Positions 1 to 64,000 of a DNA stretch of 64,000 nucleotides are shown here, one piece after another; position 1 is the stretch's first letter; each line of letters opens with the position of its first letter. The stretch lies in the NCBI RefSeq assembly GCF_007992215.1, contig NZ_BJZV01000001.1, positions 62,001 through 126,000 on the forward strand, in the 5' to 3' direction. The notes below the pieces were generated by a model that searched no databases, was not told the origin of the DNA, and saw only the letters and a list, made by a program, of their open reading frames with translations. Made by a program: the position numbers and the translations under genes. The DNA comes from Methylobacterium gnaphalii (GTDB taxonomy: Bacteria; Pseudomonadota; Alphaproteobacteria; Rhizobiales; Beijerinckiaceae).

Positions 1-103
1 GTGCCGATGGGGCGGCGCTGGGCTCCTGCGCCAGCGCGGCAGCAGGAAGCACGAGCGACAGGGCGAGCGCGCTCGGGCGCAGGAAGCGGGTAAACGTCGG
101 CAT
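1..103 (-). CDS. 5' end of an exported protein (cut by window edge)
   Basis: Only the first 34 codons are visible, beginning with ATG at 103-101 and running out of the window on the left. They encode a typical Sec signal peptide: a short basic start (MPTFTRFLRPS), a hydrophobic core rich in Leu and Ala, and an Ala-Leu-Ala site followed by Gln-Glu-Pro, a likely cleavage point. The mature part is too short to assign a function. An AAGGA-like stretch lies about 12 bases before the ATG. It follows the L,D-transpeptidase gene on the same strand, separated by about 190 bases with a hairpin, so it is probably a separate transcript. Confidence 0.6.
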   Translation of the reverse strand, partial: MPTFTRFLRPSALALSLVLPAAALAQEPSAAPSA

Positions 104-177
104 GAAAGCGGTCCGTCCTTGGGCGTCGCCGCCTCGGGCCCGCTCTGACGACAGGCTCGCGCGCGCAGCGTGAAGAA

Positions 178-192
178 GCGGCCAGAGGCCGC
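178..192 (-). terminator. Candidate terminator of the L,D-transpeptidase gene
   Basis: A perfect 6-bp inverted repeat (GCGGCC / GGCCGC) with a 3-base loop lies about 105 bases after the stop of the transpeptidase gene. Read on the minus strand it is followed by TTCTTC. The stem is short but entirely GC, and the tail is only moderately T-rich, so this is a tentative call. Confidence 0.35.
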
Positions 193-296
193 GGGAGACG
201 GCCAGACAGGTGGAATTTCCCCGCGCCAAACGCAAGCGTGGCCGCTGGAATCGCCTTCGAGCCCGGCTGCAGAATTCCCTTGGGGGATGGCGCTCC

Positions 297-1925
297 TCAG
301 CCGCGCCGGCCGACGAGGCCAGGCGGCAGGAACGCGCGCTCGACGGCCCCTTCGACCGGAGTGGCGGCCGGGGTACGGTGGCCCGTGTCGGGTCGCGCGG
401 CCGGTGCCGAGGCTGGCTTCGTGCTCGTCACGGGCCTCGCTGCCGGCACGAGATCGGTGGCGGCCGGCGCGGGCTGCCCGGCGCGAGCCGGCTTGATGAC
501 GGCGCGGGGCGTGATCGAGCCGGTCGTCACGACGTCGGTGGCGGCGGACGGCGCAGGGGTGCCGGGGGTGTCGAGACCGTAGATGTCATCGCGAAAATGT
601 GCGCGCCCGTCGGGCGTGGCATAGCCGGTGAGATAGACGAAGGTCACCGGCACCGACTTCACCAGCTTGATGTCACGCTTCTCCCCGGTGGCGATGCCGC
701 TCTCGATCTCGATCGGCCCCCAGGTCGAGCCGGGACCGTTCGGGCCCTCGGTGCCCTGGAGCAGCCAGGCCGCGAACTCCTTCACCTGACCGACGCGCAC
801 GCAGCCATGCGAGTGGAAGCGGACATTGCCGGCGAACAGCGACTTCGACGGCGTGTCGTGCATGTAGACGGCGAACTTGTTCGGCATGTCGATGCGCAGC
901 TGGCCCAGCGAATTGTCGAAGCCGGAATCCTGGCGCAGCGTGTAGTTGACCGCCTTCTCTCCGCTCCAGTCGAAGGTCGTGGAATCGACCTCGACTCCGC
1001 CGGGACCGAGCATGCGGATGTGGTTCTTGACGAGATAGCCCGGGTTCTTGCGCATCGTCGGGATGATCTCGTTCTTGATCACCGAGACGGGCAACGTCCA
1101 GGTTGGATTGAGGTTGACGTCGGTCACGCGGGTCTCGACCGAGGGCGTCGCCTTGTCGGGCTTGCCGACGACGGCGACATAGCGGCGCGCAACCGCGCCG
1201 TTCTCCACCGTCTCGACGGTGGCGGAAGGAATGTTCACGACGACGTAGCGCTCACCGAACGGAAACTTCGAGCCGATCAGCCGCTCGACGGTGGCCGCGA
1301 GCTGGCGCTGGCGCACGCTCGCCGGCACGTTCAGCGCCGCGACGGTCAGGCGCTGGACGAGTCCCGATTCCGGCAGGCCATGCCGCTGCTGGAACGATTT
1401 CACCGCCGCCACCAGGGTGTCGTCGTAGATGTCGGAATGCGTGGCATCCGCCGCGAGGTCGCCGGTCATCACGAGATGGCCGCGCAGGGCCGCGACGGCC
1501 GGATTGCGATCGCCGGGCTTCAGGGTAAGCCCAGCCGGAACCTGGCTCCAGCCGCCAGCGTCGGCCAGGGCCTTGTAGTGCTCGGCCATGCGCATGGTGG
1601 CGAGGAAGGTCGCGGGCGTCAGCGTCGGCGTCGGATCCTCGGAGACCTTGGCGTAGACAGGTGCCGGCACCTCTCGCGATTTCTTCGGGGCGGGGGCCGC
1701 AACGGCAGCAGGCGGCGTCCCGGTCATGGCCGGAACGGGGGAGGGCACCGGGTGCGGAGGGACGGACTCTTGTGCAGAGGGTTGCACCGAGAGTGGTAGC
1801 GGGGCGGGCGCGGTCTTCGACTCGGCTGCCGGCTCGGCGCGTGCAACGCCGAGGCACATCGTCATGGCGACAGGGGCGCTGATCAGCGCATGACGAGAGA
1901 TCGGGGAAAGGAAACGCAACGCCAT
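297..1925 (-). CDS. L,D-transpeptidase (YkuD family) with peptidoglycan-binding domain
   Basis: A periplasmic enzyme expected to form 3-3 crosslinks in peptidoglycan or attach proteins to it. From the chosen ATG (MALRFLSPIS) the protein has 542 residues: a signal peptide ending near Val-Ala-Arg-Ala (about residue 30), a Pro/Ala-rich linker, a PG_binding_1 domain (GDRNPAVAALRGHL through FQQRHGLPESG), then the YkuD catalytic domain. The catalytic motif HSHGCVRVG is intact with the nucleophile near Cys375. The ORF is open further upstream to 2081, but that extension carries no signal peptide, so the internal ATG at 1925 is preferred. The layout resembles YcbB/LdtD-type proteins. It is divergent from zwf. 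Confidence 0.9.
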   Translation of the reverse strand: MALRFLSPISRHALISAPVAMTMCLGVARAEPAAESKTAPAPLPLSVQPSAQESVPPHPVPSPVPAMTGTPPAAVAAPAPKKSREVPAPVYAKVSEDPTPTLTPATFLATMRMAEHYKALADAGGWSQVPAGLTLKPGDRNPAVAALRGHLVMTGDLAADATHSDIYDDTLVAAVKSFQQRHGLPESGLVQRLTVAALNVPASVRQRQLAATVERLIGSKFPFGERYVVVNIPSATVETVENGAVARRYVAVVGKPDKATPSVETRVTDVNLNPTWTLPVSVIKNEIIPTMRKNPGYLVKNHIRMLGPGGVEVDSTTFDWSGEKAVNYTLRQDSGFDNSLGQLRIDMPNKFAVYMHDTPSKSLFAGNVRFHSHGCVRVGQVKEFAAWLLQGTEGPNGPGSTWGPIEIESGIATGEKRDIKLVKSVPVTFVYLTGYATPDGRAHFRDDIYGLDTPGTPAPSAATDVVTTGSITPRAVIKPARAGQPAPAATDLVPAARPVTSTKPASAPAARPDTGHRTPAATPVEGAVERAFLPPGLVGRRG

Positions 1926-2206
1926 CACCGCCTCGAACGAGTCGTGCCGGCAGGATGCGGCGTGATGGTTAGGAAATCGCTGATGCGACCGTTTCGCGTG
2001 TGCGAGGACGCACGCTCGCCAGGATGCCGGCGGGCGCAACATCTTCATATTCAGGTAGGCTCGGCGCGAACGCATCGGCACGGTCCCTGCAGCCGGGTTT
2101 TGCTGAGGCCTTCGCTCGGCATATGAGGTGAGCGCCGTCCCTGGCGGCGCCCTTGCATCGCGCCGCCGGGCGTGACTGCCTTCGTACCGAAGCGGGAGAA
2201 GAGCCC
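1926..2206. other. Divergent intergenic region between L,D-transpeptidase and zwf
   Basis: These 281 bases must hold the promoters of two divergent genes. The short overlapping ORFs here do not look like protein. I find no convincing sigma-70 or EcfG-type promoter and no strong inverted repeat. Confidence 0.5.
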
Positions 2207-3685
2207 TTGGCCACCATCATCCCCGTCGCCTCCTTCGACTACGTGGTGTTCGGCGCCACCGGCGATCTGACCCGACGCAAGCTCCTGCCGGCCCTGTACT
2301 ACCGGTTCCGCGACGGCCAGATCCCCGGCAGCAGCCGTATCATCGGCGCCTCACGCACGGAGCTCACGACGGAGGCGTTCCGCGATCGGGCGCGCGAGGC
2401 CTTGCGCGAGTTCATTCCGAGCCATCATCTCGACGAGGCCGCGCTGGCGAACTTCATCGATCACGTCCACTACGTCGCGGTGGATGCCCTTGGCACGGAC
2501 GGCTGGGACGAGCTGAAGGCACTGCTCGACGAGCGGCCCGACCAGGTCCGGCCGTTCTATCTCGCCACCTCGCCCGATCTCTACGGCGCGATCTGCCGGA
2601 ACATCGAGCGCTGCGGCCTCGTCGGCGAGAACACTCGTGTCGTGCTGGAGAAGCCGATCGGCAAGGACCTGAAGTCGGCGCGTGCCATCAACGACGCCGT
2701 CGGCGCGGTCTTCCCGGAGGGCCAGATCTTCCGCATCGACCACTATCTCGGCAAGGAGACCGTCCAGAACCTGCTGGCCTTGCGCTTCGCCAACACGATC
2801 TTCGAGCGGCTCTGGAACGCCGACGTGATCGATCACGTCCAGATCACGGTGGGCGAGACCGTCGGCGTCGAGGGCCGCGGCGGTTACTACGACACCTCCG
2901 GCGCACTGCGCGACATGGTGCAGAACCACCTGCTGCAGCTGCTCTGCCTCACGGCGATGGAGAGTCCGCTCTCCCTCGACGCCGATTCGGTGCGCGACGA
3001 GAAGCTGAAGGTGCTGCGTGCCCTGAAGCCGATCACGCCGGCGGAAGTGCAGGCGGTGACGGTGCGCGGGCAATACGCGGCCGGCGCGGTGTCCGGGAAA
3101 AGCGTCCCGAGCTACCTGGCCGATCTCGGCGGCGAGACCTCGAGCCGCACCGAGACCTTCGTCGCCCTGAAGCTCGAAGTGCGCTCGGCCCGCTGGGCCG
3201 GCGTGCCGTTCTACCTGCGGACGGGCAAGCGCCTTCCGAGCAAGCATTCCGAGATCGTCGTGCAGTTCCGCGCCTCACCCTTCTCCATCTTCCCTGAGGA
3301 AGCTTTCGGGCGCGAGCCGAACCGCCTCGTCATCCGTCTTCAGCCCGAGGAGGGCATGAAGCTCGAGGTGATGACCAAGGATCCGGGCCCCGGCGGTATG
3401 CGCCTGCGCCCGACCGACCTCGACATCTCCTTCGAGGAGACCTTCAAGCAGCGCTACCCGGACGCCTATGAGCGCCTGTTGATGGATATCGTGCGCGGCA
3501 ATGCCACCCTGTTCATGCGCCGCGACGAGGTGGAGGCCGCTTGGGAATGGGCCGACAAGCTGCTTCAGGCCTGGGCCGACCGGCCCGAGCCGCCGCGCCC
3601 CTACGCCGCAGGCTCCTGGGGACCGACGGCGGCCATCGCCCTGATCGAGCGCGACGGCCGCACCTGGCACGAAGAAATTCGCTGA
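2207..3685 (+). CDS. zwf: Glucose-6-phosphate 1-dehydrogenase
   Basis: Oxidises glucose 6-phosphate to 6-phosphogluconolactone with NAD(P)+, the first step of the oxidative pentose phosphate and Entner-Doudoroff routes. The 492-residue product has the N-terminal nucleotide-binding motif FGATGDLTRRK near residues 15-25 and the family active-site signature RIDHYLGKE near 176-184. A TTG start at 2207 is preferred over the longer GTG-type start at 2153 because a GGGAGAAG ribosome binding site lies just before it, the length then matches the family (about 490), and the conserved fold starts at once. The usual partners pgl and edd are not adjacent. Confidence 0.95.
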   Translation: MATIIPVASFDYVVFGATGDLTRRKLLPALYYRFRDGQIPGSSRIIGASRTELTTEAFRDRAREALREFIPSHHLDEAALANFIDHVHYVAVDALGTDGWDELKALLDERPDQVRPFYLATSPDLYGAICRNIERCGLVGENTRVVLEKPIGKDLKSARAINDAVGAVFPEGQIFRIDHYLGKETVQNLLALRFANTIFERLWNADVIDHVQITVGETVGVEGRGGYYDTSGALRDMVQNHLLQLLCLTAMESPLSLDADSVRDEKLKVLRALKPITPAEVQAVTVRGQYAAGAVSGKSVPSYLADLGGETSSRTETFVALKLEVRSARWAGVPFYLRTGKRLPSKHSEIVVQFRASPFSIFPEEAFGREPNRLVIRLQPEEGMKLEVMTKDPGPGGMRLRPTDLDISFEETFKQRYPDAYERLLMDIVRGNATLFMRRDEVEAAWEWADKLLQAWADRPEPPRPYAAGSWGPTAAIALIERDGRTWHEEIR

Positions 3686-3699
3686 TCGCGCGTCGCGAT

Positions 3700-3711
3700 A
3701 AGAGATCTCTT
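3700..3711. repeat. 12-bp perfect palindrome after zwf
   Basis: AAGAGATCTCTT reads the same on both strands and lies 15 bases after the zwf stop. With no loop it makes a poor terminator. It could be an operator for a dimeric regulator, or chance. Confidence 0.3.
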
Positions 3712-3766
3712 CGTACAGCGTGAACAAGTCCGTCTACAACCACACAAGACATTGACCTTTTCTCCC

Positions 3767-3791
3767 GGAACGCCCCTACGGACAACACGTT
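3767..3791 (+). promoter_or_regulatory. EcfG-type general stress response promoter
   Basis: GGAAC at 3767-3771, a 16-base spacer and CGTT at 3788-3791 match the consensus GGAAC-N16/17-CGTT known for EcfG, the stress sigma factor of the PhyR-NepR-EcfG pathway in Methylobacterium and other alphaproteobacteria. It points toward the PAS/HisKA_2 gene and sits 42 bases before its first possible start codon. I found no second perfect match in the gene-free stretches I read. Confidence 0.65.
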
Positions 3792-3833
3792 GACCGCCGC
3801 GAGTCCCAACCAACGAGGGCAGGCTGGCACAGC

Positions 3834-4907
3834 GTGGTGGATCGAACGGCGGGCATGGATTCGGACACACCCTCGACGGACAAGACACCGGACCACAGCC
3901 CGTCTCAGGGGCTGGGCGACGACTTCCGTCGCTTCGCCGATTTCGTGCCGCAGATGATGTGGCGTTCGGACGAGCACGGTCGGGCGCTCCACCACAACGA
4001 GCGCTGGCTGCAATTCACCGGCCGTCCGTTGGAGGAAGAGTTGGGCGACGGCTGGCGCCGCGGGCTCCATCCGGACGACTTCGAGCGCCATGCCAAGATC
4101 GTTGCCGAGGCCTTCAAGGCCCGCGAACCGTTCAGCGTGGAGTTCCGCCTGCGCCGCCATGACGGGGCCTATCGCTGGGTCCTCGACACCGCGCGGCCGC
4201 TCACGGAGAACGGTCGCTTCACCGGCTATCTCGGTTCCTGCTTCGACATCACCGACCGCAAGAATGCGGAGGACCATGCCGAGGCGGCGCTCGTCGAGAA
4301 GGAGACCCTGCTCGCCGAGATCTACCACCGGGTCCGCAACAACCTTCAGGTCATGGTGAGCCTGATCGGGCTCTACGGCCGCGCCGCGCCGGAGCCCTGC
4401 CGCGGCAGCTTCGATGCGCTGGGCCAGCGGGTGCGCGCCATCGCCCTGGTGCAGCAGCACCTGCACGAGGCGCCTCACATCGCCTCGATCGACCTGCGCG
4501 ACTACCTGCACCGCCTCGCCTCGGGGCTCGGCCAGCTGCGCCGGGCCGGACGCATCGGCGTGACCGTCGACGGGACCGGAACCAGCATCGTCGAGCCGCG
4601 CACCGCCAACGCGCTCGGCATGATCGTCGCCGAAGTGGTGGCGGAGTGCCTCGACGCCACGACGGATGCGGTGACCTGCAGCGTGTCCATCACCATCGCC
4701 GCAGGCTTCGGTGAGCCGGTCAGGCTCTCGATCGTGTCCGGGCATGGCGAGGCCGCTGCCGCTGGCCGGCCGGGCGTGCCGAAGCTCGGGCCACGCCTGA
4801 TCGCGGCCTACGCGGCGCAGGCCGAGATCGCGGTGAGCGGTGATGCCACGCGCGCGCATCCGCTCGAACTGCAATTGCCCGAGGCACGGGCTCAGGGTTC
4901 CGGCTGA
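3834..4907 (+). CDS. PAS-domain HisKA_2 sensor protein with degenerate ATP-binding site
   Basis: A soluble 357-residue protein with no membrane segment or signal peptide. Residues 30-145 form a PAS/PAC sensor domain ending in GYLGSCFDITDRK. It is followed by a HisKA_2 dimerisation/phosphoacceptor segment, EIYHRVRNNLQVMVSLIG, with the presumed phosphorylated His165. In the ATPase part the N-box reads IVAEVVAECL where functional members have NELVxNA, so both Asn are lost (Ala266, Glu271), and the DxGxG box reads VSGHG. Autophosphorylation is therefore doubtful. HisKA_2/HWE proteins commonly act on PhyR in the general stress response, and an EcfG-type promoter lies upstream. The start could be GTG 3834 or 3837, or ATG 3855. 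Confidence 0.85.
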   Translation: MVDRTAGMDSDTPSTDKTPDHSPSQGLGDDFRRFADFVPQMMWRSDEHGRALHHNERWLQFTGRPLEEELGDGWRRGLHPDDFERHAKIVAEAFKAREPFSVEFRLRRHDGAYRWVLDTARPLTENGRFTGYLGSCFDITDRKNAEDHAEAALVEKETLLAEIYHRVRNNLQVMVSLIGLYGRAAPEPCRGSFDALGQRVRAIALVQQHLHEAPHIASIDLRDYLHRLASGLGQLRRAGRIGVTVDGTGTSIVEPRTANALGMIVAEVVAECLDATTDAVTCSVSITIAAGFGEPVRLSIVSGHGEAAAAGRPGVPKLGPRLIAAYAAQAEIAVSGDATRAHPLELQLPEARAQGSG

Positions 4908-4992
4908 TCCGCACCGCGCTTGGGTCGCGTCCCGCAGCCCGAGCACCTATATCGCCATCGGTATCCTCCGCCCGAAGAGCCTCGTGCCGTCC

Positions 4993-5418
4993 ATGCTTCC
5001 GCCCATCGCCGACATCGTCGAGAACTTCGAGCTGATCGAGGATTGGGAGCAGCGCTACGGCTACATTATCGAGCTCGGCCGCGAGATGGACGCCTTGCCC
5101 GAGGCGCTGCACACCGAGGAGAACCGGGTGCATGGCTGCGAGAGCCAGGTCTGGCTCGACGTCGGCCTCGACAAGGCCGCCCCGGAGCCGCGTCTCGCGC
5201 TGCGCGGCGACAGCGATTCCAGCATCGTGCGCGGGTTCGTCGCCCTGATGGTGGCGCTCTACCAGGGCAAGACGCCCCAGGATGCCGCCGAGACCGACGG
5301 GCTCGACATCTTTCGGCAGCTCGATTTCGGCTCCCACGTCACCTCGAAGCGCTCGAACGGCGTGCGCGCCATGGTGGCGCGCATCCAGCACGATGCCCGG
5401 CGCCTCGCCGCCGCGTGA
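4993..5418 (+). CDS. sufE: SufE family Fe-S cluster assembly sulfur acceptor
   Basis: SufE takes persulfide sulfur from the cysteine desulfurase SufS and passes it to the SUF scaffold. The 141-residue product matches the family in length and sequence: IADIVENFELIEDWEQRYGY at the start, then VHGCESQVWL with the acceptor Cys at about position 49 (Cys51 in E. coli SufE). ATG 4993 is chosen because homology begins right there. The ORF is open further upstream, but that part overlaps the sensor gene and looks non-coding. No suf operon is next to it, so this is a stand-alone copy. Confidence 0.92.
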   Translation: MLPPIADIVENFELIEDWEQRYGYIIELGREMDALPEALHTEENRVHGCESQVWLDVGLDKAAPEPRLALRGDSDSSIVRGFVALMVALYQGKTPQDAAETDGLDIFRQLDFGSHVTSKRSNGVRAMVARIQHDARRLAAA

Positions 5419-5531
5419 GAGACCGGCGAAATTTCGGCCCGGCGGCTTGACCTGCGCGGCCGGAGACGCCTTCGTCGGCCGGCACGATCAGGCGCGTCAG
5501 CCTGCCGCGAAGCCTTACCGATGAGCGTTGC

Positions 5532-6323
5532 ATGAGCGTCGTCGATCTCGCCCGGTTCATGGAGGATCTCGCCACGCAGTCGGGTGTGGCGATCCTGCCG
5601 TTCTTCCGCGCGCATTTCGGCATGGACGACAAGGCGAGCGGCTCCGGCCGCGGCTTCGATCCGGTCACGGAGGCCGACCGCGCGGCCGAGACGGTGATGC
5701 GCCGGATGATCCGCACGACCTTCCCGACGCACGGCATCCTCGGCGAGGAGTTCGGCTCGGAGCGGACCGACGCGGAGTGCGTCTGGGTGCTCGATCCGAT
5801 CGATGGCACCCGCGCCTTCATCTCCGGCCTGCCGACCTGGGGCACGCTGATCGGTCTGACCCGCAACGGCACGGCGGTGCGCGGCCTGATGCACCAGCCC
5901 TATCTCGGTGAACGCTTCCTGGGCGACGGCCGCAGCGCCACGATCCGGACGGCGAAGGGCGAGCGCAAGCTGCGGACCCGCCGCACCGAAAAGCTCGCCG
6001 ACGCGATCCTGGCGACCACCGATCCGCGCCTCTTCGCGGAGGGCGAGGAGCGCGAGCGCTTCCTCCAGGTCGAGGCCTCGGTGCGGATGTCGCGCTACGG
6101 CGCCGATTGCTACGCCTATTGCATGCTCGCCGCCGGCCAGATCGACCTCGTGGTCGAGGCGGGACTGCAGCCCTACGACATCGTCGCGCTGATCCCGATC
6201 GTCGAGGGCGCCGGCGGGGTCGTGACGTCGTGGGCTGGCGGCCCAGCGACCGGCGGTGGTCGCGTCATCGCCGCAGGCGACCGCCGGCTGCACGAGCAGG
6301 CGCTGGCAATGTTGAATCCGTAA
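5532..6323 (+). CDS. hisN: Histidinol-phosphatase, inositol monophosphatase family
   Basis: The 263-residue protein carries the metal-binding motifs of the IMPase superfamily in order: DPVTEADRAAE, GEEFGSE and DPIDGTRAFISG. The form with DGTRAFISGLPTWGTLIGL is typical of HisN, which removes phosphate from L-histidinol phosphate in alphaproteobacteria and actinobacteria lacking HisB phosphatase. An inositol-1-phosphatase or CysQ-like role cannot be excluded from sequence alone, but the overall match favours HisN. It lies 113 bases after sufE and ends in a strong hairpin. Confidence 0.88.
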   Translation: MSVVDLARFMEDLATQSGVAILPFFRAHFGMDDKASGSGRGFDPVTEADRAAETVMRRMIRTTFPTHGILGEEFGSERTDAECVWVLDPIDGTRAFISGLPTWGTLIGLTRNGTAVRGLMHQPYLGERFLGDGRSATIRTAKGERKLRTRRTEKLADAILATTDPRLFAEGEERERFLQVEASVRMSRYGADCYAYCMLAAGQIDLVVEAGLQPYDIVALIPIVEGAGGVVTSWAGGPATGGGRVIAAGDRRLHEQALAMLNP

Positions 6324-6326
6324 GGT

Positions 6327-6355
6327 GAAACGCGTGGCCGAGCGTCACGCGTTTC
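6327..6355 (+). terminator. Hairpin directly after hisN
   Basis: A perfect 10-bp inverted repeat, GAAACGCGTG / CACGCGTTTC, with a 9-base loop begins 3 bases after the hisN stop codon. It lacks a T-run, so it may act as an RNA-stabilising 3' end or a factor-assisted terminator. Confidence 0.6.
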
Positions 6356-6457
6356 CGACCCGATCCGGCCTCCGATCGGGGCACGGACCGGATGGGCGTG
6401 CCAGGCGAACGGCGGCCGGGGATCGGCAGATGTAGGGCGAACGCCCCACGCCGAAAG

Positions 6458-6865
6458 TCAGGCCGGCAGGCCGGAGGTCTCGAAGAGGAAGTCGTCCACG
6501 GAGGGGATCGTCACGGCGAGGCCGGCACCGTAGGAGGCCTTGCTGAGCCGCCAGGGGCGCTCGGCGCGGGCGCGGATGGCCTCGGAGGGGCGCAGGCGGC
6601 GAGCGGTGCCGTCCTCGGCGATCTCCTCGATGGTGAGGAAGCCGTAGACCTGCAGGCGGGAGGCGACGAGCTTGGTGTCGCGCTCATCGGCGGCGATCAC
6701 CAGGGTGCCGGTGGCGTAGACGGCGTCCATCAGGCTGCGCTGGTGGGCGCGTTCGCGGCCGCGGGCTCCCAGTGCCAGGCTCTCCGCGGAGCGGGCCGTG
6801 CCCGCCATCAGGCCGGTCGGCCGGCGAAAGGGAATGACGTTGTCCGTCGCCGCCGCACTACGCAT
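6458..6865 (-). CDS. Conserved-looking small protein of unknown function
   Basis: I do not recognise a family. The 135-residue product begins MRSAAATDNVIPFRRPTG, has no signal peptide or membrane segment, is rich in Arg and Ala, and contains a mixed alpha/beta middle part (LVIAADERDTKLVASRLQVYGFLTIEEI). ATG 6865 is preferred over the GTG at 6889 because GAAGG lies 8 bases before it. The gene stands alone between hisN and scoB. Codon use matches its neighbours, so I believe it is real. Confidence 0.7.
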   Translation of the reverse strand: MRSAAATDNVIPFRRPTGLMAGTARSAESLALGARGRERAHQRSLMDAVYATGTLVIAADERDTKLVASRLQVYGFLTIEEIAEDGTARRLRPSEAIRARAERPWRLSKASYGAGLAVTIPSVDDFLFETSGLPA

Positions 6866-7065
6866 ACGCAACACCTTCGTCTCGAACACTGACGGCAGGC
6901 GCTCGTGCGGCGCCCTTCCGATGTTCGAGACAATGGTCCGAGTCGGCTTAATGCCTGCTTAGCCATGCCGGGCAGCGGGTGTCCCGCATCGTCCCGGCGC
7001 GGGAATCGTGGGCGCTTTCCGCCGAAGGGGGAAAACGGTTCGGCGAAGGGAGGCGCGGCCAGGAA

Positions 7066-7725
7066 TTAGCGGAGCGCCACCGTGTAGGCGGCCTCGGTCT
7101 TGCTCCTGATCTCCTCCTCGGTGACGCCGTCGGCGAGTTCGATCAGCGTCATGCCGCCGTCACCCTCCTTGTCGATGGTGAAGACGCCGAGATCGGTGAT
7201 CACCATGTCGACGACGCGGGTGCCGGTCAGCGGCAGGTCGCAGGACTTCAGGAGCTTGGCCGACTCGGAGCCGTCCTTGTTCTTGGCGACGTGCTCCATC
7301 ACCACGACGACCTTCTTGACGCCGGCGACGAGGTCCATGGCGCCGCCCATGCCCTTCACCATCTTGCCGGGGATCATCCAGTTGGCGAGGTCGCCGTTCT
7401 CCGCGACCTGCATGGCGCCGAGGATCGACAGGTTGATGTGGCCGCCACGGATCATCCCGAACGAATCGGCCGAGGTGAAGTAGCTCGTGGTCGGCAGCGC
7501 CGTGATCGTCTGCTTGCCAGCATTGATCAGGTCCGGGTCCTCCTCGCCCTCGTAGGGAAAAGGGCCCATGCCGAGCATCCCGTTCTCCGATTGGAGCTGC
7601 ACGGTCATGCCGTCGGGAATGTAGTTGGACACCAGCGTCGGGATGCCGATGCCGAGATTCACGTAGAAGCCGTCCTTCAGCTCCTTGGCGGCGCGCTCCG
7701 CCATCTGCTCACGGGTCCAGGCCAT
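7066..7725 (-). CDS. scoB: 3-oxoacid CoA-transferase subunit B
   Basis: The beta subunit of succinyl-CoA:3-ketoacid (acetoacetate) CoA-transferase, which activates acetoacetate using succinyl-CoA. The 219-residue sequence shows the family start (MAWTREQMAERAAKELKDG), the NLGIGIPTLVSNYIP segment and the catalytic QSENGMLGMGP motif with the nucleophile Glu near residue 47. Subunit A lies upstream on the same strand but is separated by 167 bases holding a repeat element, an unusually wide gap for this pair. The enzyme would serve ketone-body or polyhydroxybutyrate turnover. Confidence 0.95.
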   Translation of the reverse strand: MAWTREQMAERAAKELKDGFYVNLGIGIPTLVSNYIPDGMTVQLQSENGMLGMGPFPYEGEEDPDLINAGKQTITALPTTSYFTSADSFGMIRGGHINLSILGAMQVAENGDLANWMIPGKMVKGMGGAMDLVAGVKKVVVVMEHVAKNKDGSESAKLLKSCDLPLTGTRVVDMVITDLGVFTIDKEGDGGMTLIELADGVTEEEIRSKTEAAYTVALR

Positions 7726-7786
7726 TTTTCGCTCTTTCCCCTCGTCCTTCGCCGAGCCTCGGGCCGACGGTTCGTGATCCCGCCCC

Positions 7787-7884
7787 GTTATTCCGTGGCC
7801 GCGAAGCGGAGCCCGGAATCCGCGATGGGGCGCTGTGCGTCGTATGGATTCCGGGCACTCGCTTGCGGCGAGCCCGGAATGACG
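7787..7884. repeat. Intergenic palindromic repeat element, copy A
   Basis: About 98 bases between scoA and scoB. The ends are near-perfect inverted copies (CGTTATTCC / GGAATGACG). Inside are two hairpins: one at 7790-7819 built on ATTCCG/CGGAAT, and one at 7848-7880 built on ATTCCGGG/CCCGGAAT with an inner CTCGC/GCGAG stem. A related copy lies at 42197-42315. Such elements, with ends like GTCATTCCGGG, are common in Rhizobiales intergenic DNA. Confidence 0.7.
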
Positions 7885-7892
7885 AAGGTGCT

Positions 7893-8630
7893 TCAGACCG
7901 CGCCGCCGCCGGCCGCAGCAGGAGCTGCGTCCTGGCGCTTGCGGGTGGTGCGCTGTTCGATCCGCTTCTCGCGGACCGGCACGTGAATGATACGCTTGAT
8001 GAAGATGCCCGGCGTGTGGATGTGATCCGCGTCGAGATCACCCGGTTGAACAAGGTGCTCGACCTGCGCCACAGTCACGGTGGCGGCGGTCGCCATCATC
8101 GGATTGAAGTTCCGCGCAGTCTTCCGATAGACGAGGTTGCCCTCGGTATCGCCCTTCCAGGCGTGGACGATGGCGAGATCGGCGAAGAGGCCACGCTCCA
8201 TCACGTAGTGATGGCCGTCGAACTCCTTGGTCTCCTTGCCCTCCGCGACCTGCGTGCCGTAGCCGGTCTTGGTGTAGAATGCCGGGATGCCGGCGCCGCC
8301 TGCGCGAATGCGCTCGGCCAAGGTGCCTTGCGGGTTGAACTCGATCTCGAGTTCCCCGCCGAGGAACTGCCGGGCGAACTCCTTGTTCTCGCCGACATAG
8401 GACGAGATCATCTTCTTGATCTGGCGGGTTTCGAGCAGCTTGCCCAGGCCGACGCCGTCAATGCCCGCATTGTTCGAGATGACGGTGAGATCCTTGACGC
8501 CCGAGGCCTGGATCGCGGCGATCAGCTCATCGGGAATGCCGCAGAGGCCGAACCCGCCGGCCATGATTGTCATGCCGTCGCGCAAGAGGCCTTCGAGCGA
8601 CGCCTTCGGATCGGGATAAACCTTCTTCAT
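7893..8630 (-). CDS. scoA: 3-oxoacid CoA-transferase subunit A
   Basis: The alpha subunit paired with ScoB. The 245-residue protein begins MKKVYPDPKASLEGLLRDGM and carries the CoA-binding motif IMAGGFGLCGIPDEL near residues 22-36, then NNAGIDGVGLG and the ENKEFARQFLGGELEIE segment typical of the family. ATG 8630 is chosen because homology begins there; the ORF could be read up to 8912 but the extra part is not protein-like. It is transcribed away from the AsmA-like gene, with a 290-base divergent region between. Confidence 0.95.
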   Translation of the reverse strand: MKKVYPDPKASLEGLLRDGMTIMAGGFGLCGIPDELIAAIQASGVKDLTVISNNAGIDGVGLGKLLETRQIKKMISSYVGENKEFARQFLGGELEIEFNPQGTLAERIRAGGAGIPAFYTKTGYGTQVAEGKETKEFDGHHYVMERGLFADLAIVHAWKGDTEGNLVYRKTARNFNPMMATAATVTVAQVEHLVQPGDLDADHIHTPGIFIKRIIHVPVREKRIEQRTTRKRQDAAPAAAGGGAV

Positions 8631-8920
8631 CGACACCGTCCTCGAAAGCTCCGTCCCCCACATGCGATGACGCGGGCGCGCGTCTGATGTGCACCGCAGC
8701 GTAGTTCTCGTCAAACCTGCGACGCATTTGCGCGTGAGGAGGCGCCATGTCCCATCCTCCGGAGGCTGTGAAGACGCAGCTCTCGGGACAGCCGGCGGAG
8801 AGACACAGCGCCCAGAACCCGCTAGGGATCTCGTCTTGAGCGCCGTCTCGAAACCGGCGTGAGGGCGCCCCGTCGGTCGCTCCGGACCGTCCTGCCATCG
8901 CGCACCCTGCACGGAGTGCC
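8631..8920. other. Divergent promoter region between scoA and the AsmA-like gene
   Basis: 290 bases without a credible gene. Both flanking genes start outward from it, so it must hold their promoters. I see no clear operator or known promoter motif. Confidence 0.45.
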
Positions 8921-10798
8921 ATGACGCCGCGCCGTATCCTCAAGTCCTTCGGCCCGGCCGCCGCGATCTGCCTCGCGATCGGCGTGCTGGCCGGCGGCTG
9001 CGTGCCCTGGCTCCTCGACCTGCCGAGCGCTACGGGCTTCGTCGGCCGGGGCTTGCGCGAGGCCTACGGCATCGGACTGACCGCCCGCGGCCGGACCGAA
9101 GTCTCGCTGCTACCACTGCCCCGCATTGGCTTCTCCGACGTGCGGCTGAGTGCGGGTGGGCCAGACGGTCCAGCGCTCACCGAGGGCGGCAACCTGACGG
9201 TGCAGCTGAGTCTCGCTGCCCTACTCCTCGGCCGTGCCGAAGTCGTCTCGCTCAGCCTCGATGGCGCGCATGTCATGCTGCCGGACAGCGACGACGACAC
9301 TCGCTGGGCTGGGCCGGCCAAGCGCATCGCCCAGAGCCTGTCCGGCGAGGTTCCGCATCCGCGCCGGATCATCCTCAGCCATGCCACAGTGAGTGGCCGC
9401 GACCCACGCGATGGCCGGCCGGAGCGCGCGAGCGACGTTGACTTCGTCCTGTCCTGGCCCCTCTGGAGCGCCGAGGCCTCGATCTCTGGCAGCCTGACTT
9501 GGAATGGCGCCTCTGCGCGGCTCTTGCTGACCTCGCTTCGGCCGGCCGATCTCGTCGCCGGCCGTGAGACGCCGTTCACCGCCGCCGTGACGTGGCCCGC
9601 CGGTTCGCTCAGCGCGGATGGCAACGGAAGCCTGCAGGACGGCGTGACCCTTGCCGGCCAGGGCCGACTGGACACCCGCTCGCTGCCCGAGACTCTCGCT
9701 TGGATCGGCGGCGATGTCGGCTTGTCGCCCCTGCTGGATGCGTTCTCGATCGAGGGCAGCTTCGAGGTGTCGAAAGGCAGCGTCAGGATGCCTGCGATGC
9801 GGGTCAGCGCCGGCAGCACCCTACTCGAAGGCGCGGGCTCGGCCGAGATAAGCGGCCGTCGCCCCTCGATACGTGCGACGCTCGACGCGCCGGAAATTAA
9901 CCTCGGGCCGGTCCTCGGCGGCGTTATGCGCGTCACCGGCCTCGACGGCAACGAGGGCTGGAGCCGGCAGCCGCTGGCGCTCGGGCCGCTCACCGGGGGC
10001 GATCTCGACCTGCGTCTGTCGGGCGGCAGCGCCCGGCTCGGGTCGCTCGTGTTCGAGAACCTCGCCGCCAGCGTGATCGTGCGCGCCGAGGGTGTCGACG
10101 TGACGCTGGGGCGGGCGAACCTGCGCGGCGGGTCACTGAAGGGCCGCCTTGCACTCTCCACGCCGGAGGGCGCCGCCGATGAGATCGAGGTCAAGACTCA
10201 GGGCACGTTCGACGGGCTGGAGCTCGGCAACCTCCTGGTCGATCTCGGCGAGCCGGGCTGGATGCTCGGGGCGACGCAGGGCAGCTTCGCCTTCGACGGG
10301 CATGGCCGCGACGCCGCCGGGCTGATGGGTCGGCTGAACGGCCGCACCGCCTTCGCGATTGACGGCGGCACCATCGCCGGGCTCGACCTCACCGACGTGA
10401 TCCATCGCGGAGGCACCCCAGCGCCGGGAACACTGGCCCGCCGCAACGCCCGCACCGCCTTCGAGCGCGTCACGGCCTCGCTCACCTTCACCGACGGCAT
10501 CGGCGAGATCGAGGAGGGCGGGCTGACCTCACGGGTGCTGGCGGCGCGCCTGCTCGGCCGGGTCTCGCTGCCCGACCGGACGATCCAGGCGCGTGCCGCA
10601 TTGCTGCCGCGCAAGGGCGCGGGGGACGCAGGCCCGCCCACGACTCCCACCTTCTTCGAGATTTCCGGTCCCTGGAGCGCCGTTGCCGTGCGCGCGGGCG
10701 CCCAGGGCGAGGCCTCCGATCCGCTCGCCGCGCTGGTGCGGGCGCCCCAGGCGCCGGCTCCCGGTCTGCCGATGCAGGTGCGCGCCTACGCGCCGTGA
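8921..10798 (+). CDS. AsmA family protein
   Basis: A 625-residue envelope protein with one N-terminal membrane anchor (about residues 10-32) and a large periplasmic part. It follows the AsmA plan: early RTEVSLLPLPRIGFSDVRLS, long beta-rich repeats in the middle, and a C-terminal AsmA_2-like domain (GRLNGRTAFAIDGGTIAGLD and the following segment). AsmA-like proteins are linked to lipid transport between inner and outer membranes and to outer-membrane assembly; the exact role here is unknown. It lies 71 bases before the DsbD-like gene on the same strand, so co-transcription is possible. Confidence 0.85.
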   Translation: MTPRRILKSFGPAAAICLAIGVLAGGCVPWLLDLPSATGFVGRGLREAYGIGLTARGRTEVSLLPLPRIGFSDVRLSAGGPDGPALTEGGNLTVQLSLAALLLGRAEVVSLSLDGAHVMLPDSDDDTRWAGPAKRIAQSLSGEVPHPRRIILSHATVSGRDPRDGRPERASDVDFVLSWPLWSAEASISGSLTWNGASARLLLTSLRPADLVAGRETPFTAAVTWPAGSLSADGNGSLQDGVTLAGQGRLDTRSLPETLAWIGGDVGLSPLLDAFSIEGSFEVSKGSVRMPAMRVSAGSTLLEGAGSAEISGRRPSIRATLDAPEINLGPVLGGVMRVTGLDGNEGWSRQPLALGPLTGGDLDLRLSGGSARLGSLVFENLAASVIVRAEGVDVTLGRANLRGGSLKGRLALSTPEGAADEIEVKTQGTFDGLELGNLLVDLGEPGWMLGATQGSFAFDGHGRDAAGLMGRLNGRTAFAIDGGTIAGLDLTDVIHRGGTPAPGTLARRNARTAFERVTASLTFTDGIGEIEEGGLTSRVLAARLLGRVSLPDRTIQARAALLPRKGAGDAGPPTTPTFFEISGPWSAVAVRAGAQGEASDPLAALVRAPQAPAPGLPMQVRAYAP

Positions 10799-10869
10799 CC
10801 GATCTCGCGTAACCTCGCCGCGACGGGGGACGTAGGGAGGACATGCACCTGATGGGTGAGTTTGGGTAG

Positions 10870-13011
10870 ATGACAGTGATGATGCGGATCCTGACGACGC
10901 TCGTCCTTCTGCTGGCCGGCCTCACCGGCGCCCAAGCCCTGGTGCCGAAGCAGCCGAAGGACCTCGTCCGGGCACGCCTCGTCGCCGAAACCGCGACCGT
11001 CGCGCCGGGATCGACGGTGACGGTCGGCATCCACATGGCAATGAAGCCGGGTTGGCACGTCTACTGGCGCAATCCCGGCGATTCCGGCCTACCGCCCGAA
11101 ATGGCCTGGGAGCTGCCGCCCGGTGCCCGTGTCGGTGCGATCGACTGGCCGGTGCCCGAGCGCCTGCCGGTCCAGACCCTGATGAATTACGGCTACGAGG
11201 GCGAGGTCACACTGCTCCTGCCCCTGAGCGTGCCCCAGAACATCCCCGCTGGGCAGCCACTGCATGTCGGCGGCAAGCTGTCCTATCTCGTCTGCGAAGA
11301 GATCTGCATTCCCGGCTCTTCCGATCTCGCCCTCGACATCCCCGTCGCCGCGCCCGGCACGACGCCATTGCCGGACCCGGCCCAAGCGGCGCTTTTCGCG
11401 CAAGCCCGCGCCGCCCTGCCGATACCCTCGCCGTGGCCGTCCCGCCTGACCCGTGAGGGCAACGGGCTTGTGCTGCATCTCGACCATGCCGGCCTGACGG
11501 CAGGCTCGGTCGCCGAGGCCGCGTTCTTTCCCTACGGCGAGACGGTCCTCGACAACGCTGCCGCGCAGACGCTCACGGTCGACGACACGGGCCTGCATCT
11601 CGCCCTGAAGCCCTCCGATCCCGCCACCGCGCCGAGCGAATTGCCGGGCGTCCTTGCCTTCAGCGAGAACGGCACGCGCCGCGCCTTCGTGATCGGGGTG
11701 GCGCCCGCGGCTGCACCCGCCGCAACGGTAATGGCCGAGCCTGCCCCCGCGAGCGCGCCTGTACCGGCTCCGGAAGAAACGCTGACGCTGTGGAGCGCGG
11801 CTGGGTTCGCACTGCTCGGCGGCCTAGTGCTGAACCTGATGCCCTGCGTTTTCCCGGTGCTCTCGATCAAGGTGCTGAGCCTGGTCAAACAGGCGGGCCA
11901 ATCCCGTGCCAGGGTGCGTATCCATGGCCTTGCCTATACCGCGGGCGTGCTGGCGAGCTTCCTCGCCCTTGCCGGGTTGCTCATGGCCTTGAAGAGCGGC
12001 GGCGCGACACTCGGCTGGGGCTTCCAGTTGCAATCGCCGATCGTGGTGGCGCTCCTCGCTTACGGGCTCCTCGCCATGGGACTGAGCCTGTCGGGTGTCT
12101 GGCATCTCGGGGGCGGCGTCGCGGGGATCGGCGACGGGCTGACCCGGCGCTCCGGCTACCAGGGTTCCTTCTTCACCGGCGTGCTGGCGACGCTGGTTGC
12201 GACGCCCTGCACCGCGCCGTTCATGGGCGCTGCGGTGGGCTTCGCGCTGACGCAGCCGCCGGCTGCCGGCCTCACGGTCTTTGCGAGCCTCGGGCTGGGG
12301 CTGGCACTCCCCTTCCTGCTGCTGACCGTGTGGCCGGGCGCGCTGCGCCTGATGCCCCGTCCCGGTGCCTGGATGGACACGCTCAAGGGCGTGCTCGCCT
12401 TCCCAGTCTACGCCACCGTGGCCTGGCTGGTTTGGGTGCTGGCCCAGCAGGTGGGGCCGAACGGCCTGCTCGCCGGCCTCGCCGGGCTCGTCCTCGTCGG
12501 CTTTGCAGCCTGGGCCTGGGAGCGCGCGCGGTTCTTCGACGGATGGAGCGGCGGTCTTGCCCGCGTGACGGCGCTCGCGGCCCTGCTCGCGGTAGCGGGT
12601 CTCGTCACCGTGCTCGACGGAGAGCGCGCCACGGCCGGCCCGAGCCTGACGACCGGCGGCTTCGAGCTGTTCACCCAGGCGCGGCTCGACGGCTTGCGCG
12701 ATGACGGCCGCACCGTCTTCGTCGACATGACGGCGGCCTGGTGCATCACCTGCCAGATCAACGAGCGCACCACGCTCTCGCGCGACGCGGTCCGCCGGGC
12801 CTTCCACGCCAACGACGTCGCGCTGCTGCGCGGCGACTGGACCAACCAGAACCCCGAGATCACCGCTCTTCTGGAGCGCTACGGCCGCAGCGGCGTGCCG
12901 CTCTACCTCGTCTATCGCGGCAAGGCGGAGGCGGTCGTGCTGCCGCAGATCCTCACCGAGGGAATCGTGCTGGCGGAGATCGAGAAGCGGCCGGGGCTGG
13001 CGCAGCGATAG
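10870..13011 (+). CDS. DsbD/ScsB-type protein-disulfide reductase
   Basis: Carries electrons from cytoplasmic thioredoxin across the inner membrane to periplasmic disulfides. The 713 residues fall in three parts: signal peptide plus an N-terminal domain with the redox pair C142-EEI-C146; a multi-pass DsbD/CcdA membrane domain from about residue 310, with conserved NLMPCVFPVLSIKVLSL and ATPCTAPFMGAA cysteines; and a C-terminal thioredoxin-like domain with AAWCITC (Cys625/Cys628). Each domain keeps its cysteine pair, so the relay should work. The long N-terminal domain is more like ScsB than E. coli DsbD. The gene ends 13 bases from the convergent metallohydrolase gene. Confidence 0.9.
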   Translation: MTVMMRILTTLVLLLAGLTGAQALVPKQPKDLVRARLVAETATVAPGSTVTVGIHMAMKPGWHVYWRNPGDSGLPPEMAWELPPGARVGAIDWPVPERLPVQTLMNYGYEGEVTLLLPLSVPQNIPAGQPLHVGGKLSYLVCEEICIPGSSDLALDIPVAAPGTTPLPDPAQAALFAQARAALPIPSPWPSRLTREGNGLVLHLDHAGLTAGSVAEAAFFPYGETVLDNAAAQTLTVDDTGLHLALKPSDPATAPSELPGVLAFSENGTRRAFVIGVAPAAAPAATVMAEPAPASAPVPAPEETLTLWSAAGFALLGGLVLNLMPCVFPVLSIKVLSLVKQAGQSRARVRIHGLAYTAGVLASFLALAGLLMALKSGGATLGWGFQLQSPIVVALLAYGLLAMGLSLSGVWHLGGGVAGIGDGLTRRSGYQGSFFTGVLATLVATPCTAPFMGAAVGFALTQPPAAGLTVFASLGLGLALPFLLLTVWPGALRLMPRPGAWMDTLKGVLAFPVYATVAWLVWVLAQQVGPNGLLAGLAGLVLVGFAAWAWERARFFDGWSGGLARVTALAALLAVAGLVTVLDGERATAGPSLTTGGFELFTQARLDGLRDDGRTVFVDMTAAWCITCQINERTTLSRDAVRRAFHANDVALLRGDWTNQNPEITALLERYGRSGVPLYLVYRGKAEAVVLPQILTEGIVLAEIEKRPGLAQR

Positions 13012-13024
13012 CTGCGCTCAGTGT

Positions 13025-13924
13025 TCAGGCCGTCAGCGCCAGCGCGAGCTGGGGACGCGCCGAGGTCATCACCGCGCCGACATCGACGGTCTGGCGTTCG
13101 CGGGCGATGAAGGAGGCGGGCATCACCGCCTGCATCTCCGCCTCGACCTGCCGAAGCTGAGCGTCGGTATGGGCCGGGTGGAGGTGGATGATCGCCAGCG
13201 CCTTGGCGTTGGCGGCCTGCGCCAGCTCCACGCCCTTCTGCCAGGTCGAGTGACCCCAGCCCTGGCAGCGGCAATATTCGCCCTCGGTGAACATGCCGTC
13301 ATAGACGACAAGGTCGGCGTCCCGGACGAACTCGAGCAGAGCCGCGTCCGGCCACGGATCGGAATGCTCGATGTCACTGATCACGCAGAGCCGCTTGCCG
13401 CCATGCTCGAAGCGGTAGCCGACCGAACCCTGCGGATGGTTCAGCAGGATGGTATCGACACGCACGCCGTCGACAAAGCTCAGCGGCTCGCCAGCCTTGA
13501 AGCCGTGATGCTCGAGGCAGCAGGGCAGCACGCTGAGCTCGACCGGAAATAACGGCGGCGAGAACAGCCGGCCGAGCGCCTCGGACGCGCAGGCCCCGTC
13601 GAGATTGCCGCAATAGGTATGGATGGTGCGGTTCGCATCGAACACGGCGGGCTTGAAGAACGGCAGGCCGGCGGTGTGGTCGAGATGCAGGTGGCTGAAC
13701 AGCAGGTCGATCTCCTGCGGCAGCGTCTCGGCATTGCTACGGCCGAAGGGCCCGATGCCCGATCCAGCGTCGATCACGAATAGGCGATTGCCGCAGCGAA
13801 TTTCCAGGCATGGCGTGTTGCCGCCGAACTCGACGAAGTCGGGTCCGCTGACGGGCGTGGAGCCGCGTACACCCCAGAAACGCAGGGTGAGCGCGCCGTC
13901 CGAGACCGAACTCGTTTCGTTCAT
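13025..13924 (-). CDS. Metallo-beta-lactamase-fold hydrolase
   Basis: The 299-residue protein starts with the substrate-side motif LRFWGVRGSTPVSGPDFVEF and GGNTPCLEI, followed by the zinc-binding SHLHLDHTAGLPFF, later LLNHPQGSVGYRFEHG, and the distal metal ligands in SDIEHSD and HLHPAH. This GVRGSTP type is related to RNase Z and phosphodiesterase-like members, and its substrate is unknown. A cytoplasmic enzyme is expected, since no signal peptide is visible. ATG 13924 (MNETSSVSDG) is chosen; longer starts at 13981 and 13999 are possible and none has a strong ribosome binding site. Confidence 0.85.
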   Translation of the reverse strand: MNETSSVSDGALTLRFWGVRGSTPVSGPDFVEFGGNTPCLEIRCGNRLFVIDAGSGIGPFGRSNAETLPQEIDLLFSHLHLDHTAGLPFFKPAVFDANRTIHTYCGNLDGACASEALGRLFSPPLFPVELSVLPCCLEHHGFKAGEPLSFVDGVRVDTILLNHPQGSVGYRFEHGGKRLCVISDIEHSDPWPDAALLEFVRDADLVVYDGMFTEGEYCRCQGWGHSTWQKGVELAQAANAKALAIIHLHPAHTDAQLRQVEAEMQAVMPASFIARERQTVDVGAVMTSARPQLALALTA

Positions 13925-14114
13925 GCGTGTGTACCAGTCGCTCCGGCCGTTTCCGGTGAGCGCTTTCCGACGCGTCGACATGGGTTCAACTGCGGCCACG
14001 AGGGCCGGTGCCTTTGTGATCTATGTATAGACAAGAGATAGTCGGCGGCCATTCCGGTCCGTGTGCGTGCCCGCACACCGCACCGGGACTCACCACCTCG
14101 ATTCCCAGGCCGTG

Positions 14115-15323
14115 TCACCATTGAGCAACGGCATCGGCGACGATGGTGGTTCCGCTGAATGTGGGGGCCGAGGCCTTGTCGTCCAAGGTGGCTCGCACGA
14201 GCTGCGGCAGGCCAGCGCCATAGGTGGGCAGCAGATCGAAGCTGAACCGGGACGATGGCCGGTCCTGCGGCGCAATGAAGCCGGGGGTGCGGATGCTCGA
14301 CAGCGGGGCGCCCGGGCCGATTGCCACGCTCCAGACCGCCTCCGGCAGAAGCAGGATCGGCGGCGCCTTGCGGCGCGCCGGGATCAGGACGACCTCTTGC
14401 CCGGCATAGGCCAAGGCCTCGGGCCGGCTGACCTCGCCCACGGGCACGCCCCGGTTGATCAGAGCCGCCCAGAACGGGTGCTGGCCACCGTCGGAATAGG
14501 TGGTGCGGATGGCGGCGGCGCCGTCCTCGACGAGCTGCGCGACATGCGCGGCCTCGTCCTTCACCCGCGCGCTGGCCAGCGCCTCCTGCTCCTTGTCCTT
14601 CAGGGGCGCGAAGGCGTAGCGGCCGGCAGCCACGCTCACCACGGGTTCCTGGCCGGTTGCATCGAAGCGGTCCGACCCTTCCTTGAGCTGGCGCCAGAAG
14701 GCGATGTTCGCGTCGTTGCGGTAGCGCGCCATGTTGGCGGCGCTCATCCGGAACGGGAAGGACTGGAACTGGAACGCCGCCTGCCCGCCGGCGAAAGCCT
14801 CGCGCGCCACGGCGAAGAGTTCGCCCGCCACGGCGTCGGTCATGGCGAAGCAGCCCATCGACGAGCAGATGCCGTGAACCATCACGGCGGAGCCGGTATA
14901 GCCGTGTGCCTTGTCGAACGCGTTCGGGTAGCCAACGTCGAAGGACAGGTAGTAGCGCGAGTTCGGGTTCATCTGGCTCTTGGCCACGGTATAGAACCCC
15001 TCCGGCGTCTGCCGGTCACCGTTCTTGGTCTTCGGCCCGAGCTGACCGGACCAGCGGCAGATCGGATAGGTCTTTACGAAGACGAAGCGGCCGCTGCCGT
15101 TGCGCTTCCAGAGTTCGATCTCGGATTCCTTCTTGTAGGCCCGGATCAGGATTGGCGCCTCGGCGCTGCTACCCTTTGCCTTGATCAGCGCAAGCGTCGC
15201 CGCCGGAATCGGAGCCGACGCCTTGTCCGCCTGCGCCCGCGCTGCGCCGCCGAGGCAGAGCGAGATGGCGAGGAGGCGGAGAAACGGTCGGAGGCTGAGG
15301 AGGATCCGGCTCAAGGGTCGCAT
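14115..15323 (-). CDS. YafK-type murein L,D-transpeptidase
   Basis: An exported 402-residue protein with an N-terminal hydrophobic signal ending near GGAARAQA. The catalytic region has the YafK/DpaA hallmarks: ILIRAYKKESEIELWKRN, NGDRQTPEGFYTV, and the active-site segment MVHGICSSMGCFAMTD with the nucleophilic Cys. YafK-like enzymes have been linked to cleavage of protein-peptidoglycan bonds rather than crosslinking. The roughly 200 residues after the catalytic core are not assigned. ATG 15323 is preferred; a GTG three codons upstream is possible. It is the second L,D-transpeptidase of the window. Confidence 0.88.
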   Translation of the reverse strand: MRPLSRILLSLRPFLRLLAISLCLGGAARAQADKASAPIPAATLALIKAKGSSAEAPILIRAYKKESEIELWKRNGSGRFVFVKTYPICRWSGQLGPKTKNGDRQTPEGFYTVAKSQMNPNSRYYLSFDVGYPNAFDKAHGYTGSAVMVHGICSSMGCFAMTDAVAGELFAVAREAFAGGQAAFQFQSFPFRMSAANMARYRNDANIAFWRQLKEGSDRFDATGQEPVVSVAAGRYAFAPLKDKEQEALASARVKDEAAHVAQLVEDGAAAIRTTYSDGGQHPFWAALINRGVPVGEVSRPEALAYAGQEVVLIPARRKAPPILLLPEAVWSVAIGPGAPLSSIRTPGFIAPQDRPSSRFSFDLLPTYGAGLPQLVRATLDDKASAPTFSGTTIVADAVAQW

Positions 15324-15473
15324 GCACCGCACCGGGACAGGCGCGAATCGCGCAGACTTCGCGGGGTGAGGGCGGAGCTGTCAATGAATGGCCGTGCTTT
15401 GAGGCGGATTTGAGGGATCGGCGTCTTGGTCAATCCGCAATCCGGCACGGTTTTGAACGGCATTGTCCTTCCC

Positions 15474-15495
15474 CTCTCCCCGCGTGCGGGAAGAG
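15474..15495 (-). terminator. Hairpin downstream of glyS
   Basis: An imperfect inverted repeat (CTCT-C-CCCGC / GCGGG-A-AGAG) lies about 20 bases after the glyS stop. It has a strong GC core but no T-run. Similar CTCTCCCGC/GCGGGAGAG hairpins are frequent in Rhizobiales intergenic DNA, so it may be a dispersed element that also ends transcripts. Confidence 0.4.
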
Positions 15496-15516
15496 AGAAT
15501 GCGCGTCGCAGCTGGC

Positions 15517-17730
15517 TCAGCCTTCGATCCGCGAAAAGTCTGCCACTTCGCGCGTCGCGGCGCGGAGCGCATTGAGCAGCGCTAAGCGATTGGCGCGCAC
15601 GGCCGGATCGTCGGCGTTGACGGTGACCTTGTCGAAGAAGGCGTCCACGGGCGCCCTCAGCCGCGACAGGGCCCGCATCGCTCCCGCAAAATCCTCCGCC
15701 GCGACGGCGGCCGAGGCATCGGCCCGCGCCGCCGTCAGAGCCTGCGCCAGCGCCTGCTCTTCCGGTTGGCCGGAGGATGCGATGAGCGCGGGATCCGGCT
15801 CGGCATCGTAGGCGCGGCCATCCTTCTTCTCCTCGATGCGCAGGATGTTCGAGGCGCGCTTTACGCCGGCCAGCAGATTCTTGCCGTCGTCGGTACCGAG
15901 GAACTGGCCGAGGGCCTCGACGCGGCGGACCACCATCAGCAGGTCGTCCTGGCCGGGCAGGGCGAAGACGGCGTCGATCAGGTCGTGTCGGGCGCCCTGG
16001 TCGCGCAGGTAGACTTTGAGGCGGTCGGCGAAGAAGGCAAGAAGATCCGCGACCCGCTGTGCCACGGCACTGTGCGCGGCCTGCCCCTCGGTCTCGATCA
16101 CGCCGGAGAAGTGGAAGCCAGAGGTGCCGAGATCCTGCTCACGGATCTCGCCGGCGGCAGAGCCCTGCGGTGCCCCGCGTCGCTCGGCAATCGCGAACTG
16201 ACGCGCGACGATCTCGCCCAGCGACAGGCGCAGGGAGCGCTCGATCAGCGAGCGAATGACCCCGAGCGCTGCCCGCCGCAGCGCGAACGGGTCCTTGCTC
16301 CCTGTCGGCTTCTCGTCGATTGCCCAAAAACCTACCAGCGTGTCGAGCTTGTCGGCCAGGGCCACGGCGATGGAGACCGGATCGGTCGGCACGCGGTCGG
16401 AGGGGCCGACCGGCTTGTAGTGTTCCTCGATCGCGGCGGCGACGCTGTCCGGCTCGCCCTGGAGCGCGGCATATTTGCGCCCCATCAGGCCCTGCAACTC
16501 GGGAAACTCCCCGACCATCTCGGTGACGAGATCGGCCTTGGCAAGATTCGCGGCGCGCTCGGCCAGAGCCGGATCTGCGCTGACCAGTGGGGCGAGCTCC
16601 TTGGCGAGCGCCGCGATGCGCTTCACCCGCTCGCCCTGCGTGCCGAGCTTCTCATGGAAAACGATCGTGTCGAGCTTCGAGAGCCGGCTTTCCAGCTTGA
16701 TGGCCTTGTCGGTCTCCCAGAAGAATTTCGCGTCCGAGAGCCGAGCGCGCACCACGCGCTCGTTGCCAGCGGTGATTGCCGCGCCGCCATCGGTGGCGAC
16801 GAGGTTCGAGACGAGCAGGAAGGCCGGGGCTAGCTCCTCGGAGCCGCTCTTGCGCAGCACGAAGCACTTCTGGTTGGCGCGGATCGTGGCGCGGATCGCC
16901 TCGGCCGGGATGTCGAGGAAGGCTTCGTCGAACGAGCCCATCAGCACCACCGGCCATTCGACGAGCCCGGCGACCTCTTCCAGCAGCCCCTCGTCCTCGA
17001 CGAGGTCGAGCCCACGGGCGAAGGCGAGATCCCGCGCGTCGTGCAGGATGATGTCCTTACGGCGGTCGGCATCGAGCACGACCTTGGCGCGCTCAAGCGC
17101 CTGCACGTAGTCGTCGAAGCGGCGCACCTCGATGGTTTCGGGCGCCAGGAAGCGATGGCCTCGGGTCAGGGTGCCGGCCTTGATGCCGTCGACCTCGAAC
17201 GGGACCACCTCGGGCGTCTCGGTCTCGGGGCCGAAGGTGGCGACGATCGATTGCAGCGGCCGCACCCAGCGCAGGGCGCCCGGCTGTGCCGAGGCTGCGC
17301 CCCAGCGCATGGATTTCGGCCAGGGGAAGCTCCTGATGATCTGCGGCAGGATCTCGGCCAGCACGTCGAGGGTCTCGCGGCCGGCACGCTCGATCACGGC
17401 GAGATAGAACTCGCCCTTCTTCGGGTCGGTGATCGTCGTCGCCTGATCGAGGCTGGTCAGCCCCGCGCTCCTCAGGAAACCCTGAACGGCGGCGTCCGGT
17501 GCGCCGACCTTCGGCCCGCGTCGCTCTTCGCGCACCGCCTCGCCCCGGGCGGGAAGCCCGGCGACGTGCAGCGCCAGCCGGCGCGGCGTCGCGAAGGCCT
17601 TGGCGCCCTCGTAGAGAAAACCTCGTTCCACCAGCGCGTCGGTGACAAGCTTCTTCAGATCCTCGGCCGCACGCCGCTGCATGCGGGCTGGGATTTCTTC
17701 CGAGAGGAGTTCGAGGAGGAGGTCAGGCAT
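15517..17730 (-). CDS. glyS: Glycine--tRNA ligase beta subunit
   Basis: Charges tRNA-Gly with glycine as part of the bacterial alpha2beta2 enzyme; the beta subunit binds and positions the tRNA. The 737-residue product begins [20 protein letters not shown], the classic GlyS N-terminus, and ends in the usual helical anticodon-binding domain ([19 protein letters not shown]). Length fits the family (about 690-750). The alpha-subunit gene glyQ, often directly upstream, is not here: the upstream neighbour is a divergent DUF1007 gene, and no glyQ is visible in the window. Confidence 0.96.
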
Positions 17731-17907
17731 GAACGATCCGGAAGCCGGCGGGCCGCCCGGCAGGACCGGACGCAGCGGTGCCCGTGTAGTCAGCCATCGG
17801 TGGGCTGTCGAGGATCGCAGATCCGCGAAGCGCCTCGCTTTCGCCCCAACGCCGCGGCATCCCTCGCGCGCCCTGCTTCGTCACTCTCTCACGAGCCACG
17901 AGCACCC

Positions 17908-18576
17908 GTGACCCGCATACCAACTGCCTCGTTTCTTCGCTGCGCGCTCGCCGTGCTTGGCATCGCGGTGGCTGGCCCGGCGCTGGCGCATCCGCATGTC
18001 TGGGTCGTGGCGAAGGCTGAACTCGCCTACGAGGGCGGCAAGGTCGCCGGTGTGTGGCACAGCTGGACCTTCGACGCGGCCTATTCCGCCTACGTGACGC
18101 AGGGGCTCGACACCAACAAGGACGGGAAACTCTCCCCCGAGGAGTTGCAGGGCCTCGCCACAGAGAACACCACGAACCTCGCGGAATTCGGCTACTTCAC
18201 GAAGCTCAAGGTCGCCGGCAAAGAGCAGGCTTTCGCCGAGCCCCGCGAGCCGCGCATGGCGATGGACGGCGACAAGGTGACTCTCAGCTTCCTGCTGCCG
18301 CTGAAGGCCTCGGCCGCGCAGGGGCGGGGTGTGGCGGCGATCGAGATCTACGATCCGACCTACTTCGTGTCCTTCGGGCTCGCCGAGGGAGCCGATGCCG
18401 TCGGCCTGAGGGGCGCGCCCTCCGGCTGCGCCGTCACCATCAACCGTCCCAAATCCAACGGCCCGCAGACGGCGGATGCGGGCAAGCCGATGTCGGAGGC
18501 CTTCTTCGAGGCGCTGACCGCCGCCTCCGATTTCGGCGCGCAATACGCCAACCGGGCACTGGTTGCATGTCCGTAG
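17908..18576 (+). CDS. DUF1007 family exported protein
   Basis: A 222-residue periplasmic protein with a signal peptide (MTRIPTASFLRCALAVLGIA..., cleavage near PALA|HPHVW). The mature start HPHVWVVAKAEL is the DUF1007 hallmark, and an EF-hand-like DTNKDGKLSPEEL lies near residue 70. These proteins are nearly always encoded with NicO/RcnA nickel-cobalt permeases and may hand over or sense the metal; this is inferred from context. The start is GTG 17908; the reading frame is open far upstream but only as antisense of glyS. The 3' end overlaps the next gene by 10 bases, which implies translational coupling. Confidence 0.88.
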   Translation: MTRIPTASFLRCALAVLGIAVAGPALAHPHVWVVAKAELAYEGGKVAGVWHSWTFDAAYSAYVTQGLDTNKDGKLSPEELQGLATENTTNLAEFGYFTKLKVAGKEQAFAEPREPRMAMDGDKVTLSFLLPLKASAAQGRGVAAIEIYDPTYFVSFGLAEGADAVGLRGAPSGCAVTINRPKSNGPQTADAGKPMSEAFFEALTAASDFGAQYANRALVACP

Positions 18577-19583
18577 GGATTGCGCTCGAACCGGCTCGGT
18601 CGCGGCGCAGTCGGCTGGCCCTACGCCTGGCTTTCGCCGCGGGCGCCATCGCGGTGACCGCTGCGCTGCTGACCCTGTTCGCATGGCTCGTGATGCCGGG
18701 CGTCGCCGCGCCACCGCCGCGCTCGCCCTTCGGCATGGGGTTTCGCGAGGCCACGCCATCCGCGACGGGGATCGCCGGTTGGCTACTCACGGTGCAATCG
18801 AATTTCTCGCGCAGCCTGCAGACCGCCGTCTCGGCGCTGAAGCAGGGCGGCGAATGGGGCCCGCTGGTGCTGCTCGGCTTCGCCTATGGCGTTTTCCATG
18901 CTGCCGGGCCCGGCCACGGCAAGGCGGTGATCGCCGGCTACATCGTTGCCGGGGAGCGCACCCTGCGCCGCGGCTTCGGTCTGAGCTTCGCGGCGGCGGT
19001 GATGCAGGCGCTCGTCGCCATTGCCATCGTGGGTGTCGGCGTGTTGGTGCTGAACGCCACCTCCGCCGGTATGAACCGGGCGGGGACGCTGATCGAGACG
19101 GTGAGCTTCGCCCTCGTCGCGCTGGTCGGAGGCGCGGTGACGTGGCGTAAGGCGGGCCGGCTCGTGGCACTCGCCTCGGCCGAGCCGGCGACCGGCTGCG
19201 AGCCCGGTTGCGGCCATGTCCATCTCTCGGACGCCGAGACGGTCGCGCGGCTCGAGACGTGGCGCGAGCGTGCGGGCGTGGTGCTCGCTGCCGGCACGCG
19301 GCCCTGCTCCGGCGCCATCCTGATCCTCGTTTTCTCGGCGTCGCAGGGGATGCTCGCAGCCGGGATCGCCGCGACCTTCGCCATGGCGCTCGGTACGGCG
19401 CTCACCACCGGCGCGCTTGCCAGCATCGCGGTCTTCGCCAAGTCGCTGGCCCTGCGCCTCGCGGGCGGGCGAGGTACGGCCGGGATGCTCGCCGTCGGCG
19501 GCCTCGAACTCGCGGCGGCGGCCTTCGTGCTGGTGCTGGGCGTCGCGATGCTGGCCGGGCTCGCGGTCGGCATCGGCGGCTGA
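18567..19583 (+). CDS. NicO/RcnA family nickel-cobalt transporter
   Basis: A 338-residue inner-membrane protein with about seven hydrophobic segments. The key motif FHAAGPGHGKAVIAGY (about residues 110-125) contains the HxxGPGHGK signature of NicO/RcnA permeases, and TRPCSGAILILVFSASQG is the second conserved block. The loop between them is short with few His/Cys (CEPGCGHVHLSD), unlike the His-rich loop of E. coli RcnA. Nickel or cobalt export is most likely, but uptake by NicO proteins is also known. ATG 18567 lies inside the end of the DUF1007 gene. Confidence 0.88.
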   Translation: MSVGIALEPARSRRSRLALRLAFAAGAIAVTAALLTLFAWLVMPGVAAPPPRSPFGMGFREATPSATGIAGWLLTVQSNFSRSLQTAVSALKQGGEWGPLVLLGFAYGVFHAAGPGHGKAVIAGYIVAGERTLRRGFGLSFAAAVMQALVAIAIVGVGVLVLNATSAGMNRAGTLIETVSFALVALVGGAVTWRKAGRLVALASAEPATGCEPGCGHVHLSDAETVARLETWRERAGVVLAAGTRPCSGAILILVFSASQGMLAAGIAATFAMALGTALTTGALASIAVFAKSLALRLAGGRGTAGMLAVGGLELAAAAFVLVLGVAMLAGLAVGIGG

Positions 19584-19652
19584 GACAGGGCGCACTCGCC
19601 AAAGCTCGTATTGCCTGTCAGTCTCCCCCTCGGATCCCTGAGAGGAGCGCCC

Positions 19653-20375
19653 GTGACTGCAGGCCCCTTCGACCACATCCTGAACTGGCGGCTGCTCGCC
19701 GGGTCGCACGCCTTTCCGGGACCGGATGGCGGCACCTGCATCAACGAGGCGGCGATCGTCGCTGCCGGGCTGCCCTACAAGGCGATCCAGGCGACGGAAG
19801 ACTGTCCACCCTGCTTCTCTCGCCCTCTCGCCGCCTACGCACTGGGCATCAACGACGCGATGCCGGATGCAGAGCGTCCGCGCCTAATGGCCTTCGTGCT
19901 GCGCCTCTCGGGCTCGGCCGACAGCGAGGTGGTCGAGACGGAGCGCACAGAGTTCCTGGCGCTCGAGAGCGTGCGCCGCATCCTGCCCCCGCTCCTCGAC
20001 ACGGCCGGATTGCCGGCTCTCGCCGCACGCTGCGAGATCGCTGCCGGGTCCACCGACGCCATGGCCGCAGCCCGCACGGCGGAAAGCCAGGGCGCGGTCC
20101 TGGCTCAGGCCGCGTCCCATCGGCGAGCCTGGCTGCAGGGCGCGCGGCTTGCCGCCGTGTCGCGTACGGCAACGGCTGCGGTGAGGGCGTTCGGGGATGC
20201 GCGTTGCGCGGCCGAGGTCGCCGAGGGTGCAGCGCCCTTCGCCGAGGGCATCTGGCTGATGGCGGTGGCGATCCTCGACGAGGCCCTGGCGATCGGCCGG
20301 CAGGCGCCCGAGATCGACTTGCTGCGGGCGCGGGAGCGGCTCGACGCCGCCCGCGCCTCAAGCGTAGGCGCGTAG
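19653..20375 (+). CDS. Conserved protein of unknown function
   Basis: A soluble 240-residue protein. GTG 19653 is chosen because AGAGGAG lies 6 bases before it. The first 85 residues contain a pattern (LLAGSHAFPGPDGGTCINEA, DCPPCFSRPLAAYALGIND) resembling an uncharacterised domain seen in many bacterial proteins, where a Gly-Thr-Cys-x-x-Glu-Ala helix is followed by a Cys-Pro motif; no function is known to me. The rest is Ala-rich and helical. It follows the metal transporter by 69 bases. Its 3' end overlaps the convergent phosphatase gene by 18 bases. Confidence 0.7.
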   Translation: MTAGPFDHILNWRLLAGSHAFPGPDGGTCINEAAIVAAGLPYKAIQATEDCPPCFSRPLAAYALGINDAMPDAERPRLMAFVLRLSGSADSEVVETERTEFLALESVRRILPPLLDTAGLPALAARCEIAAGSTDAMAAARTAESQGAVLAQAASHRRAWLQGARLAAVSRTATAAVRAFGDARCAAEVAEGAAPFAEGIWLMAVAILDEALAIGRQAPEIDLLRARERLDAARASSVGA

Positions 20376-20951
20376 CTGCGGCTCGACGTCGAGGTCGATC
20401 TCGATCGCCTCGCAGTTGGCGAGCCACTGCCCGGTCAGGTGGTAGAAGAAGGTGGAGTGCCCGACGACGGCGATGGTCGTCTCGGGCCGCGCCCGCAGCC
20501 ACTCGCGAAAACCCGCGACGCGCTGGTCGAACAGATGCGGCGGCTCGACTGGATAACCCTTGGCCTGGACCTCATCCGCGTCGTGCCACCAGATCTCGGG
20601 CAGGTGGCCGACATCGAAATCCGGAAATTCCTCGGCCAGCACCGAAGCGGCACGGCCGACGTCGCAAGAACTCTCCTGGCACTCCCGATGGAGTACCTCG
20701 ACCAGCATTCGCGGTTTCGCCGGATGCTCCTCGAAGATGCCCATGGTGGTCTGAATCGCGCGCGTCAGCGGCGAGGTCACCACCAGCTCGAACGGGATCT
20801 GCCGCATGGCCTCGCGAGCCGCGGCGGCTTGCCGGTGGCCGAGTTCCGACAGCCGCGCATCGATATGTCCCGGATCGCGGCCGGTGGCCCTGTGATGCGC
20901 GTTGAAAGTGGATTCGCCGTGGCGGATGCCGATGATGCGGGTGGGAGCCAT
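20358..20951 (-). CDS. Histidine phosphatase superfamily protein
   Basis: A 197-residue member of the phosphoglycerate-mutase-like fold. It begins MAPTRIIGIRHGESTFNAH with the catalytic RHGES box, followed by SPLTRAIQTT and the second His in VVGHSTFFYHLTGQW. Substrate specificity cannot be read from sequence; it differs clearly from the true gpmA at 40.6 kb, lacking the FTGW and ERDYGDLSG segments. ATG 20951 starts the homology; the ORF is open to 21050 but that part overlaps the end of pbpC and is unlikely to be translated. Confidence 0.85.
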   Translation of the reverse strand: MAPTRIIGIRHGESTFNAHHRATGRDPGHIDARLSELGHRQAAAAREAMRQIPFELVVTSPLTRAIQTTMGIFEEHPAKPRMLVEVLHRECQESSCDVGRAASVLAEEFPDFDVGHLPEIWWHDADEVQAKGYPVEPPHLFDQRVAGFREWLRARPETTIAVVGHSTFFYHLTGQWLANCEAIEIDLDVEPQLRAYA

Positions 20952-21015
20952 GCCCGTGCATGTACGGTCGGGCTGACGGCGCTGCCAGACGCACCGGCGC
21001 AGGTCAGCCTCGCGC

Positions 21016-23160
21016 CTACTCGATCCGCACCACGACGCTGTCGCTGGCACCGGAGGCGTCCATCACCGAAATTCGCGCGAAGCCGGCGCCCTCCGGGCTC
21101 CAGGCCGATTGCCGGCGCATGCCCTCGGAGACAGGTAGCCCGTCGACCATCCAGGTCAGCGGCGGCTGGCCGCCCAGAGCCTTCAGGGCGAGCTGCGCCC
21201 TGGCGCCGTCGGAGAGGCCGAGATCCACGCGCGAGCCATCGGGCGGGTAGGCGATCTTGAGCGGCGTGCCGAGCGTGGCCTCAAGTGTCTTCGGCGCGTC
21301 GCGTCGGATGTGGCGGAGCGGCGGCGGCAGGCCGGCCGTGCCGGTGACGAGGGCGTCGGTCGGCCGCGGCCGCGGTTCCGGCTCGCCACCGTAGCGCGAG
21401 AAGGCGTCGAACAGGATCGGAGCGGCCGAAACGCGGCCGACGAGGCCCGGCACCGAGGCACCGTCCGGCCGGCCGACCCAGACGGCGATGGTGACGCGCC
21501 GGTCGAACCCCACGGCCCAGGCGTCGCGATAGCCGTAGGAGGTGCCGGTCTTGAAGGCGATCCGGCCGGCCAGGGCATTCTCCGGCGGCGGCGCACCCCG
21601 AAGAATGTCGGCGACGTACCAGGCCGAGACCGGGTCTGTGATGGTGCGTTCGGAGGCAGCCTGATCCACCTTCGCCCCGCTCGCGATGACGGGTTGTACG
21701 CGGCGAACGAGCGTCGGCACGCTGCCGCCTCGCGCTATGCCCGAATATATCCGCGCGAGGTCGGTGAGCGTGATGCCGAGGCCGCCGAGCGCCACGGGGA
21801 GGCCTGGGGCGGTGTCGCGCGGCAGAAGGATCGTCGCGCCGGCGCTGCGCAGGCGGGCGATGAAGCGGGCGGCGCCGACCACCTCGAGCAGGTCGACAGC
21901 CGGCACGTTCAGCGATTGCTGCAAGGCTATGCGGGCGGTCACCGTGCCGTGGAAGCCGAGATCGAAATTCTCGGGGGCATACGATGCGGTGAAGCGCACC
22001 GGCCGATCGTCGAGCAGCGTCTCGGGGTGGGCGATGCCGTTCTCGAAGGCCAGCGCGTAGATGAAAGGCTTCAGCGCCGAGCCGGGCGAGCGCACCGCCT
22101 GCGTCGCATCGATCGCGCCCGCCCGGGCCGTGTCGAGATAGCCGGCGCTACCGACCTGGGCGATCACGGCGCCGCTGCGGTTGTCGATGGCCAGGATTGC
22201 CGCCGAGAGGGCAGGGCCGATGGCAGAGGCGCGCTCTGCGGCGAGCGTTTCGAGGCTCGCCTGCAGGCGCTTGTCGATGGTCAGGCGCTGGACCCGTGCG
22301 TCCGGATCGGCCGCGACCGCCTGCTCGGCCGCATGGGCCGCAATCATCGGGAAGGATTTTCGCGCCTGCGGTACCGGCTCGGCCTTGGCGGCCTCCGCCT
22401 CGGCCCGGTCGATCACGCCGCGTGCGGCGGCGATGTCGAGCACCCGGTCGCGGGCGCGGCGGGCTTGAACCGGAAACCGGTCGGGCCGACGCGCCTCGGG
22501 TGATTGCGGCAGGGCGACCAGCAGCGCACTCTCGGCAAAGGAGAGCCGCGCCGGCTCGCGTCCGAGATAGGCGAGGCTCGCCGCGCGCACGCCCTCCACC
22601 GGGCCGCCATAGGGGGCGAGCTGCAGGTAAAGGTCGAGCACGCCCGTCTTGCCGAGCCGCTGCTCTAGCTCGACCGCGCGCACCATCTGCCGGAGCTTCT
22701 GCGTGATCGAGCGCTCGGAGCGCGGTTCGACGAGGCGGGCCACCTGCATCGATAGCGTCGAGCCGCCCGAGACGATTTTTTCGTGCCGAATCCATTGCCA
22801 AGCGGCACGCAGCGTCGCCGCCGGGTCGATGCCCGGATGATCCTCGAAGCGACGGTCCTCGTACGCCTTGAGCATTGCGAGGTAGCGCGGGTCTACGTCT
22901 GCCGCGCCTGCCGGCAGCCGCCAGCGCCCGTCGGCGGTGGCGAAGGGGCGCAGCAACTGGCCGTCCCGGTCGAGGATGACGGTGGAGCGAAGATTCGACT
23001 GGGTCAGGTCGAGCGATGGGAGAGTTTGAACGAACAGAGTGAGGGCGATGGCGAGCGTCAGCGCGACGACGGTCAGACAGGCAGCGATGATGGCCGCGTG
23101 TCCCCTTCTCCTGGCACGCGGAGGGAGGAGCTCTCCGCAGCTATCGTCGCTTGTGCCCAC
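21016..23160 (-). CDS. pbpC: Penicillin-binding protein 1C
   Basis: A bifunctional peptidoglycan synthase of 714 residues. It has an N-terminal membrane anchor (about residues 20-48), a GT51 glycosyltransferase domain with EDRRFEDHPGID and GGSTLSMQVARL, and a transpeptidase domain with SALK (Ser near 361), the SLN motif in QQSLNVPAVD, and KTGTSYGYRD (near 537). The C-terminal BiPBP_C beta domain is present. The start is GTG 23160, directly after the stop of the macroglobulin gene, so the two are translated from one message. This pairing is a known conserved arrangement. Confidence 0.95.
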   Translation of the reverse strand: MGTSDDSCGELLPPRARRRGHAAIIAACLTVVALTLAIALTLFVQTLPSLDLTQSNLRSTVILDRDGQLLRPFATADGRWRLPAGAADVDPRYLAMLKAYEDRRFEDHPGIDPAATLRAAWQWIRHEKIVSGGSTLSMQVARLVEPRSERSITQKLRQMVRAVELEQRLGKTGVLDLYLQLAPYGGPVEGVRAASLAYLGREPARLSFAESALLVALPQSPEARRPDRFPVQARRARDRVLDIAAARGVIDRAEAEAAKAEPVPQARKSFPMIAAHAAEQAVAADPDARVQRLTIDKRLQASLETLAAERASAIGPALSAAILAIDNRSGAVIAQVGSAGYLDTARAGAIDATQAVRSPGSALKPFIYALAFENGIAHPETLLDDRPVRFTASYAPENFDLGFHGTVTARIALQQSLNVPAVDLLEVVGAARFIARLRSAGATILLPRDTAPGLPVALGGLGITLTDLARIYSGIARGGSVPTLVRRVQPVIASGAKVDQAASERTITDPVSAWYVADILRGAPPPENALAGRIAFKTGTSYGYRDAWAVGFDRRVTIAVWVGRPDGASVPGLVGRVSAAPILFDAFSRYGGEPEPRPRPTDALVTGTAGLPPPLRHIRRDAPKTLEATLGTPLKIAYPPDGSRVDLGLSDGARAQLALKALGGQPPLTWMVDGLPVSEGMRRQSAWSPEGAGFARISVMDASGASDSVVVRIE

Positions 23161-26100
23161 TTACTTTGCCACCACCTCGATCGATCCGAACGCCGTGCGT
23201 CCGAACCGCTCGGGCCGGTACATGTCCTCAATGATCGCTCCCGGATGCACGTAGGTACCCGGCGAGACCACGCGCACCGTGTAGGCCGCCGAGAAGAAGG
23301 CGGATTGGTCCGGGCCGCGATCGTAGGAGGCGACGAACCGGTCGTCCCGGAACTCGGTGTGGTCCGGCTGCACGTCGCTCTTGGCGAAGGCGAGGCCCGA
23401 GAGCGCATCCGGGTCGAGCAGCTTCGGATTGTCGATCTCGAGACCCGCCGGCAGGCGGTCGACGAGGAGCAGGCGGCCGGCCGTGGCCTTGGCCTCCGTC
23501 ACCTTCAGCACCACCACGAGGCGGTCGTTCTGGCGGAGCGGCTTGGTGGCGTCGACCGGCGTGCCGTCGAGCCGGTAATAGCCCCGCTCTACCGTGTAGC
23601 CGCGCGATTCCGCCGGCTCCGGCGTGATCGGGTTGCCCGAGACGCCAACGACCAGTTGCACCGGCTCGCTGCCGGCATTGGTCAGCTTGATCGGCTTCTC
23701 TTCGAGTGCCGGGGCCTTGAACAGGCGGGCGAGCGGCCCCTTCGCCACTGTGCCGTCGACACTGAGCGCGAGTGCCTCGGATTCCTTCGACAGGCTCTCG
23801 GCCGCCATCACCATCCAGGCATTCTCCTGTGTGCTGGTGGAGCGGTTGTTGGCGCGCTCCTCACTGAGGATCGTCGAGACCGGCTGCATCATGCCGCCCG
23901 TCATGCCCGTCTCGGCGGCGAGCGCGATGAGGCCGGCGCCGTCGCGCAGGCGTGACCCGTAATCGGCGCGGTAGGCGCCCTTGTCGCGGTCGCTTTGCAG
24001 CGCCTTCAATGCCTCGCCGAAAGTCTTCTGCGCACGGCCGCGATCACCCAGAAGGGCGAGGGCGGCGGCGAGCTGGCCCTTGCCCAGTGGGGTCGCAAAG
24101 TCGGCGAGTTTTGTATCGGCGAGGTAGCGTAGGTCGCCCATCACCGGGCGGCCGTTGCGGGCCAGCACATAGGCCGCATAGGCGAGGTCCATGCCGCCCT
24201 GCTCGACCTTGGTGGCGTTCGCGACCGTGTTGCGTAGGCGGTCCAGCGCACTGTTGAAGGCGGTCTGCGGCACGGTGAAGCCGCGTTCGCGGGCCCGGGT
24301 GAGGAAGTCCGTCACGTAGGCGTTGAGCCAGGTGTCACTGGCGTTCTCCGTCGACCACATGCCGAAGGCGCCGCTCGAATCCTGGCGCGAGAGCACGCGG
24401 TCGATCGCCTCGCGCACCCGCTCGTCAAGCTTGCCGTCGAGACCGAGCTTTTCGGAAGCTGCCAGCGCGTTGACATAGAGCAGCGGCATTGCGCGGCTGA
24501 CCGTCTGCTCCGAGCATCCATAGGGGTAGCGGTCGAGGGCCTGAAGCAGGGCCGGCACGTCGATTCCGGCGAGCCGGCTGGCCGAGACCGAGACTGCGCC
24601 GGTGCCCGGCAGGATGTCGGCGAGCAGCTCCCTCGTGATCTCGACGCTGGCGCCCGGATCGAGCGGCCGGACGTTGCGCCGGACAAGCGCGCCTGTGCCG
24701 GCGCCGATAGCAAGATTGAAGCTCTGGCCGGCGATGCCCTGGATGCCGGGGCCAGACAGGTTCACGTCAAGGCGCGCGGTGCCGGGGCCGGCCGCCGTGA
24801 TCGGGATGACAAGCTGCCCCTTGGCGCCGGCGGCGAGCTTCATCGTCGAATGCACGGCATCGCCGCCGACCACGACCGGGCCGGTCAGGTCGAGATCGAC
24901 CGTGTAGTCGCCTGCTCCGCCCTCGACATTGTCGACCGCCACGAAGAATCGCGAGCGGTCACCGACGTTGAGGAAGCGGGGCATCGTACCCGTGAGCACG
25001 ACCGGATCGCGGATGATCATGTCGGTGGAAGCCTGGCCGACGCGCGACTTGGTCCATGCGGTGACCATGATCCGGGCCGTGCCGTTGAAGGCCGGCAGGG
25101 AAAGCGGCACCTGCGCCGTGCCGTCCGCGCCCACCGTGACGATGCCCGAATAAAGTGCGAGCGGCGCCTGGGTCGGTGGGGTGTCGGCGAGTTCGCCACC
25201 CCCACCGTCACCGCCGGAGCGGATGGCGCCGAGCGTGCCTTGCATGCCATCGATCAGGAAGCCGTAGAGGTCGCGCAGCTCCGGTCCGAGCGCCTTCTGT
25301 CCGAAGAAATAGGCAAAGGGATTGGGGGCCTCGTAGCGGGTCAGATTCAGGATTCCGACATCGACGGCGGCGAGCGTGACACGCGCCTCCTCACCGGCCT
25401 GCAGCCCAGCGACCTTGACCGGCACGGTCAGGGTCTCGCGCGGACGCGTCTTCTCCGGCGCGCCGATCGAGACCGAGAGGCCGCGCTTCTCCTTGTCGAC
25501 CGAGAACCAAGCGAGGCCGAGCGCTCGGCCCGGCATGCGCTTGGCCGCTTGGTCGAGGGGCCGGTAGGCCGTGGCGACCAGATAGGCGCCCGCGCCCCAC
25601 TCCGCCTTGACCGGAATGTCGACGGTCGAGCCGCCCTCGGCGACCTGCACGTCGAGGACTTCGTGGAGCTTCTCTCCCACAATGGCTAGCGTCGCGGTGC
25701 CGGCGAATTTCGGGTTGAGCCGGGCGCGGATGTGCTCGCCGGAGGCATAGGCCGCCTTGTCGAGGGTGAGGTCGAGGAGATCCGGCACGTCGGCCGTCTC
25801 ACCGCCACCCCAGCCGACTGTGAAGGAGAGGCTTGCGGAGGCGAGCGGTTGGCCGGCGACCGAAGCCTCGAGGCGGTAGTTGCCGAAGGTGACGGGGGCA
25901 GTGATGCGGGCGGGCGCATCGGCGGCGAGGTCGACGCGGCCATCGGCGACCTTGCGGGTTGCCTTTACCGGCTCGAACTGCCAGCGGCCGTCCTCGCGAT
26001 ACCATTGGTAGGTCTTGTCGATCCGCGACAGCGTCCAGCTCACGCCACCCTGGGCGAGGCGGCGGCCGTCGGGAGCGGCCATGACAAGGTCGAAGCTCGC

Positions 26101-28473
26101 AGGGGCGCCTTCGGCGAGGTCGCCGGAAAAGCCTTTGCGGATGGCGAAAACCGGCTGGGAGGGCAGGATCGGCAGCGTGATGCTGCGGCTGAGCGCCCGT
26201 CCGCCCGGCTCGCCGACGTTCAGGGTGACCTTTGCCTCCAGCGCACGCGGGCTCGCGAGTTCCTGTACGGGCACCGTTACCGCGACGCGGCCCTGCGCGT
26301 CCGTGGTCGATTTGCCGTCGATCTCGGCGGTGGTGGCCTCGACCGCCTCGTCGTCGAGGCCGATGGCGAAGCCCTCCAGGCCCTTGATCCCGCTGCCGGC
26401 CGCCTGCTGCACCGTGACCGAGCCCGAGACGTCGAGCCCGGAGCCGGGGGCGCCGTAGAGGTAGCGCGCGGCGACATCGATCTTTGCCGCTTCGCCCTTC
26501 TTGAGCGCGGGCGTCTCCGGCGTCAGGCTGACCTCCAGCCGCTCGGGCACGTAATCCTCGACAAGCCAACTCGCCTCACCGACGGCTGGGGCCTTCGGAT
26601 CAGTATAGGCCGAGACCCGCCAGGTCCCGCGCATGGCGCCTGTCATCAACGGCAGCGAGAGCGAGCGGCCACCAATCCCCTCGTCAGCCACCGAAACGCG
26701 GCGATACTCGACGCCGTCCGGCCGCTTCACCACCAGCGTCAGCGGCAGGCCGGCGAGCGCCACACCCTGCGGATCACGCAGCAGGGCGGTGAGTTGCACA
26801 GTCTCGCCGGAGCGATAGACCCCACGCTCGGGAAACACGAACGCCTCTGCGCCGGTCGTGACTGCGCGGCCTTTCACGCCGCGGTCGGAGAGATCGAACG
26901 CTGTCTGGTTGAGGTCGAGGAAGCCGTAATCCTCGCCCAACTGGGCTACCACGATGCCCGGTGCGAGGCCGCCTTCACCGCGGGCGAGGCCAGCCGGGAA
27001 GCTCGCGAGGCCCTTCGCATCGGACTTCGCCGCGGCGAGCACGTCGTTGTTCTTGGCGACGAGCCGGACATCGACTCCGGGGAGCGCCGCGGCCGAGGCC
27101 AGCGAGCGGGCAACGACGTGCACACCGTCGCGGCCCTTGAAGGCGGTGAGCCCGAGATCCGAGACCACGAACCACTGCGTGGCCTGCTGCTCGTAGCCGC
27201 CATCCCCCTCCTCGGATGGCGAACTGGTGCCGCTCGGCTTGGCCAGCATGATGTAGAGCCCGGGTTCGAGCTTGCCGACGGCCTGCAGGACTGGGAAGGC
27301 CGTGATCGTCTCGCGGTTCACTTCGGCCTTGGCCGTGTCGAGAGAGCCCTTCCAGACGCGCACGCCCTTTTCGTTGGCGATGGCCTGCGCGGTCGAGCCG
27401 CTGAGCTGGCCGAGGAACTCCTCCGAGCGCAAGGCCGGCAGCAGCCCGCGGTCGCCGATGCGCAGCACCTCGACGTCGAGCTTCACCGCGTTTACCGAGA
27501 CGATCGGCACGCCGGACTGGCCGGTCCGCGGCAGCACGTAGTTGCGCCCGGTAAAGCGCACCTGCGGCGAGCGATCCCGGACGTAGATCTCGTAATCGGC
27601 TGATTTCAGCAGGGTTTCGCCGACGACGGAGGGCAGGCCCTGGCGCACCACGAAGGCGTAGCGCTCGCCGTGCTTCAACCCATCGACGCAGACCTGCTGG
27701 CCCTCCGCCGTGACGGCGGCATTGGCCGCGCCCGAGACGGCGACGAAAGGCGTGAAGTCGGTCTTGCGGGCGAGCGCTTCGGAGAAGGTGAAGCAGGCCC
27801 GCGGCGCGGCGGCATCCGAATCGACCTTGTAGTCGGTGATACGGAAGCCGTGCTCCTCGCGAAGCTTCTCGTAAGCGGCGCGGGTCTCGGCATCGTCCCT
27901 GATGCCGAGGCTGGCACGGTAGGCCTCGAGCGAGAGCCGCCACGAGGACTGGGCCACGTAGGTTTCCGCGAGCACGGTCAAGGCCTTGGCTTCGTCGGCT
28001 GGAGTCTTTGCGCGGAGATAGGCCTGGTAGGCAGCGGCCGTGGCGCGCGACTTCAGCTTGCTGCGCTCGGCGTAATCGGTCTGCTCCTCATCGGCGCCGG
28101 CGGTGCTGGCCGTGCGAGCATAGCCGAGCCAGTTGCGGGGATCGGACGGATCGGCCGAAATCGCTGCCGCGTAGGCATTCATCTCTGCATCGGCATCGGC
28201 GTCCTCGGACTCGTCGGCGGCCGCGGCTTCTGCCTCTTTCCGCCACTGGGCGGCGGTCTTGCCGTTGGCCGGGGCCTCACTCTTGAGCGAGGCTTCCAGC
28301 CGCACACCCTGGCTCGCGAGCGCCTCGTTCACGTAACTTTTGGCGACGGGAGCGGTAGCGGATTTCGGCGCCGGCAGCGGCGGGCGTGGGGCCTGAGCCT
28401 GGGCCGGGTAGGTCAGGATGGCGACGAGGGCGCAGGCGCCGAAGCTGCGCGCAAAGAGGTTTTCCCGCGACAT
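23161..28473 (-). CDS. Bacterial alpha-2-macroglobulin with thioester motif
   Basis: A giant 1770-residue envelope protein thought to trap foreign proteases in the periplasm, as eukaryotic alpha-2-macroglobulin does. It has a signal peptide (MSRENLFARSFGACALVAIL..., cleavage near AQAQA) without a clear lipobox Cys, an N-terminal helical repeat-like region, a series of MG beta domains, the bait region, and the thioester segment YPYGCSEQTVSRAMP with Cys near 1319 in an intact C-x-E-Q motif. The terpenoid-cyclase-like thioester domain follows. ATG 28473 is preferred to a GTG two codons earlier. It is the first gene of the pair with pbpC. Confidence 0.93.
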   Translation of the reverse strand: MSRENLFARSFGACALVAILTYPAQAQAPRPPLPAPKSATAPVAKSYVNEALASQGVRLEASLKSEAPANGKTAAQWRKEAEAAAADESEDADADAEMNAYAAAISADPSDPRNWLGYARTASTAGADEEQTDYAERSKLKSRATAAAYQAYLRAKTPADEAKALTVLAETYVAQSSWRLSLEAYRASLGIRDDAETRAAYEKLREEHGFRITDYKVDSDAAAPRACFTFSEALARKTDFTPFVAVSGAANAAVTAEGQQVCVDGLKHGERYAFVVRQGLPSVVGETLLKSADYEIYVRDRSPQVRFTGRNYVLPRTGQSGVPIVSVNAVKLDVEVLRIGDRGLLPALRSEEFLGQLSGSTAQAIANEKGVRVWKGSLDTAKAEVNRETITAFPVLQAVGKLEPGLYIMLAKPSGTSSPSEEGDGGYEQQATQWFVVSDLGLTAFKGRDGVHVVARSLASAAALPGVDVRLVAKNNDVLAAAKSDAKGLASFPAGLARGEGGLAPGIVVAQLGEDYGFLDLNQTAFDLSDRGVKGRAVTTGAEAFVFPERGVYRSGETVQLTALLRDPQGVALAGLPLTLVVKRPDGVEYRRVSVADEGIGGRSLSLPLMTGAMRGTWRVSAYTDPKAPAVGEASWLVEDYVPERLEVSLTPETPALKKGEAAKIDVAARYLYGAPGSGLDVSGSVTVQQAAGSGIKGLEGFAIGLDDEAVEATTAEIDGKSTTDAQGRVAVTVPVQELASPRALEAKVTLNVGEPGGRALSRSITLPILPSQPVFAIRKGFSGDLAEGAPASFDLVMAAPDGRRLAQGGVSWTLSRIDKTYQWYREDGRWQFEPVKATRKVADGRVDLAADAPARITAPVTFGNYRLEASVAGQPLASASLSFTVGWGGGETADVPDLLDLTLDKAAYASGEHIRARLNPKFAGTATLAIVGEKLHEVLDVQVAEGGSTVDIPVKAEWGAGAYLVATAYRPLDQAAKRMPGRALGLAWFSVDKEKRGLSVSIGAPEKTRPRETLTVPVKVAGLQAGEEARVTLAAVDVGILNLTRYEAPNPFAYFFGQKALGPELRDLYGFLIDGMQGTLGAIRSGGDGGGGELADTPPTQAPLALYSGIVTVGADGTAQVPLSLPAFNGTARIMVTAWTKSRVGQASTDMIIRDPVVLTGTMPRFLNVGDRSRFFVAVDNVEGGAGDYTVDLDLTGPVVVGGDAVHSTMKLAAGAKGQLVIPITAAGPGTARLDVNLSGPGIQGIAGQSFNLAIGAGTGALVRRNVRPLDPGASVEITRELLADILPGTGAVSVSASRLAGIDVPALLQALDRYPYGCSEQTVSRAMPLLYVNALAASEKLGLDGKLDERVREAIDRVLSRQDSSGAFGMWSTENASDTWLNAYVTDFLTRARERGFTVPQTAFNSALDRLRNTVANATKVEQGGMDLAYAAYVLARNGRPVMGDLRYLADTKLADFATPLGKGQLAAALALLGDRGRAQKTFGEALKALQSDRDKGAYRADYGSRLRDGAGLIALAAETGMTGGMMQPVSTILSEERANNRSTSTQENAWMVMAAESLSKESEALALSVDGTVAKGPLARLFKAPALEEKPIKLTNAGSEPVQLVVGVSGNPITPEPAESRGYTVERGYYRLDGTPVDATKPLRQNDRLVVVLKVTEAKATAGRLLLVDRLPAGLEIDNPKLLDPDALSGLAFAKSDVQPDHTEFRDDRFVASYDRGPDQSAFFSAAYTVRVVSPGTYVHPGAIIEDMYRPERFGRTAFGSIEVVAK

Positions 28474-28683
28474 GACCACGTCCCACCCCCATCAGAGCAG
28501 CCGAACCGGCGCGCAGGCACGCTAACACGGCCATTGTCGGCCGCAACGCTCGTTAACCGAGTATCCTAATCCTGCGAATACTGGCGGGGCCGCGATTTCT
28601 CTTGCCTCTTCGCATCGAAAGCTGTCTGCGATCCGTGTGCTGGCATACGCGACTCGGCCGGCGCGATCGGCAACCATGGGGAG
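28474..28683. other. Divergent region between macroglobulin and pseudo-protease genes
   Basis: 210 bases hold the start regions of two divergent genes coding for envelope proteins. Small overlapping ORFs on the minus strand do not look coding. I see no clear motif. Confidence 0.4.
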
Positions 28684-30183
28684 ATGATGATCCCACTCGC
28701 TCGCCTGTTCGCCCTCGGTTGCCTCCTGTCCCTGGCGCACGCGGCGCAGGCGCAGGCTCCCTCACCGTTCCCGCCGTCGGCGCGGCCACCCGCGCCCCCT
28801 CTGGTCAAGCCGAAGCCGCCGGCCCCGCCGCAAGCGGCGGCCGATCCGGCCTATGCTGCCTCGCAGACTGCCTTCGAGGCGCTGCCCGAGCCCCTGCGCA
28901 GGGCGATCCAAGACGCGTTGGTCTGGACCGGCGACTACAACGCAGTGACCGCCGGCACCTTCGGACGCCGTACCTACGAAGGCATAGTTGCCTGGCAGAA
29001 GCGCCAGGGCCTGGAACCCACCGGGGTCCTCAATGCCAAGGAACGCGCCGCCCTCGACGCTGCGGGCGACGCGGCGCGCAAGGCGCTCCGCTTCACCGTC
29101 CAGGCCGACCCAGCGAGCGGCGCCGTGATCGGCGTGCCGGAAAAGCTGCTCGCGAAAAAGAGCTCGCTCCCGCGCGGCACGCGCTGGCAGAGCGCCGACG
29201 GCCGGGTGACGCTCGACGCGACTTCCTACCCCGCCGGTGCCACCGATCTCGATGGTTTGTTCGAGCGGGCGACGGCGGCCACACCCGAGCGGAAGGTCAC
29301 CTACAAGCTGAAGAAACCAGACTTCCTGGTGGTGACGGGTGAGACGCCGACGGGCCGATTCTACATCCGGCACGCGGCCGGCCCGCAGGGCATCCGCAGC
29401 TTTACCATGGCCTACGACAAGGCGCTGACCGCGGAGCTCGATCGTCTCGTGATCGCGGTGGCCAACAGCTTTCTGCCGTTCCCCGAGGCTGCGCCGGCGC
29501 CGGAGAGTAAGCCCGGGGCGACCGCAAATCCCTATGCCGGCGGCGTGCGGCCGGCCGCGAACCCAGCCGCGTCGTTCACTCCGCCGCCTATGCCCGGCTC
29601 CGCCTTGCACGCCGCAGCGACGGGCCTCGCCCTCGGCAACGGGCGTGTCCTCACCACTGTCGCAGCGCTTGATGGCTGCCCGGCTCCGCGCATCGGCGGC
29701 GCGCCAGCCCGGGTAGCCAAGCGGGACGCGTCAGGCCGCCTCGCCCTGCTCGAGGCCGAGGCACGCAACGCACCGGCCGCACCGCTGGCCGCGATCCGCG
29801 CCGAGGCTCCATCATCCGGAGAAGCCCTCGTCGTTGTCGCCGCAGGTGGGAAGGGCCAGGCAACGGTGGCGCCCGGCACGGCCGGCAGCGGCAGGGTGGT
29901 TGCGCCGCTCCAACCCGGCGCGAGCGGTGCGCCGGTTCTCGACCGATCCGGGCACCTCGTTGGCCTCGTCGCGCAAGTTCCCACCGCGCCCCGGCTCATT
30001 GCCGGTGTGATGCCCCCGGCGAGTTATGCCGTCATCCCTGGCAGTGCCATCGCGGCGTTCCTGGCACAGGCGGGCGTCAACGCTGCCGAGACACCGCCGA
30101 ACACGGCTTCGGCTCCTGCGAGTCTCGGCGCCGCCGCCGCTCCGGTGCTCGGCGCCGTCTTCGGCATCGAGTGCGGGCGGTAG
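28684..30183 (+). CDS. Exported peptidoglycan-binding protein with degenerate trypsin-like domain
   Basis: A 499-residue exported protein with a signal peptide ending near AAQAQA and a Pro-rich linker. Residues about 65-110 form a peptidoglycan-binding-like domain (TFGRRTYEGIVAWQKRQGLE), followed by a middle domain and then, from about 310, a trypsin-like fold. In that fold the usual N-A-H-V-V-x-G-C block reads TVAALDGC (His replaced by Ala327), the usual N-D-LALL reads GRLALL (Asp replaced by Arg352), while QPGASGAPVLD keeps the Ser (Ser414). It is therefore probably not an active protease. The stop overlaps the next gene's start by one base. Confidence 0.8.
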   Translation: MMIPLARLFALGCLLSLAHAAQAQAPSPFPPSARPPAPPLVKPKPPAPPQAAADPAYAASQTAFEALPEPLRRAIQDALVWTGDYNAVTAGTFGRRTYEGIVAWQKRQGLEPTGVLNAKERAALDAAGDAARKALRFTVQADPASGAVIGVPEKLLAKKSSLPRGTRWQSADGRVTLDATSYPAGATDLDGLFERATAATPERKVTYKLKKPDFLVVTGETPTGRFYIRHAAGPQGIRSFTMAYDKALTAELDRLVIAVANSFLPFPEAAPAPESKPGATANPYAGGVRPAANPAASFTPPPMPGSALHAAATGLALGNGRVLTTVAALDGCPAPRIGGAPARVAKRDASGRLALLEAEARNAPAAPLAAIRAEAPSSGEALVVVAAGGKGQATVAPGTAGSGRVVAPLQPGASGAPVLDRSGHLVGLVAQVPTAPRLIAGVMPPASYAVIPGSAIAAFLAQAGVNAAETPPNTASAPASLGAAAAPVLGAVFGIECGR

Positions 30184-31109
30184 TGCCGAAGCAAGCCTGG
30201 AGCAGCGCCGACATCCCGTCCCAGCACGGTCGGCTCGCGATCGTGACGGGTGCCACCAGCGGGATCGGCTACGAGGCCGCCCTGGCGCTGGCCGGGGCTG
30301 GGGCGACAGTCGTGCTGGCGGCGCGGGATCAGGGCAAGGCAGAGCGCGCGGCCTCCGCGATCCGCCGTGTTCATCCGGTCGCCGATCTGGAGATCGCTCG
30401 TCTCGACACTGCGAGCCTGTCCTCCGTGCGAGCCTTCGCCGAGCGCCTGCGGGGGCAGGGGAGGCCGATCGATATTCTGCTGCTGAATGCCGGCATCGCC
30501 TGGTTACCCAAGCGGCAGGAGAGCGAGGATGGCTTCGAGTTACAGCTCGCCACGAACTATCTTGGCCATTTCGCCCTGGCCGGCCTGCTGCTGCCGATGA
30601 TGCGGCCGGGGTCGAGCTCGCGGATCGTTCCCGTCGCGAGCATCGCCCACCAGCGCGGATCGCTCCATTTCGACGATCTGCAACTCCATGATTACGCGGC
30701 ACGAACCGCCTACCGGCAGTCGAAGCTCGCGATGCTGATGTTCGGGCTCGAGCTCGATCGGCGGCTGCGCGCCTCCGGCTCGGAGATCCGCGCGGTCGCG
30801 GCGCATCCCGGCATCACGCGCACCGCGATTGTCCGGTTCGGCGGAGCCGCCGGGCCGATGCAGCGGCTGATGGGGGAGCTCGTGATGATCCTGCTCGGCC
30901 AGTCCGCCGCGCGCGGAGCGCTGCCGCTGCTCTACGCGGCGACTGCGCCGGAAGCCGCCGGCGGTAGCTATCACGGCCCGGCCGGGCGTGGGGAGATGAG
31001 GGGCGCGCCCGCACCGTCGGTCATCGCCGCTCATGCGCGCGACGAGGCCGATGCGCGCCGGCTCTGGGCAGAGTCGGAAGCGCTGACGAAGGTCCGCTGG
31101 CCGTTGTGA
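30183..31109 (+). CDS. Short-chain dehydrogenase/reductase
   Basis: An NAD(P)-dependent oxidoreductase of 308 residues. It shows the classical SDR marks: cofactor motif TGATSGIGYEAA near residue 23, LLLNAGI, the catalytic Ser in VPVASIAHQRG, and the Tyr/Lys pair in YRQSK. The overall form, with NYLGHFALAGLLLP, resembles retinol-dehydrogenase or WW-domain-oxidoreductase-like SDRs; the substrate is unknown. GTG 30183 is chosen because it overlaps the TAG of the preceding gene (TAGTG), implying coupled translation; a GTG at 30171 is an alternative. Confidence 0.87.
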   Translation: MPKQAWSSADIPSQHGRLAIVTGATSGIGYEAALALAGAGATVVLAARDQGKAERAASAIRRVHPVADLEIARLDTASLSSVRAFAERLRGQGRPIDILLLNAGIAWLPKRQESEDGFELQLATNYLGHFALAGLLLPMMRPGSSSRIVPVASIAHQRGSLHFDDLQLHDYAARTAYRQSKLAMLMFGLELDRRLRASGSEIRAVAAHPGITRTAIVRFGGAAGPMQRLMGELVMILLGQSAARGALPLLYAATAPEAAGGSYHGPAGRGEMRGAPAPSVIAAHARDEADARRLWAESEALTKVRWPL

Positions 31110-31170
31110 GACGGCACCAAGCCGCCTCCGTCGTGGCTCCGTTACGCTTGCAGTGACGGGCGCTTGATCC

Positions 31171-31767
31171 TTACGCGGCGTCGACCGGCTTGTCCTTGGC
31201 GGCTTCCGGTTTCGGGCCGCCCTTCGAAACGCCGACCAAGGCGGGGCGCAGCGTGCGTTCGCCGATGACGTAGCCGGTCTGGACGACCTGGACGACCGTA
31301 CCGTTGGGGACCTGCGTATCCGGCACCTCGAACATCGCTTGGTGGCGGTTCGGGTCGAAGCGCTGGCCCATGGGCTCGACCACCTTCACGCCGTGGCGCT
31401 CGAGCGTCTTGGCGAGGTCGCGCTCGGTCAGCTCGATACCTTCGATGAGCCCCTTGAGTGCCCCATCAGCATGCTCACGCGCCTCTGCGGGCACGCTCTC
31501 CAACGCGCGACGGATGTTGTCGGCCGAGCCGACAATATCGCGCGCGAAATTGGTGACGGCGTAGGTGCGGGCATCGGCTGCCTCGCGCTCGGTGCGGCGG
31601 CGTAGGTTCTCCATCTCGGCCAGCGTGCGCAGCAGGCGATCCTTCATCTCGTCGCGTTCGCGCAGGGCGGTCGCCAGCGTCTCGGCATCAACCGTGGCCG
31701 GTGCGGGCTGCGAGGCAGTCTCGGCCTCGTTGTGCTGATCCTCGTACTCGTTCTGGTCTGCCATCAT
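31171..31767 (-). CDS. grpE: Nucleotide exchange factor GrpE
   Basis: GrpE releases ADP from DnaK in the Hsp70 chaperone cycle. The 198-residue protein has an acidic N-terminal tail, a long coiled-coil helix ([20 protein letters not shown]) and the C-terminal beta domain with [15 protein letters not shown] and [20 protein letters not shown], the family signature. Two adjacent ATG codons (31767, 31764) could serve as start. It lies 82 bases after glnD on the same strand, with a probable heat-shock promoter in the gap. The dnaKJ genes are not in the window. Confidence 0.96.
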
Positions 31768-31809
31768 CGCCGTTCGTCAGTCGACATTATCGTTTTGGGA
31801 ACGGCGCTG

Positions 31810-31838
31810 ATATCAGGCGCAGGCCCCATGAAATCAAG
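31810..31838 (-). promoter_or_regulatory. Probable RpoH (sigma-32) promoter of grpE
   Basis: Read on the minus strand: CTTG at 31838-31835, a 17-base spacer, then CCTGATAT at 31817-31810. This is close to the alphaproteobacterial heat-shock promoter pattern CTTG-N17/18-CYTATnT, with one extra base in the -10 box. It lies about 43 bases before the grpE ATG, in the short gap after glnD, so grpE would have its own stress-inducible start. Confidence 0.5.
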
Positions 31839-31849
31839 TTTCGCGGCAC

Positions 31850-34636
31850 TCAGGCCTCGCGCGGCGGCGGCGAGTCGACCAGCGCATCGAGGCCTTCGGC
31901 CCTCAGCGCCGCCACGTCCCCGGCAAACACCTCCATCACGGCGTTGCGGATCGCGGCAAGCCGGTCGGGTTGCACCACGCGCGTGCCGGTGAGGTCGACC
32001 ACGTAGAACACGTCAACTGCCCGCTCGCCGAAGGTGGCGATATGCGCCGAGACGATGTTCAGATTGAGCCGGTTGATCGCGGTGGTCAGCTCGTAGAGCA
32101 GGCCGGGCCGGTCCAGCCCGGTGATCTCGATCACCGTCTCGCGGCTCGACAGGGCGTTATCGATGGAGATGTCCGGCGGCACCAGGAAGGTCTTGGGCGG
32201 CTGCTTCGGGTGCCTGTCCGCCACCAGCTCGGCGATCTTGATCTCGCCCTTGAGCGCCTTCTCGATCGCGGCTGCGATGCGCTTGGCGCGGCGCAGCTCG
32301 TCCTCGTCGCGCTCGAAGGCGCGGGAGATAAAGATCGTGTCGAGGGCGAAGCCGTCGGTGGTGGTGAAGATCTGCGCGTCGACGATGTTACCGCCGGCCG
32401 CCGCGCAGGCGCCGGTGATAATCGCGAGCAGCCGCGGATGGTCGGGCGAATAGACCGTCAGCTCGGTGACGCCGCGGAACACGTCGGTCTCGTAGGCGGT
32501 CGCCGAGGTGCGCCCCTGTTCGTTGACCGACTTGATGAAGCCGGCATTTTTGAACTGGCGCGTGCCGTCCACCTTCAGCCAGTAGGCCTGGTTGTGGCGC
32601 AGGGCATAGGCGTCGAATTCCTCCGGGGCCCAGTCGGTGAGGCGCTCGCGCAACGCAATCTGGATCATCTTGACCCGGTCTGTGCGGGCGATCTCCGAGT
32701 GTCCGCCCGAGAGATGCACCTCGGTCTCGTCGTAGAGGGTGCGCAGCAGCGTGCCCTTCCAGGCCGTCCAGGTGCCCGGCCCCACCGCCTTGATGTCGGC
32801 GACTGTGAGGATCAGGAGCAGCTTCAACCGCTCCAGACTCTGCACGACGGTGGCGAACTTCTCGATGGTTTTCGGGTCCGAGAGATCGCGGCTCTGGGCG
32901 ACCATCGACATCAGCAGGTGGTGTTCGACGAGCCAGGCTACTGTGTTGGTCTCGGCCTGTGTCAGGCCGAAACGGGGTCCGATCTTCCTGGCGATGGCCG
33001 CGCCGGCGATCGAGTGATCCTCCGGCCGCCCTTTGGCGATGTCGTGCAGCAGCACCGCGACGTACAGCGCCCGGCGGTTCTGGATCGTGCCGATCAGGCG
33101 GGTCGCGAGGGGGTGCTCGTCCTCCAGCCGCCCGGCCTCAATGGCCGAGAGCACACCCAGCGTGCGCAGCAGATGCTCGTCCACCGTGAAGTGGTGGTAC
33201 ATGTTGAACTGCATCATCGCGACGATGCGCCGGAAATCCGGCACGAACCGGCCGAGCACGCCCGCCTCGTTCATCGCGCGGAGGATCGTCTCCGGCGCGT
33301 TGGCCGAGGTCAGGATGTCGAGGAAGAGCCGGTTGGCCTCCGGATCGGTGCGCACAGCCTGGGAGACCAGCCGCAGCGAGCGGCTGGCCAGGCGCTTGGC
33401 ATCCGGGTGGATCGGCAGGTTGTAGCGATCGGCAAGCCAGAATAGCCGGATCAGGTTGATCGGGTCGCGCTCGAAGGCGCCCTCGCTTCGCGTATTGACC
33501 CGGCCGTTGTCGATCAGGAAATCCTCGGCCTCCATCGTCGTCGCCCGAAAGCGATCGCGAAAACGTCCGATCCAGCGGTCGAGGACCGGCGTGCGCTTGG
33601 CGTGGCGCGCCTCCAGCTCCGAGCAGACGATGGCCGTGAGGTCGCCGACTTCCTTCGCGACGAGGAAATAGGCCTTCATGAAGCGCTCGACGCCCGAGAG
33701 GCCACCCCGCCCTCCGAAGCCGAAGCGCTCGGCGATCTTAGGCTGGAGCCCGAAGGATAGGCGCTCCTCGGCGCGGCCGGTGACGAAGTGCATGTGACAG
33801 CGGACACGCCACAGGAACTCGTCGCAGCGTTCGAACAGCTTGTATTCCTCGGCCGTGAACAAGCCGGCATTCACCAGCTCCACTTGGTCGCGGACCCGGT
33901 AGGTGTATTTCGCGATCCAGAACAACGTGTTGAGGTCGCGCAGGCCGCCCTTGCCGTCCTTGACGTTGGGCTCGACGAGGTAGCGAGACGAGCCCGCCTT
34001 GGCCACGCGGCCGTCGCGTTCGCGCAGCTTCGCATCAACGAACTCGGCGGCGGTGCCTACCACCAGCTCGCTGTCGAAGCGCGTGACCAGCTGCTCGAAC
34101 AGCATGCGCGAGCCGAACAGGAAGCGCGCTTCGAGAAGGGCGGTGCGGATCGTCATATCCGCGCGACCCTCGCGCAGGCACTCCTCCACGGAGCGGGTGG
34201 CGTGGCCGACCTTCAGCTTGAGGTCCCAAAGCACGTAGAGCATCGCCTCGACGACGCTCTCGGACCAGGCCGTCTGCTTGTAGGGCAGGAGGAACAGCAG
34301 ATCGATGTCCGAGCCGGGCGCCATCGTGCCCCTGCCGTAGCCGCCGGTGGCGACGATCGCGAGCTGCTCGCCGGTCGACGGGTTGTCGTTCGGATAGAGC
34401 CGCCAGACCACCGCATCGAAAATGGCCTTCACGACCAGGTCGGTCAGCCGCGAGATGCGCTGGGCGCAAGCGACGCCGTTGCGATCCTTGAGGAGCTGGC
34501 GCTCGGCATCCTTGTGCCCGGCATCAATGATAGTGCGCAGTTCGGGAACCAGGGCTGCGCGAAGCCGGGTCGGCTCGCGCGCGTCCCGGTCGAGTGATTC
34601 CAGGACCTTGTCGAGGGCGGCCGCAGCGTCAAACAT
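31850..34636 (-). CDS. glnD: Bifunctional uridylyltransferase/uridylyl-removing enzyme GlnD
   Basis: The nitrogen sensor that adds or removes UMP on PII proteins according to glutamine level. The 928-residue protein has the nucleotidyltransferase motif GGYGRGTMAPGSDIDLLF near 98-115, an HD hydrolase domain with HDIAKGRPEDHS near 531, and two C-terminal ACT domains (TVYSPDHPRLLAIITGAC and EITGLDRPGLLYELTTAIN) that bind glutamine. Both catalytic centres look intact. ATG 34636 is preferred over the longer ORF start at 34705 because GGGAG lies about 6 bases before it and homology begins there. It is divergent from the ssu genes. Confidence 0.95.
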   Translation of the reverse strand: MFDAAAALDKVLESLDRDAREPTRLRAALVPELRTIIDAGHKDAERQLLKDRNGVACAQRISRLTDLVVKAIFDAVVWRLYPNDNPSTGEQLAIVATGGYGRGTMAPGSDIDLLFLLPYKQTAWSESVVEAMLYVLWDLKLKVGHATRSVEECLREGRADMTIRTALLEARFLFGSRMLFEQLVTRFDSELVVGTAAEFVDAKLRERDGRVAKAGSSRYLVEPNVKDGKGGLRDLNTLFWIAKYTYRVRDQVELVNAGLFTAEEYKLFERCDEFLWRVRCHMHFVTGRAEERLSFGLQPKIAERFGFGGRGGLSGVERFMKAYFLVAKEVGDLTAIVCSELEARHAKRTPVLDRWIGRFRDRFRATTMEAEDFLIDNGRVNTRSEGAFERDPINLIRLFWLADRYNLPIHPDAKRLASRSLRLVSQAVRTDPEANRLFLDILTSANAPETILRAMNEAGVLGRFVPDFRRIVAMMQFNMYHHFTVDEHLLRTLGVLSAIEAGRLEDEHPLATRLIGTIQNRRALYVAVLLHDIAKGRPEDHSIAGAAIARKIGPRFGLTQAETNTVAWLVEHHLLMSMVAQSRDLSDPKTIEKFATVVQSLERLKLLLILTVADIKAVGPGTWTAWKGTLLRTLYDETEVHLSGGHSEIARTDRVKMIQIALRERLTDWAPEEFDAYALRHNQAYWLKVDGTRQFKNAGFIKSVNEQGRTSATAYETDVFRGVTELTVYSPDHPRLLAIITGACAAAGGNIVDAQIFTTTDGFALDTIFISRAFERDEDELRRAKRIAAAIEKALKGEIKIAELVADRHPKQPPKTFLVPPDISIDNALSSRETVIEITGLDRPGLLYELTTAINRLNLNIVSAHIATFGERAVDVFYVVDLTGTRVVQPDRLAAIRNAVMEVFAGDVAALRAEGLDALVDSPPPREA

Positions 34637-34827
34637 GCTGCTCCCGTTAGCATGTTCCGGGCCGCGCGACAGCGGCGCCGGGAGACGGAGTATTTCGTCT
34701 ACCAAGGCGGAAAGTTGAAGAGCTTTGTTCTCTTTCGCGGATTTTCGTTTGACGAGGCGAACGCCCTTGACTTAGCGGTCGAAAATTCCGCCGCGGCCAC
34801 GCCGTTCTCGATCCTTCGGAGCCCTTC

Positions 34828-35802
34828 ATGCTCGCCCGTCGCACCGTTCTCTCGGCCCTCACCGGCGCCCTCGCCCTGCTCGGTCTGACGACCGCGCCTC
34901 AGGCCGCCGACGTGAAGGAGATCCGGCTCGACTGGGCGACCTACAATCCGGTCAGCCTCGTCCTCAAGGACAAGGGCTTCCTGGAGGAGGCGCTCAAGGA
35001 CAAGGGCATCAAGGTGCGCTGGGTGCAGTCGCTCGGCTCCAACAAGGCGCTGGAATTCCTGAACGGGGGGGCGATCGACTTCGGCTCCTCCGCAGGTGCC
35101 GCTGCATTGCTGGCGCGGATCAATGGCAACCCGATCAAGGTGGTCTACGCCTATTCGCAGCCGGAATGGACCGCGCTCGTGACCCGCAAGGACACCGGCA
35201 TCGCCAGCGTCGCCGACCTCAAGGGCAAGCGGGTTGCGGTCACCCGCGGCACCGATCCCCACATCTTCCTGATCCGCGCGCTGCAGGGCGCTGGCTTGAC
35301 CGAGAAGGATGCCAAGCTCGTCCTCCTGCAGCATCCCGACGGCCGCACGGCGCTCGATCGCGGCGACGTCGACGCCTGGGCCGGGCTCGACCCGATGATG
35401 GCCGCCGCCGAGATCGAGAACGACGACGTGCTGTTCTTCCGTGACCCGGCCGCCAACACCTGGGGCGTGCTCGACGTGCGCGAGGCCTTCGCCAAGGAGC
35501 ATCCGGATCTCGTGAAGACCGTGATTGCCGCCTACGAGCAGGCCCGCGCCTATTCCCGTGCCAATCCGGAGGCCCTCAAGGCCGCCCTCGTCAGCGCCAC
35601 CAAGCTGCCCGATCCGGTGATTGCCCGTCAGCTCGAGCGCACCGACCTCACCAAGCCGGCCGTCGGCCCCACCCAAGCCGATGCCATCCGTGCGGCCGGT
35701 ATAGCCTTGCAGCAGGCTGGCGTGATACCGGCGACCACCGACGTCGCCGCTGCCGTCGACGGGCTGATCGACACGCAGTTCAACCCGACGCCGGCTCCCT
35801 AA
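34828..35802 (+). CDS. ssuA: Sulfonate ABC transporter substrate-binding protein
   Basis: The periplasmic binding component of an SsuABC-type importer. The 324-residue product has a signal peptide ending near APQAADV (an N-terminal ArgArg pair is present but no full Tat motif) and the NMT1/SsuA fold, with LDWATYNPVSLVLKDKGFLE, DFGSSAGAAALLARINGNPI and DPHIFLIRALQGAGL. Aliphatic sulfonates are the likely ligand; taurine, nitrate or another small anion is possible in this family. The upstream 190 bases shared with glnD are relatively AT-rich and should hold its promoter. The permease follows after 28 bases. Confidence 0.85.
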   Translation: MLARRTVLSALTGALALLGLTTAPQAADVKEIRLDWATYNPVSLVLKDKGFLEEALKDKGIKVRWVQSLGSNKALEFLNGGAIDFGSSAGAAALLARINGNPIKVVYAYSQPEWTALVTRKDTGIASVADLKGKRVAVTRGTDPHIFLIRALQGAGLTEKDAKLVLLQHPDGRTALDRGDVDAWAGLDPMMAAAEIENDDVLFFRDPAANTWGVLDVREAFAKEHPDLVKTVIAAYEQARAYSRANPEALKAALVSATKLPDPVIARQLERTDLTKPAVGPTQADAIRAAGIALQQAGVIPATTDVAAAVDGLIDTQFNPTPAP

Positions 35803-35830
35803 CATTTCCACGAGTTCTTGGGTTCGAGCC

Positions 35831-36688
35831 TTGGCTGCCGAGGGAAACATCTCCGCCGCGCTGCTCGCACCCGAGGCGCCCTCGACGGCGAACACAAACC
35901 AGGCCTCGGGCGGCGGCAGCGGAGCCGCGCTGCGCTGGTTGCTCGGTCTTGCTGTGCCGCTCGTCCTGGCTGTGGGCTGGGAACTTGCCGTCGGCCGCGG
36001 TCTCGTACAGGGCCGGCTGATCCCGCCGCCGAGCCGGATCGCCGCAACTCTCTGGGAACTCGCTGCCTCGGGCGATCTTTGGACGCATGTCGAGGCGACG
36101 CTGATCCGTGTCGGCCTCGGCTTCGCCTTTGGCGCGGGCGCCGGCATCCTCGCCGGCACGGCAACAGCGACATTGCCCTGGCTGCGCTGGTTGATCGATC
36201 CGACACTTCAGGCCCTGCGCGCCGTGCCCTCGCTCGCCTGGGTGCCGCTCTTCATTCTGTGGTTCGGCATCCTTGAAACGCCGAAGGTTGCTCTCATCGC
36301 GGTCGGCGTGTTCTTCCCGGTCTATGTCGGCGTCGCTGGCGCCATCGCCTCGGTCGACCGCAAGCTCGTCGAGGTGGGCCGCATCTTCCGCCTGTCGCAG
36401 GCGGCGCTCGCCCGCCGCATTCTGCTCCCGGCCGTGCTGCCGGCGACGCTGACGGCCCTGCGCACGGGCCTCGGCCTCGGCTTCCTGTTCGTCGTCGCCG
36501 CCGAACTGATGGGGGCCTCGGAGGGGCTCGGCTACCTGCTGGTGGACGGCCAGCAATTCGGCAAGCCCGACCAGATCGTCGCCGCGATCATCGCCTTCGC
36601 CGTCGTCGGCAAGCTCGCGGACTCGCTGCTCGTTGCTCTCACAGGCCCGCTGGTACGCTGGCAGGACACGGCGCGGGAGACGCTCTGA
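35831..36688 (+). CDS. ssuC: Sulfonate ABC transporter permease
   Basis: A 285-residue inner-membrane permease of the BPD_transp_1 family with about six membrane segments. The conserved EAA-type loop is visible in VGRIFRLSQAALARRILLPA, and SLAWVPLFILWFGILETPK is typical of SsuC/TauC. The start is a TTG at 35831; there is no ATG or GTG in the first 60 codons that would leave the first membrane segment intact. The N-terminal 30 residues are a non-conserved Ser/Ala-rich tail. It directly follows ssuA; the ATP-binding gene comes only after a 481-base interval. Confidence 0.87.
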   Translation: MAAEGNISAALLAPEAPSTANTNQASGGGSGAALRWLLGLAVPLVLAVGWELAVGRGLVQGRLIPPPSRIAATLWELAASGDLWTHVEATLIRVGLGFAFGAGAGILAGTATATLPWLRWLIDPTLQALRAVPSLAWVPLFILWFGILETPKVALIAVGVFFPVYVGVAGAIASVDRKLVEVGRIFRLSQAALARRILLPAVLPATLTALRTGLGLGFLFVVAAELMGASEGLGYLLVDGQQFGKPDQIVAAIIAFAVVGKLADSLLVALTGPLVRWQDTARETL

Positions 36689-36756
36689 GAGCCTGTTGGG
36701 CAAGCGGCCTGCCACCACCAACCTCAGCCTGAGGAGTGTGGACGGCTCCAGGCGCC

Positions 36757-37041
36757 TTACCCCTTCGCCCGCAGCCTCACCCGCACGCCCCCGTCCCGCA
36801 GCGGCAGCAGGCAGGCGGCGGGGACGACGCTGAGGATCGCCGCGCTCGGGCAGGCAGCCCGGCAGTTCAGTGCGGCGTCGATCTGGTTGCCGCCGCAGCC
36901 ATCGGCGAAGCAGAACTGGCCGAGGTCCTCGCAGGTCGCGAGGAAGCGGCCGGTCCTCGCGCCTTGCTCGCGCAGGTCCGCGGCGGAGGCGGAGCCGGCG
37001 AGGAAAGCCGACAGCAGGAGGCCTCGAAGAATCACGGTCAC
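36757..37041 (-). CDS. Small Cys-rich exported protein, antisense within the ssu cluster
   Basis: A 94-residue product read against the ssu genes. It has a good signal peptide (VILRGLLLSAFLAGSASA|ADL) and a mature part with six cysteines (ATCEDLGQFCFADGCGGN, NCRAACPSA, PAACLLP), suggesting a disulfide-stabilised or metal-binding periplasmic protein. I know no family. Starts at GTG 37041 or GTG 37035 are possible; a longer ORF begins at 37152 but adds an unlikely Arg-rich tail. It separates ssuC from ssuB, which is unusual. Confidence 0.55.
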   Translation of the reverse strand: MTVILRGLLLSAFLAGSASAADLREQGARTGRFLATCEDLGQFCFADGCGGNQIDAALNCRAACPSAAILSVVPAACLLPLRDGGVRVRLRAKG

Positions 37042-37169
37042 GGCCCGAATCCGGCAGAGAGACGCTGCCCTGTAGCACCGGGCAGGCGCCGCCCCTATGG
37101 CCCGCCGGAGACACGGCAGCCGGGAATCCCCTGCGCGGCGGGCGCGAGCCATGCTATCGGGGCACGGCC

Positions 37170-37955
37170 ATGCTCAGCCTCGATACCCTCTCCAAGACCT
37201 ATGCCGACGGCACGCACGCCCTCGACCGGATCGACCTGCAGGTCGAGGCGGGCGAGATCGTTGCGCTGATCGGCGGTTCAGGCTGCGGCAAAACCACGTT
37301 GCTGCGCCTCATCGCCGGGCTCGACACGCCGAGCATGGGCCGGATCACCCTCGACGGCGAGGCCATCGCCGGGCCGCATCCCGGGGTCGGGCTGGTGTTC
37401 CAGGAGCCGCGGCTGCTGCCCTGGCTCAGCGTCGCCGACAATGTCGGCTTCGGCCTCGCCGACCGGCCGCGGCGGGAGCGGCAGGAGCGCGTCGCCCACG
37501 CACTCGACAGGGTTGGGCTCTCCGAGCACGGCCACCGCTGGCCGCGCGAGCTCTCCGGCGGCCAGCAGCAGCGCGTCTCGATCGCGCGCGCCTTCGTGGC
37601 GAGCCCGCGCGTGCTGCTCCTCGACGAGCCGTTCTCGGCGCTCGACGCCTTCACCCGCAAGGATCTGCACAGGCACTTGCTTGCCCTCTGGGAGGAGGTG
37701 CGTCCGACGGTGCTCATCGTCACCCACGACGTCGGCGAGGCGGTGACGCTGGCCGACCGCGCCGTGGTGATGCGCCCCAAGCCCGGCCGCCTCGACGAGG
37801 CCCTGGCGCTGCCGATGGCGCGTCCCCGTGACCCGACCTCACCGGGCAGCGAGGCTGCGACCCGCAACATCCTCGCGGCGCTCGACCGCTCCCTGCGCCC
37901 GATCGAGACGCGGCCGAAAGTCGTGGAGGCTTTCGCGGGCGGCGGTTCGTTTTAA
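37170..37955 (+). CDS. ssuB: Sulfonate ABC transporter ATP-binding protein
   Basis: The ATPase that powers SsuABC uptake. The 261-residue protein shows Walker A GGSGCGKTTLLRLIAGLD near 34-51, the Q-loop LVFQEPRLLPWLSV, the signature ELSGGQQQRVSIARAF, Walker B VLLLDEPFSALD and the H-loop VTHD. The EPRLLPW form is typical of the sulfonate/nitrate/taurine subfamily. ATG 37170 begins the homology. It may need its own promoter, given the 481-base gap from ssuC that holds an antisense ORF. Confidence 0.92.
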   Translation: MLSLDTLSKTYADGTHALDRIDLQVEAGEIVALIGGSGCGKTTLLRLIAGLDTPSMGRITLDGEAIAGPHPGVGLVFQEPRLLPWLSVADNVGFGLADRPRRERQERVAHALDRVGLSEHGHRWPRELSGGQQQRVSIARAFVASPRVLLLDEPFSALDAFTRKDLHRHLLALWEEVRPTVLIVTHDVGEAVTLADRAVVMRPKPGRLDEALALPMARPRDPTSPGSEAATRNILAALDRSLRPIETRPKVVEAFAGGGSF

Positions 37956-37970
37956 CGGAAAATGTTCCAC

Positions 37971-38011
37971 CCGTGGGACGGTTGTCCCGCCTGTCCCAGG
38001 CCGTCCCACGG
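37971..38011 (+). terminator. Inverted repeat after ssuB, candidate terminator
   Basis: A perfect 11-bp inverted repeat, CCGTGGGACGG at 37971-37981 and CCGTCCCACGG at 38001-38011, with a 19-base loop, begins 15 bases after the ssuB stop. It is followed by a pyrimidine-rich CCTCTTCCT. The loop holds further GTCCC copies. Confidence 0.55.
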
Positions 38012-38203
38012 CCTCTTCCTGTGCGCCGGGAGAAGCTTCGTCTTTTCCGAGGGGCAGTCGATCGGTTGATATGGCGTTGCCCCGGGCGTTCCGCACCGCC
38101 CGGTTGAGCGTGGAGGCGAGTAGCGATTCGAGCCGGGTGCAGTTGTGCCGCCGGGCGCGCCCGGCTACCTCGCTCCCGATTGCCCGATCGAGGAGAGTGC
38201 CGA

Positions 38204-38713
38204 ATGGATGCCAATGCGCTGCGCGAGATGCAGGCCCCGCTCAAGAACAAGTATCGCGAGACGCCGGATTCGGCGGTGATCACGCTCAAGGCCAAGGGCA
38301 CCCTCGACGACACCTCCATCGCCTGCAAGGTCGAGACCGGCCGCGCGCTGGCGGTGGCAGGCCTGCATCCGGCCACCGGCGGCTCGGGCCTGGAGCTGTG
38401 CTCCGGCGACATGCTGCTCGAAGCCCTCGTCGCCTGCGCCGGCGTGACGGTGAAGGCCGTGGCCACCGCCCTCGAAATCCCACTGCGCGCCGGCACGGTG
38501 AGCGCCGAGGGTGATCTCGACTTCCGCGGCACGCTCGGTGTCGACAAGACGGCGCCGGTCGGCTTCCGCGCCATCCGTCTCACCTTCGCCCTCGACACCG
38601 ACGCGCCCCAGGACAAGCTCGACCAGCTTCTCAAGCTCACCGAGCGCTACTGCGTCGTGTTCCAGACGTTGAACAATAAGCCCGAGCTGGCGGTGACGCA
38701 GACCAAGGCCTGA
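38204..38713 (+). CDS. OsmC family peroxiredoxin-like protein
   Basis: A 169-residue protein of the OsmC/Ohr superfamily, thiol peroxidases that detoxify organic hydroperoxides. The family helix is present as LELCSGDMLLEALVACAGVTV, which contains the second conserved Cys (LVACAG), and the closing TERYCVVFQTL segment is typical. The first redox Cys of Ohr is less clear: Cys49 in DDTSIACKVET and the Cys in ELCSGD are candidates, so activity is not assured. ATG 38204 is supported by GAGGAG about 9 bases upstream. Confidence 0.82.
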   Translation: MDANALREMQAPLKNKYRETPDSAVITLKAKGTLDDTSIACKVETGRALAVAGLHPATGGSGLELCSGDMLLEALVACAGVTVKAVATALEIPLRAGTVSAEGDLDFRGTLGVDKTAPVGFRAIRLTFALDTDAPQDKLDQLLKLTERYCVVFQTLNNKPELAVTQTKA

Positions 38714-38768
38714 TGGCTCTCCTCCCGTCGCAGGGAGGCTTTGGCGGCGGGTGTGAGGACGGCCAAGC

Positions 38769-39788
38769 TCAGCGCAGCTGCACGCTGTCCACCACCTGCC
38801 GGAACAGGGCCAGCGTCTCGTCGCGCTGGTCCGCGCGCACCACGCCGAGCGAGCGCAGGTAGCCGTCGGGGGCGAAGCGGATCGTCTGGGTGATCACCAC
38901 GGCCTGGCCGGTGGGGACATCGTTGGCGCGGGCCACGATCTCGTGCCAGTCGACGCCATTCTGGCGGTAGCTCTGCGAGCGCTCGATCACGAAGTCCTTC
39001 ATGGTCTGGTTCGAGTAGAGCGCCGCGCGGGCGAAAGCCTCCCGCTGCTCGGCCGTCGGCGGCTGCTGAACGGCCTGGGCCAGGACCAGGATCGGCTGCT
39101 CCAGATTGACCGGCTGATCCTTCGGGCCACGGGTCATCAGCAGCGAGTTGCCGGCGAGCGCCCGGATCGGCCGGAACCCGGCGAGATCGTTGATGCGGAA
39201 GGGCAGGGCATCGACCTGCTGATCGAGAGTCAGCGGCGGCCGCAGGGTCACGCCGAGCAGCATGCCCTTCATGGTCTCGTCGGTTTCCGCACCCGGCGTC
39301 ATCTGCGCGACGACGAGGCCGGTGACGTCCGGGCCGTTCACGAGGAGCAGCCATTTCCGAACGGTCGGCAGGTCGGGCATGGCCGGCGCGGTGCCGTTGG
39401 CGCCATCGGCGGCCGGGGCTGGCGGCGGTGACTGGCCGCCGGCCAGCAGCACGCCTTCCAGGCCGCCGCTCACTTTGACCGCCTCGCGCGATTCCACCAC
39501 GAAGCCCTGGCTCTTGAGATTCTCGTCGGTGAAGCTCTTCTCGATCTCCCCGTAGGCGCCGCCCGGCAGCTCGACCACCGAGACCATGGCGCCGCCCTCC
39601 AGGCGCTCGAAGCCCATGAAGCGCCGCGAGGGCGCCATGTCGGAGGGGGGCTGGAAGCCGAAGCGCGAGCTCGACGGAAAGACCGGCGTGTCGGCGCGCG
39701 CGCCCGCCGTGTCGAGGGGCGGGCAGGACAGGCCGGCGACAAGCAGGCCTAGGACGGCCAGACGGCTGAGGGCGGGACGCAACGGCAT
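38769..39788 (-). CDS. Exported protein of unknown function
   Basis: A 339-residue protein with a clear signal peptide (MPLRPALSRLAVLGLLVAGLS) and a mature part of alternating strands and helices: SSRFGFQPPSDMAPSRRFMG, then a Pro/Ala-rich loop in mid-protein, then FRINDLAGFRPIRALAGNSL and a C-terminal half ending LFRQVVDSVQLR. I recognise no domain or catalytic motif. Homologues appear to me typical of Rhizobiales envelope proteins, but that is an impression. ATG 39788 starts the signal peptide; the ORF is open to 39989. It is the last gene of a same-strand run dapB-gpmA-alkB. Confidence 0.8.
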   Translation of the reverse strand: MPLRPALSRLAVLGLLVAGLSCPPLDTAGARADTPVFPSSSRFGFQPPSDMAPSRRFMGFERLEGGAMVSVVELPGGAYGEIEKSFTDENLKSQGFVVESREAVKVSGGLEGVLLAGGQSPPPAPAADGANGTAPAMPDLPTVRKWLLLVNGPDVTGLVVAQMTPGAETDETMKGMLLGVTLRPPLTLDQQVDALPFRINDLAGFRPIRALAGNSLLMTRGPKDQPVNLEQPILVLAQAVQQPPTAEQREAFARAALYSNQTMKDFVIERSQSYRQNGVDWHEIVARANDVPTGQAVVITQTIRFAPDGYLRSLGVVRADQRDETLALFRQVVDSVQLR

Positions 39789-39816
39789 CGGGATCGTGTC
39801 TCCGGAAAGCCCGCAC

Positions 39817-39847
39817 GGGCGGGCGCTCACCCGCGATGGGTCCGCCC
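39817..39847 (-). terminator. Hairpin between alkB and the exported protein gene
   Basis: Nested inverted repeats GGGCGG/CCGCCC and ACCC/GGGT, with a 6-base bulge on one side, lie 15 bases after the alkB stop and about 30 bases before the next start. It could end the gpmA-alkB message or fold in the next leader. No T-run follows. Confidence 0.3.
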
Positions 39848-39861
39848 GCATGCCATTGCTG

Positions 39862-40563
39862 TCAAGCGGTGGCCGGGCCGGGAGGCCGAGACACGCGGCG
39901 CAGCGTGAGGTTGCAGCGGCCGCCGGCAGGCAGGAAGCGCCGCAGGATCGCGTCGAGCCGGTCGCCCTCGCACCCGTGATCCTCGGCAAACAGCTGCGGC
40001 GGCTCGGCGATCAGGCGGTCGACGCCGTGGTGGATCAGCCGCGATGGGCCGCCCATCACGAGGGCGTCGCCACTGGCGAGGCGGATCGAGCGGGTCGGAT
40101 CGCCGCGCTTCAGGCCGCCGTAGCGAAACAGCGCGGTCGCACCGAGCGACAGGGAGACCACGGGTGCGGCGAGGTCGTCCTCGTCCCGGTCCTGGTGCAG
40201 GCCCATGCGGGCACTCGCCTCGTAGAGGTTCACCAGGCAGGCCTCGGGCGGCGCGGGGTATCCGCCGAGTGCGTTCCAGGCCGCGAGCGCCGTCTCGGGG
40301 ATCGCCGGCCAGGGTGTTCCCGTCTCGGGATGATGAGGCTGGTAGCGGTAACCGTCCCGGTCGGAGACCCAGCCGAGCTGCCCGCAATTCGTCATGCGTA
40401 CCGAGAACGGCTTGCCGGTGCGCGGCATGCGCGGGGTGTAGGGCGGCGCGGCCTCGCAGACGGCCGTCAGCGCGGCACCGAGACGGACCCGCGCGTGCGC
40501 GTCGAGCCAACCCGGATAGTGGATCAGCCCCGGTGCCAGTTCGATGGGAGGTGCCCCGGTCAG
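39862..40563 (-). CDS. alkB: Alpha-ketoglutarate-dependent dioxygenase AlkB
   Basis: Repairs alkylated bases in DNA or RNA by oxidative demethylation using Fe(II) and 2-oxoglutarate. Read from 40563 it has 233 residues with the Fe ligands HQD (about 123-125) and His178/179 in IHHGVDR, and the 2-oxoglutarate arginines in [10 protein letters not shown]. The first ATG, at 40428, would cut off about 45 residues that look genuine ([32 protein letters not shown]). No ATG, GTG or TTG lies in that part. A CTG at 40563 with AAGGA 6 bases before it, overlapping the gpmA stop as CTGA, is the best start. Confidence 0.85.
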
Positions 40564-41189
40564 TCGATGTCCTTGTCGAGGCTGGTCTTGGCCTCGACGG
40601 TCGCGTCGGCCTTGAGGTGGTAGACCAGTGGAACGCCGGTCGCGATCTCCAGGCCGGCGATGGTCTGCGTCGTCATGCCGTCGAGCACCATCACGAGGGC
40701 CCGCAGGGAATTGCCGTGCGCGGCCACGAGGACGCGCTTGCCGGCCAGCACCTTCGGCAGGATGGCCTGGATGTAGAAGGGCAGGACGCGGGCGACGGTG
40801 TCCTTGAGGCTCTCACCGCCGGGCGGTGGCACGTCATAGGACCGGCGCCACAGCCGAACCTGCTCATTGCCCCAGCGCTGCCGGGCATCGTCCTTGTTGA
40901 GGCCGGAGAGGTCGCCGTAATCGCGCTCGTTCAGGGCTTCGGTGCGGATCGTTTCGATGCCGGTCTGCCCCATCTCTTCGAGCATCAGAGCACAGGTGCG
41001 CTGGGCGCGGCCGAGATTGGACGTGTAGGCCAGGTCGAACTCGTAGCCCTGCTCCTTGAGCCAGCGGCCGGCAATGCGGGCTTCCTCGACGCCCTTTTCG
41101 GTCAGGCCGGGGTCGCGCCAGCCGGTGAACAGGTTCTTGAGGTTCCACTCGCTCTGGCCGTGGCGAGCGAGGACGAGCAGGCGCTCCAT
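40560..41189 (-). CDS. gpmA: 2,3-bisphosphoglycerate-dependent phosphoglycerate mutase
   Basis: Interconverts 3- and 2-phosphoglycerate in glycolysis and gluconeogenesis. The 209-residue protein has the family motifs [18 protein letters not shown] with catalytic His, the substrate-site [28 protein letters not shown] and the second catalytic His in [12 protein letters not shown]. It is shorter than the 250-residue E. coli type, as usual in alphaproteobacteria. It lies between dapB and alkB on one strand and overlaps alkB by 4 bases. Confidence 0.95.
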
Positions 41190-41340
41190 AGACGGGGGAC
41201 TCCGCGCAGGGGTGGTGGTCTCGGCAGGTAGCGTCGCGCGCCTGAACGCGGCGTGACGGCCGGCTCCTAGCAGAGGCCGAACGCCGTCCCAAGCGTTGGA
41301 GGGGCCGATAGGTTGCGACTTTGGTCCATCTTAATTGGGG

Positions 41341-42150
41341 TCAGAGCCCAAGCACGTCGTCCATGCCATAAAGGCCGGGCGACTTGTCGAAGGCCCATCT
41401 CGCCGCGCGCAGGGCGCCGCGGGCGAAGATGGCGCGATCCTCGGCGTGGTGGCTCAGCGTGATGCGCTCGGACGGGCCGGCGAAGATCACGCTGTGGTCA
41501 CCGACGACGCTGCCGCCGCGCAACGTCGCAAAGCCGATATCGCCGGGGCGGCGCGCGCCGGTATGGCCCTCGCGGCTCGCGACGCTGGCTTTCGCGAGCT
41601 CGACCTTCCGGCCCTCGGCGGCGGCCTCGCCGAGGAGAAGCGCAGTGCCGGAGGGGGCATCGACCTTCATGCGATGGTGCATCTCCAGCACCTCGATGTC
41701 GAATTCCTCGCCGAGCGTCGCAGCGACCTTGCGCACGAGGGAGGCCAGCAGGTTCACGCCGAGCGACATGTTGCCGGAGCGCACAATGCGGGCATGGTAG
41801 GAGGCCGCCTTGAGCTTTTCGAGGTCGTCGCCCGACAGGCCGGTGGTGCCGACGACGTGGACGATGCGGGCCTGGGCCGCGAGTTCGGCGAAGGCCACCG
41901 TCGCCTTCGGGACGGTGAAGTCGAGCACGGCATCGGCTTCGGCGAAGACCGGCAGCGGATCGTCGCTGACCTCGACACCGAGCGGGCTGAGACCGGCCAG
42001 CGTCCCCGCATCGTGGCCGACCACATGCGAGCCCTCGCGTTCGACCGCGCCGGACAGGACGCAGTGCTCCGCCTCGGCGACCGCGCGGATCAGCATTCGC
42101 CCCATCCGGCCCTCGGCGCCGGTGACCACGATCTTCAAGGTCGAGCTCAT
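41341..42150 (-). CDS. dapB: 4-hydroxy-tetrahydrodipicolinate reductase
   Basis: Catalyses the NAD(P)H-dependent step to tetrahydrodipicolinate in lysine and diaminopimelate synthesis. The 269-residue protein has the nucleotide motif [10 protein letters not shown] near residues 9-18, then [14 protein letters not shown], the DapB signature [19 protein letters not shown] with the catalytic His/Lys, and [22 protein letters not shown] with its dicarboxylate-binding residues. A 151-base gap separates it from gpmA downstream. The palindromic repeat B lies just upstream. Confidence 0.97.
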
Positions 42151-42196
42151 GGGAACTCCTGGCTTGGCACCGTCAGGCCGGTGGCAGACCCACTGC

Positions 42197-42315
42197 CGTC
42201 ACTCCGGGGCCGCGCAGCGGAACCCGAAAACCACGACGGGGCACGACGACACGACAAACCTGCGGCATCACGGGTGGATTCCGGGTTCTCGCCTTCGGCG
42301 AGCCCGGGAATGACG
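42197..42315. repeat. Intergenic palindromic repeat element, copy B
   Basis: About 119 bases between kup and dapB. The outer ends are CGTCACTCC and GGGAATGACG, and the right half folds as ATTCCGGG (42278-42285) with an inner CTCGCC/GGCGAG stem, closely matching copy A at 7787-7884. The centre is longer and diverged, and the left hairpin is degraded. Confidence 0.6.
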
Positions 42316-42355
42316 GTGAGGGATGTAAGGCCAGTCGGGAGCACTTGGCGACTCC

Positions 42356-44365
42356 CTACACCGTCACTTGCGTCCCGACCTCCACCACGCGGCCGGTCGG
42401 AATCTGGAAGAAGTCCGTGGCGTCGTTGGCGTTCTTGGCGAGCGTGATGAAGATCCGGTCCTGCCAGAGCGGCATGCCCGAATGGGCCGCCGGGCGGATC
42501 GAGCGGCGCGACAGGAAGAACGAGGTCGACATGATGTCGAACTTGAAGCCCTCTTTCCGCAGCAGTGCCAGCGCCTTGGGGATGTTCGGCGTCTCCATGT
42601 AGCCGAACCTCATCACGGCGCGATGGAAATGCGGGCCGATCGGCTCGATCCGCACCCGCTCGCTATCGGGGAAGCGCGGCGTGTCGACGGTCTCGATGGT
42701 CAAGACCACGTTCTTCTCGTGGACGACCTTGTTGTGCTTCATGTTGTGCAGGAGGGCGGCGGGCGCGATCTCGGGGTCGCTGGTCAGGAACACCGCCGTG
42801 CCCTTCACATGATGGTACGACGAGCTCTTCTCCAGCATGCCGACGAGCTCGGCGAGCGGCACGTCGGTCTTGCGGGTCTTCTTGGTGAGGATCGCGACGC
42901 CGCGCACCCAGGTCCACATCATCAGCATCAGCCCGCCGGCGAGCAGCAGGGGCACGTAGCCGCCCTCGTGCAGCTTGAGCAGGTTCGAGGCCAGGAACAT
43001 CGTTTCCAAGATGATGAACGGCATCATGATCAGCGCCGCCAGCGCCGGTCCGAGCCGCATCACCTTCCAGAGCACGATGTAGGCCATGCTGGCGGTGAGC
43101 AGCATGGTGCCGGTCACGGCGATGCCGTAGGCAGCGGCGAGCGCCGAGGAGGTGCGGAACACGATCGCCAGGATCACCACGGCGAGGCCGAGCAGCATGT
43201 TGATCTGCGGCAGATAGATCTGGCCGGAATGGCTCTCCGAGGTATGGCGGATCTCCATGCGCGGCAGCATGCCGAGCTGGATCGCCTGCCGCGACAGCGA
43301 GAAGGCGCCGGTGATCACGGCCTGTGAGGCGGTCACGGTGGCGAGCGTCGCCAGGACCACCATCGGCAGCAGCGCCCAACCCGGCACGAGCTGGTAGAAC
43401 GGGTCGGTGGTCTCCGGCTTGGCGAGCACGAGGGCGGTCTGGCCGAGATAGTTCATCATCAGGCAGGGGCCGACGAAGAACAGCCAGGCGAACTGGATCG
43501 GCTTTCGGCCGAAATGGCCGAGATCGGCGAACAGCGCCTCGGCACCGGTCACGGCCAGGAACACTGCGCCGAGCGCCACCAGGGCGTAGCTGCCGTGGTT
43601 CAGCAGGTAGTTCACCGCGTGCCAGGGGTTGAAGGCCCAGAACACCGTCGGGTTGCTGATGACATGGGGCACGGCGGCGATGGCCAGCGACAGGAACCAG
43701 CAGGCCATGATCGGCCCGAAGAAGGTCGCGACCTTGGCCGTGCCCCGGCTCTGAACTAGGAACAGGCCGAGGATGATCGCCACGGTGATCGGCAGCACGT
43801 ATTCCTCGAAGGCCGGGGTAACGAGCTTGAGGCCCTCCACCGAGGACAGCACCGAGATTGCCGGGGTCACCACCGAGTCGCCGTAGAACAGGGCGGCGCC
43901 GAGCAGGCCGAGCATGAAGACGAGGCGCGAGCCGCCGAGCGCGTGGCGCGCCTGCGCCATCAGCGAGAGGATGCCGCCCTCGCCCTTGTTGTCCATGCGC
44001 AGCAGAATCGAGACGTAGTTGATCGAGACGATCAGCATCAGCGCCCAGAGGATCAGCGAGGTGGTGCCGATCACCTCCTCGCTGGTCAGCGTGCCGTCGG
44101 CGCGAGAGGGGGCGAGCGCCTCGCGGAAGGCGTAGAGCGGGCTCGTGCCGATATCGCCGTAGACGACGCCGATCGAGCCGAGCGCGAGCGGGAAGAAACC
44201 CGCCTTGGAATGGCCGTGAGCGGATTCCTCGGAGGCGTCGACGGAGCCCGCTGAGGCGGCGACGGGGCCGCCCTCGCCGGGAGCGGGGCCGGCCGCTGCG
44301 GCGCCCTCGAACGCAGCCTTGGCGGCCGGGCCTGCAGGCGTGCTCGGCGAGACGGGTTGGGTCAT
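42356..44365 (-). CDS. kup: Potassium uptake protein Kup
   Basis: A proton-coupled K+ importer of the KUP/HAK family, 669 residues. After a non-conserved Ala/Pro-rich cytoplasmic tail of about 50 residues comes the family start [20 protein letters not shown], then about 12 membrane segments, with [24 protein letters not shown]-like [31 protein letters not shown] (read in parts) and a C-terminal cytoplasmic domain of about 150 residues ending [11 protein letters not shown]. Two hairpins lie in its upstream region, one just 28 bases before the start codon. Confidence 0.95.
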
Positions 44366-44392
44366 GGAGTCCGGTCTATGCTCAAGAGTCTA

Positions 44393-44434
44393 GAGCAGGC
44401 TGCGAAACAGACGGCTTTCGCGGACAGCCTGCTC
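44393..44434. repeat. Hairpin in the kup leader / ispG downstream region
   Basis: GAGCAGGCTG (44393-44402) pairs perfectly with CAGCCTGCTC (44425-44434), and inside it CGAAA pairs with TTTCG. It begins 28 bases before the kup start codon and lies about 150 bases after the ispG stop. No T-run follows, so a leader element or part of a dispersed repeat is as likely as a terminator. Confidence 0.5.
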
Positions 44435-44459
44435 CAACTCTTTCAATCGATCATGTTTT

Positions 44460-44489
44460 CTGCGTTTCGACGGATCCATCAAAACGCAG
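44460..44489. repeat. Second inverted repeat between ispG and kup
   Basis: CTGCGTTT and AAACGCAG flank a 14-base loop containing GGATCC. With the neighbouring hairpin and the sequence ATCGATCATGTTTT between them, it looks like a composite repeat of the type scattered in rhizobial genomes; only one copy is in this window. Confidence 0.4.
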
Positions 44490-44585
44490 CCTGATCCAGG
44501 CGCGGGTTCTGCAGGATCGGCATGACGAAGGCGCGTCAGACGGCTCGAGGGGAGAACCATGGAATCGGCGATCACGCCGACCCCG

Positions 44586-45926
<1,341 letters not shown>

Positions 45927-46324
45927 TTGGGACCTTGGCTCGGAGACGTGGCCGCTTCCGTCGGTCTCGTCGGGCGTGGCCGTGGGCGGGGATCCTGCGT
46001 GGCAGTCTAGCCGATCGCGCGAACGCCCGCGACCGCTTTAGCTGTGAGCGGCCACAACCACCGTCAACCGCGTACAGCGCATGGGTGACGGTCACCTCGA
46101 CGCCTATCGGTCTTCGGCCCGCTTCATGTCGCATCCCGCGCGGGATGTCGAGCGCTCGCTGCGATGCGGCAGACAGTTCGGACCTGGGCTGTCGCGCGGT
46201 ACGGCAAGCCAATCTGCCGCCGCGCTGCCATGCGCGCGGCTATTTTGAACCACCGTAGATCACCACTATTTATTGCTACGCAGCATTTTTGAGTTGCGTT
46301 GCAATATGCGCTCGCGAGGTTCGG
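45927..46324. other. Divergent region between ispG and the patatin gene
   Basis: 398 bases without a credible gene. The short ORFs on both strands are Arg-rich shadows. The last 80 bases before the patatin gene are markedly AT-richer than the surroundings and contain two TGC-N3-GCA motifs. Confidence 0.5.
46274..46304 (+). promoter_or_regulatory. Pair of TGC-N3-GCA motifs upstream of patatin gene
   Basis: TGCTACGCA at 46274-46282 and TTGCGTTGCAA at 46294-46304 are short palindromes 21 bases apart centre to centre, in an AT-rich stretch ending 20 bases before the ATG. Spacing of two helical turns suggests a dimeric repressor. TGC/GCA-type sites are known for PhaR-like regulators of polyhydroxyalkanoate genes, but this link is inferred. 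Confidence 0.35.
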
Positions 46325-47452
46325 ATGGATCAAACCGGCACGACTTCCGATGTCAAAGCTCTGTCCACGGTCGTCCCGAGCGGGGCGGCCGAAACGACTG
46401 TGTCTCCCGGCCGCCGTCGGCCCCTGGCCTCGCCGCGGGCGGAGAAGACGGTGTCGCTGGCCCTGCAGGGTGGCGGCGCGCACGGCGCCTTCACCTGGGG
46501 CGTGCTCGACGCGCTGATCGAGGACGGGCGGCTCGGCTTCGACGCGGTGACGGGGGCGAGCGCGGGCGCCATGAACGCCGTGGTGCTGGTCGATGGCTGG
46601 CTGGCTGGAGGTCCTGATGGCGCGCGTGCCGCTCTCGAGTCGTTCTGGCGCCATGCCAGCGTCGACGGCGACCTCTGGCCGGTGCAGCGCGGGATGGTCA
46701 GCGGCGTCGTGGGCGCGTTCAAGGACAACCCCATCGCCGAATTCTGGCTGAAGGCGCTGGCGCCGAGCCCCTACGTCTCCAACCCGCTCAACATCAACCC
46801 GCTGCGCAGGGCGCTTGAACAGACCGTGGATTTCGAGCGGCTGCGTGCTGCGGAGACGGCCGACGTGTTCGTCTCGGCCACCAATGTCTGGACGGGCAAG
46901 CTCACGGTGTTCGAGCGCCAGGGCCTGACCGCCGACCACCTGATGGCCTCGGCCTGCCTGCCCACGGTGTTCCAGGCGGTGGAGATCGACGGCGTGCCGT
47001 ACTGGGATGGCGGCTATCTCGGCAACCCGGCCCTCTATCCGCTGCACCAGCGGGCGGGCGAACAGGCGGGCAGCCACGACATCCTGATCGTCCAGATCAA
47101 CCCGGTCGAGCGCCGCGAGACGCCGCGTACGCCGCAGGAGATCCAGAACCGGCTCAACGAGATCACCTTCAACGCCAACCTGATGCGGGAATTGCGCGCC
47201 ATCGACGTGATGCACGGGCTGCTCGCCGAGACGGCGCCCGATGGGACGGCGGCCAAGCGCGTCCTCATCCACCGCATCGACGGGACCGAGGCCTTGGACG
47301 ATTACGACGCCGCCTCGCGGCTCGATGCCCGCTGGCGTTGCCTCGAGCGCCTGCGCGACCGTGGCCGCGAGGCGGCCGTGCACTGGCTTGCCGAGCGCTT
47401 CGACAGCGTCGGGCACGAGAGCACGCTCGATCTGCAGAGTGCGTATCAATAG
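46325..47452 (+). CDS. Patatin-like phospholipase
   Basis: A 375-residue serine acyl hydrolase. Motifs are intact: oxyanion hole LQGGGAHGAFTWGVLD near 46-61, nucleophile elbow GASAGAMN with Ser79, and the catalytic Asp in DGGYLGNP near 228. The N-terminal 40 residues are a Ser/Thr/Arg-rich tail with no signal peptide. Patatins of this type hydrolyse phospholipids; some in polymer-storing bacteria act on polyhydroxybutyrate granules. ATG 46325 is supported by GAGG 5 bases before it. It ends with a hairpin before the sigma factor gene. Confidence 0.9.
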   Translation: MDQTGTTSDVKALSTVVPSGAAETTVSPGRRRPLASPRAEKTVSLALQGGGAHGAFTWGVLDALIEDGRLGFDAVTGASAGAMNAVVLVDGWLAGGPDGARAALESFWRHASVDGDLWPVQRGMVSGVVGAFKDNPIAEFWLKALAPSPYVSNPLNINPLRRALEQTVDFERLRAAETADVFVSATNVWTGKLTVFERQGLTADHLMASACLPTVFQAVEIDGVPYWDGGYLGNPALYPLHQRAGEQAGSHDILIVQINPVERRETPRTPQEIQNRLNEITFNANLMRELRAIDVMHGLLAETAPDGTAAKRVLIHRIDGTEALDDYDAASRLDARWRCLERLRDRGREAAVHWLAERFDSVGHESTLDLQSAYQ

Positions 47453-47473
47453 CACTCATATGCTAAGAAGGCA

Positions 47474-47505
47474 GGAGCCCAGGCTCGGATTAAAGCCCAG
47501 GCTCC
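47474..47505 (+). terminator. Hairpin / 11-bp direct repeat between patatin and sigma factor genes
   Basis: AGCCCAGGCTC occurs twice, at 47476-47486 and 47494-47504, 18 bases apart. The same bases can fold as GGAGCC...GGCTCC with an inner GGCT/AGCC stem. It may end the patatin message, but its closeness to the sigma factor start (16 bases) also fits an operator. Confidence 0.4.
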
Positions 47506-47520
47506 GCACGTTGACCCATC

Positions 47521-48183
47521 ATGATCTCCAGCCGATCACGCTCGAAGCGACCCGATATCGTCGATCTGCTGCCGCCGTTGCGGCGCTACGCGCGCTCGCT
47601 CACGCGTGATTCGCTGAAGGCGGATGACCTCGTCCACGATACCCTGGTGAAGGCGCTGGAGGCCAAGGGGTCTCTGCGCGCCAACACCAACCTGCGCACC
47701 TGGATGATGACGGTGCTGCACAACGTCTTCATCGATGAGCAGCGCCGCAAGAAGGTCGAGGCGCGCCACGCCGACGTGCTGGTCCAGCTCAGCGATGAGG
47801 TCGCGCTGCCGGCGCAGGAGGGGCAGGTCAGGCTCTCGCAGATCCGCCGGGCCTTCGAGACATTGCCGGAGGAGCAACGCGCGGCGCTGCACCTCGTGAC
47901 GCTCGAGGGCATGGCCTATGCGGAGGCGGCCGACGTGCTCGGCATCCCGATCGGCACGCTGATGTCGCGGCTCGGCCGCGGCCGCGCGGCCCTGCGGGCC
48001 TTCGAGGAGAACGAGCCCGCGCGAGCTGGGCAGGGCGGCGGCCAGGCGGGGCCTCCCTCGAGCCCTTCTGAGCGCGGGCGGCCGCAATTGCGCATCGTCG
48101 CAAGCACCGGGCGCCCGGATACGGATGCGTTCGCCGGGCAGAATCCAGACGTGGCACACAGACAGGCGGTCGGCGAGGCGTGA
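47521..48183 (+). CDS. ECF-type RNA polymerase sigma factor
   Basis: A 220-residue group-4 sigma factor. Region 2 is visible in LLPPLRRYARSLTRDSLKADDLVHDTLVKA and NLRTWMMTVLHNVFIDEQRR (each read in parts), and region 4 in AFETLPEEQRAALHLVTLEG with helix-turn-helix AEAADVLGIPIGTLMSRLGRGR. The last 50 residues are a low-complexity Gly/Pro/Ser tail beyond region 4, longer than usual. The gene just downstream encodes a membrane anti-sigma factor, so it likely responds to an envelope signal. It is not EcfG by context: no phyR or nepR is adjacent. The ribosome binding site is weak. Confidence 0.9.
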   Translation: MISSRSRSKRPDIVDLLPPLRRYARSLTRDSLKADDLVHDTLVKALEAKGSLRANTNLRTWMMTVLHNVFIDEQRRKKVEARHADVLVQLSDEVALPAQEGQVRLSQIRRAFETLPEEQRAALHLVTLEGMAYAEAADVLGIPIGTLMSRLGRGRAALRAFEENEPARAGQGGGQAGPPSSPSERGRPQLRIVASTGRPDTDAFAGQNPDVAHRQAVGEA

Positions 48184-48242
48184 GCCTCGATCCGGGCGGT
48201 GGATCGATCGGACGGAGCGATCCGGAAAGGTGGAGTGGCGTG

Positions 48243-49001
48243 ATGGTCGACCCGATCACGGAAAGCGATCTCGCGGCGTATGTCGACGGCGAACTCGGTG
48301 CGATGCGCCGGGTCGAGGTCGAGAATCATCTCGCGCATCATCCCGATGATGCGGCCCGGGTGATGGCCGACCTGCGCGACCGCGACGCGCTGCGGGAGGT
48401 TTTTTCGAGCCTGCCGGGGCCGGGGCCCGAGCGGCTGCGCACCGAGGCACGCCGCCTCGACCGGTCGCTGGCCTGGCAGCGGGTCGGCGCACGCCTGCGC
48501 CGGGCGGCCGCCATCGTTGTGCTCGTCGGCGCCGGCTGGCTCGCGCATACCGAGATCGGCACCTTCGGTGTGCCGGATAGCCAGGCCTCCACCATTGATC
48601 CAGCTCTGGTCGAGGAGGCGCAGCAGGCGCGCCAGGCTGTGCTGGTCCGTGCTAGGACCCACTCGCAACGCGCAGTCTCCGCCTACGATCGCGCCGACCT
48701 CGAAGCGGCCACCGGGCTCTCGCTGCCGGAGCTGCCGAACGGCTGGAACGTGCGCGACGTCCAGGTCTTCCCCTCGCGCAACGGCCCGGGCGTGGAGATC
48801 GCGATCAATGCGGAATCGCTCGGCGATCTCTCGCTGTTCGCGACCCGCAAGGCCGGAGGCGGGTCGGGGCCGGACGTGCTCACCCACTCGAGCGACGGCG
48901 CCACCGCCTATTGGGGCTCGGGCCAGACGGCCTACGCGCTCAGCGCCGGACGCGACGGCGTCGATCTCTCCGCTGCAGCGGCGAAGCTGGCCGCCCGCTA
49001 G
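48243..49001 (+). CDS. Membrane-anchored anti-sigma factor
   Basis: A 252-residue partner of the upstream ECF sigma factor. The N-terminal cytoplasmic domain (MVDPITESDLAAYVDGELGA, RRVEVENHLAHHPDDAARV) is the anti-sigma fold, here without the zinc HxxxCxxC motif. One membrane helix follows near residues 85-105 (AAAIVVLVGAGWLAHTEIG), then a periplasmic domain with a GWNVRDVQVFPSRNGPGVEI segment. ATG 48243 has GGTGGAG 7 bases before it and starts the conserved domain; an earlier GTG at 48180, overlapping the sigma stop as GTGA, is possible. Confidence 0.85.
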   Translation: MVDPITESDLAAYVDGELGAMRRVEVENHLAHHPDDAARVMADLRDRDALREVFSSLPGPGPERLRTEARRLDRSLAWQRVGARLRRAAAIVVLVGAGWLAHTEIGTFGVPDSQASTIDPALVEEAQQARQAVLVRARTHSQRAVSAYDRADLEAATGLSLPELPNGWNVRDVQVFPSRNGPGVEIAINAESLGDLSLFATRKAGGGSGPDVLTHSSDGATAYWGSGQTAYALSAGRDGVDLSAAAAKLAAR

Positions 49002-49026
49002 CCGTACACTCGGTGAGGCACGCTGC

Positions 49027-49043
49027 CGGCCGCTGACCGGCCG
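49027..49043 (+). terminator. Terminator-like hairpin after the anti-sigma gene
   Basis: CGGCCG-CTGAC-CGGCCG, a perfect 6-bp GC stem with a 5-base loop, starts 25 bases after the stop codon and is followed by TTCAAAT. Confidence 0.5.
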
Positions 49044-49209
49044 TTCAAATATCGAGCCCTTGCAGCGAGAGGCCATGCCGGCCTCGCCGCAGGGCTTCCC
49101 GTCTTTTCCAGTGCATCGCCCCGGGCATCGGGCCTGAGCCACGCGCTCTCTATTTCCCACCGCCCGCGCCTGCCGTAAGGCACGAGATCCCGGCAAGCTC
49201 GAGCGTGCA

Positions 49210-50646
49210 TTGGAAGAAGTCCTCTATCGGTGGCTCGCCGCGACCGCGTCCGTGCGTTCGGATGTGCTCGCCGTGCTCGGGCTCGTCCTGTCGATGGCCG
49301 TCACCATGCACGTGCTGCTGCGCAAGCGCGTGGTTGGCGCGGCGATCGGCTGGATCGGACTCGCCTGGTTGGCTCCGGTCTTCGGCAGCGTCCTGTACCT
49401 GCTCTTCGGCATCAACCGGGTCGAGCGGCGGGCGCGCAGGCTCAAGCGGAAGCCGTCGCAGCAGATGGATGATACGCCACAGCCCACGGCCGCCGTGCCG
49501 GAGGCCTACGCTGCCCTCGACCTCGCCGTGCGTTCGATCACCGGGCTGCCCACCGTCGCCGGCACAGCCATCGCGGTCTTCCGCAACGGCGACGAGGCCT
49601 ATCCGGCCATGCTCGCGGCGATTGAGGAGGCGCGCATCAGCGTCGCGCTGTCGAGCTACATCTTTCGCGACGACGAGATCGGCAACGCGTTCATCAGGGC
49701 GCTGATGGCCGCCAAGGCGCGCGGGGCCGAGGTCCGCGTCATCATCGACGGCATCGGCAGCGGCTACTTCCGTCCCGCGGCGTGGCGGCACCTGACCCGC
49801 GCTGGCATCCCGGCCGGACTGTTCATGCACTCGGCACTGCCCTGGCGGATGCCGTTCCTCAATCTGCGCTCGCACAAGAAGCTGCTGATCGTCGACGGGC
49901 GTCTCGCCTTCACCGGCGGAGTCAACATCTCCGACGGCAATCGGCTCGCATCGAAGCCGGCCTACCCGATCCGCGACACGCATTTCCGGATCGAAGGGCC
50001 CGTGGTCGAGCAGCTGGTCCAGGCCTTCGCGGCCGATTGGGCCTTCGTGGCCGGGGAGGAATTGGAGGGCGAACGCTGGCTGCCGCCCCTGGCACCGGCC
50101 GGCGGCCTCACCGCGCGTGTGGTCACCTCGGGGCCGGATGCCGATATCGAGAAGATCGCCACGGTGATCCTGCAGGCGGTTTCCTGCGCGCGCTCGTCGA
50201 TCCGCCTGACGACGCCGTATTTCCTGCCCAACGAGCTGATCACCAATGCCCTCGGGCTGGCAGCGGCCCGCGGTATCGCCGTGGACGTGGTCATCCCCCG
50301 GCGCAGCGATCATCATTTCGTCGACTATGCCACGCGGGCGCATGTCGCGCCGCTTCTCGAATCGGGCGTCAGAATCTGGCTCGACGATCCGCCCTTCGAC
50401 CATTCCAAGGCGCTGGTGATCGACCGGTGCTGGAGCTTCATTGGCAGCGCGAACTGGGATTCGCGCAGCTTCCGGCTGAATTTCGAGCTGAACATCGAGG
50501 TCTACGACGAGGCGCTCGCGGGGCGCCTCGACGACTTCATCCAATCGAAGCAGGCGGCTCGCCTGACTCTTGCCGATCTCGACGCGCGCGCATTGCCCGT
50601 CCGCCTTCGCGACGCAGCCGTGCGACTGCTGCTGCCATATCTCTGA
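49210..50646 (+). CDS. cls: Cardiolipin synthase (phospholipase D family)
   Basis: Makes cardiolipin from phosphatidylglycerol at the inner membrane. The 478-residue protein has two N-terminal membrane segments (about 15-35 and 40-62), then two PLD domains with intact catalytic motifs: HKKLLIVDGRLAFTGGVNIS (His222) and HSKALVIDRCWSFIGSANWD (His398). The start is TTG 49210; the weakly conserved first residues leave some doubt. Its 3' end overlaps the convergent EEP gene by 110 bases. Confidence 0.93.
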   Translation: MEEVLYRWLAATASVRSDVLAVLGLVLSMAVTMHVLLRKRVVGAAIGWIGLAWLAPVFGSVLYLLFGINRVERRARRLKRKPSQQMDDTPQPTAAVPEAYAALDLAVRSITGLPTVAGTAIAVFRNGDEAYPAMLAAIEEARISVALSSYIFRDDEIGNAFIRALMAAKARGAEVRVIIDGIGSGYFRPAAWRHLTRAGIPAGLFMHSALPWRMPFLNLRSHKKLLIVDGRLAFTGGVNISDGNRLASKPAYPIRDTHFRIEGPVVEQLVQAFAADWAFVAGEELEGERWLPPLAPAGGLTARVVTSGPDADIEKIATVILQAVSCARSSIRLTTPYFLPNELITNALGLAAARGIAVDVVIPRRSDHHFVDYATRAHVAPLLESGVRIWLDDPPFDHSKALVIDRCWSFIGSANWDSRSFRLNFELNIEVYDEALAGRLDDFIQSKQAARLTLADLDARALPVRLRDAAVRLLLPYL

Positions 50647-51343
50647 TCCGCAGGCGCTGCGGCGCGTCCTCCGTCGCGGGGGCGAGATGCACGACGATGG
50701 GACGATGGTCCGACAGCCCGCGCGGCAGCACCGCGTGGCAATGGCAGGCGAGGCCGCGCACCAGGCAACGATCGAGGCGCAGCGGTGCGAGCCCGGCCAT
50801 GGAATGGGTCGGTCGGCGCGGGCCGACGTCGCGGAAGCCCGGTAGCAGGGCAGGACCGACGATATTGTAGTCGCCGAGCACCGCGGCGCGGTCGGGCAGA
50901 TGCTGCTCGATCCGCCGAAGCTGGCGCCGGTTCATCATCTGCCCGTGCGAGAGATGCACGTTGGCGATGCCAAACTCGCCGAGATTCAGGACTTGGCAGA
51001 CCCGGTCGACGATGATCCCGGCGGGCAGCGTGACGACCTCCGGAGGCGTCTCCCAGGGTTCACGGCTCCAGATCGCCGGACCGTGGATACGCCCCGGCAG
51101 CGGCGCGCGGGAAAAGACGCCGCCGATGCGCTCGGTGATCGCGGCAATGCCCTCGGTCGCCTCCTGCATCAGCACGAGGTCGGGCTGCTCGCGCTCGACC
51201 AGGGCGACGATGCACTCCACCGCCGCGCCGGTCCGGCGCAGCAGGTTCCAGCTCACGATCTTTCGGGTTCCGGGTGGCGGTGCCGGCGGTGCGGCCGCTG
51301 CGCGTGAAGCGGAGGTTTCTCGGGGGCGGAAGCGTCGAATCAT
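50537..51343 (-). CDS. Endonuclease/exonuclease/phosphatase family protein
   Basis: A 268-residue metal-dependent phosphoesterase. Motifs of the EEP fold appear in order: IVSWNLLR, the metal-binding Glu in VLMQEAT, NVHLSHGQ, the catalytic Asp/Asn in LGDYNIVGP and the final SDHRPIVVHL. The substrate (nucleic acid, phospholipid or other) cannot be told. After SDHRP the protein continues for about 45 residues in an Arg-rich tail, most of which is antisense to the end of cls. The first 27 residues are an Arg/Ala/Pro tail, so the true start may be slightly further in. Confidence 0.82.
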   Translation of the reverse strand: MIRRFRPRETSASRAAAAPPAPPPGTRKIVSWNLLRRTGAAVECIVALVEREQPDLVLMQEATEGIAAITERIGGVFSRAPLPGRIHGPAIWSREPWETPPEVVTLPAGIIVDRVCQVLNLGEFGIANVHLSHGQMMNRRQLRRIEQHLPDRAAVLGDYNIVGPALLPGFRDVGPRRPTHSMAGLAPLRLDRCLVRGLACHCHAVLPRGLSDHRPIVVHLAPATEDAPQRLRIRDMAAAVARLRREGGRAMRARRDRQESGEPPASIG

Positions 51344-51398
51344 GCGGGCAGATTTCGTCCCCGAGTGTCATGAGAAAGGCAGCGCGACCATGTGCGGC

Positions 51399-52187
51399 TC
51401 AGCCTGCGCGCTTGTTGAGGAAGGCGTCGATGCCCTCTTCCGCCGAACGCGCGAGCATATTCTCGGTCATGACACGGCCGGCATGGGCATAGGCCTCCGC
51501 CAGCGGCATCTCCAGCTGCTCGTAGAAGGCGCGCTTGCCGACACGGACGGTATAAGCGTTGCGCCGGGCGATCCCCGCGGCCAGTTCCTGCGCGGCCGCC
51601 AACGCGGTCCCCGCCGCCACCACCTCGTTCACGAGGCCAAGCGCCTTCGCCTCGGCGGCATCCGTGAGTTCGGCGGTGAGCAGCATCTGCATCGCAGCCT
51701 TCCGGGAAAGGTTGCGTGAGAGCGCCACCATCGGCGTGGAGCAGAACAGGCCGATCTGCACGCCGGGTGTCGCGAAGCGTGCCTCCTCGCCCGCGACGGC
51801 GAGATCGCAGGAGGCCACGAGCTGGCACCCGGCCGCCGTGGCGATGCCCTCGACCGCGGCGATCACCGGCTGCGGCAGGGCCGGGATTGCCATCATCACC
51901 GCCGAGCAGAGCTCGAACAGATGGGCGAAGCGCGCCGCGCCCTTGTCCGGCTCGGCGCGGAAGGCGGTCATCTCCTTCAGATCATGGCCCGCGCAGAAGG
52001 CCGGCCCTTCGGCGGCGAGCACCACGGCGCGGATGCCGTCGTCCGCCGCGAGGCGCGCGAAGGCATCGCGCAGGGCTTCCAGCAGGGCGAGCGAGAGGGC
52101 GTTGCGCGCTCGCGGGCGATGGAGCACCAGGGTCGCGACCCCGTCCCGGTCCGAGCGGAGGACGAGGGCTTCCGCGGCATCGGTCAT
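51399..52187 (-). CDS. Enoyl-CoA hydratase/isomerase family protein
   Basis: A crotonase-fold enzyme of 262 residues. It has LHRPRARNALSLALLEAL, the oxyanion-hole motif FCAGHDLKEM and AVEGIATAAGCQLVASCDLA, followed by ATPGVQIGLFCSTPMVALSR. The last block is characteristic of the ECHDC3-like subgroup, in which the usual catalytic glutamates are altered, so its reaction is uncertain. It lies opposite to the nitroreductase and acyl-CoA synthetase genes with a 151-base divergent gap, a context that suggests acyl-CoA metabolism. Confidence 0.9.
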   Translation of the reverse strand: MTDAAEALVLRSDRDGVATLVLHRPRARNALSLALLEALRDAFARLAADDGIRAVVLAAEGPAFCAGHDLKEMTAFRAEPDKGAARFAHLFELCSAVMMAIPALPQPVIAAVEGIATAAGCQLVASCDLAVAGEEARFATPGVQIGLFCSTPMVALSRNLSRKAAMQMLLTAELTDAAEAKALGLVNEVVAAGTALAAAQELAAGIARRNAYTVRVGKRAFYEQLEMPLAEAYAHAGRVMTENMLARSAEEGIDAFLNKRAG

Positions 52188-52338
52188 CGGGTGCCTTCCC
52201 AGTCGATTGCGTTCGCTGTCCCGACACTTGGGCCGCGCCTCGCCGAGGGCAAGGACACCGCTCGAAAGTGCCCCTGTCGAGCCGGCTTTCTCCGTGGCAT
52301 AGGTGCGCTTACCGCCCGTGCGGAGGAGATCCCGTCCC

Positions 52339-52941
52339 GTGACAGAGCCGAACCCGCGCCAGCCCGATCACGACATCGACCCGCTTTTCGTTGAGCGCTG
52401 GTCGCCGCGCACCTTCACCGGCGAGCCGTTGGCGGCGGCGGAGTTGCTGCGGATGTTCGAGGCCGCGCGCTGGTCACCCTCCTCCTACAACTCGCAGCCC
52501 TGGCGCTTCGTCTACGCGCTGCGCGATACGCCCGATTGGCAGACCTTCTTCGACCTGCTCGTGCCCGGCAATCAGAAATGGGTGCAGGATACCGGCGCGA
52601 TCCTGTTCCTCGCATCCAACAAGAACATGAAGGTCGGCGACGAGATCAAACCGTCCTACAGCCATTCCTTCGATGCCGGCGCCGCCTGGCAGAGCCTCGC
52701 GCTGCAGGCAATCCGGCAGGGCTGGCACGCACATGCGATGGTTGGCTTCGATCATGAGCGCGCTCCGGAGGTCCTGCGCCTGCCGGCCGATCACCGCATC
52801 GAGGCGGCCATCGCCATCGGCCGCAAGACGCCGCATGACCGCCTCACCGAAGAGCAGCGCGAGCGCGCCAAGCCGAACGGCCGTCGCCCGATCACCGACT
52901 TCGCGTTCAGGGGCGGTTTTCCGCCGCGCGAGGGCGAGTAG
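52339..52941 (+). CDS. Nitroreductase family protein
   Basis: An FMN-dependent oxidoreductase of 200 residues. It shows the fold's start ERWSPRTFTGEPLAAAELLR with the flavin-binding Arg/Ser, AARWSPSSYNSQPWRFVYAL, and SFDAGAAWQSLALQAIRQGW for cofactor and dimer contacts. The substrate is unknown; a quinone or nitro-compound reductase, or a role on a metabolic intermediate, are possible. GTG 52339 is preferred with GGAGGAG upstream; the longer ORF from 52303 adds an Arg/Pro-rich stretch. The acyl-CoA synthetase gene begins 22 bases after it. Confidence 0.87.
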   Translation: MTEPNPRQPDHDIDPLFVERWSPRTFTGEPLAAAELLRMFEAARWSPSSYNSQPWRFVYALRDTPDWQTFFDLLVPGNQKWVQDTGAILFLASNKNMKVGDEIKPSYSHSFDAGAAWQSLALQAIRQGWHAHAMVGFDHERAPEVLRLPADHRIEAAIAIGRKTPHDRLTEEQRERAKPNGRRPITDFAFRGGFPPREGE

Positions 52942-52963
52942 AGCCCGACTGAGCCCGACGCAC

Positions 52964-54586
52964 GTGTTGACCCCTGCTACCGACTATGCGGCGCTCGTCA
53001 CCGGGTTCTCTTGGGACATCCCCGATCGCTACAACATCGCGGCCGACGTCTGTGACCGCTGGGCGGTGCCGGAGCCGGATCGCCCGGCGATCATGGAGGT
53101 CTCGGCGGAGGGCACCATCACTCCGGTAAGCTACGGGCGCCTGCGGGACGAGTCCAACCGTCTCGCCAACGCGCTTGCCGCGCGCGGTATCGGGCCTGGA
53201 GACCGCATCGCGGTGCTGCTTCCGCAATCGTCGGCGGTGGTGGTGGCGCATCTCGCGGCCTATCGGCTCGGTGCCATCGCCCTGCCGCTGGCCGGTCTGT
53301 TCGGTGCGGAGGCCCTGCGCTACCGGCTCACGGATTCCGGCGCACGGGCCATCGTCACCAACGCAGCTGGCCTCGCCAAGCTGGAGCCGATCCGGGGGAG
53401 CCTGCCGGATCTCACCGTCTTCCTCTCGGTCGACGGCCCGTCCGGTTCGGCCGAAGACCTCTCGGAGGCTGTTACCGGCGCCTCGGCCGAATTCGCGACG
53501 CGCGACACCGGGCCCGATGATCCGGCCCTGATGATCTACACCTCCGGTACCACGGGGCTCGCCAAGGGCGCACTGCACGGCCACCGTGTGCTGCTGGGCC
53601 ACCTGCCGGGATGGTCGATGATGCACGACTTTCCCGAGGAAGGCGGCGGCCTGATGTGGACGCCGTCAGACTGGGCCTGGGCCGGCGGCCTGCTTAATGT
53701 GCTGATGCCGTCGCTGCGAAGGGGCATGCCCGTGGTCGCGCGGCCCCTCGGTCGGTTCGAGCCGGAGGCGGCTTTCCAGCTCATCGCGAGCTTGCGCGTC
53801 ACCAACGCCTTCCTGCCGCCGACGGCGCTGCGGATGCTGCGCGGTGTCGAGCGGCCACGTGAGCGCTTCGACCTGTCCGCCTTGCGCAACATCGCCTCGG
53901 CCGGCGAGGCTTTGGGGCCGGAGACCTTCGCCTGGGCGCGGGACGCCCTCGGGCTCACCATCGGCGAGGCCTATGGCCAGACCGAGTGCAACCTCGTCCT
54001 CGCCTCCTGCGCCCGTGCCGGCGTCGCGCGGCCCGGTTCCACCGGCAGGCCGGTGCCGGGTCATCGCGTTGCCATCCTGCGTGAGGACGGCAACGAGGCG
54101 GAGGCCGGGGAAACCGGTGAGATCGCGGTGAAGGCGCCCGATCCGGTGATGTTCCTCGGCTACTGGCAGCAGCCCGAGGCCACCGCGAAGAAGTTTCGCG
54201 ACGGCTGGTGGATGACCGGCGACACCGCCCGGCGCGACGCGGACGGCTACATCCACTTCGTCGGGCGCGACGACGACCTCATCACCTCCGCCGCCTATCG
54301 GATCGGCCCGACCGAGATCGAGGATTGCCTGCTGCGCCACCCGGCCGTGGCGCTGGCCGCCGCCGTGGGCAAGCCCGATCCGCTGCGCACCGAGATCGTG
54401 AAGGCTTTCGTGGTCCTGCGCGAGGGTTTCACGCCGTCCGAGGCGCTTGCCGCCGAGATCCTGGCCTTCGGGCGGAAAAACCTCTCGGCGCACGAATATC
54501 CACGCGAACTCTCATTCCTGGACGCCCTGCCGATGACCACCACCGGCAAGATCATCAGGCGCCAGCTCCGCGATGGGACCGCCTGA
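52964..54586 (+). CDS. Acyl-CoA synthetase (AMP-forming)
   Basis: Activates a carboxylic acid to its CoA thioester through an acyl-AMP. The 540-residue protein has the P-loop-like YTSGTTGLAKGALHGHRV near 192-209, GEAYGQTECNLV, GDTARRDADGYIHFVGRDDD and the catalytic Lys in TTTGKIIRRQL. The WTPSDWAWAGGLLNVLMPSL block resembles medium-chain acyl-CoA or acetyl-CoA-synthetase-like ligases. Start is GTG 52964 or TTG 52967. With the nitroreductase upstream and enoyl-CoA hydratase opposite, a fatty or aromatic acid pathway is plausible. Confidence 0.9.
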   Translation: MLTPATDYAALVTGFSWDIPDRYNIAADVCDRWAVPEPDRPAIMEVSAEGTITPVSYGRLRDESNRLANALAARGIGPGDRIAVLLPQSSAVVVAHLAAYRLGAIALPLAGLFGAEALRYRLTDSGARAIVTNAAGLAKLEPIRGSLPDLTVFLSVDGPSGSAEDLSEAVTGASAEFATRDTGPDDPALMIYTSGTTGLAKGALHGHRVLLGHLPGWSMMHDFPEEGGGLMWTPSDWAWAGGLLNVLMPSLRRGMPVVARPLGRFEPEAAFQLIASLRVTNAFLPPTALRMLRGVERPRERFDLSALRNIASAGEALGPETFAWARDALGLTIGEAYGQTECNLVLASCARAGVARPGSTGRPVPGHRVAILREDGNEAEAGETGEIAVKAPDPVMFLGYWQQPEATAKKFRDGWWMTGDTARRDADGYIHFVGRDDDLITSAAYRIGPTEIEDCLLRHPAVALAAAVGKPDPLRTEIVKAFVVLREGFTPSEALAAEILAFGRKNLSAHEYPRELSFLDALPMTTTGKIIRRQLRDGTA

Positions 54587-54602
54587 GACGGCAATGTGAG
54601 GC

Positions 54603-57305
54603 TCAGCTCGCCAGCGTCGTCTTCACCGTCTCGACCAGCTGCTTCAGGCTGAACGGCTTGGCGAGATAGTCGAAGGACTCGCCCTCGTGCAGGTTCTTGC
54701 GGAAGACGTCCTCCGCGTAGCCCGAGACGAAGATCACCCTGAGGTCGGGCCGCATCTTGCGCAGCTCGCGCAACAGGGTCGGACCGTCCATCTCGGGCAT
54801 CACCACGTCCGAGACGACAAGGTCGACGCGATAGTCGTGCTCTTCCATCAGGCGCAGGGCCTCCGGTCCGGAGGCGGCCGCGAGCACGGTGTAGCCGCGA
54901 GCCATGAGCGCGCGGGAGTTCACGGCGCGCACCGGGTCCTCATCCTCGACCAGCATGATCGTAGCCTGCCCGGTCACGTCCGTCGGCGGGGGCGCCGGGG
55001 GCGGCGCGGCAGGTTCCGGCGGCGGGGCAGGTGCCGGCTTCTGAAGCGCCTCGCTCAGGCGCTCCTTGGCGATCTTGGCGGAGGAGCCGACGGCGATGCG
55101 CGAGGGCGGCGCTTCCATCTCCGGCTCCTCGACGGCGGGCTCCGCCTCGGGGATGTGGCGCGGCAGGTAGATGCGAAAGGCCGTGCCCTCGCCGACCTTC
55201 GACTGCACGTCGAGGGTGCCGCCCGATTGCTTGATGATGCCGAACACCGTCGAGAGCCCAAGGCCCGTGCCCTTGCCGATCTCCTTGGTGGTGAAAAACG
55301 GCTCGAAGATCTTCTCCATGATCTCCGGCGGGATGCCCTCGCCGGTATCGAGCACCTCGATGAGCACGTGCTCGCCGGCCGGCACCTCGGCGGGGCGCTC
55401 GTCGCCCTGGGCGACGTTGGCCGTGCGGATCAGCAGCTTGCCGCCATTCGGCATGGCGTCGCGGGCATTGACCGCAAGGTTCACGATGACCTGCTCGAAC
55501 TGGTTCACGTCGGCCTTGACCGGCCAGACGTCGCGGCCGTGCTTGAGGTCGAGGGCGACGCGCTCTCCGAGCAGGCGCTTGAGCAGGAGGGTCAGGTCGG
55601 CGAGCGCCTCGCCGACACTCATCACCTCCGGCCGCAGGGTCTGGCGGCGCGAGAAGGCCAGCAGCTGGCGCACCAGGCTCGCGGCCCGGTTCGCGTTCTG
55701 CTTGATCTGCATGATGTCCTGGAAGGCGTGGTCGGTCGGCTTGTGACTCGCCAGCAGCAGATCCGAATAGCCGATGATTGCCTGGAGGACGTTGTTGAAA
55801 TCGTGCGCGATGCCGCCGGCGAGCTGGCCGACGGTGTCCATCTTCTGCGCCTGCGCGACCTGCTGCTCGAGCTGGCGCTGCGCGGTGGTCTCGAGGGCGT
55901 AGAGGATGATCCGCTCGCGATCGGCCTGCGATGCCGTGTCGTCCTTCGCGGCTTGCGGCGCGTCGGCATCCGCCGGGCTCATCCAAACCCGCGCCGAGCG
56001 GTTGCCGGGGCCGGCCAGCGTCACTTCGATCGGTTCGATCTCGCCGGTGCCGCTGGCGGCCTTGGCCAGCGCCGCCTCCAGGGCGCCCCGGTCGCGCTCC
56101 AGCACGGCCTCGCGCATCATCGGCTCGGGCGCATCGCCCACCGAGCCCGTGCCGGGCTGGCGCGGCATATCGGTGAAGAGCCGGATGAACGAGGCGTTGG
56201 CGCGGGCCACCCGGCCCTCGCGGTCGACCGTGGCGATGGCGATCGGGCTGTTGTTGAGGAAGCGGGCGAGGCGCACCTCGGCCGCGCGCTGCGGCTCGTC
56301 GCTCTCGGCGCCGGCCGAACGGTTGAGCACGATGGTGCGCGAGGGGCCGGGCTTGCCGTCCTGCCCGTAGGCGACGCGATGATAGAGCCGGGCCGGCAGC
56401 GGGTGGCCGTTGCGGCGGCGCAGGTCGATGTCGAAGCGATCGGTGCGCACCTCGCCCGGCAGGCCGGCCGCGCCGGTGAAGACGTCGGAGCCGGGCGCGA
56501 TCTCGAGGAGCTTCAGGCCGCCCGAACCGACGGTCGCCAGGTCGTAGCCGAGCCAGGAGGCCAGCGTGGCATTCATGTAGACGATGGACCCGGCGCCATC
56601 GATCGAGAGGAAGCCGGCTGGCGCGTGATCGAGATAGTCGATCGCGTGCTGCAACTCCTGGAAGACGTTTTCCTGGCGCTCGCGCTCGTGGGTGATGTCG
56701 CTCACCGTCCAGAGGGCCGCGCTCCGGCCGTGGCGCGCGACGGGGCGCACCGAGATCCGGTACCAGGCGGCGTTGCGTTCGGCGGCGCCCGCGGGGGGAG
56801 GGGCCATGCGGACCTCCTCCGTGTGGGCGCGGTCGTCGCGTCCGGCCTCGGCCAGGCGGAAGACTGCCTCGGAGACCTCCGGCGCGCCGACGAAGATGCG
56901 CTCGACCGGCCGCAGCGTCGTGAAGCTGTCCCCGCCGGCGAGGCGCATATAGGCCTCATTGGCGTAGATCATCCGCCCGCCATCCTCGACCACCACGACG
57001 CCTTCCGGAGCGGCATCGACGATGCCGCGGGTAACGTCGTCGCGACCCTGACGGCCGGCGAGCTGCAGCGCTCCGATCGCCAGCGCGAACAGGAAGAACA
57101 CGCCGGCCATGGCGAGCAAGGCAAGCAGTCCCAGAATCAGCGGCTGCGCCTGGTCGGTGGCGACGAAGGACAGGCCTACGGCCGCGCCGACCAGCAGCCC
57201 CGCCAGCACCAGGAGCAGTCCGACGCGGCCCGGCCGCTCCGACCGATCGATCGACGCCGCGCCGGGCGTCCCCGCCGATGCCGCTGCCACGCTCTCCTCA
57301 GCCAT
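54603..57305 (-). CDS. cckA: Cell cycle hybrid histidine kinase CckA
   Basis: Starts the CckA-ChpT-CtrA phosphorelay that controls cell cycle and motility in alphaproteobacteria. The 900-residue protein has two N-terminal membrane helices (about 28-50 and 55-80), PAS domains between about 90 and 480, the HisKA segment [20 protein letters not shown] with His501, an HATPase domain with [16 protein letters not shown] and [13 protein letters not shown], a Pro-rich linker, and a C-terminal receiver domain with phospho-acceptor Asp833 in [12 protein letters not shown]. All catalytic residues appear intact. It lies 132 bases downstream of flhB on the same strand. Confidence 0.94.
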
Positions 57306-57437
57306 CAGGCCCCATCCATCCGTCGAGCCCGCGCCTCCACGCGCGACCGCGCGGGAGACTTTCGGAGAACTAACGGAAAAATCTCGCTAAAAAAGGTGGA
57401 TAAACCGTGGCGTTCCGCGCAGGCGAGACCGCTCGCG

Positions 57438-58505
57438 TCACGCGGCTCGCTTGCGCAGGCGAAGCACGAAACCGATGACTTCGGCAACCGCCCGGTAATG
57501 CTCGGCCGGGATCTCGTCGTCGATCTCGACGGTGGCGTGCAGCGCGCGGGCGAGGGGCGGGTTCTCGATCACCGGAACGCCGGCATCCGTCGCCACCGAG
57601 CGGATGCGGAAGGCCAGCGAGTCGACGCCCTTGGCGACGCAGATCGGCGCGCCCATGCCCGGCTCGTAGCGGAGTGCCACCGCGAAGTGGGTCGGGTTGG
57701 TGACGACCACGGTGGCGGTGGGGACGGCCGCCATCATCCGCTTCTTGACCCGCGCATGCATGAGCTGCTTGCGCTTGCCCTTCACCTCGGGGTTGCCCTC
57801 GCTCTCCTTGTGCTCCTGCTTCAGCTCTTCCTTCGACATGCGAAGGCGGTTGCGCCAGCGATGGCGCTGGTAGAGCGCGTCGCCGAGCGCGATCACAACA
57901 TAGGCCGCGAGCACGCCGCCCATCATCTTGAGCGAGAGCGAGAGCACCGCCCGCAGGGCCGAGCCCGGATCGAGCTGGGCGAAGGCTTCGAGCCGGTCAC
58001 GCTCGCCCCACAGGATCGTGCCCGCGACGGTCCCGACGACAACGAGCTTGGCGAGTCCCTTGCCGAACTGGAACAGCGCCTCGACGCCGAGCAGCCGCTT
58101 CATCCCGGACATCGGCGAGACGCGCTCGAATTTCGGTATCAGACTCTGGGCCGTGAAGACCGGCTTGTGCTGGATCATGCCGGCCGCCAGGGCCGCGGCG
58201 CCAACCATGCCCGCAGGGATCGCGACGGCCTGCAGAAAGATGATCAGCACGCGGCTGGCGAGTCCCGCATAGGCCTGCGGGTCCGAGGGGATCGCGTGCG
58301 CATGCGCCAGGAATGCACGGATGTCGGTCATCAGCTTGGTCGCGACCGGCCCGGCCGCGAGCATCAGCGCGAGCGTGAAGGCGCCGAGCATGAAGAAGGT
58401 GTTGATCTCGACCGAGTTCGCGACATTGCCCTGCTCGATCGCCCGATCGATGCGCCGCTGTGTCGGTTCTTCGGTTTTGTCTTCCTGCTCCGCGCCCTCG
58501 GCCAT
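57438..58505 (-). CDS. flhB: Flagellar export apparatus protein FlhB
   Basis: Inner-membrane component and substrate-specificity switch of the flagellar type III export gate. The 355-residue protein starts EQEDKTEEPTQRRIDRAIEQ, has about four membrane segments up to residue 210 and the cytoplasmic domain with the self-cleaving NPTH motif (Asn270-Pro271-Thr-His). Length and motif position match the family. It is the last flagellar gene of a minus-strand run flgB-flgC-fliE-fliQ-fliR-flhB, with 26 bases between fliR and flhB. Confidence 0.96.
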   Translation of the reverse strand: MAEGAEQEDKTEEPTQRRIDRAIEQGNVANSVEINTFFMLGAFTLALMLAAGPVATKLMTDIRAFLAHAHAIPSDPQAYAGLASRVLIIFLQAVAIPAGMVGAAALAAGMIQHKPVFTAQSLIPKFERVSPMSGMKRLLGVEALFQFGKGLAKLVVVGTVAGTILWGERDRLEAFAQLDPGSALRAVLSLSLKMMGGVLAAYVVIALGDALYQRHRWRNRLRMSKEELKQEHKESEGNPEVKGKRKQLMHARVKKRMMAAVPTATVVVTNPTHFAVALRYEPGMGAPICVAKGVDSLAFRIRSVATDAGVPVIENPPLARALHATVEIDDEIPAEHYRAVAEVIGFVLRLRKRAA

Positions 58506-58531
58506 GGCCTAGAAGCCTCCCGCGATGCGGC

Positions 58532-59296
58532 TCAACGGCCGATGAAATCCGCGAGAAACCGGCTGAGATCGTCCAGGAAGACGCCCATCACCACGCCGAG
58601 CGCCGCGACCAGGATCAGCATGCCGATCAGGATCGAAGCCGGCACCGCGACGAAAAAGACCTGCAATTGCGGCATCAGCCGTGACAGCACGCCGAGCCCG
58701 AGGTTGAATAGGATGCCGAAGGCGATGAACGGCGCGGAAATCCGGATCGCCAGCGTGAAGCCTCGTGCGATCGCGGTGATCGCGAGCTGTGCCGCATCGC
58801 CCATGCTCGGAAGCGCATTCGGCGGCAGCACCGCGTAGCTGTGCCCGATCGCGTCGAGCGCCAGATGGTGCAGGTCGGTCGCCAGGATCAGCGTGATGCC
58901 GAGCAGCGACAGGAAGTTGCCCAGCGTCACCTGCTGCGAGGCCGTCATCGGATCGACGGTCATGGCGTAGGACAGGCCGAGCGACTGCGAGATCACCACG
59001 CCCGCCGTCTGCAGCGCCGCCAGCACCATACGCACGGTCAGCCCGAGCACCATCCCGACCAGGATTTCGCCGATCAGCACGCCGATCAGTGCCGGCCCGG
59101 CCAGCGTGCCGTTCGTCGCCGGAAGCAGCGGGCGCACGGTGGGAAACAGAACGAGCGTCACCAGCAGCGCGAGGGAGAGCCGCATCCGCGCCGAGATGTT
59201 CTGCTCGCCGAGGCCGGGCATCAGCATCATCAGCACGCCGACGCGCGCGAAGGTCAGCAGGAAGGCCGCCGCGATGCCGGGCAGGAGCAGGTTCAT
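58532..59296 (-). CDS. fliR: Flagellar export apparatus protein FliR
   Basis: Part of the FliPQR export gate in the flagellar basal body. The 254-residue hydrophobic protein has about six membrane segments and family motifs such as ARVGVLMMLMPGLGEQNISA, MRLSLALLVTLVLFPTV and SQSLGLSYAMTVDPMTASQ. It lies 24 bases after fliQ on the same strand. Confidence 0.94.
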   Translation of the reverse strand: MNLLLPGIAAAFLLTFARVGVLMMLMPGLGEQNISARMRLSLALLVTLVLFPTVRPLLPATNGTLAGPALIGVLIGEILVGMVLGLTVRMVLAALQTAGVVISQSLGLSYAMTVDPMTASQQVTLGNFLSLLGITLILATDLHHLALDAIGHSYAVLPPNALPSMGDAAQLAITAIARGFTLAIRISAPFIAFGILFNLGLGVLSRLMPQLQVFFVAVPASILIGMLILVAALGVVMGVFLDDLSRFLADFIGR

Positions 59297-59320
59297 GGCC
59301 CGTCATAGCAGAACGCTCCC

Positions 59321-59587
59321 TCAGCCGCCCGAGGCGATGCGCTCGGCGATGCGGGTCATGTAGCCGCCCAGCGCGTCGCCCATGAACGGCAGCATCAGGA
59401 GCAGCGTGCCGAACACCGCGACGATCTTCGGCACGTAGATCAGGGTCTGCTCCTGGATCTGGGTGAGCGCCTGGAACAGCGAGACCGCGAGGCCGACGAT
59501 CAGCGCGACGATCATCAGAGGACCCGCCACCTTGAGGAAGGTGAAGATCCCGTCGCGGGCGATGTCGAGGATGGCGAGGCCGGTCAT
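59321..59587 (-). CDS. fliQ: Flagellar export apparatus protein FliQ
   Basis: An 88-residue export-gate subunit with two membrane helices joined by a short loop. LFQALTQIQEQTLIYVPKIV is the family signature. Its length is typical (about 88-90). It sits between fliE and fliR. Confidence 0.95.
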   Translation of the reverse strand: MTGLAILDIARDGIFTFLKVAGPLMIVALIVGLAVSLFQALTQIQEQTLIYVPKIVAVFGTLLLMLPFMGDALGGYMTRIAERIASGG

Positions 59588-59617
59588 TTTTCGGGGTTTT
59601 CTCGCGGTGAAGCTTTG

Positions 59618-59642
59618 TCCCTCCCTGGAGCGCGGGGAGGGA
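59618..59642. repeat. Hairpin in the fliE-fliQ gap
   Basis: TCCCTCCC (59618-59625) pairs perfectly with GGGAGGGA (59635-59642) around a 9-base loop, inside the 65-base gap between fliE and fliQ. In the operon message it could reduce read-through or stabilise the upstream part. Confidence 0.5.
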
Positions 59643-59652
59643 TCGAGAGCCG

Positions 59653-59967
59653 CTAGATCGGCATCTTCATGATGTCTTCGTAAGCCGAGATCACGCGGTC
59701 GCGCACGGCAACGAGGGTCTGCAGGGCAGTCTCGCTCTCGGCGACCGCGGTGACGACGTCGATGACGTTGGCCTTGCCGCTCGCCGCCGACAGGGTCTGC
59801 GCGTCGGCCTTGGCGCCGGTCTGCGCCACCGAGTCGAGCGCCTGGGTGAGCAGCGAGCCGAAGCCGTTGCCGGCTCCCGAGGTCTGCAGGGGCTTCGGAG
59901 CCGCGCTCGGGCGGCCGATCGACTGGGCCGCAGCGTAGGCGCCGGCGGCGAAAGAGGAGGTGGCCAT
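59653..59967 (-). CDS. fliE: Flagellar hook-basal body protein FliE
   Basis: A 104-residue component that joins the MS ring to the proximal rod. The C-terminal half holds the FliE helices (DVVTAVAESETALQTLVAVR, ISAYEDIMKMPI). The N-terminal half is Ala/Ser-rich. It starts 5 bases after the flgC stop, so translation is probably coupled. Confidence 0.94.
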   Translation of the reverse strand: MATSSFAAGAYAAAQSIGRPSAAPKPLQTSGAGNGFGSLLTQALDSVAQTGAKADAQTLSAASGKANVIDVVTAVAESETALQTLVAVRDRVISAYEDIMKMPI

Positions 59968-59972
59968 GACGG

Positions 59973-60383
59973 TCAGGCCTTCAGGATCTCGAGGGTCTTG
60001 GAAATCATTCGCCGGGTGGCGGTGACCATGTTGAGGTTGGCCTCGTAGGAGCGCTGGGCCTCGCGCATGTCCATGTTCTCGATCAGCCCGTTGACGTTGG
60101 GCAGCGAGATCTCGCCCCGCTCGTTGGCCGCCGGGTTGCCGGGATCGTACTTGGTGCGGAACGGCGCCTGGTCGCGCCGGACCCGGCCGGTATCGACGAT
60201 CGTCGCGCCGAGCTCGCTATCGAAGCGGCTGGTGAGGGTCGGGATCTTGCGGCGATAGGGCTCGCCGCCGGCAGTCTTGGCCGCGGAATCCGCGTTGGCG
60301 ATGTTCTCGGCGATGATCCGCATGCGGCCGGACTGGGCCTTGAGCCCCGAGGCGGCGATGCCGAGTGATTTGAGAAAGTCCAT
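59973..60383 (-). CDS. flgC: Flagellar basal-body rod protein FlgC
   Basis: A 136-residue proximal rod protein. The N-terminal rod signature (SGLKAQSGRMRIIAENIANA) and the C-terminal coiled segment (MREAQRSYEANLNMVTATRR) are intact, and the length is typical. It follows flgB after 21 bases. Confidence 0.96.
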   Translation of the reverse strand: MDFLKSLGIAASGLKAQSGRMRIIAENIANADSAAKTAGGEPYRRKIPTLTSRFDSELGATIVDTGRVRRDQAPFRTKYDPGNPAANERGEISLPNVNGLIENMDMREAQRSYEANLNMVTATRRMISKTLEILKA

Positions 60384-60404
60384 GGCAGGCTCCGCTCAAG
60401 GGTC

Positions 60405-60827
60405 TCAGCGCTTGCCGACGGCGATCTTCAGAGCGTCGAGGCTCTTCTGATAGAGCGAGGCGACCATCTGGTAGTCGCTCTGGTTCTCGCCGGCCTTCAT
60501 CATCTCCTCTTCGAGGTTGACGCCGTTGCCGCTCGGGCGGACCTCGAACCCCTTGAAGCGCTTGGGATCCGCGTTCGGGCCATCGGCCGAGGCAAGGCCG
60601 ATATGGCCGGCATTGGTGCGGGCGAGGCCGTCGCCGCCGACGACCGAGGCCTGCGGAGCGGCCAGGCCGCTCGGGCCAGAGCCCCTGTTGATCTCGGCGA
60701 GATCGCGCGGGCGGAAATGCGGCATGTCGGCATTGGCGACGTTCTCGGCGAGCAGCCCCTGGCGGGCCTGATGCCATTGCATCTTGTTGCGCAGCATCCC
60801 GAGGATGGGCAGATCGGTGAGCGACAT
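60405..60827 (-). CDS. flgB: Flagellar basal-body rod protein FlgB
   Basis: A 140-residue rod protein and the first gene of the flgBC-fliEQR-flhB run. It has the rod motif KMQWHQARQGLLAENVANAD followed by PHFRPRDL, and a C-terminal helix with YQMVASLYQKSLDALKIAVG. Upstream lie an 8-bp hairpin and a perfect CtrA box shared with the divergent fliO-fliP unit, so cell-cycle control of this operon is likely. Confidence 0.95.
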   Translation of the reverse strand: MSLTDLPILGMLRNKMQWHQARQGLLAENVANADMPHFRPRDLAEINRGSGPSGLAAPQASVVGGDGLARTNAGHIGLASADGPNADPKRFKGFEVRPSGNGVNLEEEMMKAGENQSDYQMVASLYQKSLDALKIAVGKR

Positions 60828-60866
60828 GGCGCGGCGCGTCTCCTCGCCTCAGCCGCGAGCGGGATG

Positions 60867-60885
60867 CTCGGCAACGTTTGCCGAG
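60867..60885. promoter_or_regulatory. 8-bp inverted repeat upstream of flgB
   Basis: CTCGGCAA-CGT-TTGCCGAG is a perfect inverted repeat, centred about 49 bases before the flgB start codon. It may be an operator or a leader hairpin. Confidence 0.45.
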
Positions 60886-60924
60886 TGACGCGCTCCGGGT
60901 GGGCAAAAACTGCCGCGTCCATGG

Positions 60925-60939
60925 TTAACAGGCCGTTAA
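60925..60939. promoter_or_regulatory. CtrA binding box
   Basis: TTAA-CAGGCCG-TTAA is an exact match to the TTAA-N7-TTAA site of the cell-cycle regulator CtrA known from Caulobacter and relatives. It lies about 98 bases before flgB and 194 before fliO. In GC-rich DNA like this a chance match is unlikely. Confidence 0.7.
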
Positions 60940-61027
60940 GTCGCCCAGCCTCAGCGTAAACAGACCGGTCTCCGGCGGAGCATCTGCCGCTACGGACTGA
61001 GGAATCTCCGATCCGCGTTCGAAGCTG

Positions 61028-61042
61028 TTAACGAAGTTTTCA
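61028..61042. promoter_or_regulatory. Weaker CtrA-like box
   Basis: TTAA-CGAAGTT-TTCA matches seven of eight CtrA half-site bases. It lies about 90 bases before fliO. Confidence 0.4.
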
Positions 61043-61132
61043 CCTTTGTTGCCCGCTGCCGGGCCGAACGCGATAATCTCAGCCGGCGTCGCAGGCCCGG
61101 CCGGCTGGCCCGGACAACGAGAGTGTCCCGTC

Positions 61133-62341
61133 TTGCCAGAGTTCTTCAGTTCAGACGGACCCTACTACTTGCAGTTCCTGGTCATCTTCCTCGTCATCCT
61201 CATCCTGCTGATGGGGGCCGTGCTGCTGTTCCGGCGCATCGCGGGCCGGGGAGTATCGATGGCCACGCGCACGACGCACCGGTCGCGCCAGCCGCGGCTC
61301 GGCATCGTCGACATCTACGAGCTCGACCGGCAGCGCCAGCTCATCCTGCTGCGCCGGGACAACGTGGAGCACCTGCTGCTCGTTGGCGGCCCCAACGATG
61401 TCGTGGTCGAGCGCAACGTGATCCGGGGCGCCGGCGCTCGCCTGCCGGCCGACACCGTGCTGCGTCCCGAGCCGGCCTCCGACATGTTGCCGGAGCAGGG
61501 CCGGGCGGATGAGGGGCCCTCGCTCGGCGCGCCGCCCTTCGAGATGCCGCTGGTGGTGCCGCCGCCGAAACCGGGTACGAACGGGCACGAGCCGGCGTCC
61601 ACGGGCCGCGCGCCGCCGCTCGATCCTGCCTTGTTCGAGCCGGAGGTGCCTCCAGCGGACCGGCCCGCCGCCGAACCGATGAAGCCGCGGATCGGCATGT
61701 CTCAGGTCGGCCGCATCCTGCGCCGCGCGACGCCGTCCTTCGCGGATCTCCGCTCGGACGAAGCCCCGGAGCGCAGCCGGGCCGAACCGTCGGCCGAGTC
61801 CGGCGACGCACCGCTCTTCGTCCCGCCATCCCTGATGTCGTCCGGCTCGCCGCGGCCGCTCGACCCGGCCGCCCTGTCGGACATGGCGCGTCAGCTCGAG
61901 ACGGCCCTGCGCCGGCAATCCTCGGCCGTCACCCCGCCACCTGGTTCTCCTCAGTCGCCGGCCGAGCCGGAGGAGCCTGCAGCGGCTCCCCCGCCGCCTC
62001 CGCCCGCACCGACACATCCGGCTCCCGAGCCGGTCATTGCCCAGGCCACCGCTCGGCCGAACCCGTCCTTCATGCTGGGACGCGCCAACCCAGTGCCGCA
62101 GACCGCTCCGCCGGCGCCTCCTCCGCCCACCCCCGAACCGGCGGCTGCGCCAAAGCTCGATACCGTCGCGGCGGCGATGGCCACGCCGCTTCCGGCTGCG
62201 CCGCCTGTCGAAGAGCCTGCTCCGCCGGCAACGCCCGAGACGAAGCCCGCTCAGCCGGGAGGTGGCTCCCCCTTCACCGTCGAGGAGATCGAGACGGAGT
62301 TCGCCCGGCTGCTCGGCCGGCCCCTCGACCGCAAGACCTGA
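61133..62341 (+). CDS. fliO: FliO-like flagellar biosynthesis protein with long Pro-rich tail
   Basis: FliO helps assemble the FliP export-gate ring. One membrane helix (QFLVIFLVILILLMGAVLLF, about residues 13-32) is followed by the FliO domain (LGIVDIYELDRQRQLILLRR, LLVGGPNDVVVERNV). After about residue 110 comes an unusually long, disordered-looking tail rich in Pro, Ala and Glu up to residue 402, ending in a short conserved-looking helix FTVEEIETEFARLLGR. Typical FliO has 100-150 residues. TTG 61133 is the chosen start; the ORF runs back to 61046. fliP follows after 77 bases. Confidence 0.82.
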   Translation: MPEFFSSDGPYYLQFLVIFLVILILLMGAVLLFRRIAGRGVSMATRTTHRSRQPRLGIVDIYELDRQRQLILLRRDNVEHLLLVGGPNDVVVERNVIRGAGARLPADTVLRPEPASDMLPEQGRADEGPSLGAPPFEMPLVVPPPKPGTNGHEPASTGRAPPLDPALFEPEVPPADRPAAEPMKPRIGMSQVGRILRRATPSFADLRSDEAPERSRAEPSAESGDAPLFVPPSLMSSGSPRPLDPAALSDMARQLETALRRQSSAVTPPPGSPQSPAEPEEPAAAPPPPPPAPTHPAPEPVIAQATARPNPSFMLGRANPVPQTAPPAPPPPTPEPAAAPKLDTVAAAMATPLPAAPPVEEPAPPATPETKPAQPGGGSPFTVEEIETEFARLLGRPLDRKT

Positions 62342-62418
62342 CCGGCCTGCAGATCGTCGACGAGCGTGGCCGCGCGTCGCTTGTGCGCGGCGTCCTCGCG
62401 ACGCAGGTTGCCCGCGCG

Positions 62419-63162
62419 ATGCGACCCTCGAACAGAGCCCTCATCCCCAGCCTCATCGGCCTCGCGCTCATCTCCTTGAGCGCCGGTGCCGCGCATGCGC
62501 AGAGCGTGAGCGTCGATCTCGGGACCGGCGGCGTCACCGAACGCGCCCTGCAACTCGTCGCGCTGATCACCGTCCTGGCGCTGGCGCCCTCCGTGCTGGT
62601 GATGGCGACCTCGTTCACGCGGATTGTGGTGGTGCTCTCGATCCTGCGCTCGGCGCTCGGCACGCAGACTGCGCCGCCGAATGCCGTGATCGTCAGCCTC
62701 GCCCTGTTCCTCACCGCCTTCGTCATGGCGCCGGTGGGCAAGGAGGCCTACCGCAACGGCATCGAGCCGCTGGTGGCCGGCCAGATCACGCAGGCCGTCG
62801 CCTTCGAGCGCGCCTCGGCGCCGTTCAAGACCTTCATGCTCAAGAACGTGCGCGAGAAGGATCTCAAGCTGTTCCTCGACATGGCGAAGGTGCCGGTTCC
62901 CGCCGGTCCCGAGGCGGTGGGACTGGAGGTGGTGACGCCCGCCTTCATGATCTCCGAGCTGCGCCGCGCCTTCGAGATCGGCTTCCTGCTCTTCATCCCC
63001 TTCCTCATCATCGACCTGGTGGTGGCCTCGATCCTGATGGCGGTGGGCATGATGATGGTACCACCGGCCACCGTGGCCCTGCCGTTCAAGCTGATCTTCT
63101 TCGTGCTTGTCGACGGCTGGACGCTGGTGGCCGGCTCGCTGGTGCAGAGCTACGGCGGTTAG
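62419..63162 (+). CDS. fliP: Flagellar export apparatus protein FliP
   Basis: Core of the export gate. The 247-residue protein starts with a cleavable signal peptide (MRPSNRALIPSLIGLALISL, cleavage near AHAQS) and has four membrane segments. Signatures: SFTRIVVVLSILRSALGTQ, TPAFMISELRRAFEIGFLLF and DLVVASILMAVGMMMVPP. ATG 62419 gives the usual length; a GTG at 62383 is an alternative. It overlaps the convergent nitronate monooxygenase gene by 4 bases. Confidence 0.95.
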   Translation: MRPSNRALIPSLIGLALISLSAGAAHAQSVSVDLGTGGVTERALQLVALITVLALAPSVLVMATSFTRIVVVLSILRSALGTQTAPPNAVIVSLALFLTAFVMAPVGKEAYRNGIEPLVAGQITQAVAFERASAPFKTFMLKNVREKDLKLFLDMAKVPVPAGPEAVGLEVVTPAFMISELRRAFEIGFLLFIPFLIIDLVVASILMAVGMMMVPPATVALPFKLIFFVLVDGWTLVAGSLVQSYGG

Positions 63163-64000
63163 CGACCGCCGATTTCCGACAGGCGCCGCGCGCCTTCCTT
63201 GGCGAGGAGTCGGGTCAGTTCGGCGGCGCCGAGATCACGGGCGAGCGGGGCGGCCTGTCCCGACCAGAGCGGCGAGAAGCTACCCTCATTGCGAGCCTCC
63301 GCCGACGCCCGCAGGGGCTGCAGCGCGACGGCGGCGTTCGGGAAGGCGGGGGCGTCGGCCGAGAGCGGACCGAGTTCGCGCATCGCCCGGTTCAGCAGGC
63401 CGCGCGCCGGACGGCCGGTGAAGACGTTGGTCACGGCCGTGTCTTCGTCGCGGGCGGCGCGTAAAGCCTCCAGATGGGGCGCGGAGATGCCGGCTTCGGG
63501 GCAGCGCAGATAGGCGGTCCCGATCTGCACGGCCGATGCCCCCAGCGCGAAGGCCGCCGCGATGCCGCGCCCGTCCGCGATGCCGCCGGCGGCGATGACC
63601 GGGACGCGCACGGCGTCGACAACCTGCGGCAGCAGGGCGAAGAGGCCGGGATGCGCGGCGAGCTCGCCGGGAAGGAAGATGCCGCGGTGTCCGCCGGCCT
63701 CGGCACCCTGCGCGATCACCGCATCGACGCCGCGCTCGGCAAGCCAACGGGCCTCCGCAACCGTCGTCGCTGAGGCGAAAACCAGGCTGCCGGCGGCGCG
63801 CACGCGGGCGAGCAGCGCCTTATACGGCAGGCCGAAATGGAAGCTGACCACCTTCGGCCGCAGTTCCTCGACGAGCGCGCACGCCGTCGCGTCGAACGGC
63901 GCGCGCTTGGCCATGGGGGCCGAGCTGGCTGGGTCGATGCCGTGCTCGCGATAATAGGGTTCGAGCCGCGCGAGCCAGCGCGCCTCTGCCGCCTCGTCCT
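63159..64000 (-). CDS. Nitronate monooxygenase (3' part; start beyond window)
   Basis: An FMN-dependent enzyme that oxidises nitronates, or a related NMO-like reductase. The visible 280 codons contain the TIM-barrel parts: VVSFHFGLPYKALLARVRAA, the catalytic-site AVIAQGAEAGGHRGIFL, PVIAAGGIADGRGIAAAFAL and GASAVQIGTAYLRCPEAG for FMN phosphate binding. The frame stays open and family-like (ARLEPYYREHG) to the window edge, so the N-terminus lies beyond 64000. An internal ATG at 63914 is not the start. Confidence 0.9.
   Translation of the reverse strand, partial: DEAAEARWLARLEPYYREHGIDPASSAPMAKRAPFDATACALVEELRPKVVSFHFGLPYKALLARVRAAGSLVFASATTVAEARWLAERGVDAVIAQGAEAGGHRGIFLPGELAAHPGLFALLPQVVDAVRVPVIAAGGIADGRGIAAAFALGASAVQIGTAYLRCPEAGISAPHLEALRAARDEDTAVTNVFTGRPARGLLNRAMRELGPLSADAPAFPNAAVALQPLRASAEARNEGSFSPLWSGQAAPLARDLGAAELTRLLAKEGARRLSEIGGR

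Follow-up and report, generated by a model that had tools for sequence, protein, structure and literature searches.

A conserved gene of Methylobacterium gnaphalii (assembly GCF_007992215.1, contig NZ_BJZV01000001.1, positions 62,001-126,000 of the forward strand; this whole stretch of 64,000 nt is the window of the analysis) codes for a PAS-HisKA_2 protein with a degenerate ATP site. The preferred reading, to which we give an even chance, is that of an EcfG-transcribed cytosolic pseudokinase that most likely serves the general stress response as a histidine phosphotransferase, probably relaying or draining phosphate in the stress circuit and not starting the signal. The phosphorylation route of PhyR in Methylobacterium is an open question in a genus with several EcfG and NepR paralogues, and a concrete candidate for a phosphotransfer or feedback node is offered by a pseudokinase that occurs in all genus genomes searched and is preceded by a conserved promoter of EcfG type. 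If this holds true, disabled kinases would have been taken up as phosphate switches by the alphaproteobacterial stress response on more than one occasion. No paper listed in literature searches names the Methylobacterium protein in its title or in the opening of its abstract.

Gene organization and neighbourhood

The gene belongs to a 4.78 Mb draft genome and is flanked by zwf, which ends at 3685, and by sufE at about 4993-5418; besides the GTG, an ATG in the same frame at 3855 could serve as the start. No receiver gene adjoins the gene, the neighbourhood points to no partner, and phyR is located on a different contig (locus L173). On the minus strand, an antisense open frame of 477 codons (3513-4946) spans the whole gene, probably as an effect of the high G+C content. 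The features are as follows, in window coordinates.

3767-3791, plus strand: EcfG-type promoter GGAAC-N16-CGTT, one per orthologue start (80/80)
3792-3800, plus strand: 9-base block directly 3' of the -10 element, consensus GACCGGCGC, GACCGCCGC in the window
3834-4907, plus strand: PAS-HisKA_2 putative pseudokinase gene, GTG start, 357 codons plus stop, orthologues in 111/111 genus genomes
3921-4262, plus strand: PAS sensor domain, residues 30-143, Pfam PAS_3, PAS_9, PAS_4 and PAS over cut-off, predicted PAS/LOV-like fold
4287-4478, plus strand: DHp four-helix region (HisKA_2), residues 152-215, HisKA_2 E 1e-15, pN/pS 0.088
4326-4328, plus strand: phosphoacceptor His165 of HRVRNN, 81/81
4479-4886, plus strand: CA domain, ATPase-like and degenerate, residues 216-351, with EL346 4r39 as the best match of its predicted fold
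4629-4655, plus strand: former N box, residues 266-274, with Ala266 (80/81), Glu271 (81/81) and Asp274 (81/81)
4737-4751, plus strand: former DxGxG box, residues 302-306, Ser302 in 80/81, aligned with DDGRG of EL346
4788-4799, plus strand: G2-like Gly-Pro-Arg-Leu, residues 319-322, 81/81

A conserved EcfG-type promoter

The first-pass annotation had placed an exact GGAAC-N16-CGTT element 42 bases before the start codon, and the sequence bears this out (element at 3767-3791, gap at 3792-3833). Taken in a single genome, the motif is no better than chance, because GGAACN{15,18}CGTT occurs twice in the window against 1.38 expected occurrences, and GGAACN{16,17}CGTT occurs 64 times in the genome, where its reversed control occurs 70 times. 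The other GGAAC/CGTT pair of the window, separated by 18 bases, lies on the minus strand at 14127-14153. The comparison across the genus rests on the best 80 of 107 confirmed orthologue loci (L050-L129), which together with the window make up the 81 sequences referred to throughout. Each of the 80 orthologues has exactly one site at its start, with a spacer of 16 in 77 loci and of 17 in three, and only two other plus-strand sites occur in the same loci (536,271 bases). GGAACG and ACGTTG are identical in 81/81 sequences while the spacer between them drifts, and on the strength of this conservation at 80/80 orthologue starts the promoter is taken as real; the chance origin hinted at by the single-genome counts is thereby ruled out. 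The element agrees, in the window and in all 80 orthologues, with the EcfG consensus GAAC-N16,17-C/GGTT given for M. extorquens (PMC4814048). An EcfG-type promoter is thus supported by genus-wide conservation, and the gene would be expected to depend on EcfG in vivo.

In some loci of a group of orthologues that are 59-63% identical, the site comes close to the extrapolated first codons (L113, L121-L126, L129) or falls inside them (L122), and for this reason the true start in those loci is placed further downstream. Specifically, the stretch chosen for L122 contains a stop and its variable N-terminus overlaps the promoter, so that its start likely lies later. EcfG-like sites are also found near the starts of the intact relatives L142 and L143; hence, the promoter is not tied to the loss of the ATP site, and EcfG control may be older than that loss, to judge from these sequences. 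Directly downstream of the -10 element, each position of the 9-base block is kept in 69 to 81 of the 81 sequences and conservation stops beyond it. The block is absent after the EcfG-like sites inspected at the phyR locus, and a discriminator, an operator and an RNA element are the candidates for its nature.

A phosphoacceptor histidine beside a degenerate ATP site

Pfam recognizes PAS_3 at residues 52-134 and HisKA_2 (PF07568) at residues 162-233, the latter with 58 bits against a curated cut-off of 22.3, and lists no HATPase_c family in the protein up to an E value of 1. The HRxxN signature of HWE/HisKA_2 stress-response proteins is present in the DHp region of all 81 sequences, in which His165, Arg166, Asn169, Asn170 and Glu267 are invariant; the retention of the phosphoacceptor, noticed at first in the single sequence, thus extends to the genus. 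Conversely, the N-box Asn and the DxGxG Asp of active kinases are replaced. In an alignment with EL346, a HisKA_2 kinase of solved structure, Glu271 (81/81) falls on the Mg-binding Asn of the N box and Ser302 (80/81, Thr in one) on the first Asp of DDGRG. The first-pass annotation had counted both N-box Asn as lost. That claim stands for Glu271, while Ala266 (80/81, Ser in one) is uninformative and no sign of inactivity, because the position is Ser in EL346 and Ala in the otherwise intact L140 and L141. Glu271 and Ser302 are therefore the signs of inactivity read from the alignment; the loss of the DxGxG Asp is confirmed, and the dead-looking ATP site gains support from substitutions that the orthologues share genus-wide. 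The protein would accordingly be expected to lack kinase activity.

AlphaFold models the whole protein with a mean pLDDT of 83.0 and a pTM of 0.61, with residues 1-26 disordered and the PAS domain from residue 30. PAS domains took up the fold search made with the complete model, and the DHp and CA regions (residues 145-351) were therefore predicted alone, with a mean pLDDT of 85.3 and a pTM of 0.82. The best match of this model is EL346 4r39 (Z 13.4 with 162 residues aligned at 3.9 A; Foldseek E 9.0e-9). The phosphotransferase entries 4qpk/4qpj are matched by Foldseek with E values of 1.6e-5 to 1.2e-4 at 11-12% identity, and 4qpk is not among the 50 VIA matches listed for the model. The CA domain is thus predicted to be folded, while lacking residues that hold Mg-ATP. 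No membrane segment is evident on inspection of the sequence, which suggests a cytosolic protein.

Conservation and selection

Orthologues are found in 111/111 genus genomes (E <= 1e-40), the closest being 87-94% identical in loci L050-L052 and 95, 88 and 95% identical in genomes G007, G021 and G076. Selection was gauged by pN/pS alone, as dN/dS medians were partly undefined owing to saturated pairs, from 900 random pairs of 3240 (683 pairs for the N-terminus). The most constrained region is the DHp (residues 152-215, pN/pS 0.088), which carries the histidine and on which receivers dock in the HisKA_2 family. The PAS domain (0.365) and the CA remnant (0.395) follow, and the lid loop at residues 303-315 (0.856), the loop that would close over ATP, is nearly neutral, with a value of 0.873 for the N-terminus. 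One stop lies within the aligned stretch in some genus genomes, mostly of the 59-63% identical group. A decaying gene is ruled out by the pN/pS values, by the presence in 111/111 genomes and by the invariant DHp residues; moreover, the ATP-site substitutions are themselves conserved, which is not the mark of a gene in decay.

Relatives and ancestry

In a sample of 248 family genomes, with eight candidates scored per genome, 26 match at E <= 1e-33 (16 of the genus, 10 of other genera). The closest relatives beyond the orthologues are PAS-HisKA_2 proteins of about 40% identity, of which L140-L143 retain the second N-box Asn and the DxGxG, and L145, L151 and the protein of L150/L165 are likewise degenerate. 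Degenerate-ATP-site PAS-HisKA_2 proteins lie at L165:4578-5534 (minus strand), L166:4496-5557 (minus strand) and L167:4790-5749 (plus strand), and the genes of L165 and L166 adjoin a receiver-HisKA_2 kinase and an Rcp1-like receiver.

A tree was built from 73 DHp and CA sequences, namely 18 of the 81 Methylobacterium proteins, 27 intact HisKA_2, 21 PhyT-type, 3 other degenerate and 4 of 11 HWE proteins, with the PhyT of Sphingomonas melonis itself outside the sample. The Methylobacterium proteins group with L140-L143 and the degenerate relatives (90/92, not starred, and under a long-branch warning), while the PhyT-type proteins form a separate, well-supported clade (99/100). Forcing the two into a joint clade lowers the log-likelihood by 13.06 units, and the AU test does not reject such a clade (p 0.27). 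A loss of the ATP site separate from that of the PhyT-type proteins is thus favoured by the tree, not shown. As the tree prefers the PAS-HisKA_2 kinases, the resemblance to PhyT may have arisen by convergence, and the partner may be another one.

Profiles of the DHp and CA regions score higher for intact HisKA_2 than for PhyT-type proteins in 81/81 sequences (medians of 107.1 and 72.5 bits), in a comparison biased towards the intact set by its inclusion of the nearest relatives L140-L143, whereas with CA-only profiles the PhyT-type score is the higher in 57/81 (28.6 versus 25.9). The DHp region gives a match to the family model of PhyK with an E value of 2.4e-15, far under the cut-off of that model; since the intact L161 scores better (1.1e-28), this match is no pointer to PhyR in particular.

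The phyR locus and candidate receivers

HisKA_2, HWE and PhyT-type DHp profiles found no match at any of 15 Methylobacterium nepR/phyR loci (L173, L233-L246), in stretches reaching about 6 kb on each side of nepR; one of the loci comes from the host genome and the others from 14 genomes out of the 24 further ones of the genus in which NepR matched. The same profiles match in 6/6 nepR/phyR loci of other families (L247-L252), which were taken from six of the seven other-family genomes with a NepR match and include two, L247 and L249, whose genes belong to the profile training sets. Beside phyR in genome G352 lies a PhyT-type protein (L247:6884-8536, plus strand) in which the N box and DxGxG are replaced; with its hydrophobic N-terminus, HRVKNN and degenerate CA, it resembles the published PhyT. 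A search with this protein in 297 order genomes, with four candidates scored per genome, gave matches in 21 at E <= 1e-30 and none in the family of the window. The host genome itself has five NepR-like places (L168-L172, on contigs C11, C13, C44 and C12), three of them over the Pfam cut-off; M. extorquens, too, is reported to have NepR paralogues.

As for the receivers, PFxFATG(G/Y) is the motif given for SdrG and MrrA (PMC5964349). PFxFATG has no match in the host genome or in G007, G021 and G076, and it matches in 84/110 genus genomes, not always in receivers: among 30 such loci, about ten show a short receiver-like frame by eye (a filter counted four), and others turn out to be long kinases or to lie in the wrong frame. 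A FAT GUY pattern was set aside, as neither of its two host-genome matches is a receiver. The short receivers inspected carry no FATG motif, and L194 has FITG. For M. extorquens, a role of the single-domain receiver Mext_0407 in the stress response is reported (cited in PMC13344952).

Proposed role and alternative explanations

According to the preferred reading, the pseudokinase would be unable to phosphorylate itself with ATP and would keep a working phosphoacceptor in His165. True HWE/HisKA_2 kinases would charge a receiver domain, from which His165 would take the phosphate and hand it over to PhyR, with the flow set by the PAS domain. Moreover, the protein may hold unphosphorylated PhyR, as PhyT does, and would take the place that phyR-linked, kinase-derived genes such as phyT occupy elsewhere. 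Since the pseudokinase would be induced by EcfG, a feedback loop would thereby be closed. Phosphotransfer is preferred to a decoy because the DHp is the most constrained region, HRxxN is kept in 81/81 sequences, and published relatives in which no autokinase activity was seen transfer phosphate; the partner and the direction of the transfer are proposed by analogy. The sequence fits both relay and drain, and the choice between them cannot be read from it. In a bolder version, possible though held with clearly less confidence, Methylobacterium would lack a kinase-derived phosphotransferase beside phyR and would have regained this function through the independent inactivation of a cytosolic PAS-HisKA_2 kinase, in effect a second origin of PhyT from another kinase. 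The resulting soluble, EcfG-induced pseudokinase, gated by its PAS domain and fixed in the genus, would then act as the central phosphate switch of the stress response, for both relay and drain.

The first-pass annotation had proposed a phosphate sink, phosphatase or decoy. This is possible, and the sink has a precedent in a phosphate drain induced by the stress sigma factor, although it is neither the only role nor the best supported one. Specifically, in a LovK-like arrangement the pseudokinase would pass phosphate from a shared donor to a dedicated single-domain receiver, or act as a phosphatase, and would only damp the response. LovK, described as showing no autokinase activity, drains MrrA together with LovR, and lovK and lovR are under SigT control (PMC5964349). 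The pseudokinase shares a PAS-type sensor with LovK and has an intact HRxxN and an EcfG-type promoter. However, no receiver gene adjoins it; PhyT, the relative with a degenerate ATPase, is described as devoid of PhyR phosphatase activity in vitro (PMC5898713); and negative feedback in M. extorquens has already been assigned, as a proposal, to an EcfG-dependent NepR paralogue (PMC4814048). Restricted to damping, this explanation appears unlikely.

Rather improbable is an EcfG-regulated phosphotransferase or phosphatase that serves another response regulator, as an output of the stress response and not as part of its control. The 29 single-domain receivers of M. extorquens (PMC13344952) would offer partners, no receiver with the SdrG motif was found in the host genome, and the gene is unlinked to phyR. 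Nevertheless, control over the phosphorylation of PhyR is attributed in this group to HRXXN proteins (PMC4814048), and the position of the gene points to no alternative partner.

A shade less probable still is a scaffold or decoy that acts by binding, either as a heterodimer with an active kinase or through PhyR sequestration, and carries no phosphate. Such a role would agree with the sequestration of PhyR by PhyT (PMC5898713) and with a CA remnant that is under selection though its ATP residues are gone, but a pure decoy would need neither His165 and HRxxN in 81/81 sequences nor a DHp as the most constrained region; in its pure, His-independent form, the decoy of the first-pass annotation is a poor fit. 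Lastly, a kinase activity retained by some unusual mechanism would be in keeping with a CA fold predicted intact and with Glu267 and Gly-Pro-Arg-Leu in 81/81 sequences, and is very improbable given that other, conserved residues have taken the places of both the N-box Asn and the DxGxG Asp and that the lid loop is nearly neutral.

Comparison with known systems

Among solved structures, the nearest to the pseudokinase both by sequence (E 4.9e-14) and by fold (Z 13.4) is EL346 of Erythrobacter litoralis (4r39, 4r3a), which, unlike the pseudokinase, is a kinase with the N-box Asn and DDGRG. The entries 4qpk/4qpj, a bacterial phosphotransferase of the ChpT type with a kinase-derived DHp and a CA-like fold, which is not known to carry a PAS domain, match less well than kinases such as EL346.

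LovK of Caulobacter crescentus reportedly has a cytosolic LOV-HisKA_2 layout and a flavin photosensor. It resembles the pseudokinase as a HisKA_2 protein with a PAS-type sensor and no evident membrane segment, under a stress sigma factor, and differs in its conserved CA domain and in working with LovR, whereas no receiver gene adjoins the pseudokinase gene. PhyK of the same species, for which no autokinase activity was seen either, is a HisKA_2 protein described as a histidine phosphotransferase that has no need of such activity; like LovK, it is phosphorylated by MrrA, and it transfers phosphate to PhyR (PMC5964349). The sensor of PhyK is periplasmic and its CA domain well conserved (PMC5964349), in contrast to the lost ATP site of the pseudokinase.

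PhyT (formerly PhyP) of Sphingomonas melonis Fr1 combines HRxxN with a degenerated ATPase domain and acts as a phosphotransferase; it moves phosphate from SdrG to PhyR and sequesters unphosphorylated PhyR (PMC5898713). Its gene depends on EcfG (PMC6599016). The pseudokinase shares HRxxN, the degenerate ATPase domain and, in its EcfG-type promoter, the presumable regulation. Conversely, PhyT is membrane-anchored with a periplasmic sensor and is encoded at the phyR locus, whereas the pseudokinase has a PAS domain, no membrane segment by inspection, and a gene between zwf and sufE. Because locus and sensor differ, and joint ancestry is not settled by the tree or the AU test, the pseudokinase is not filed as PhyT. 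By function, and by analogy, it would fit among the phosphotransferases of the PhyT, PhyK and LovK type.
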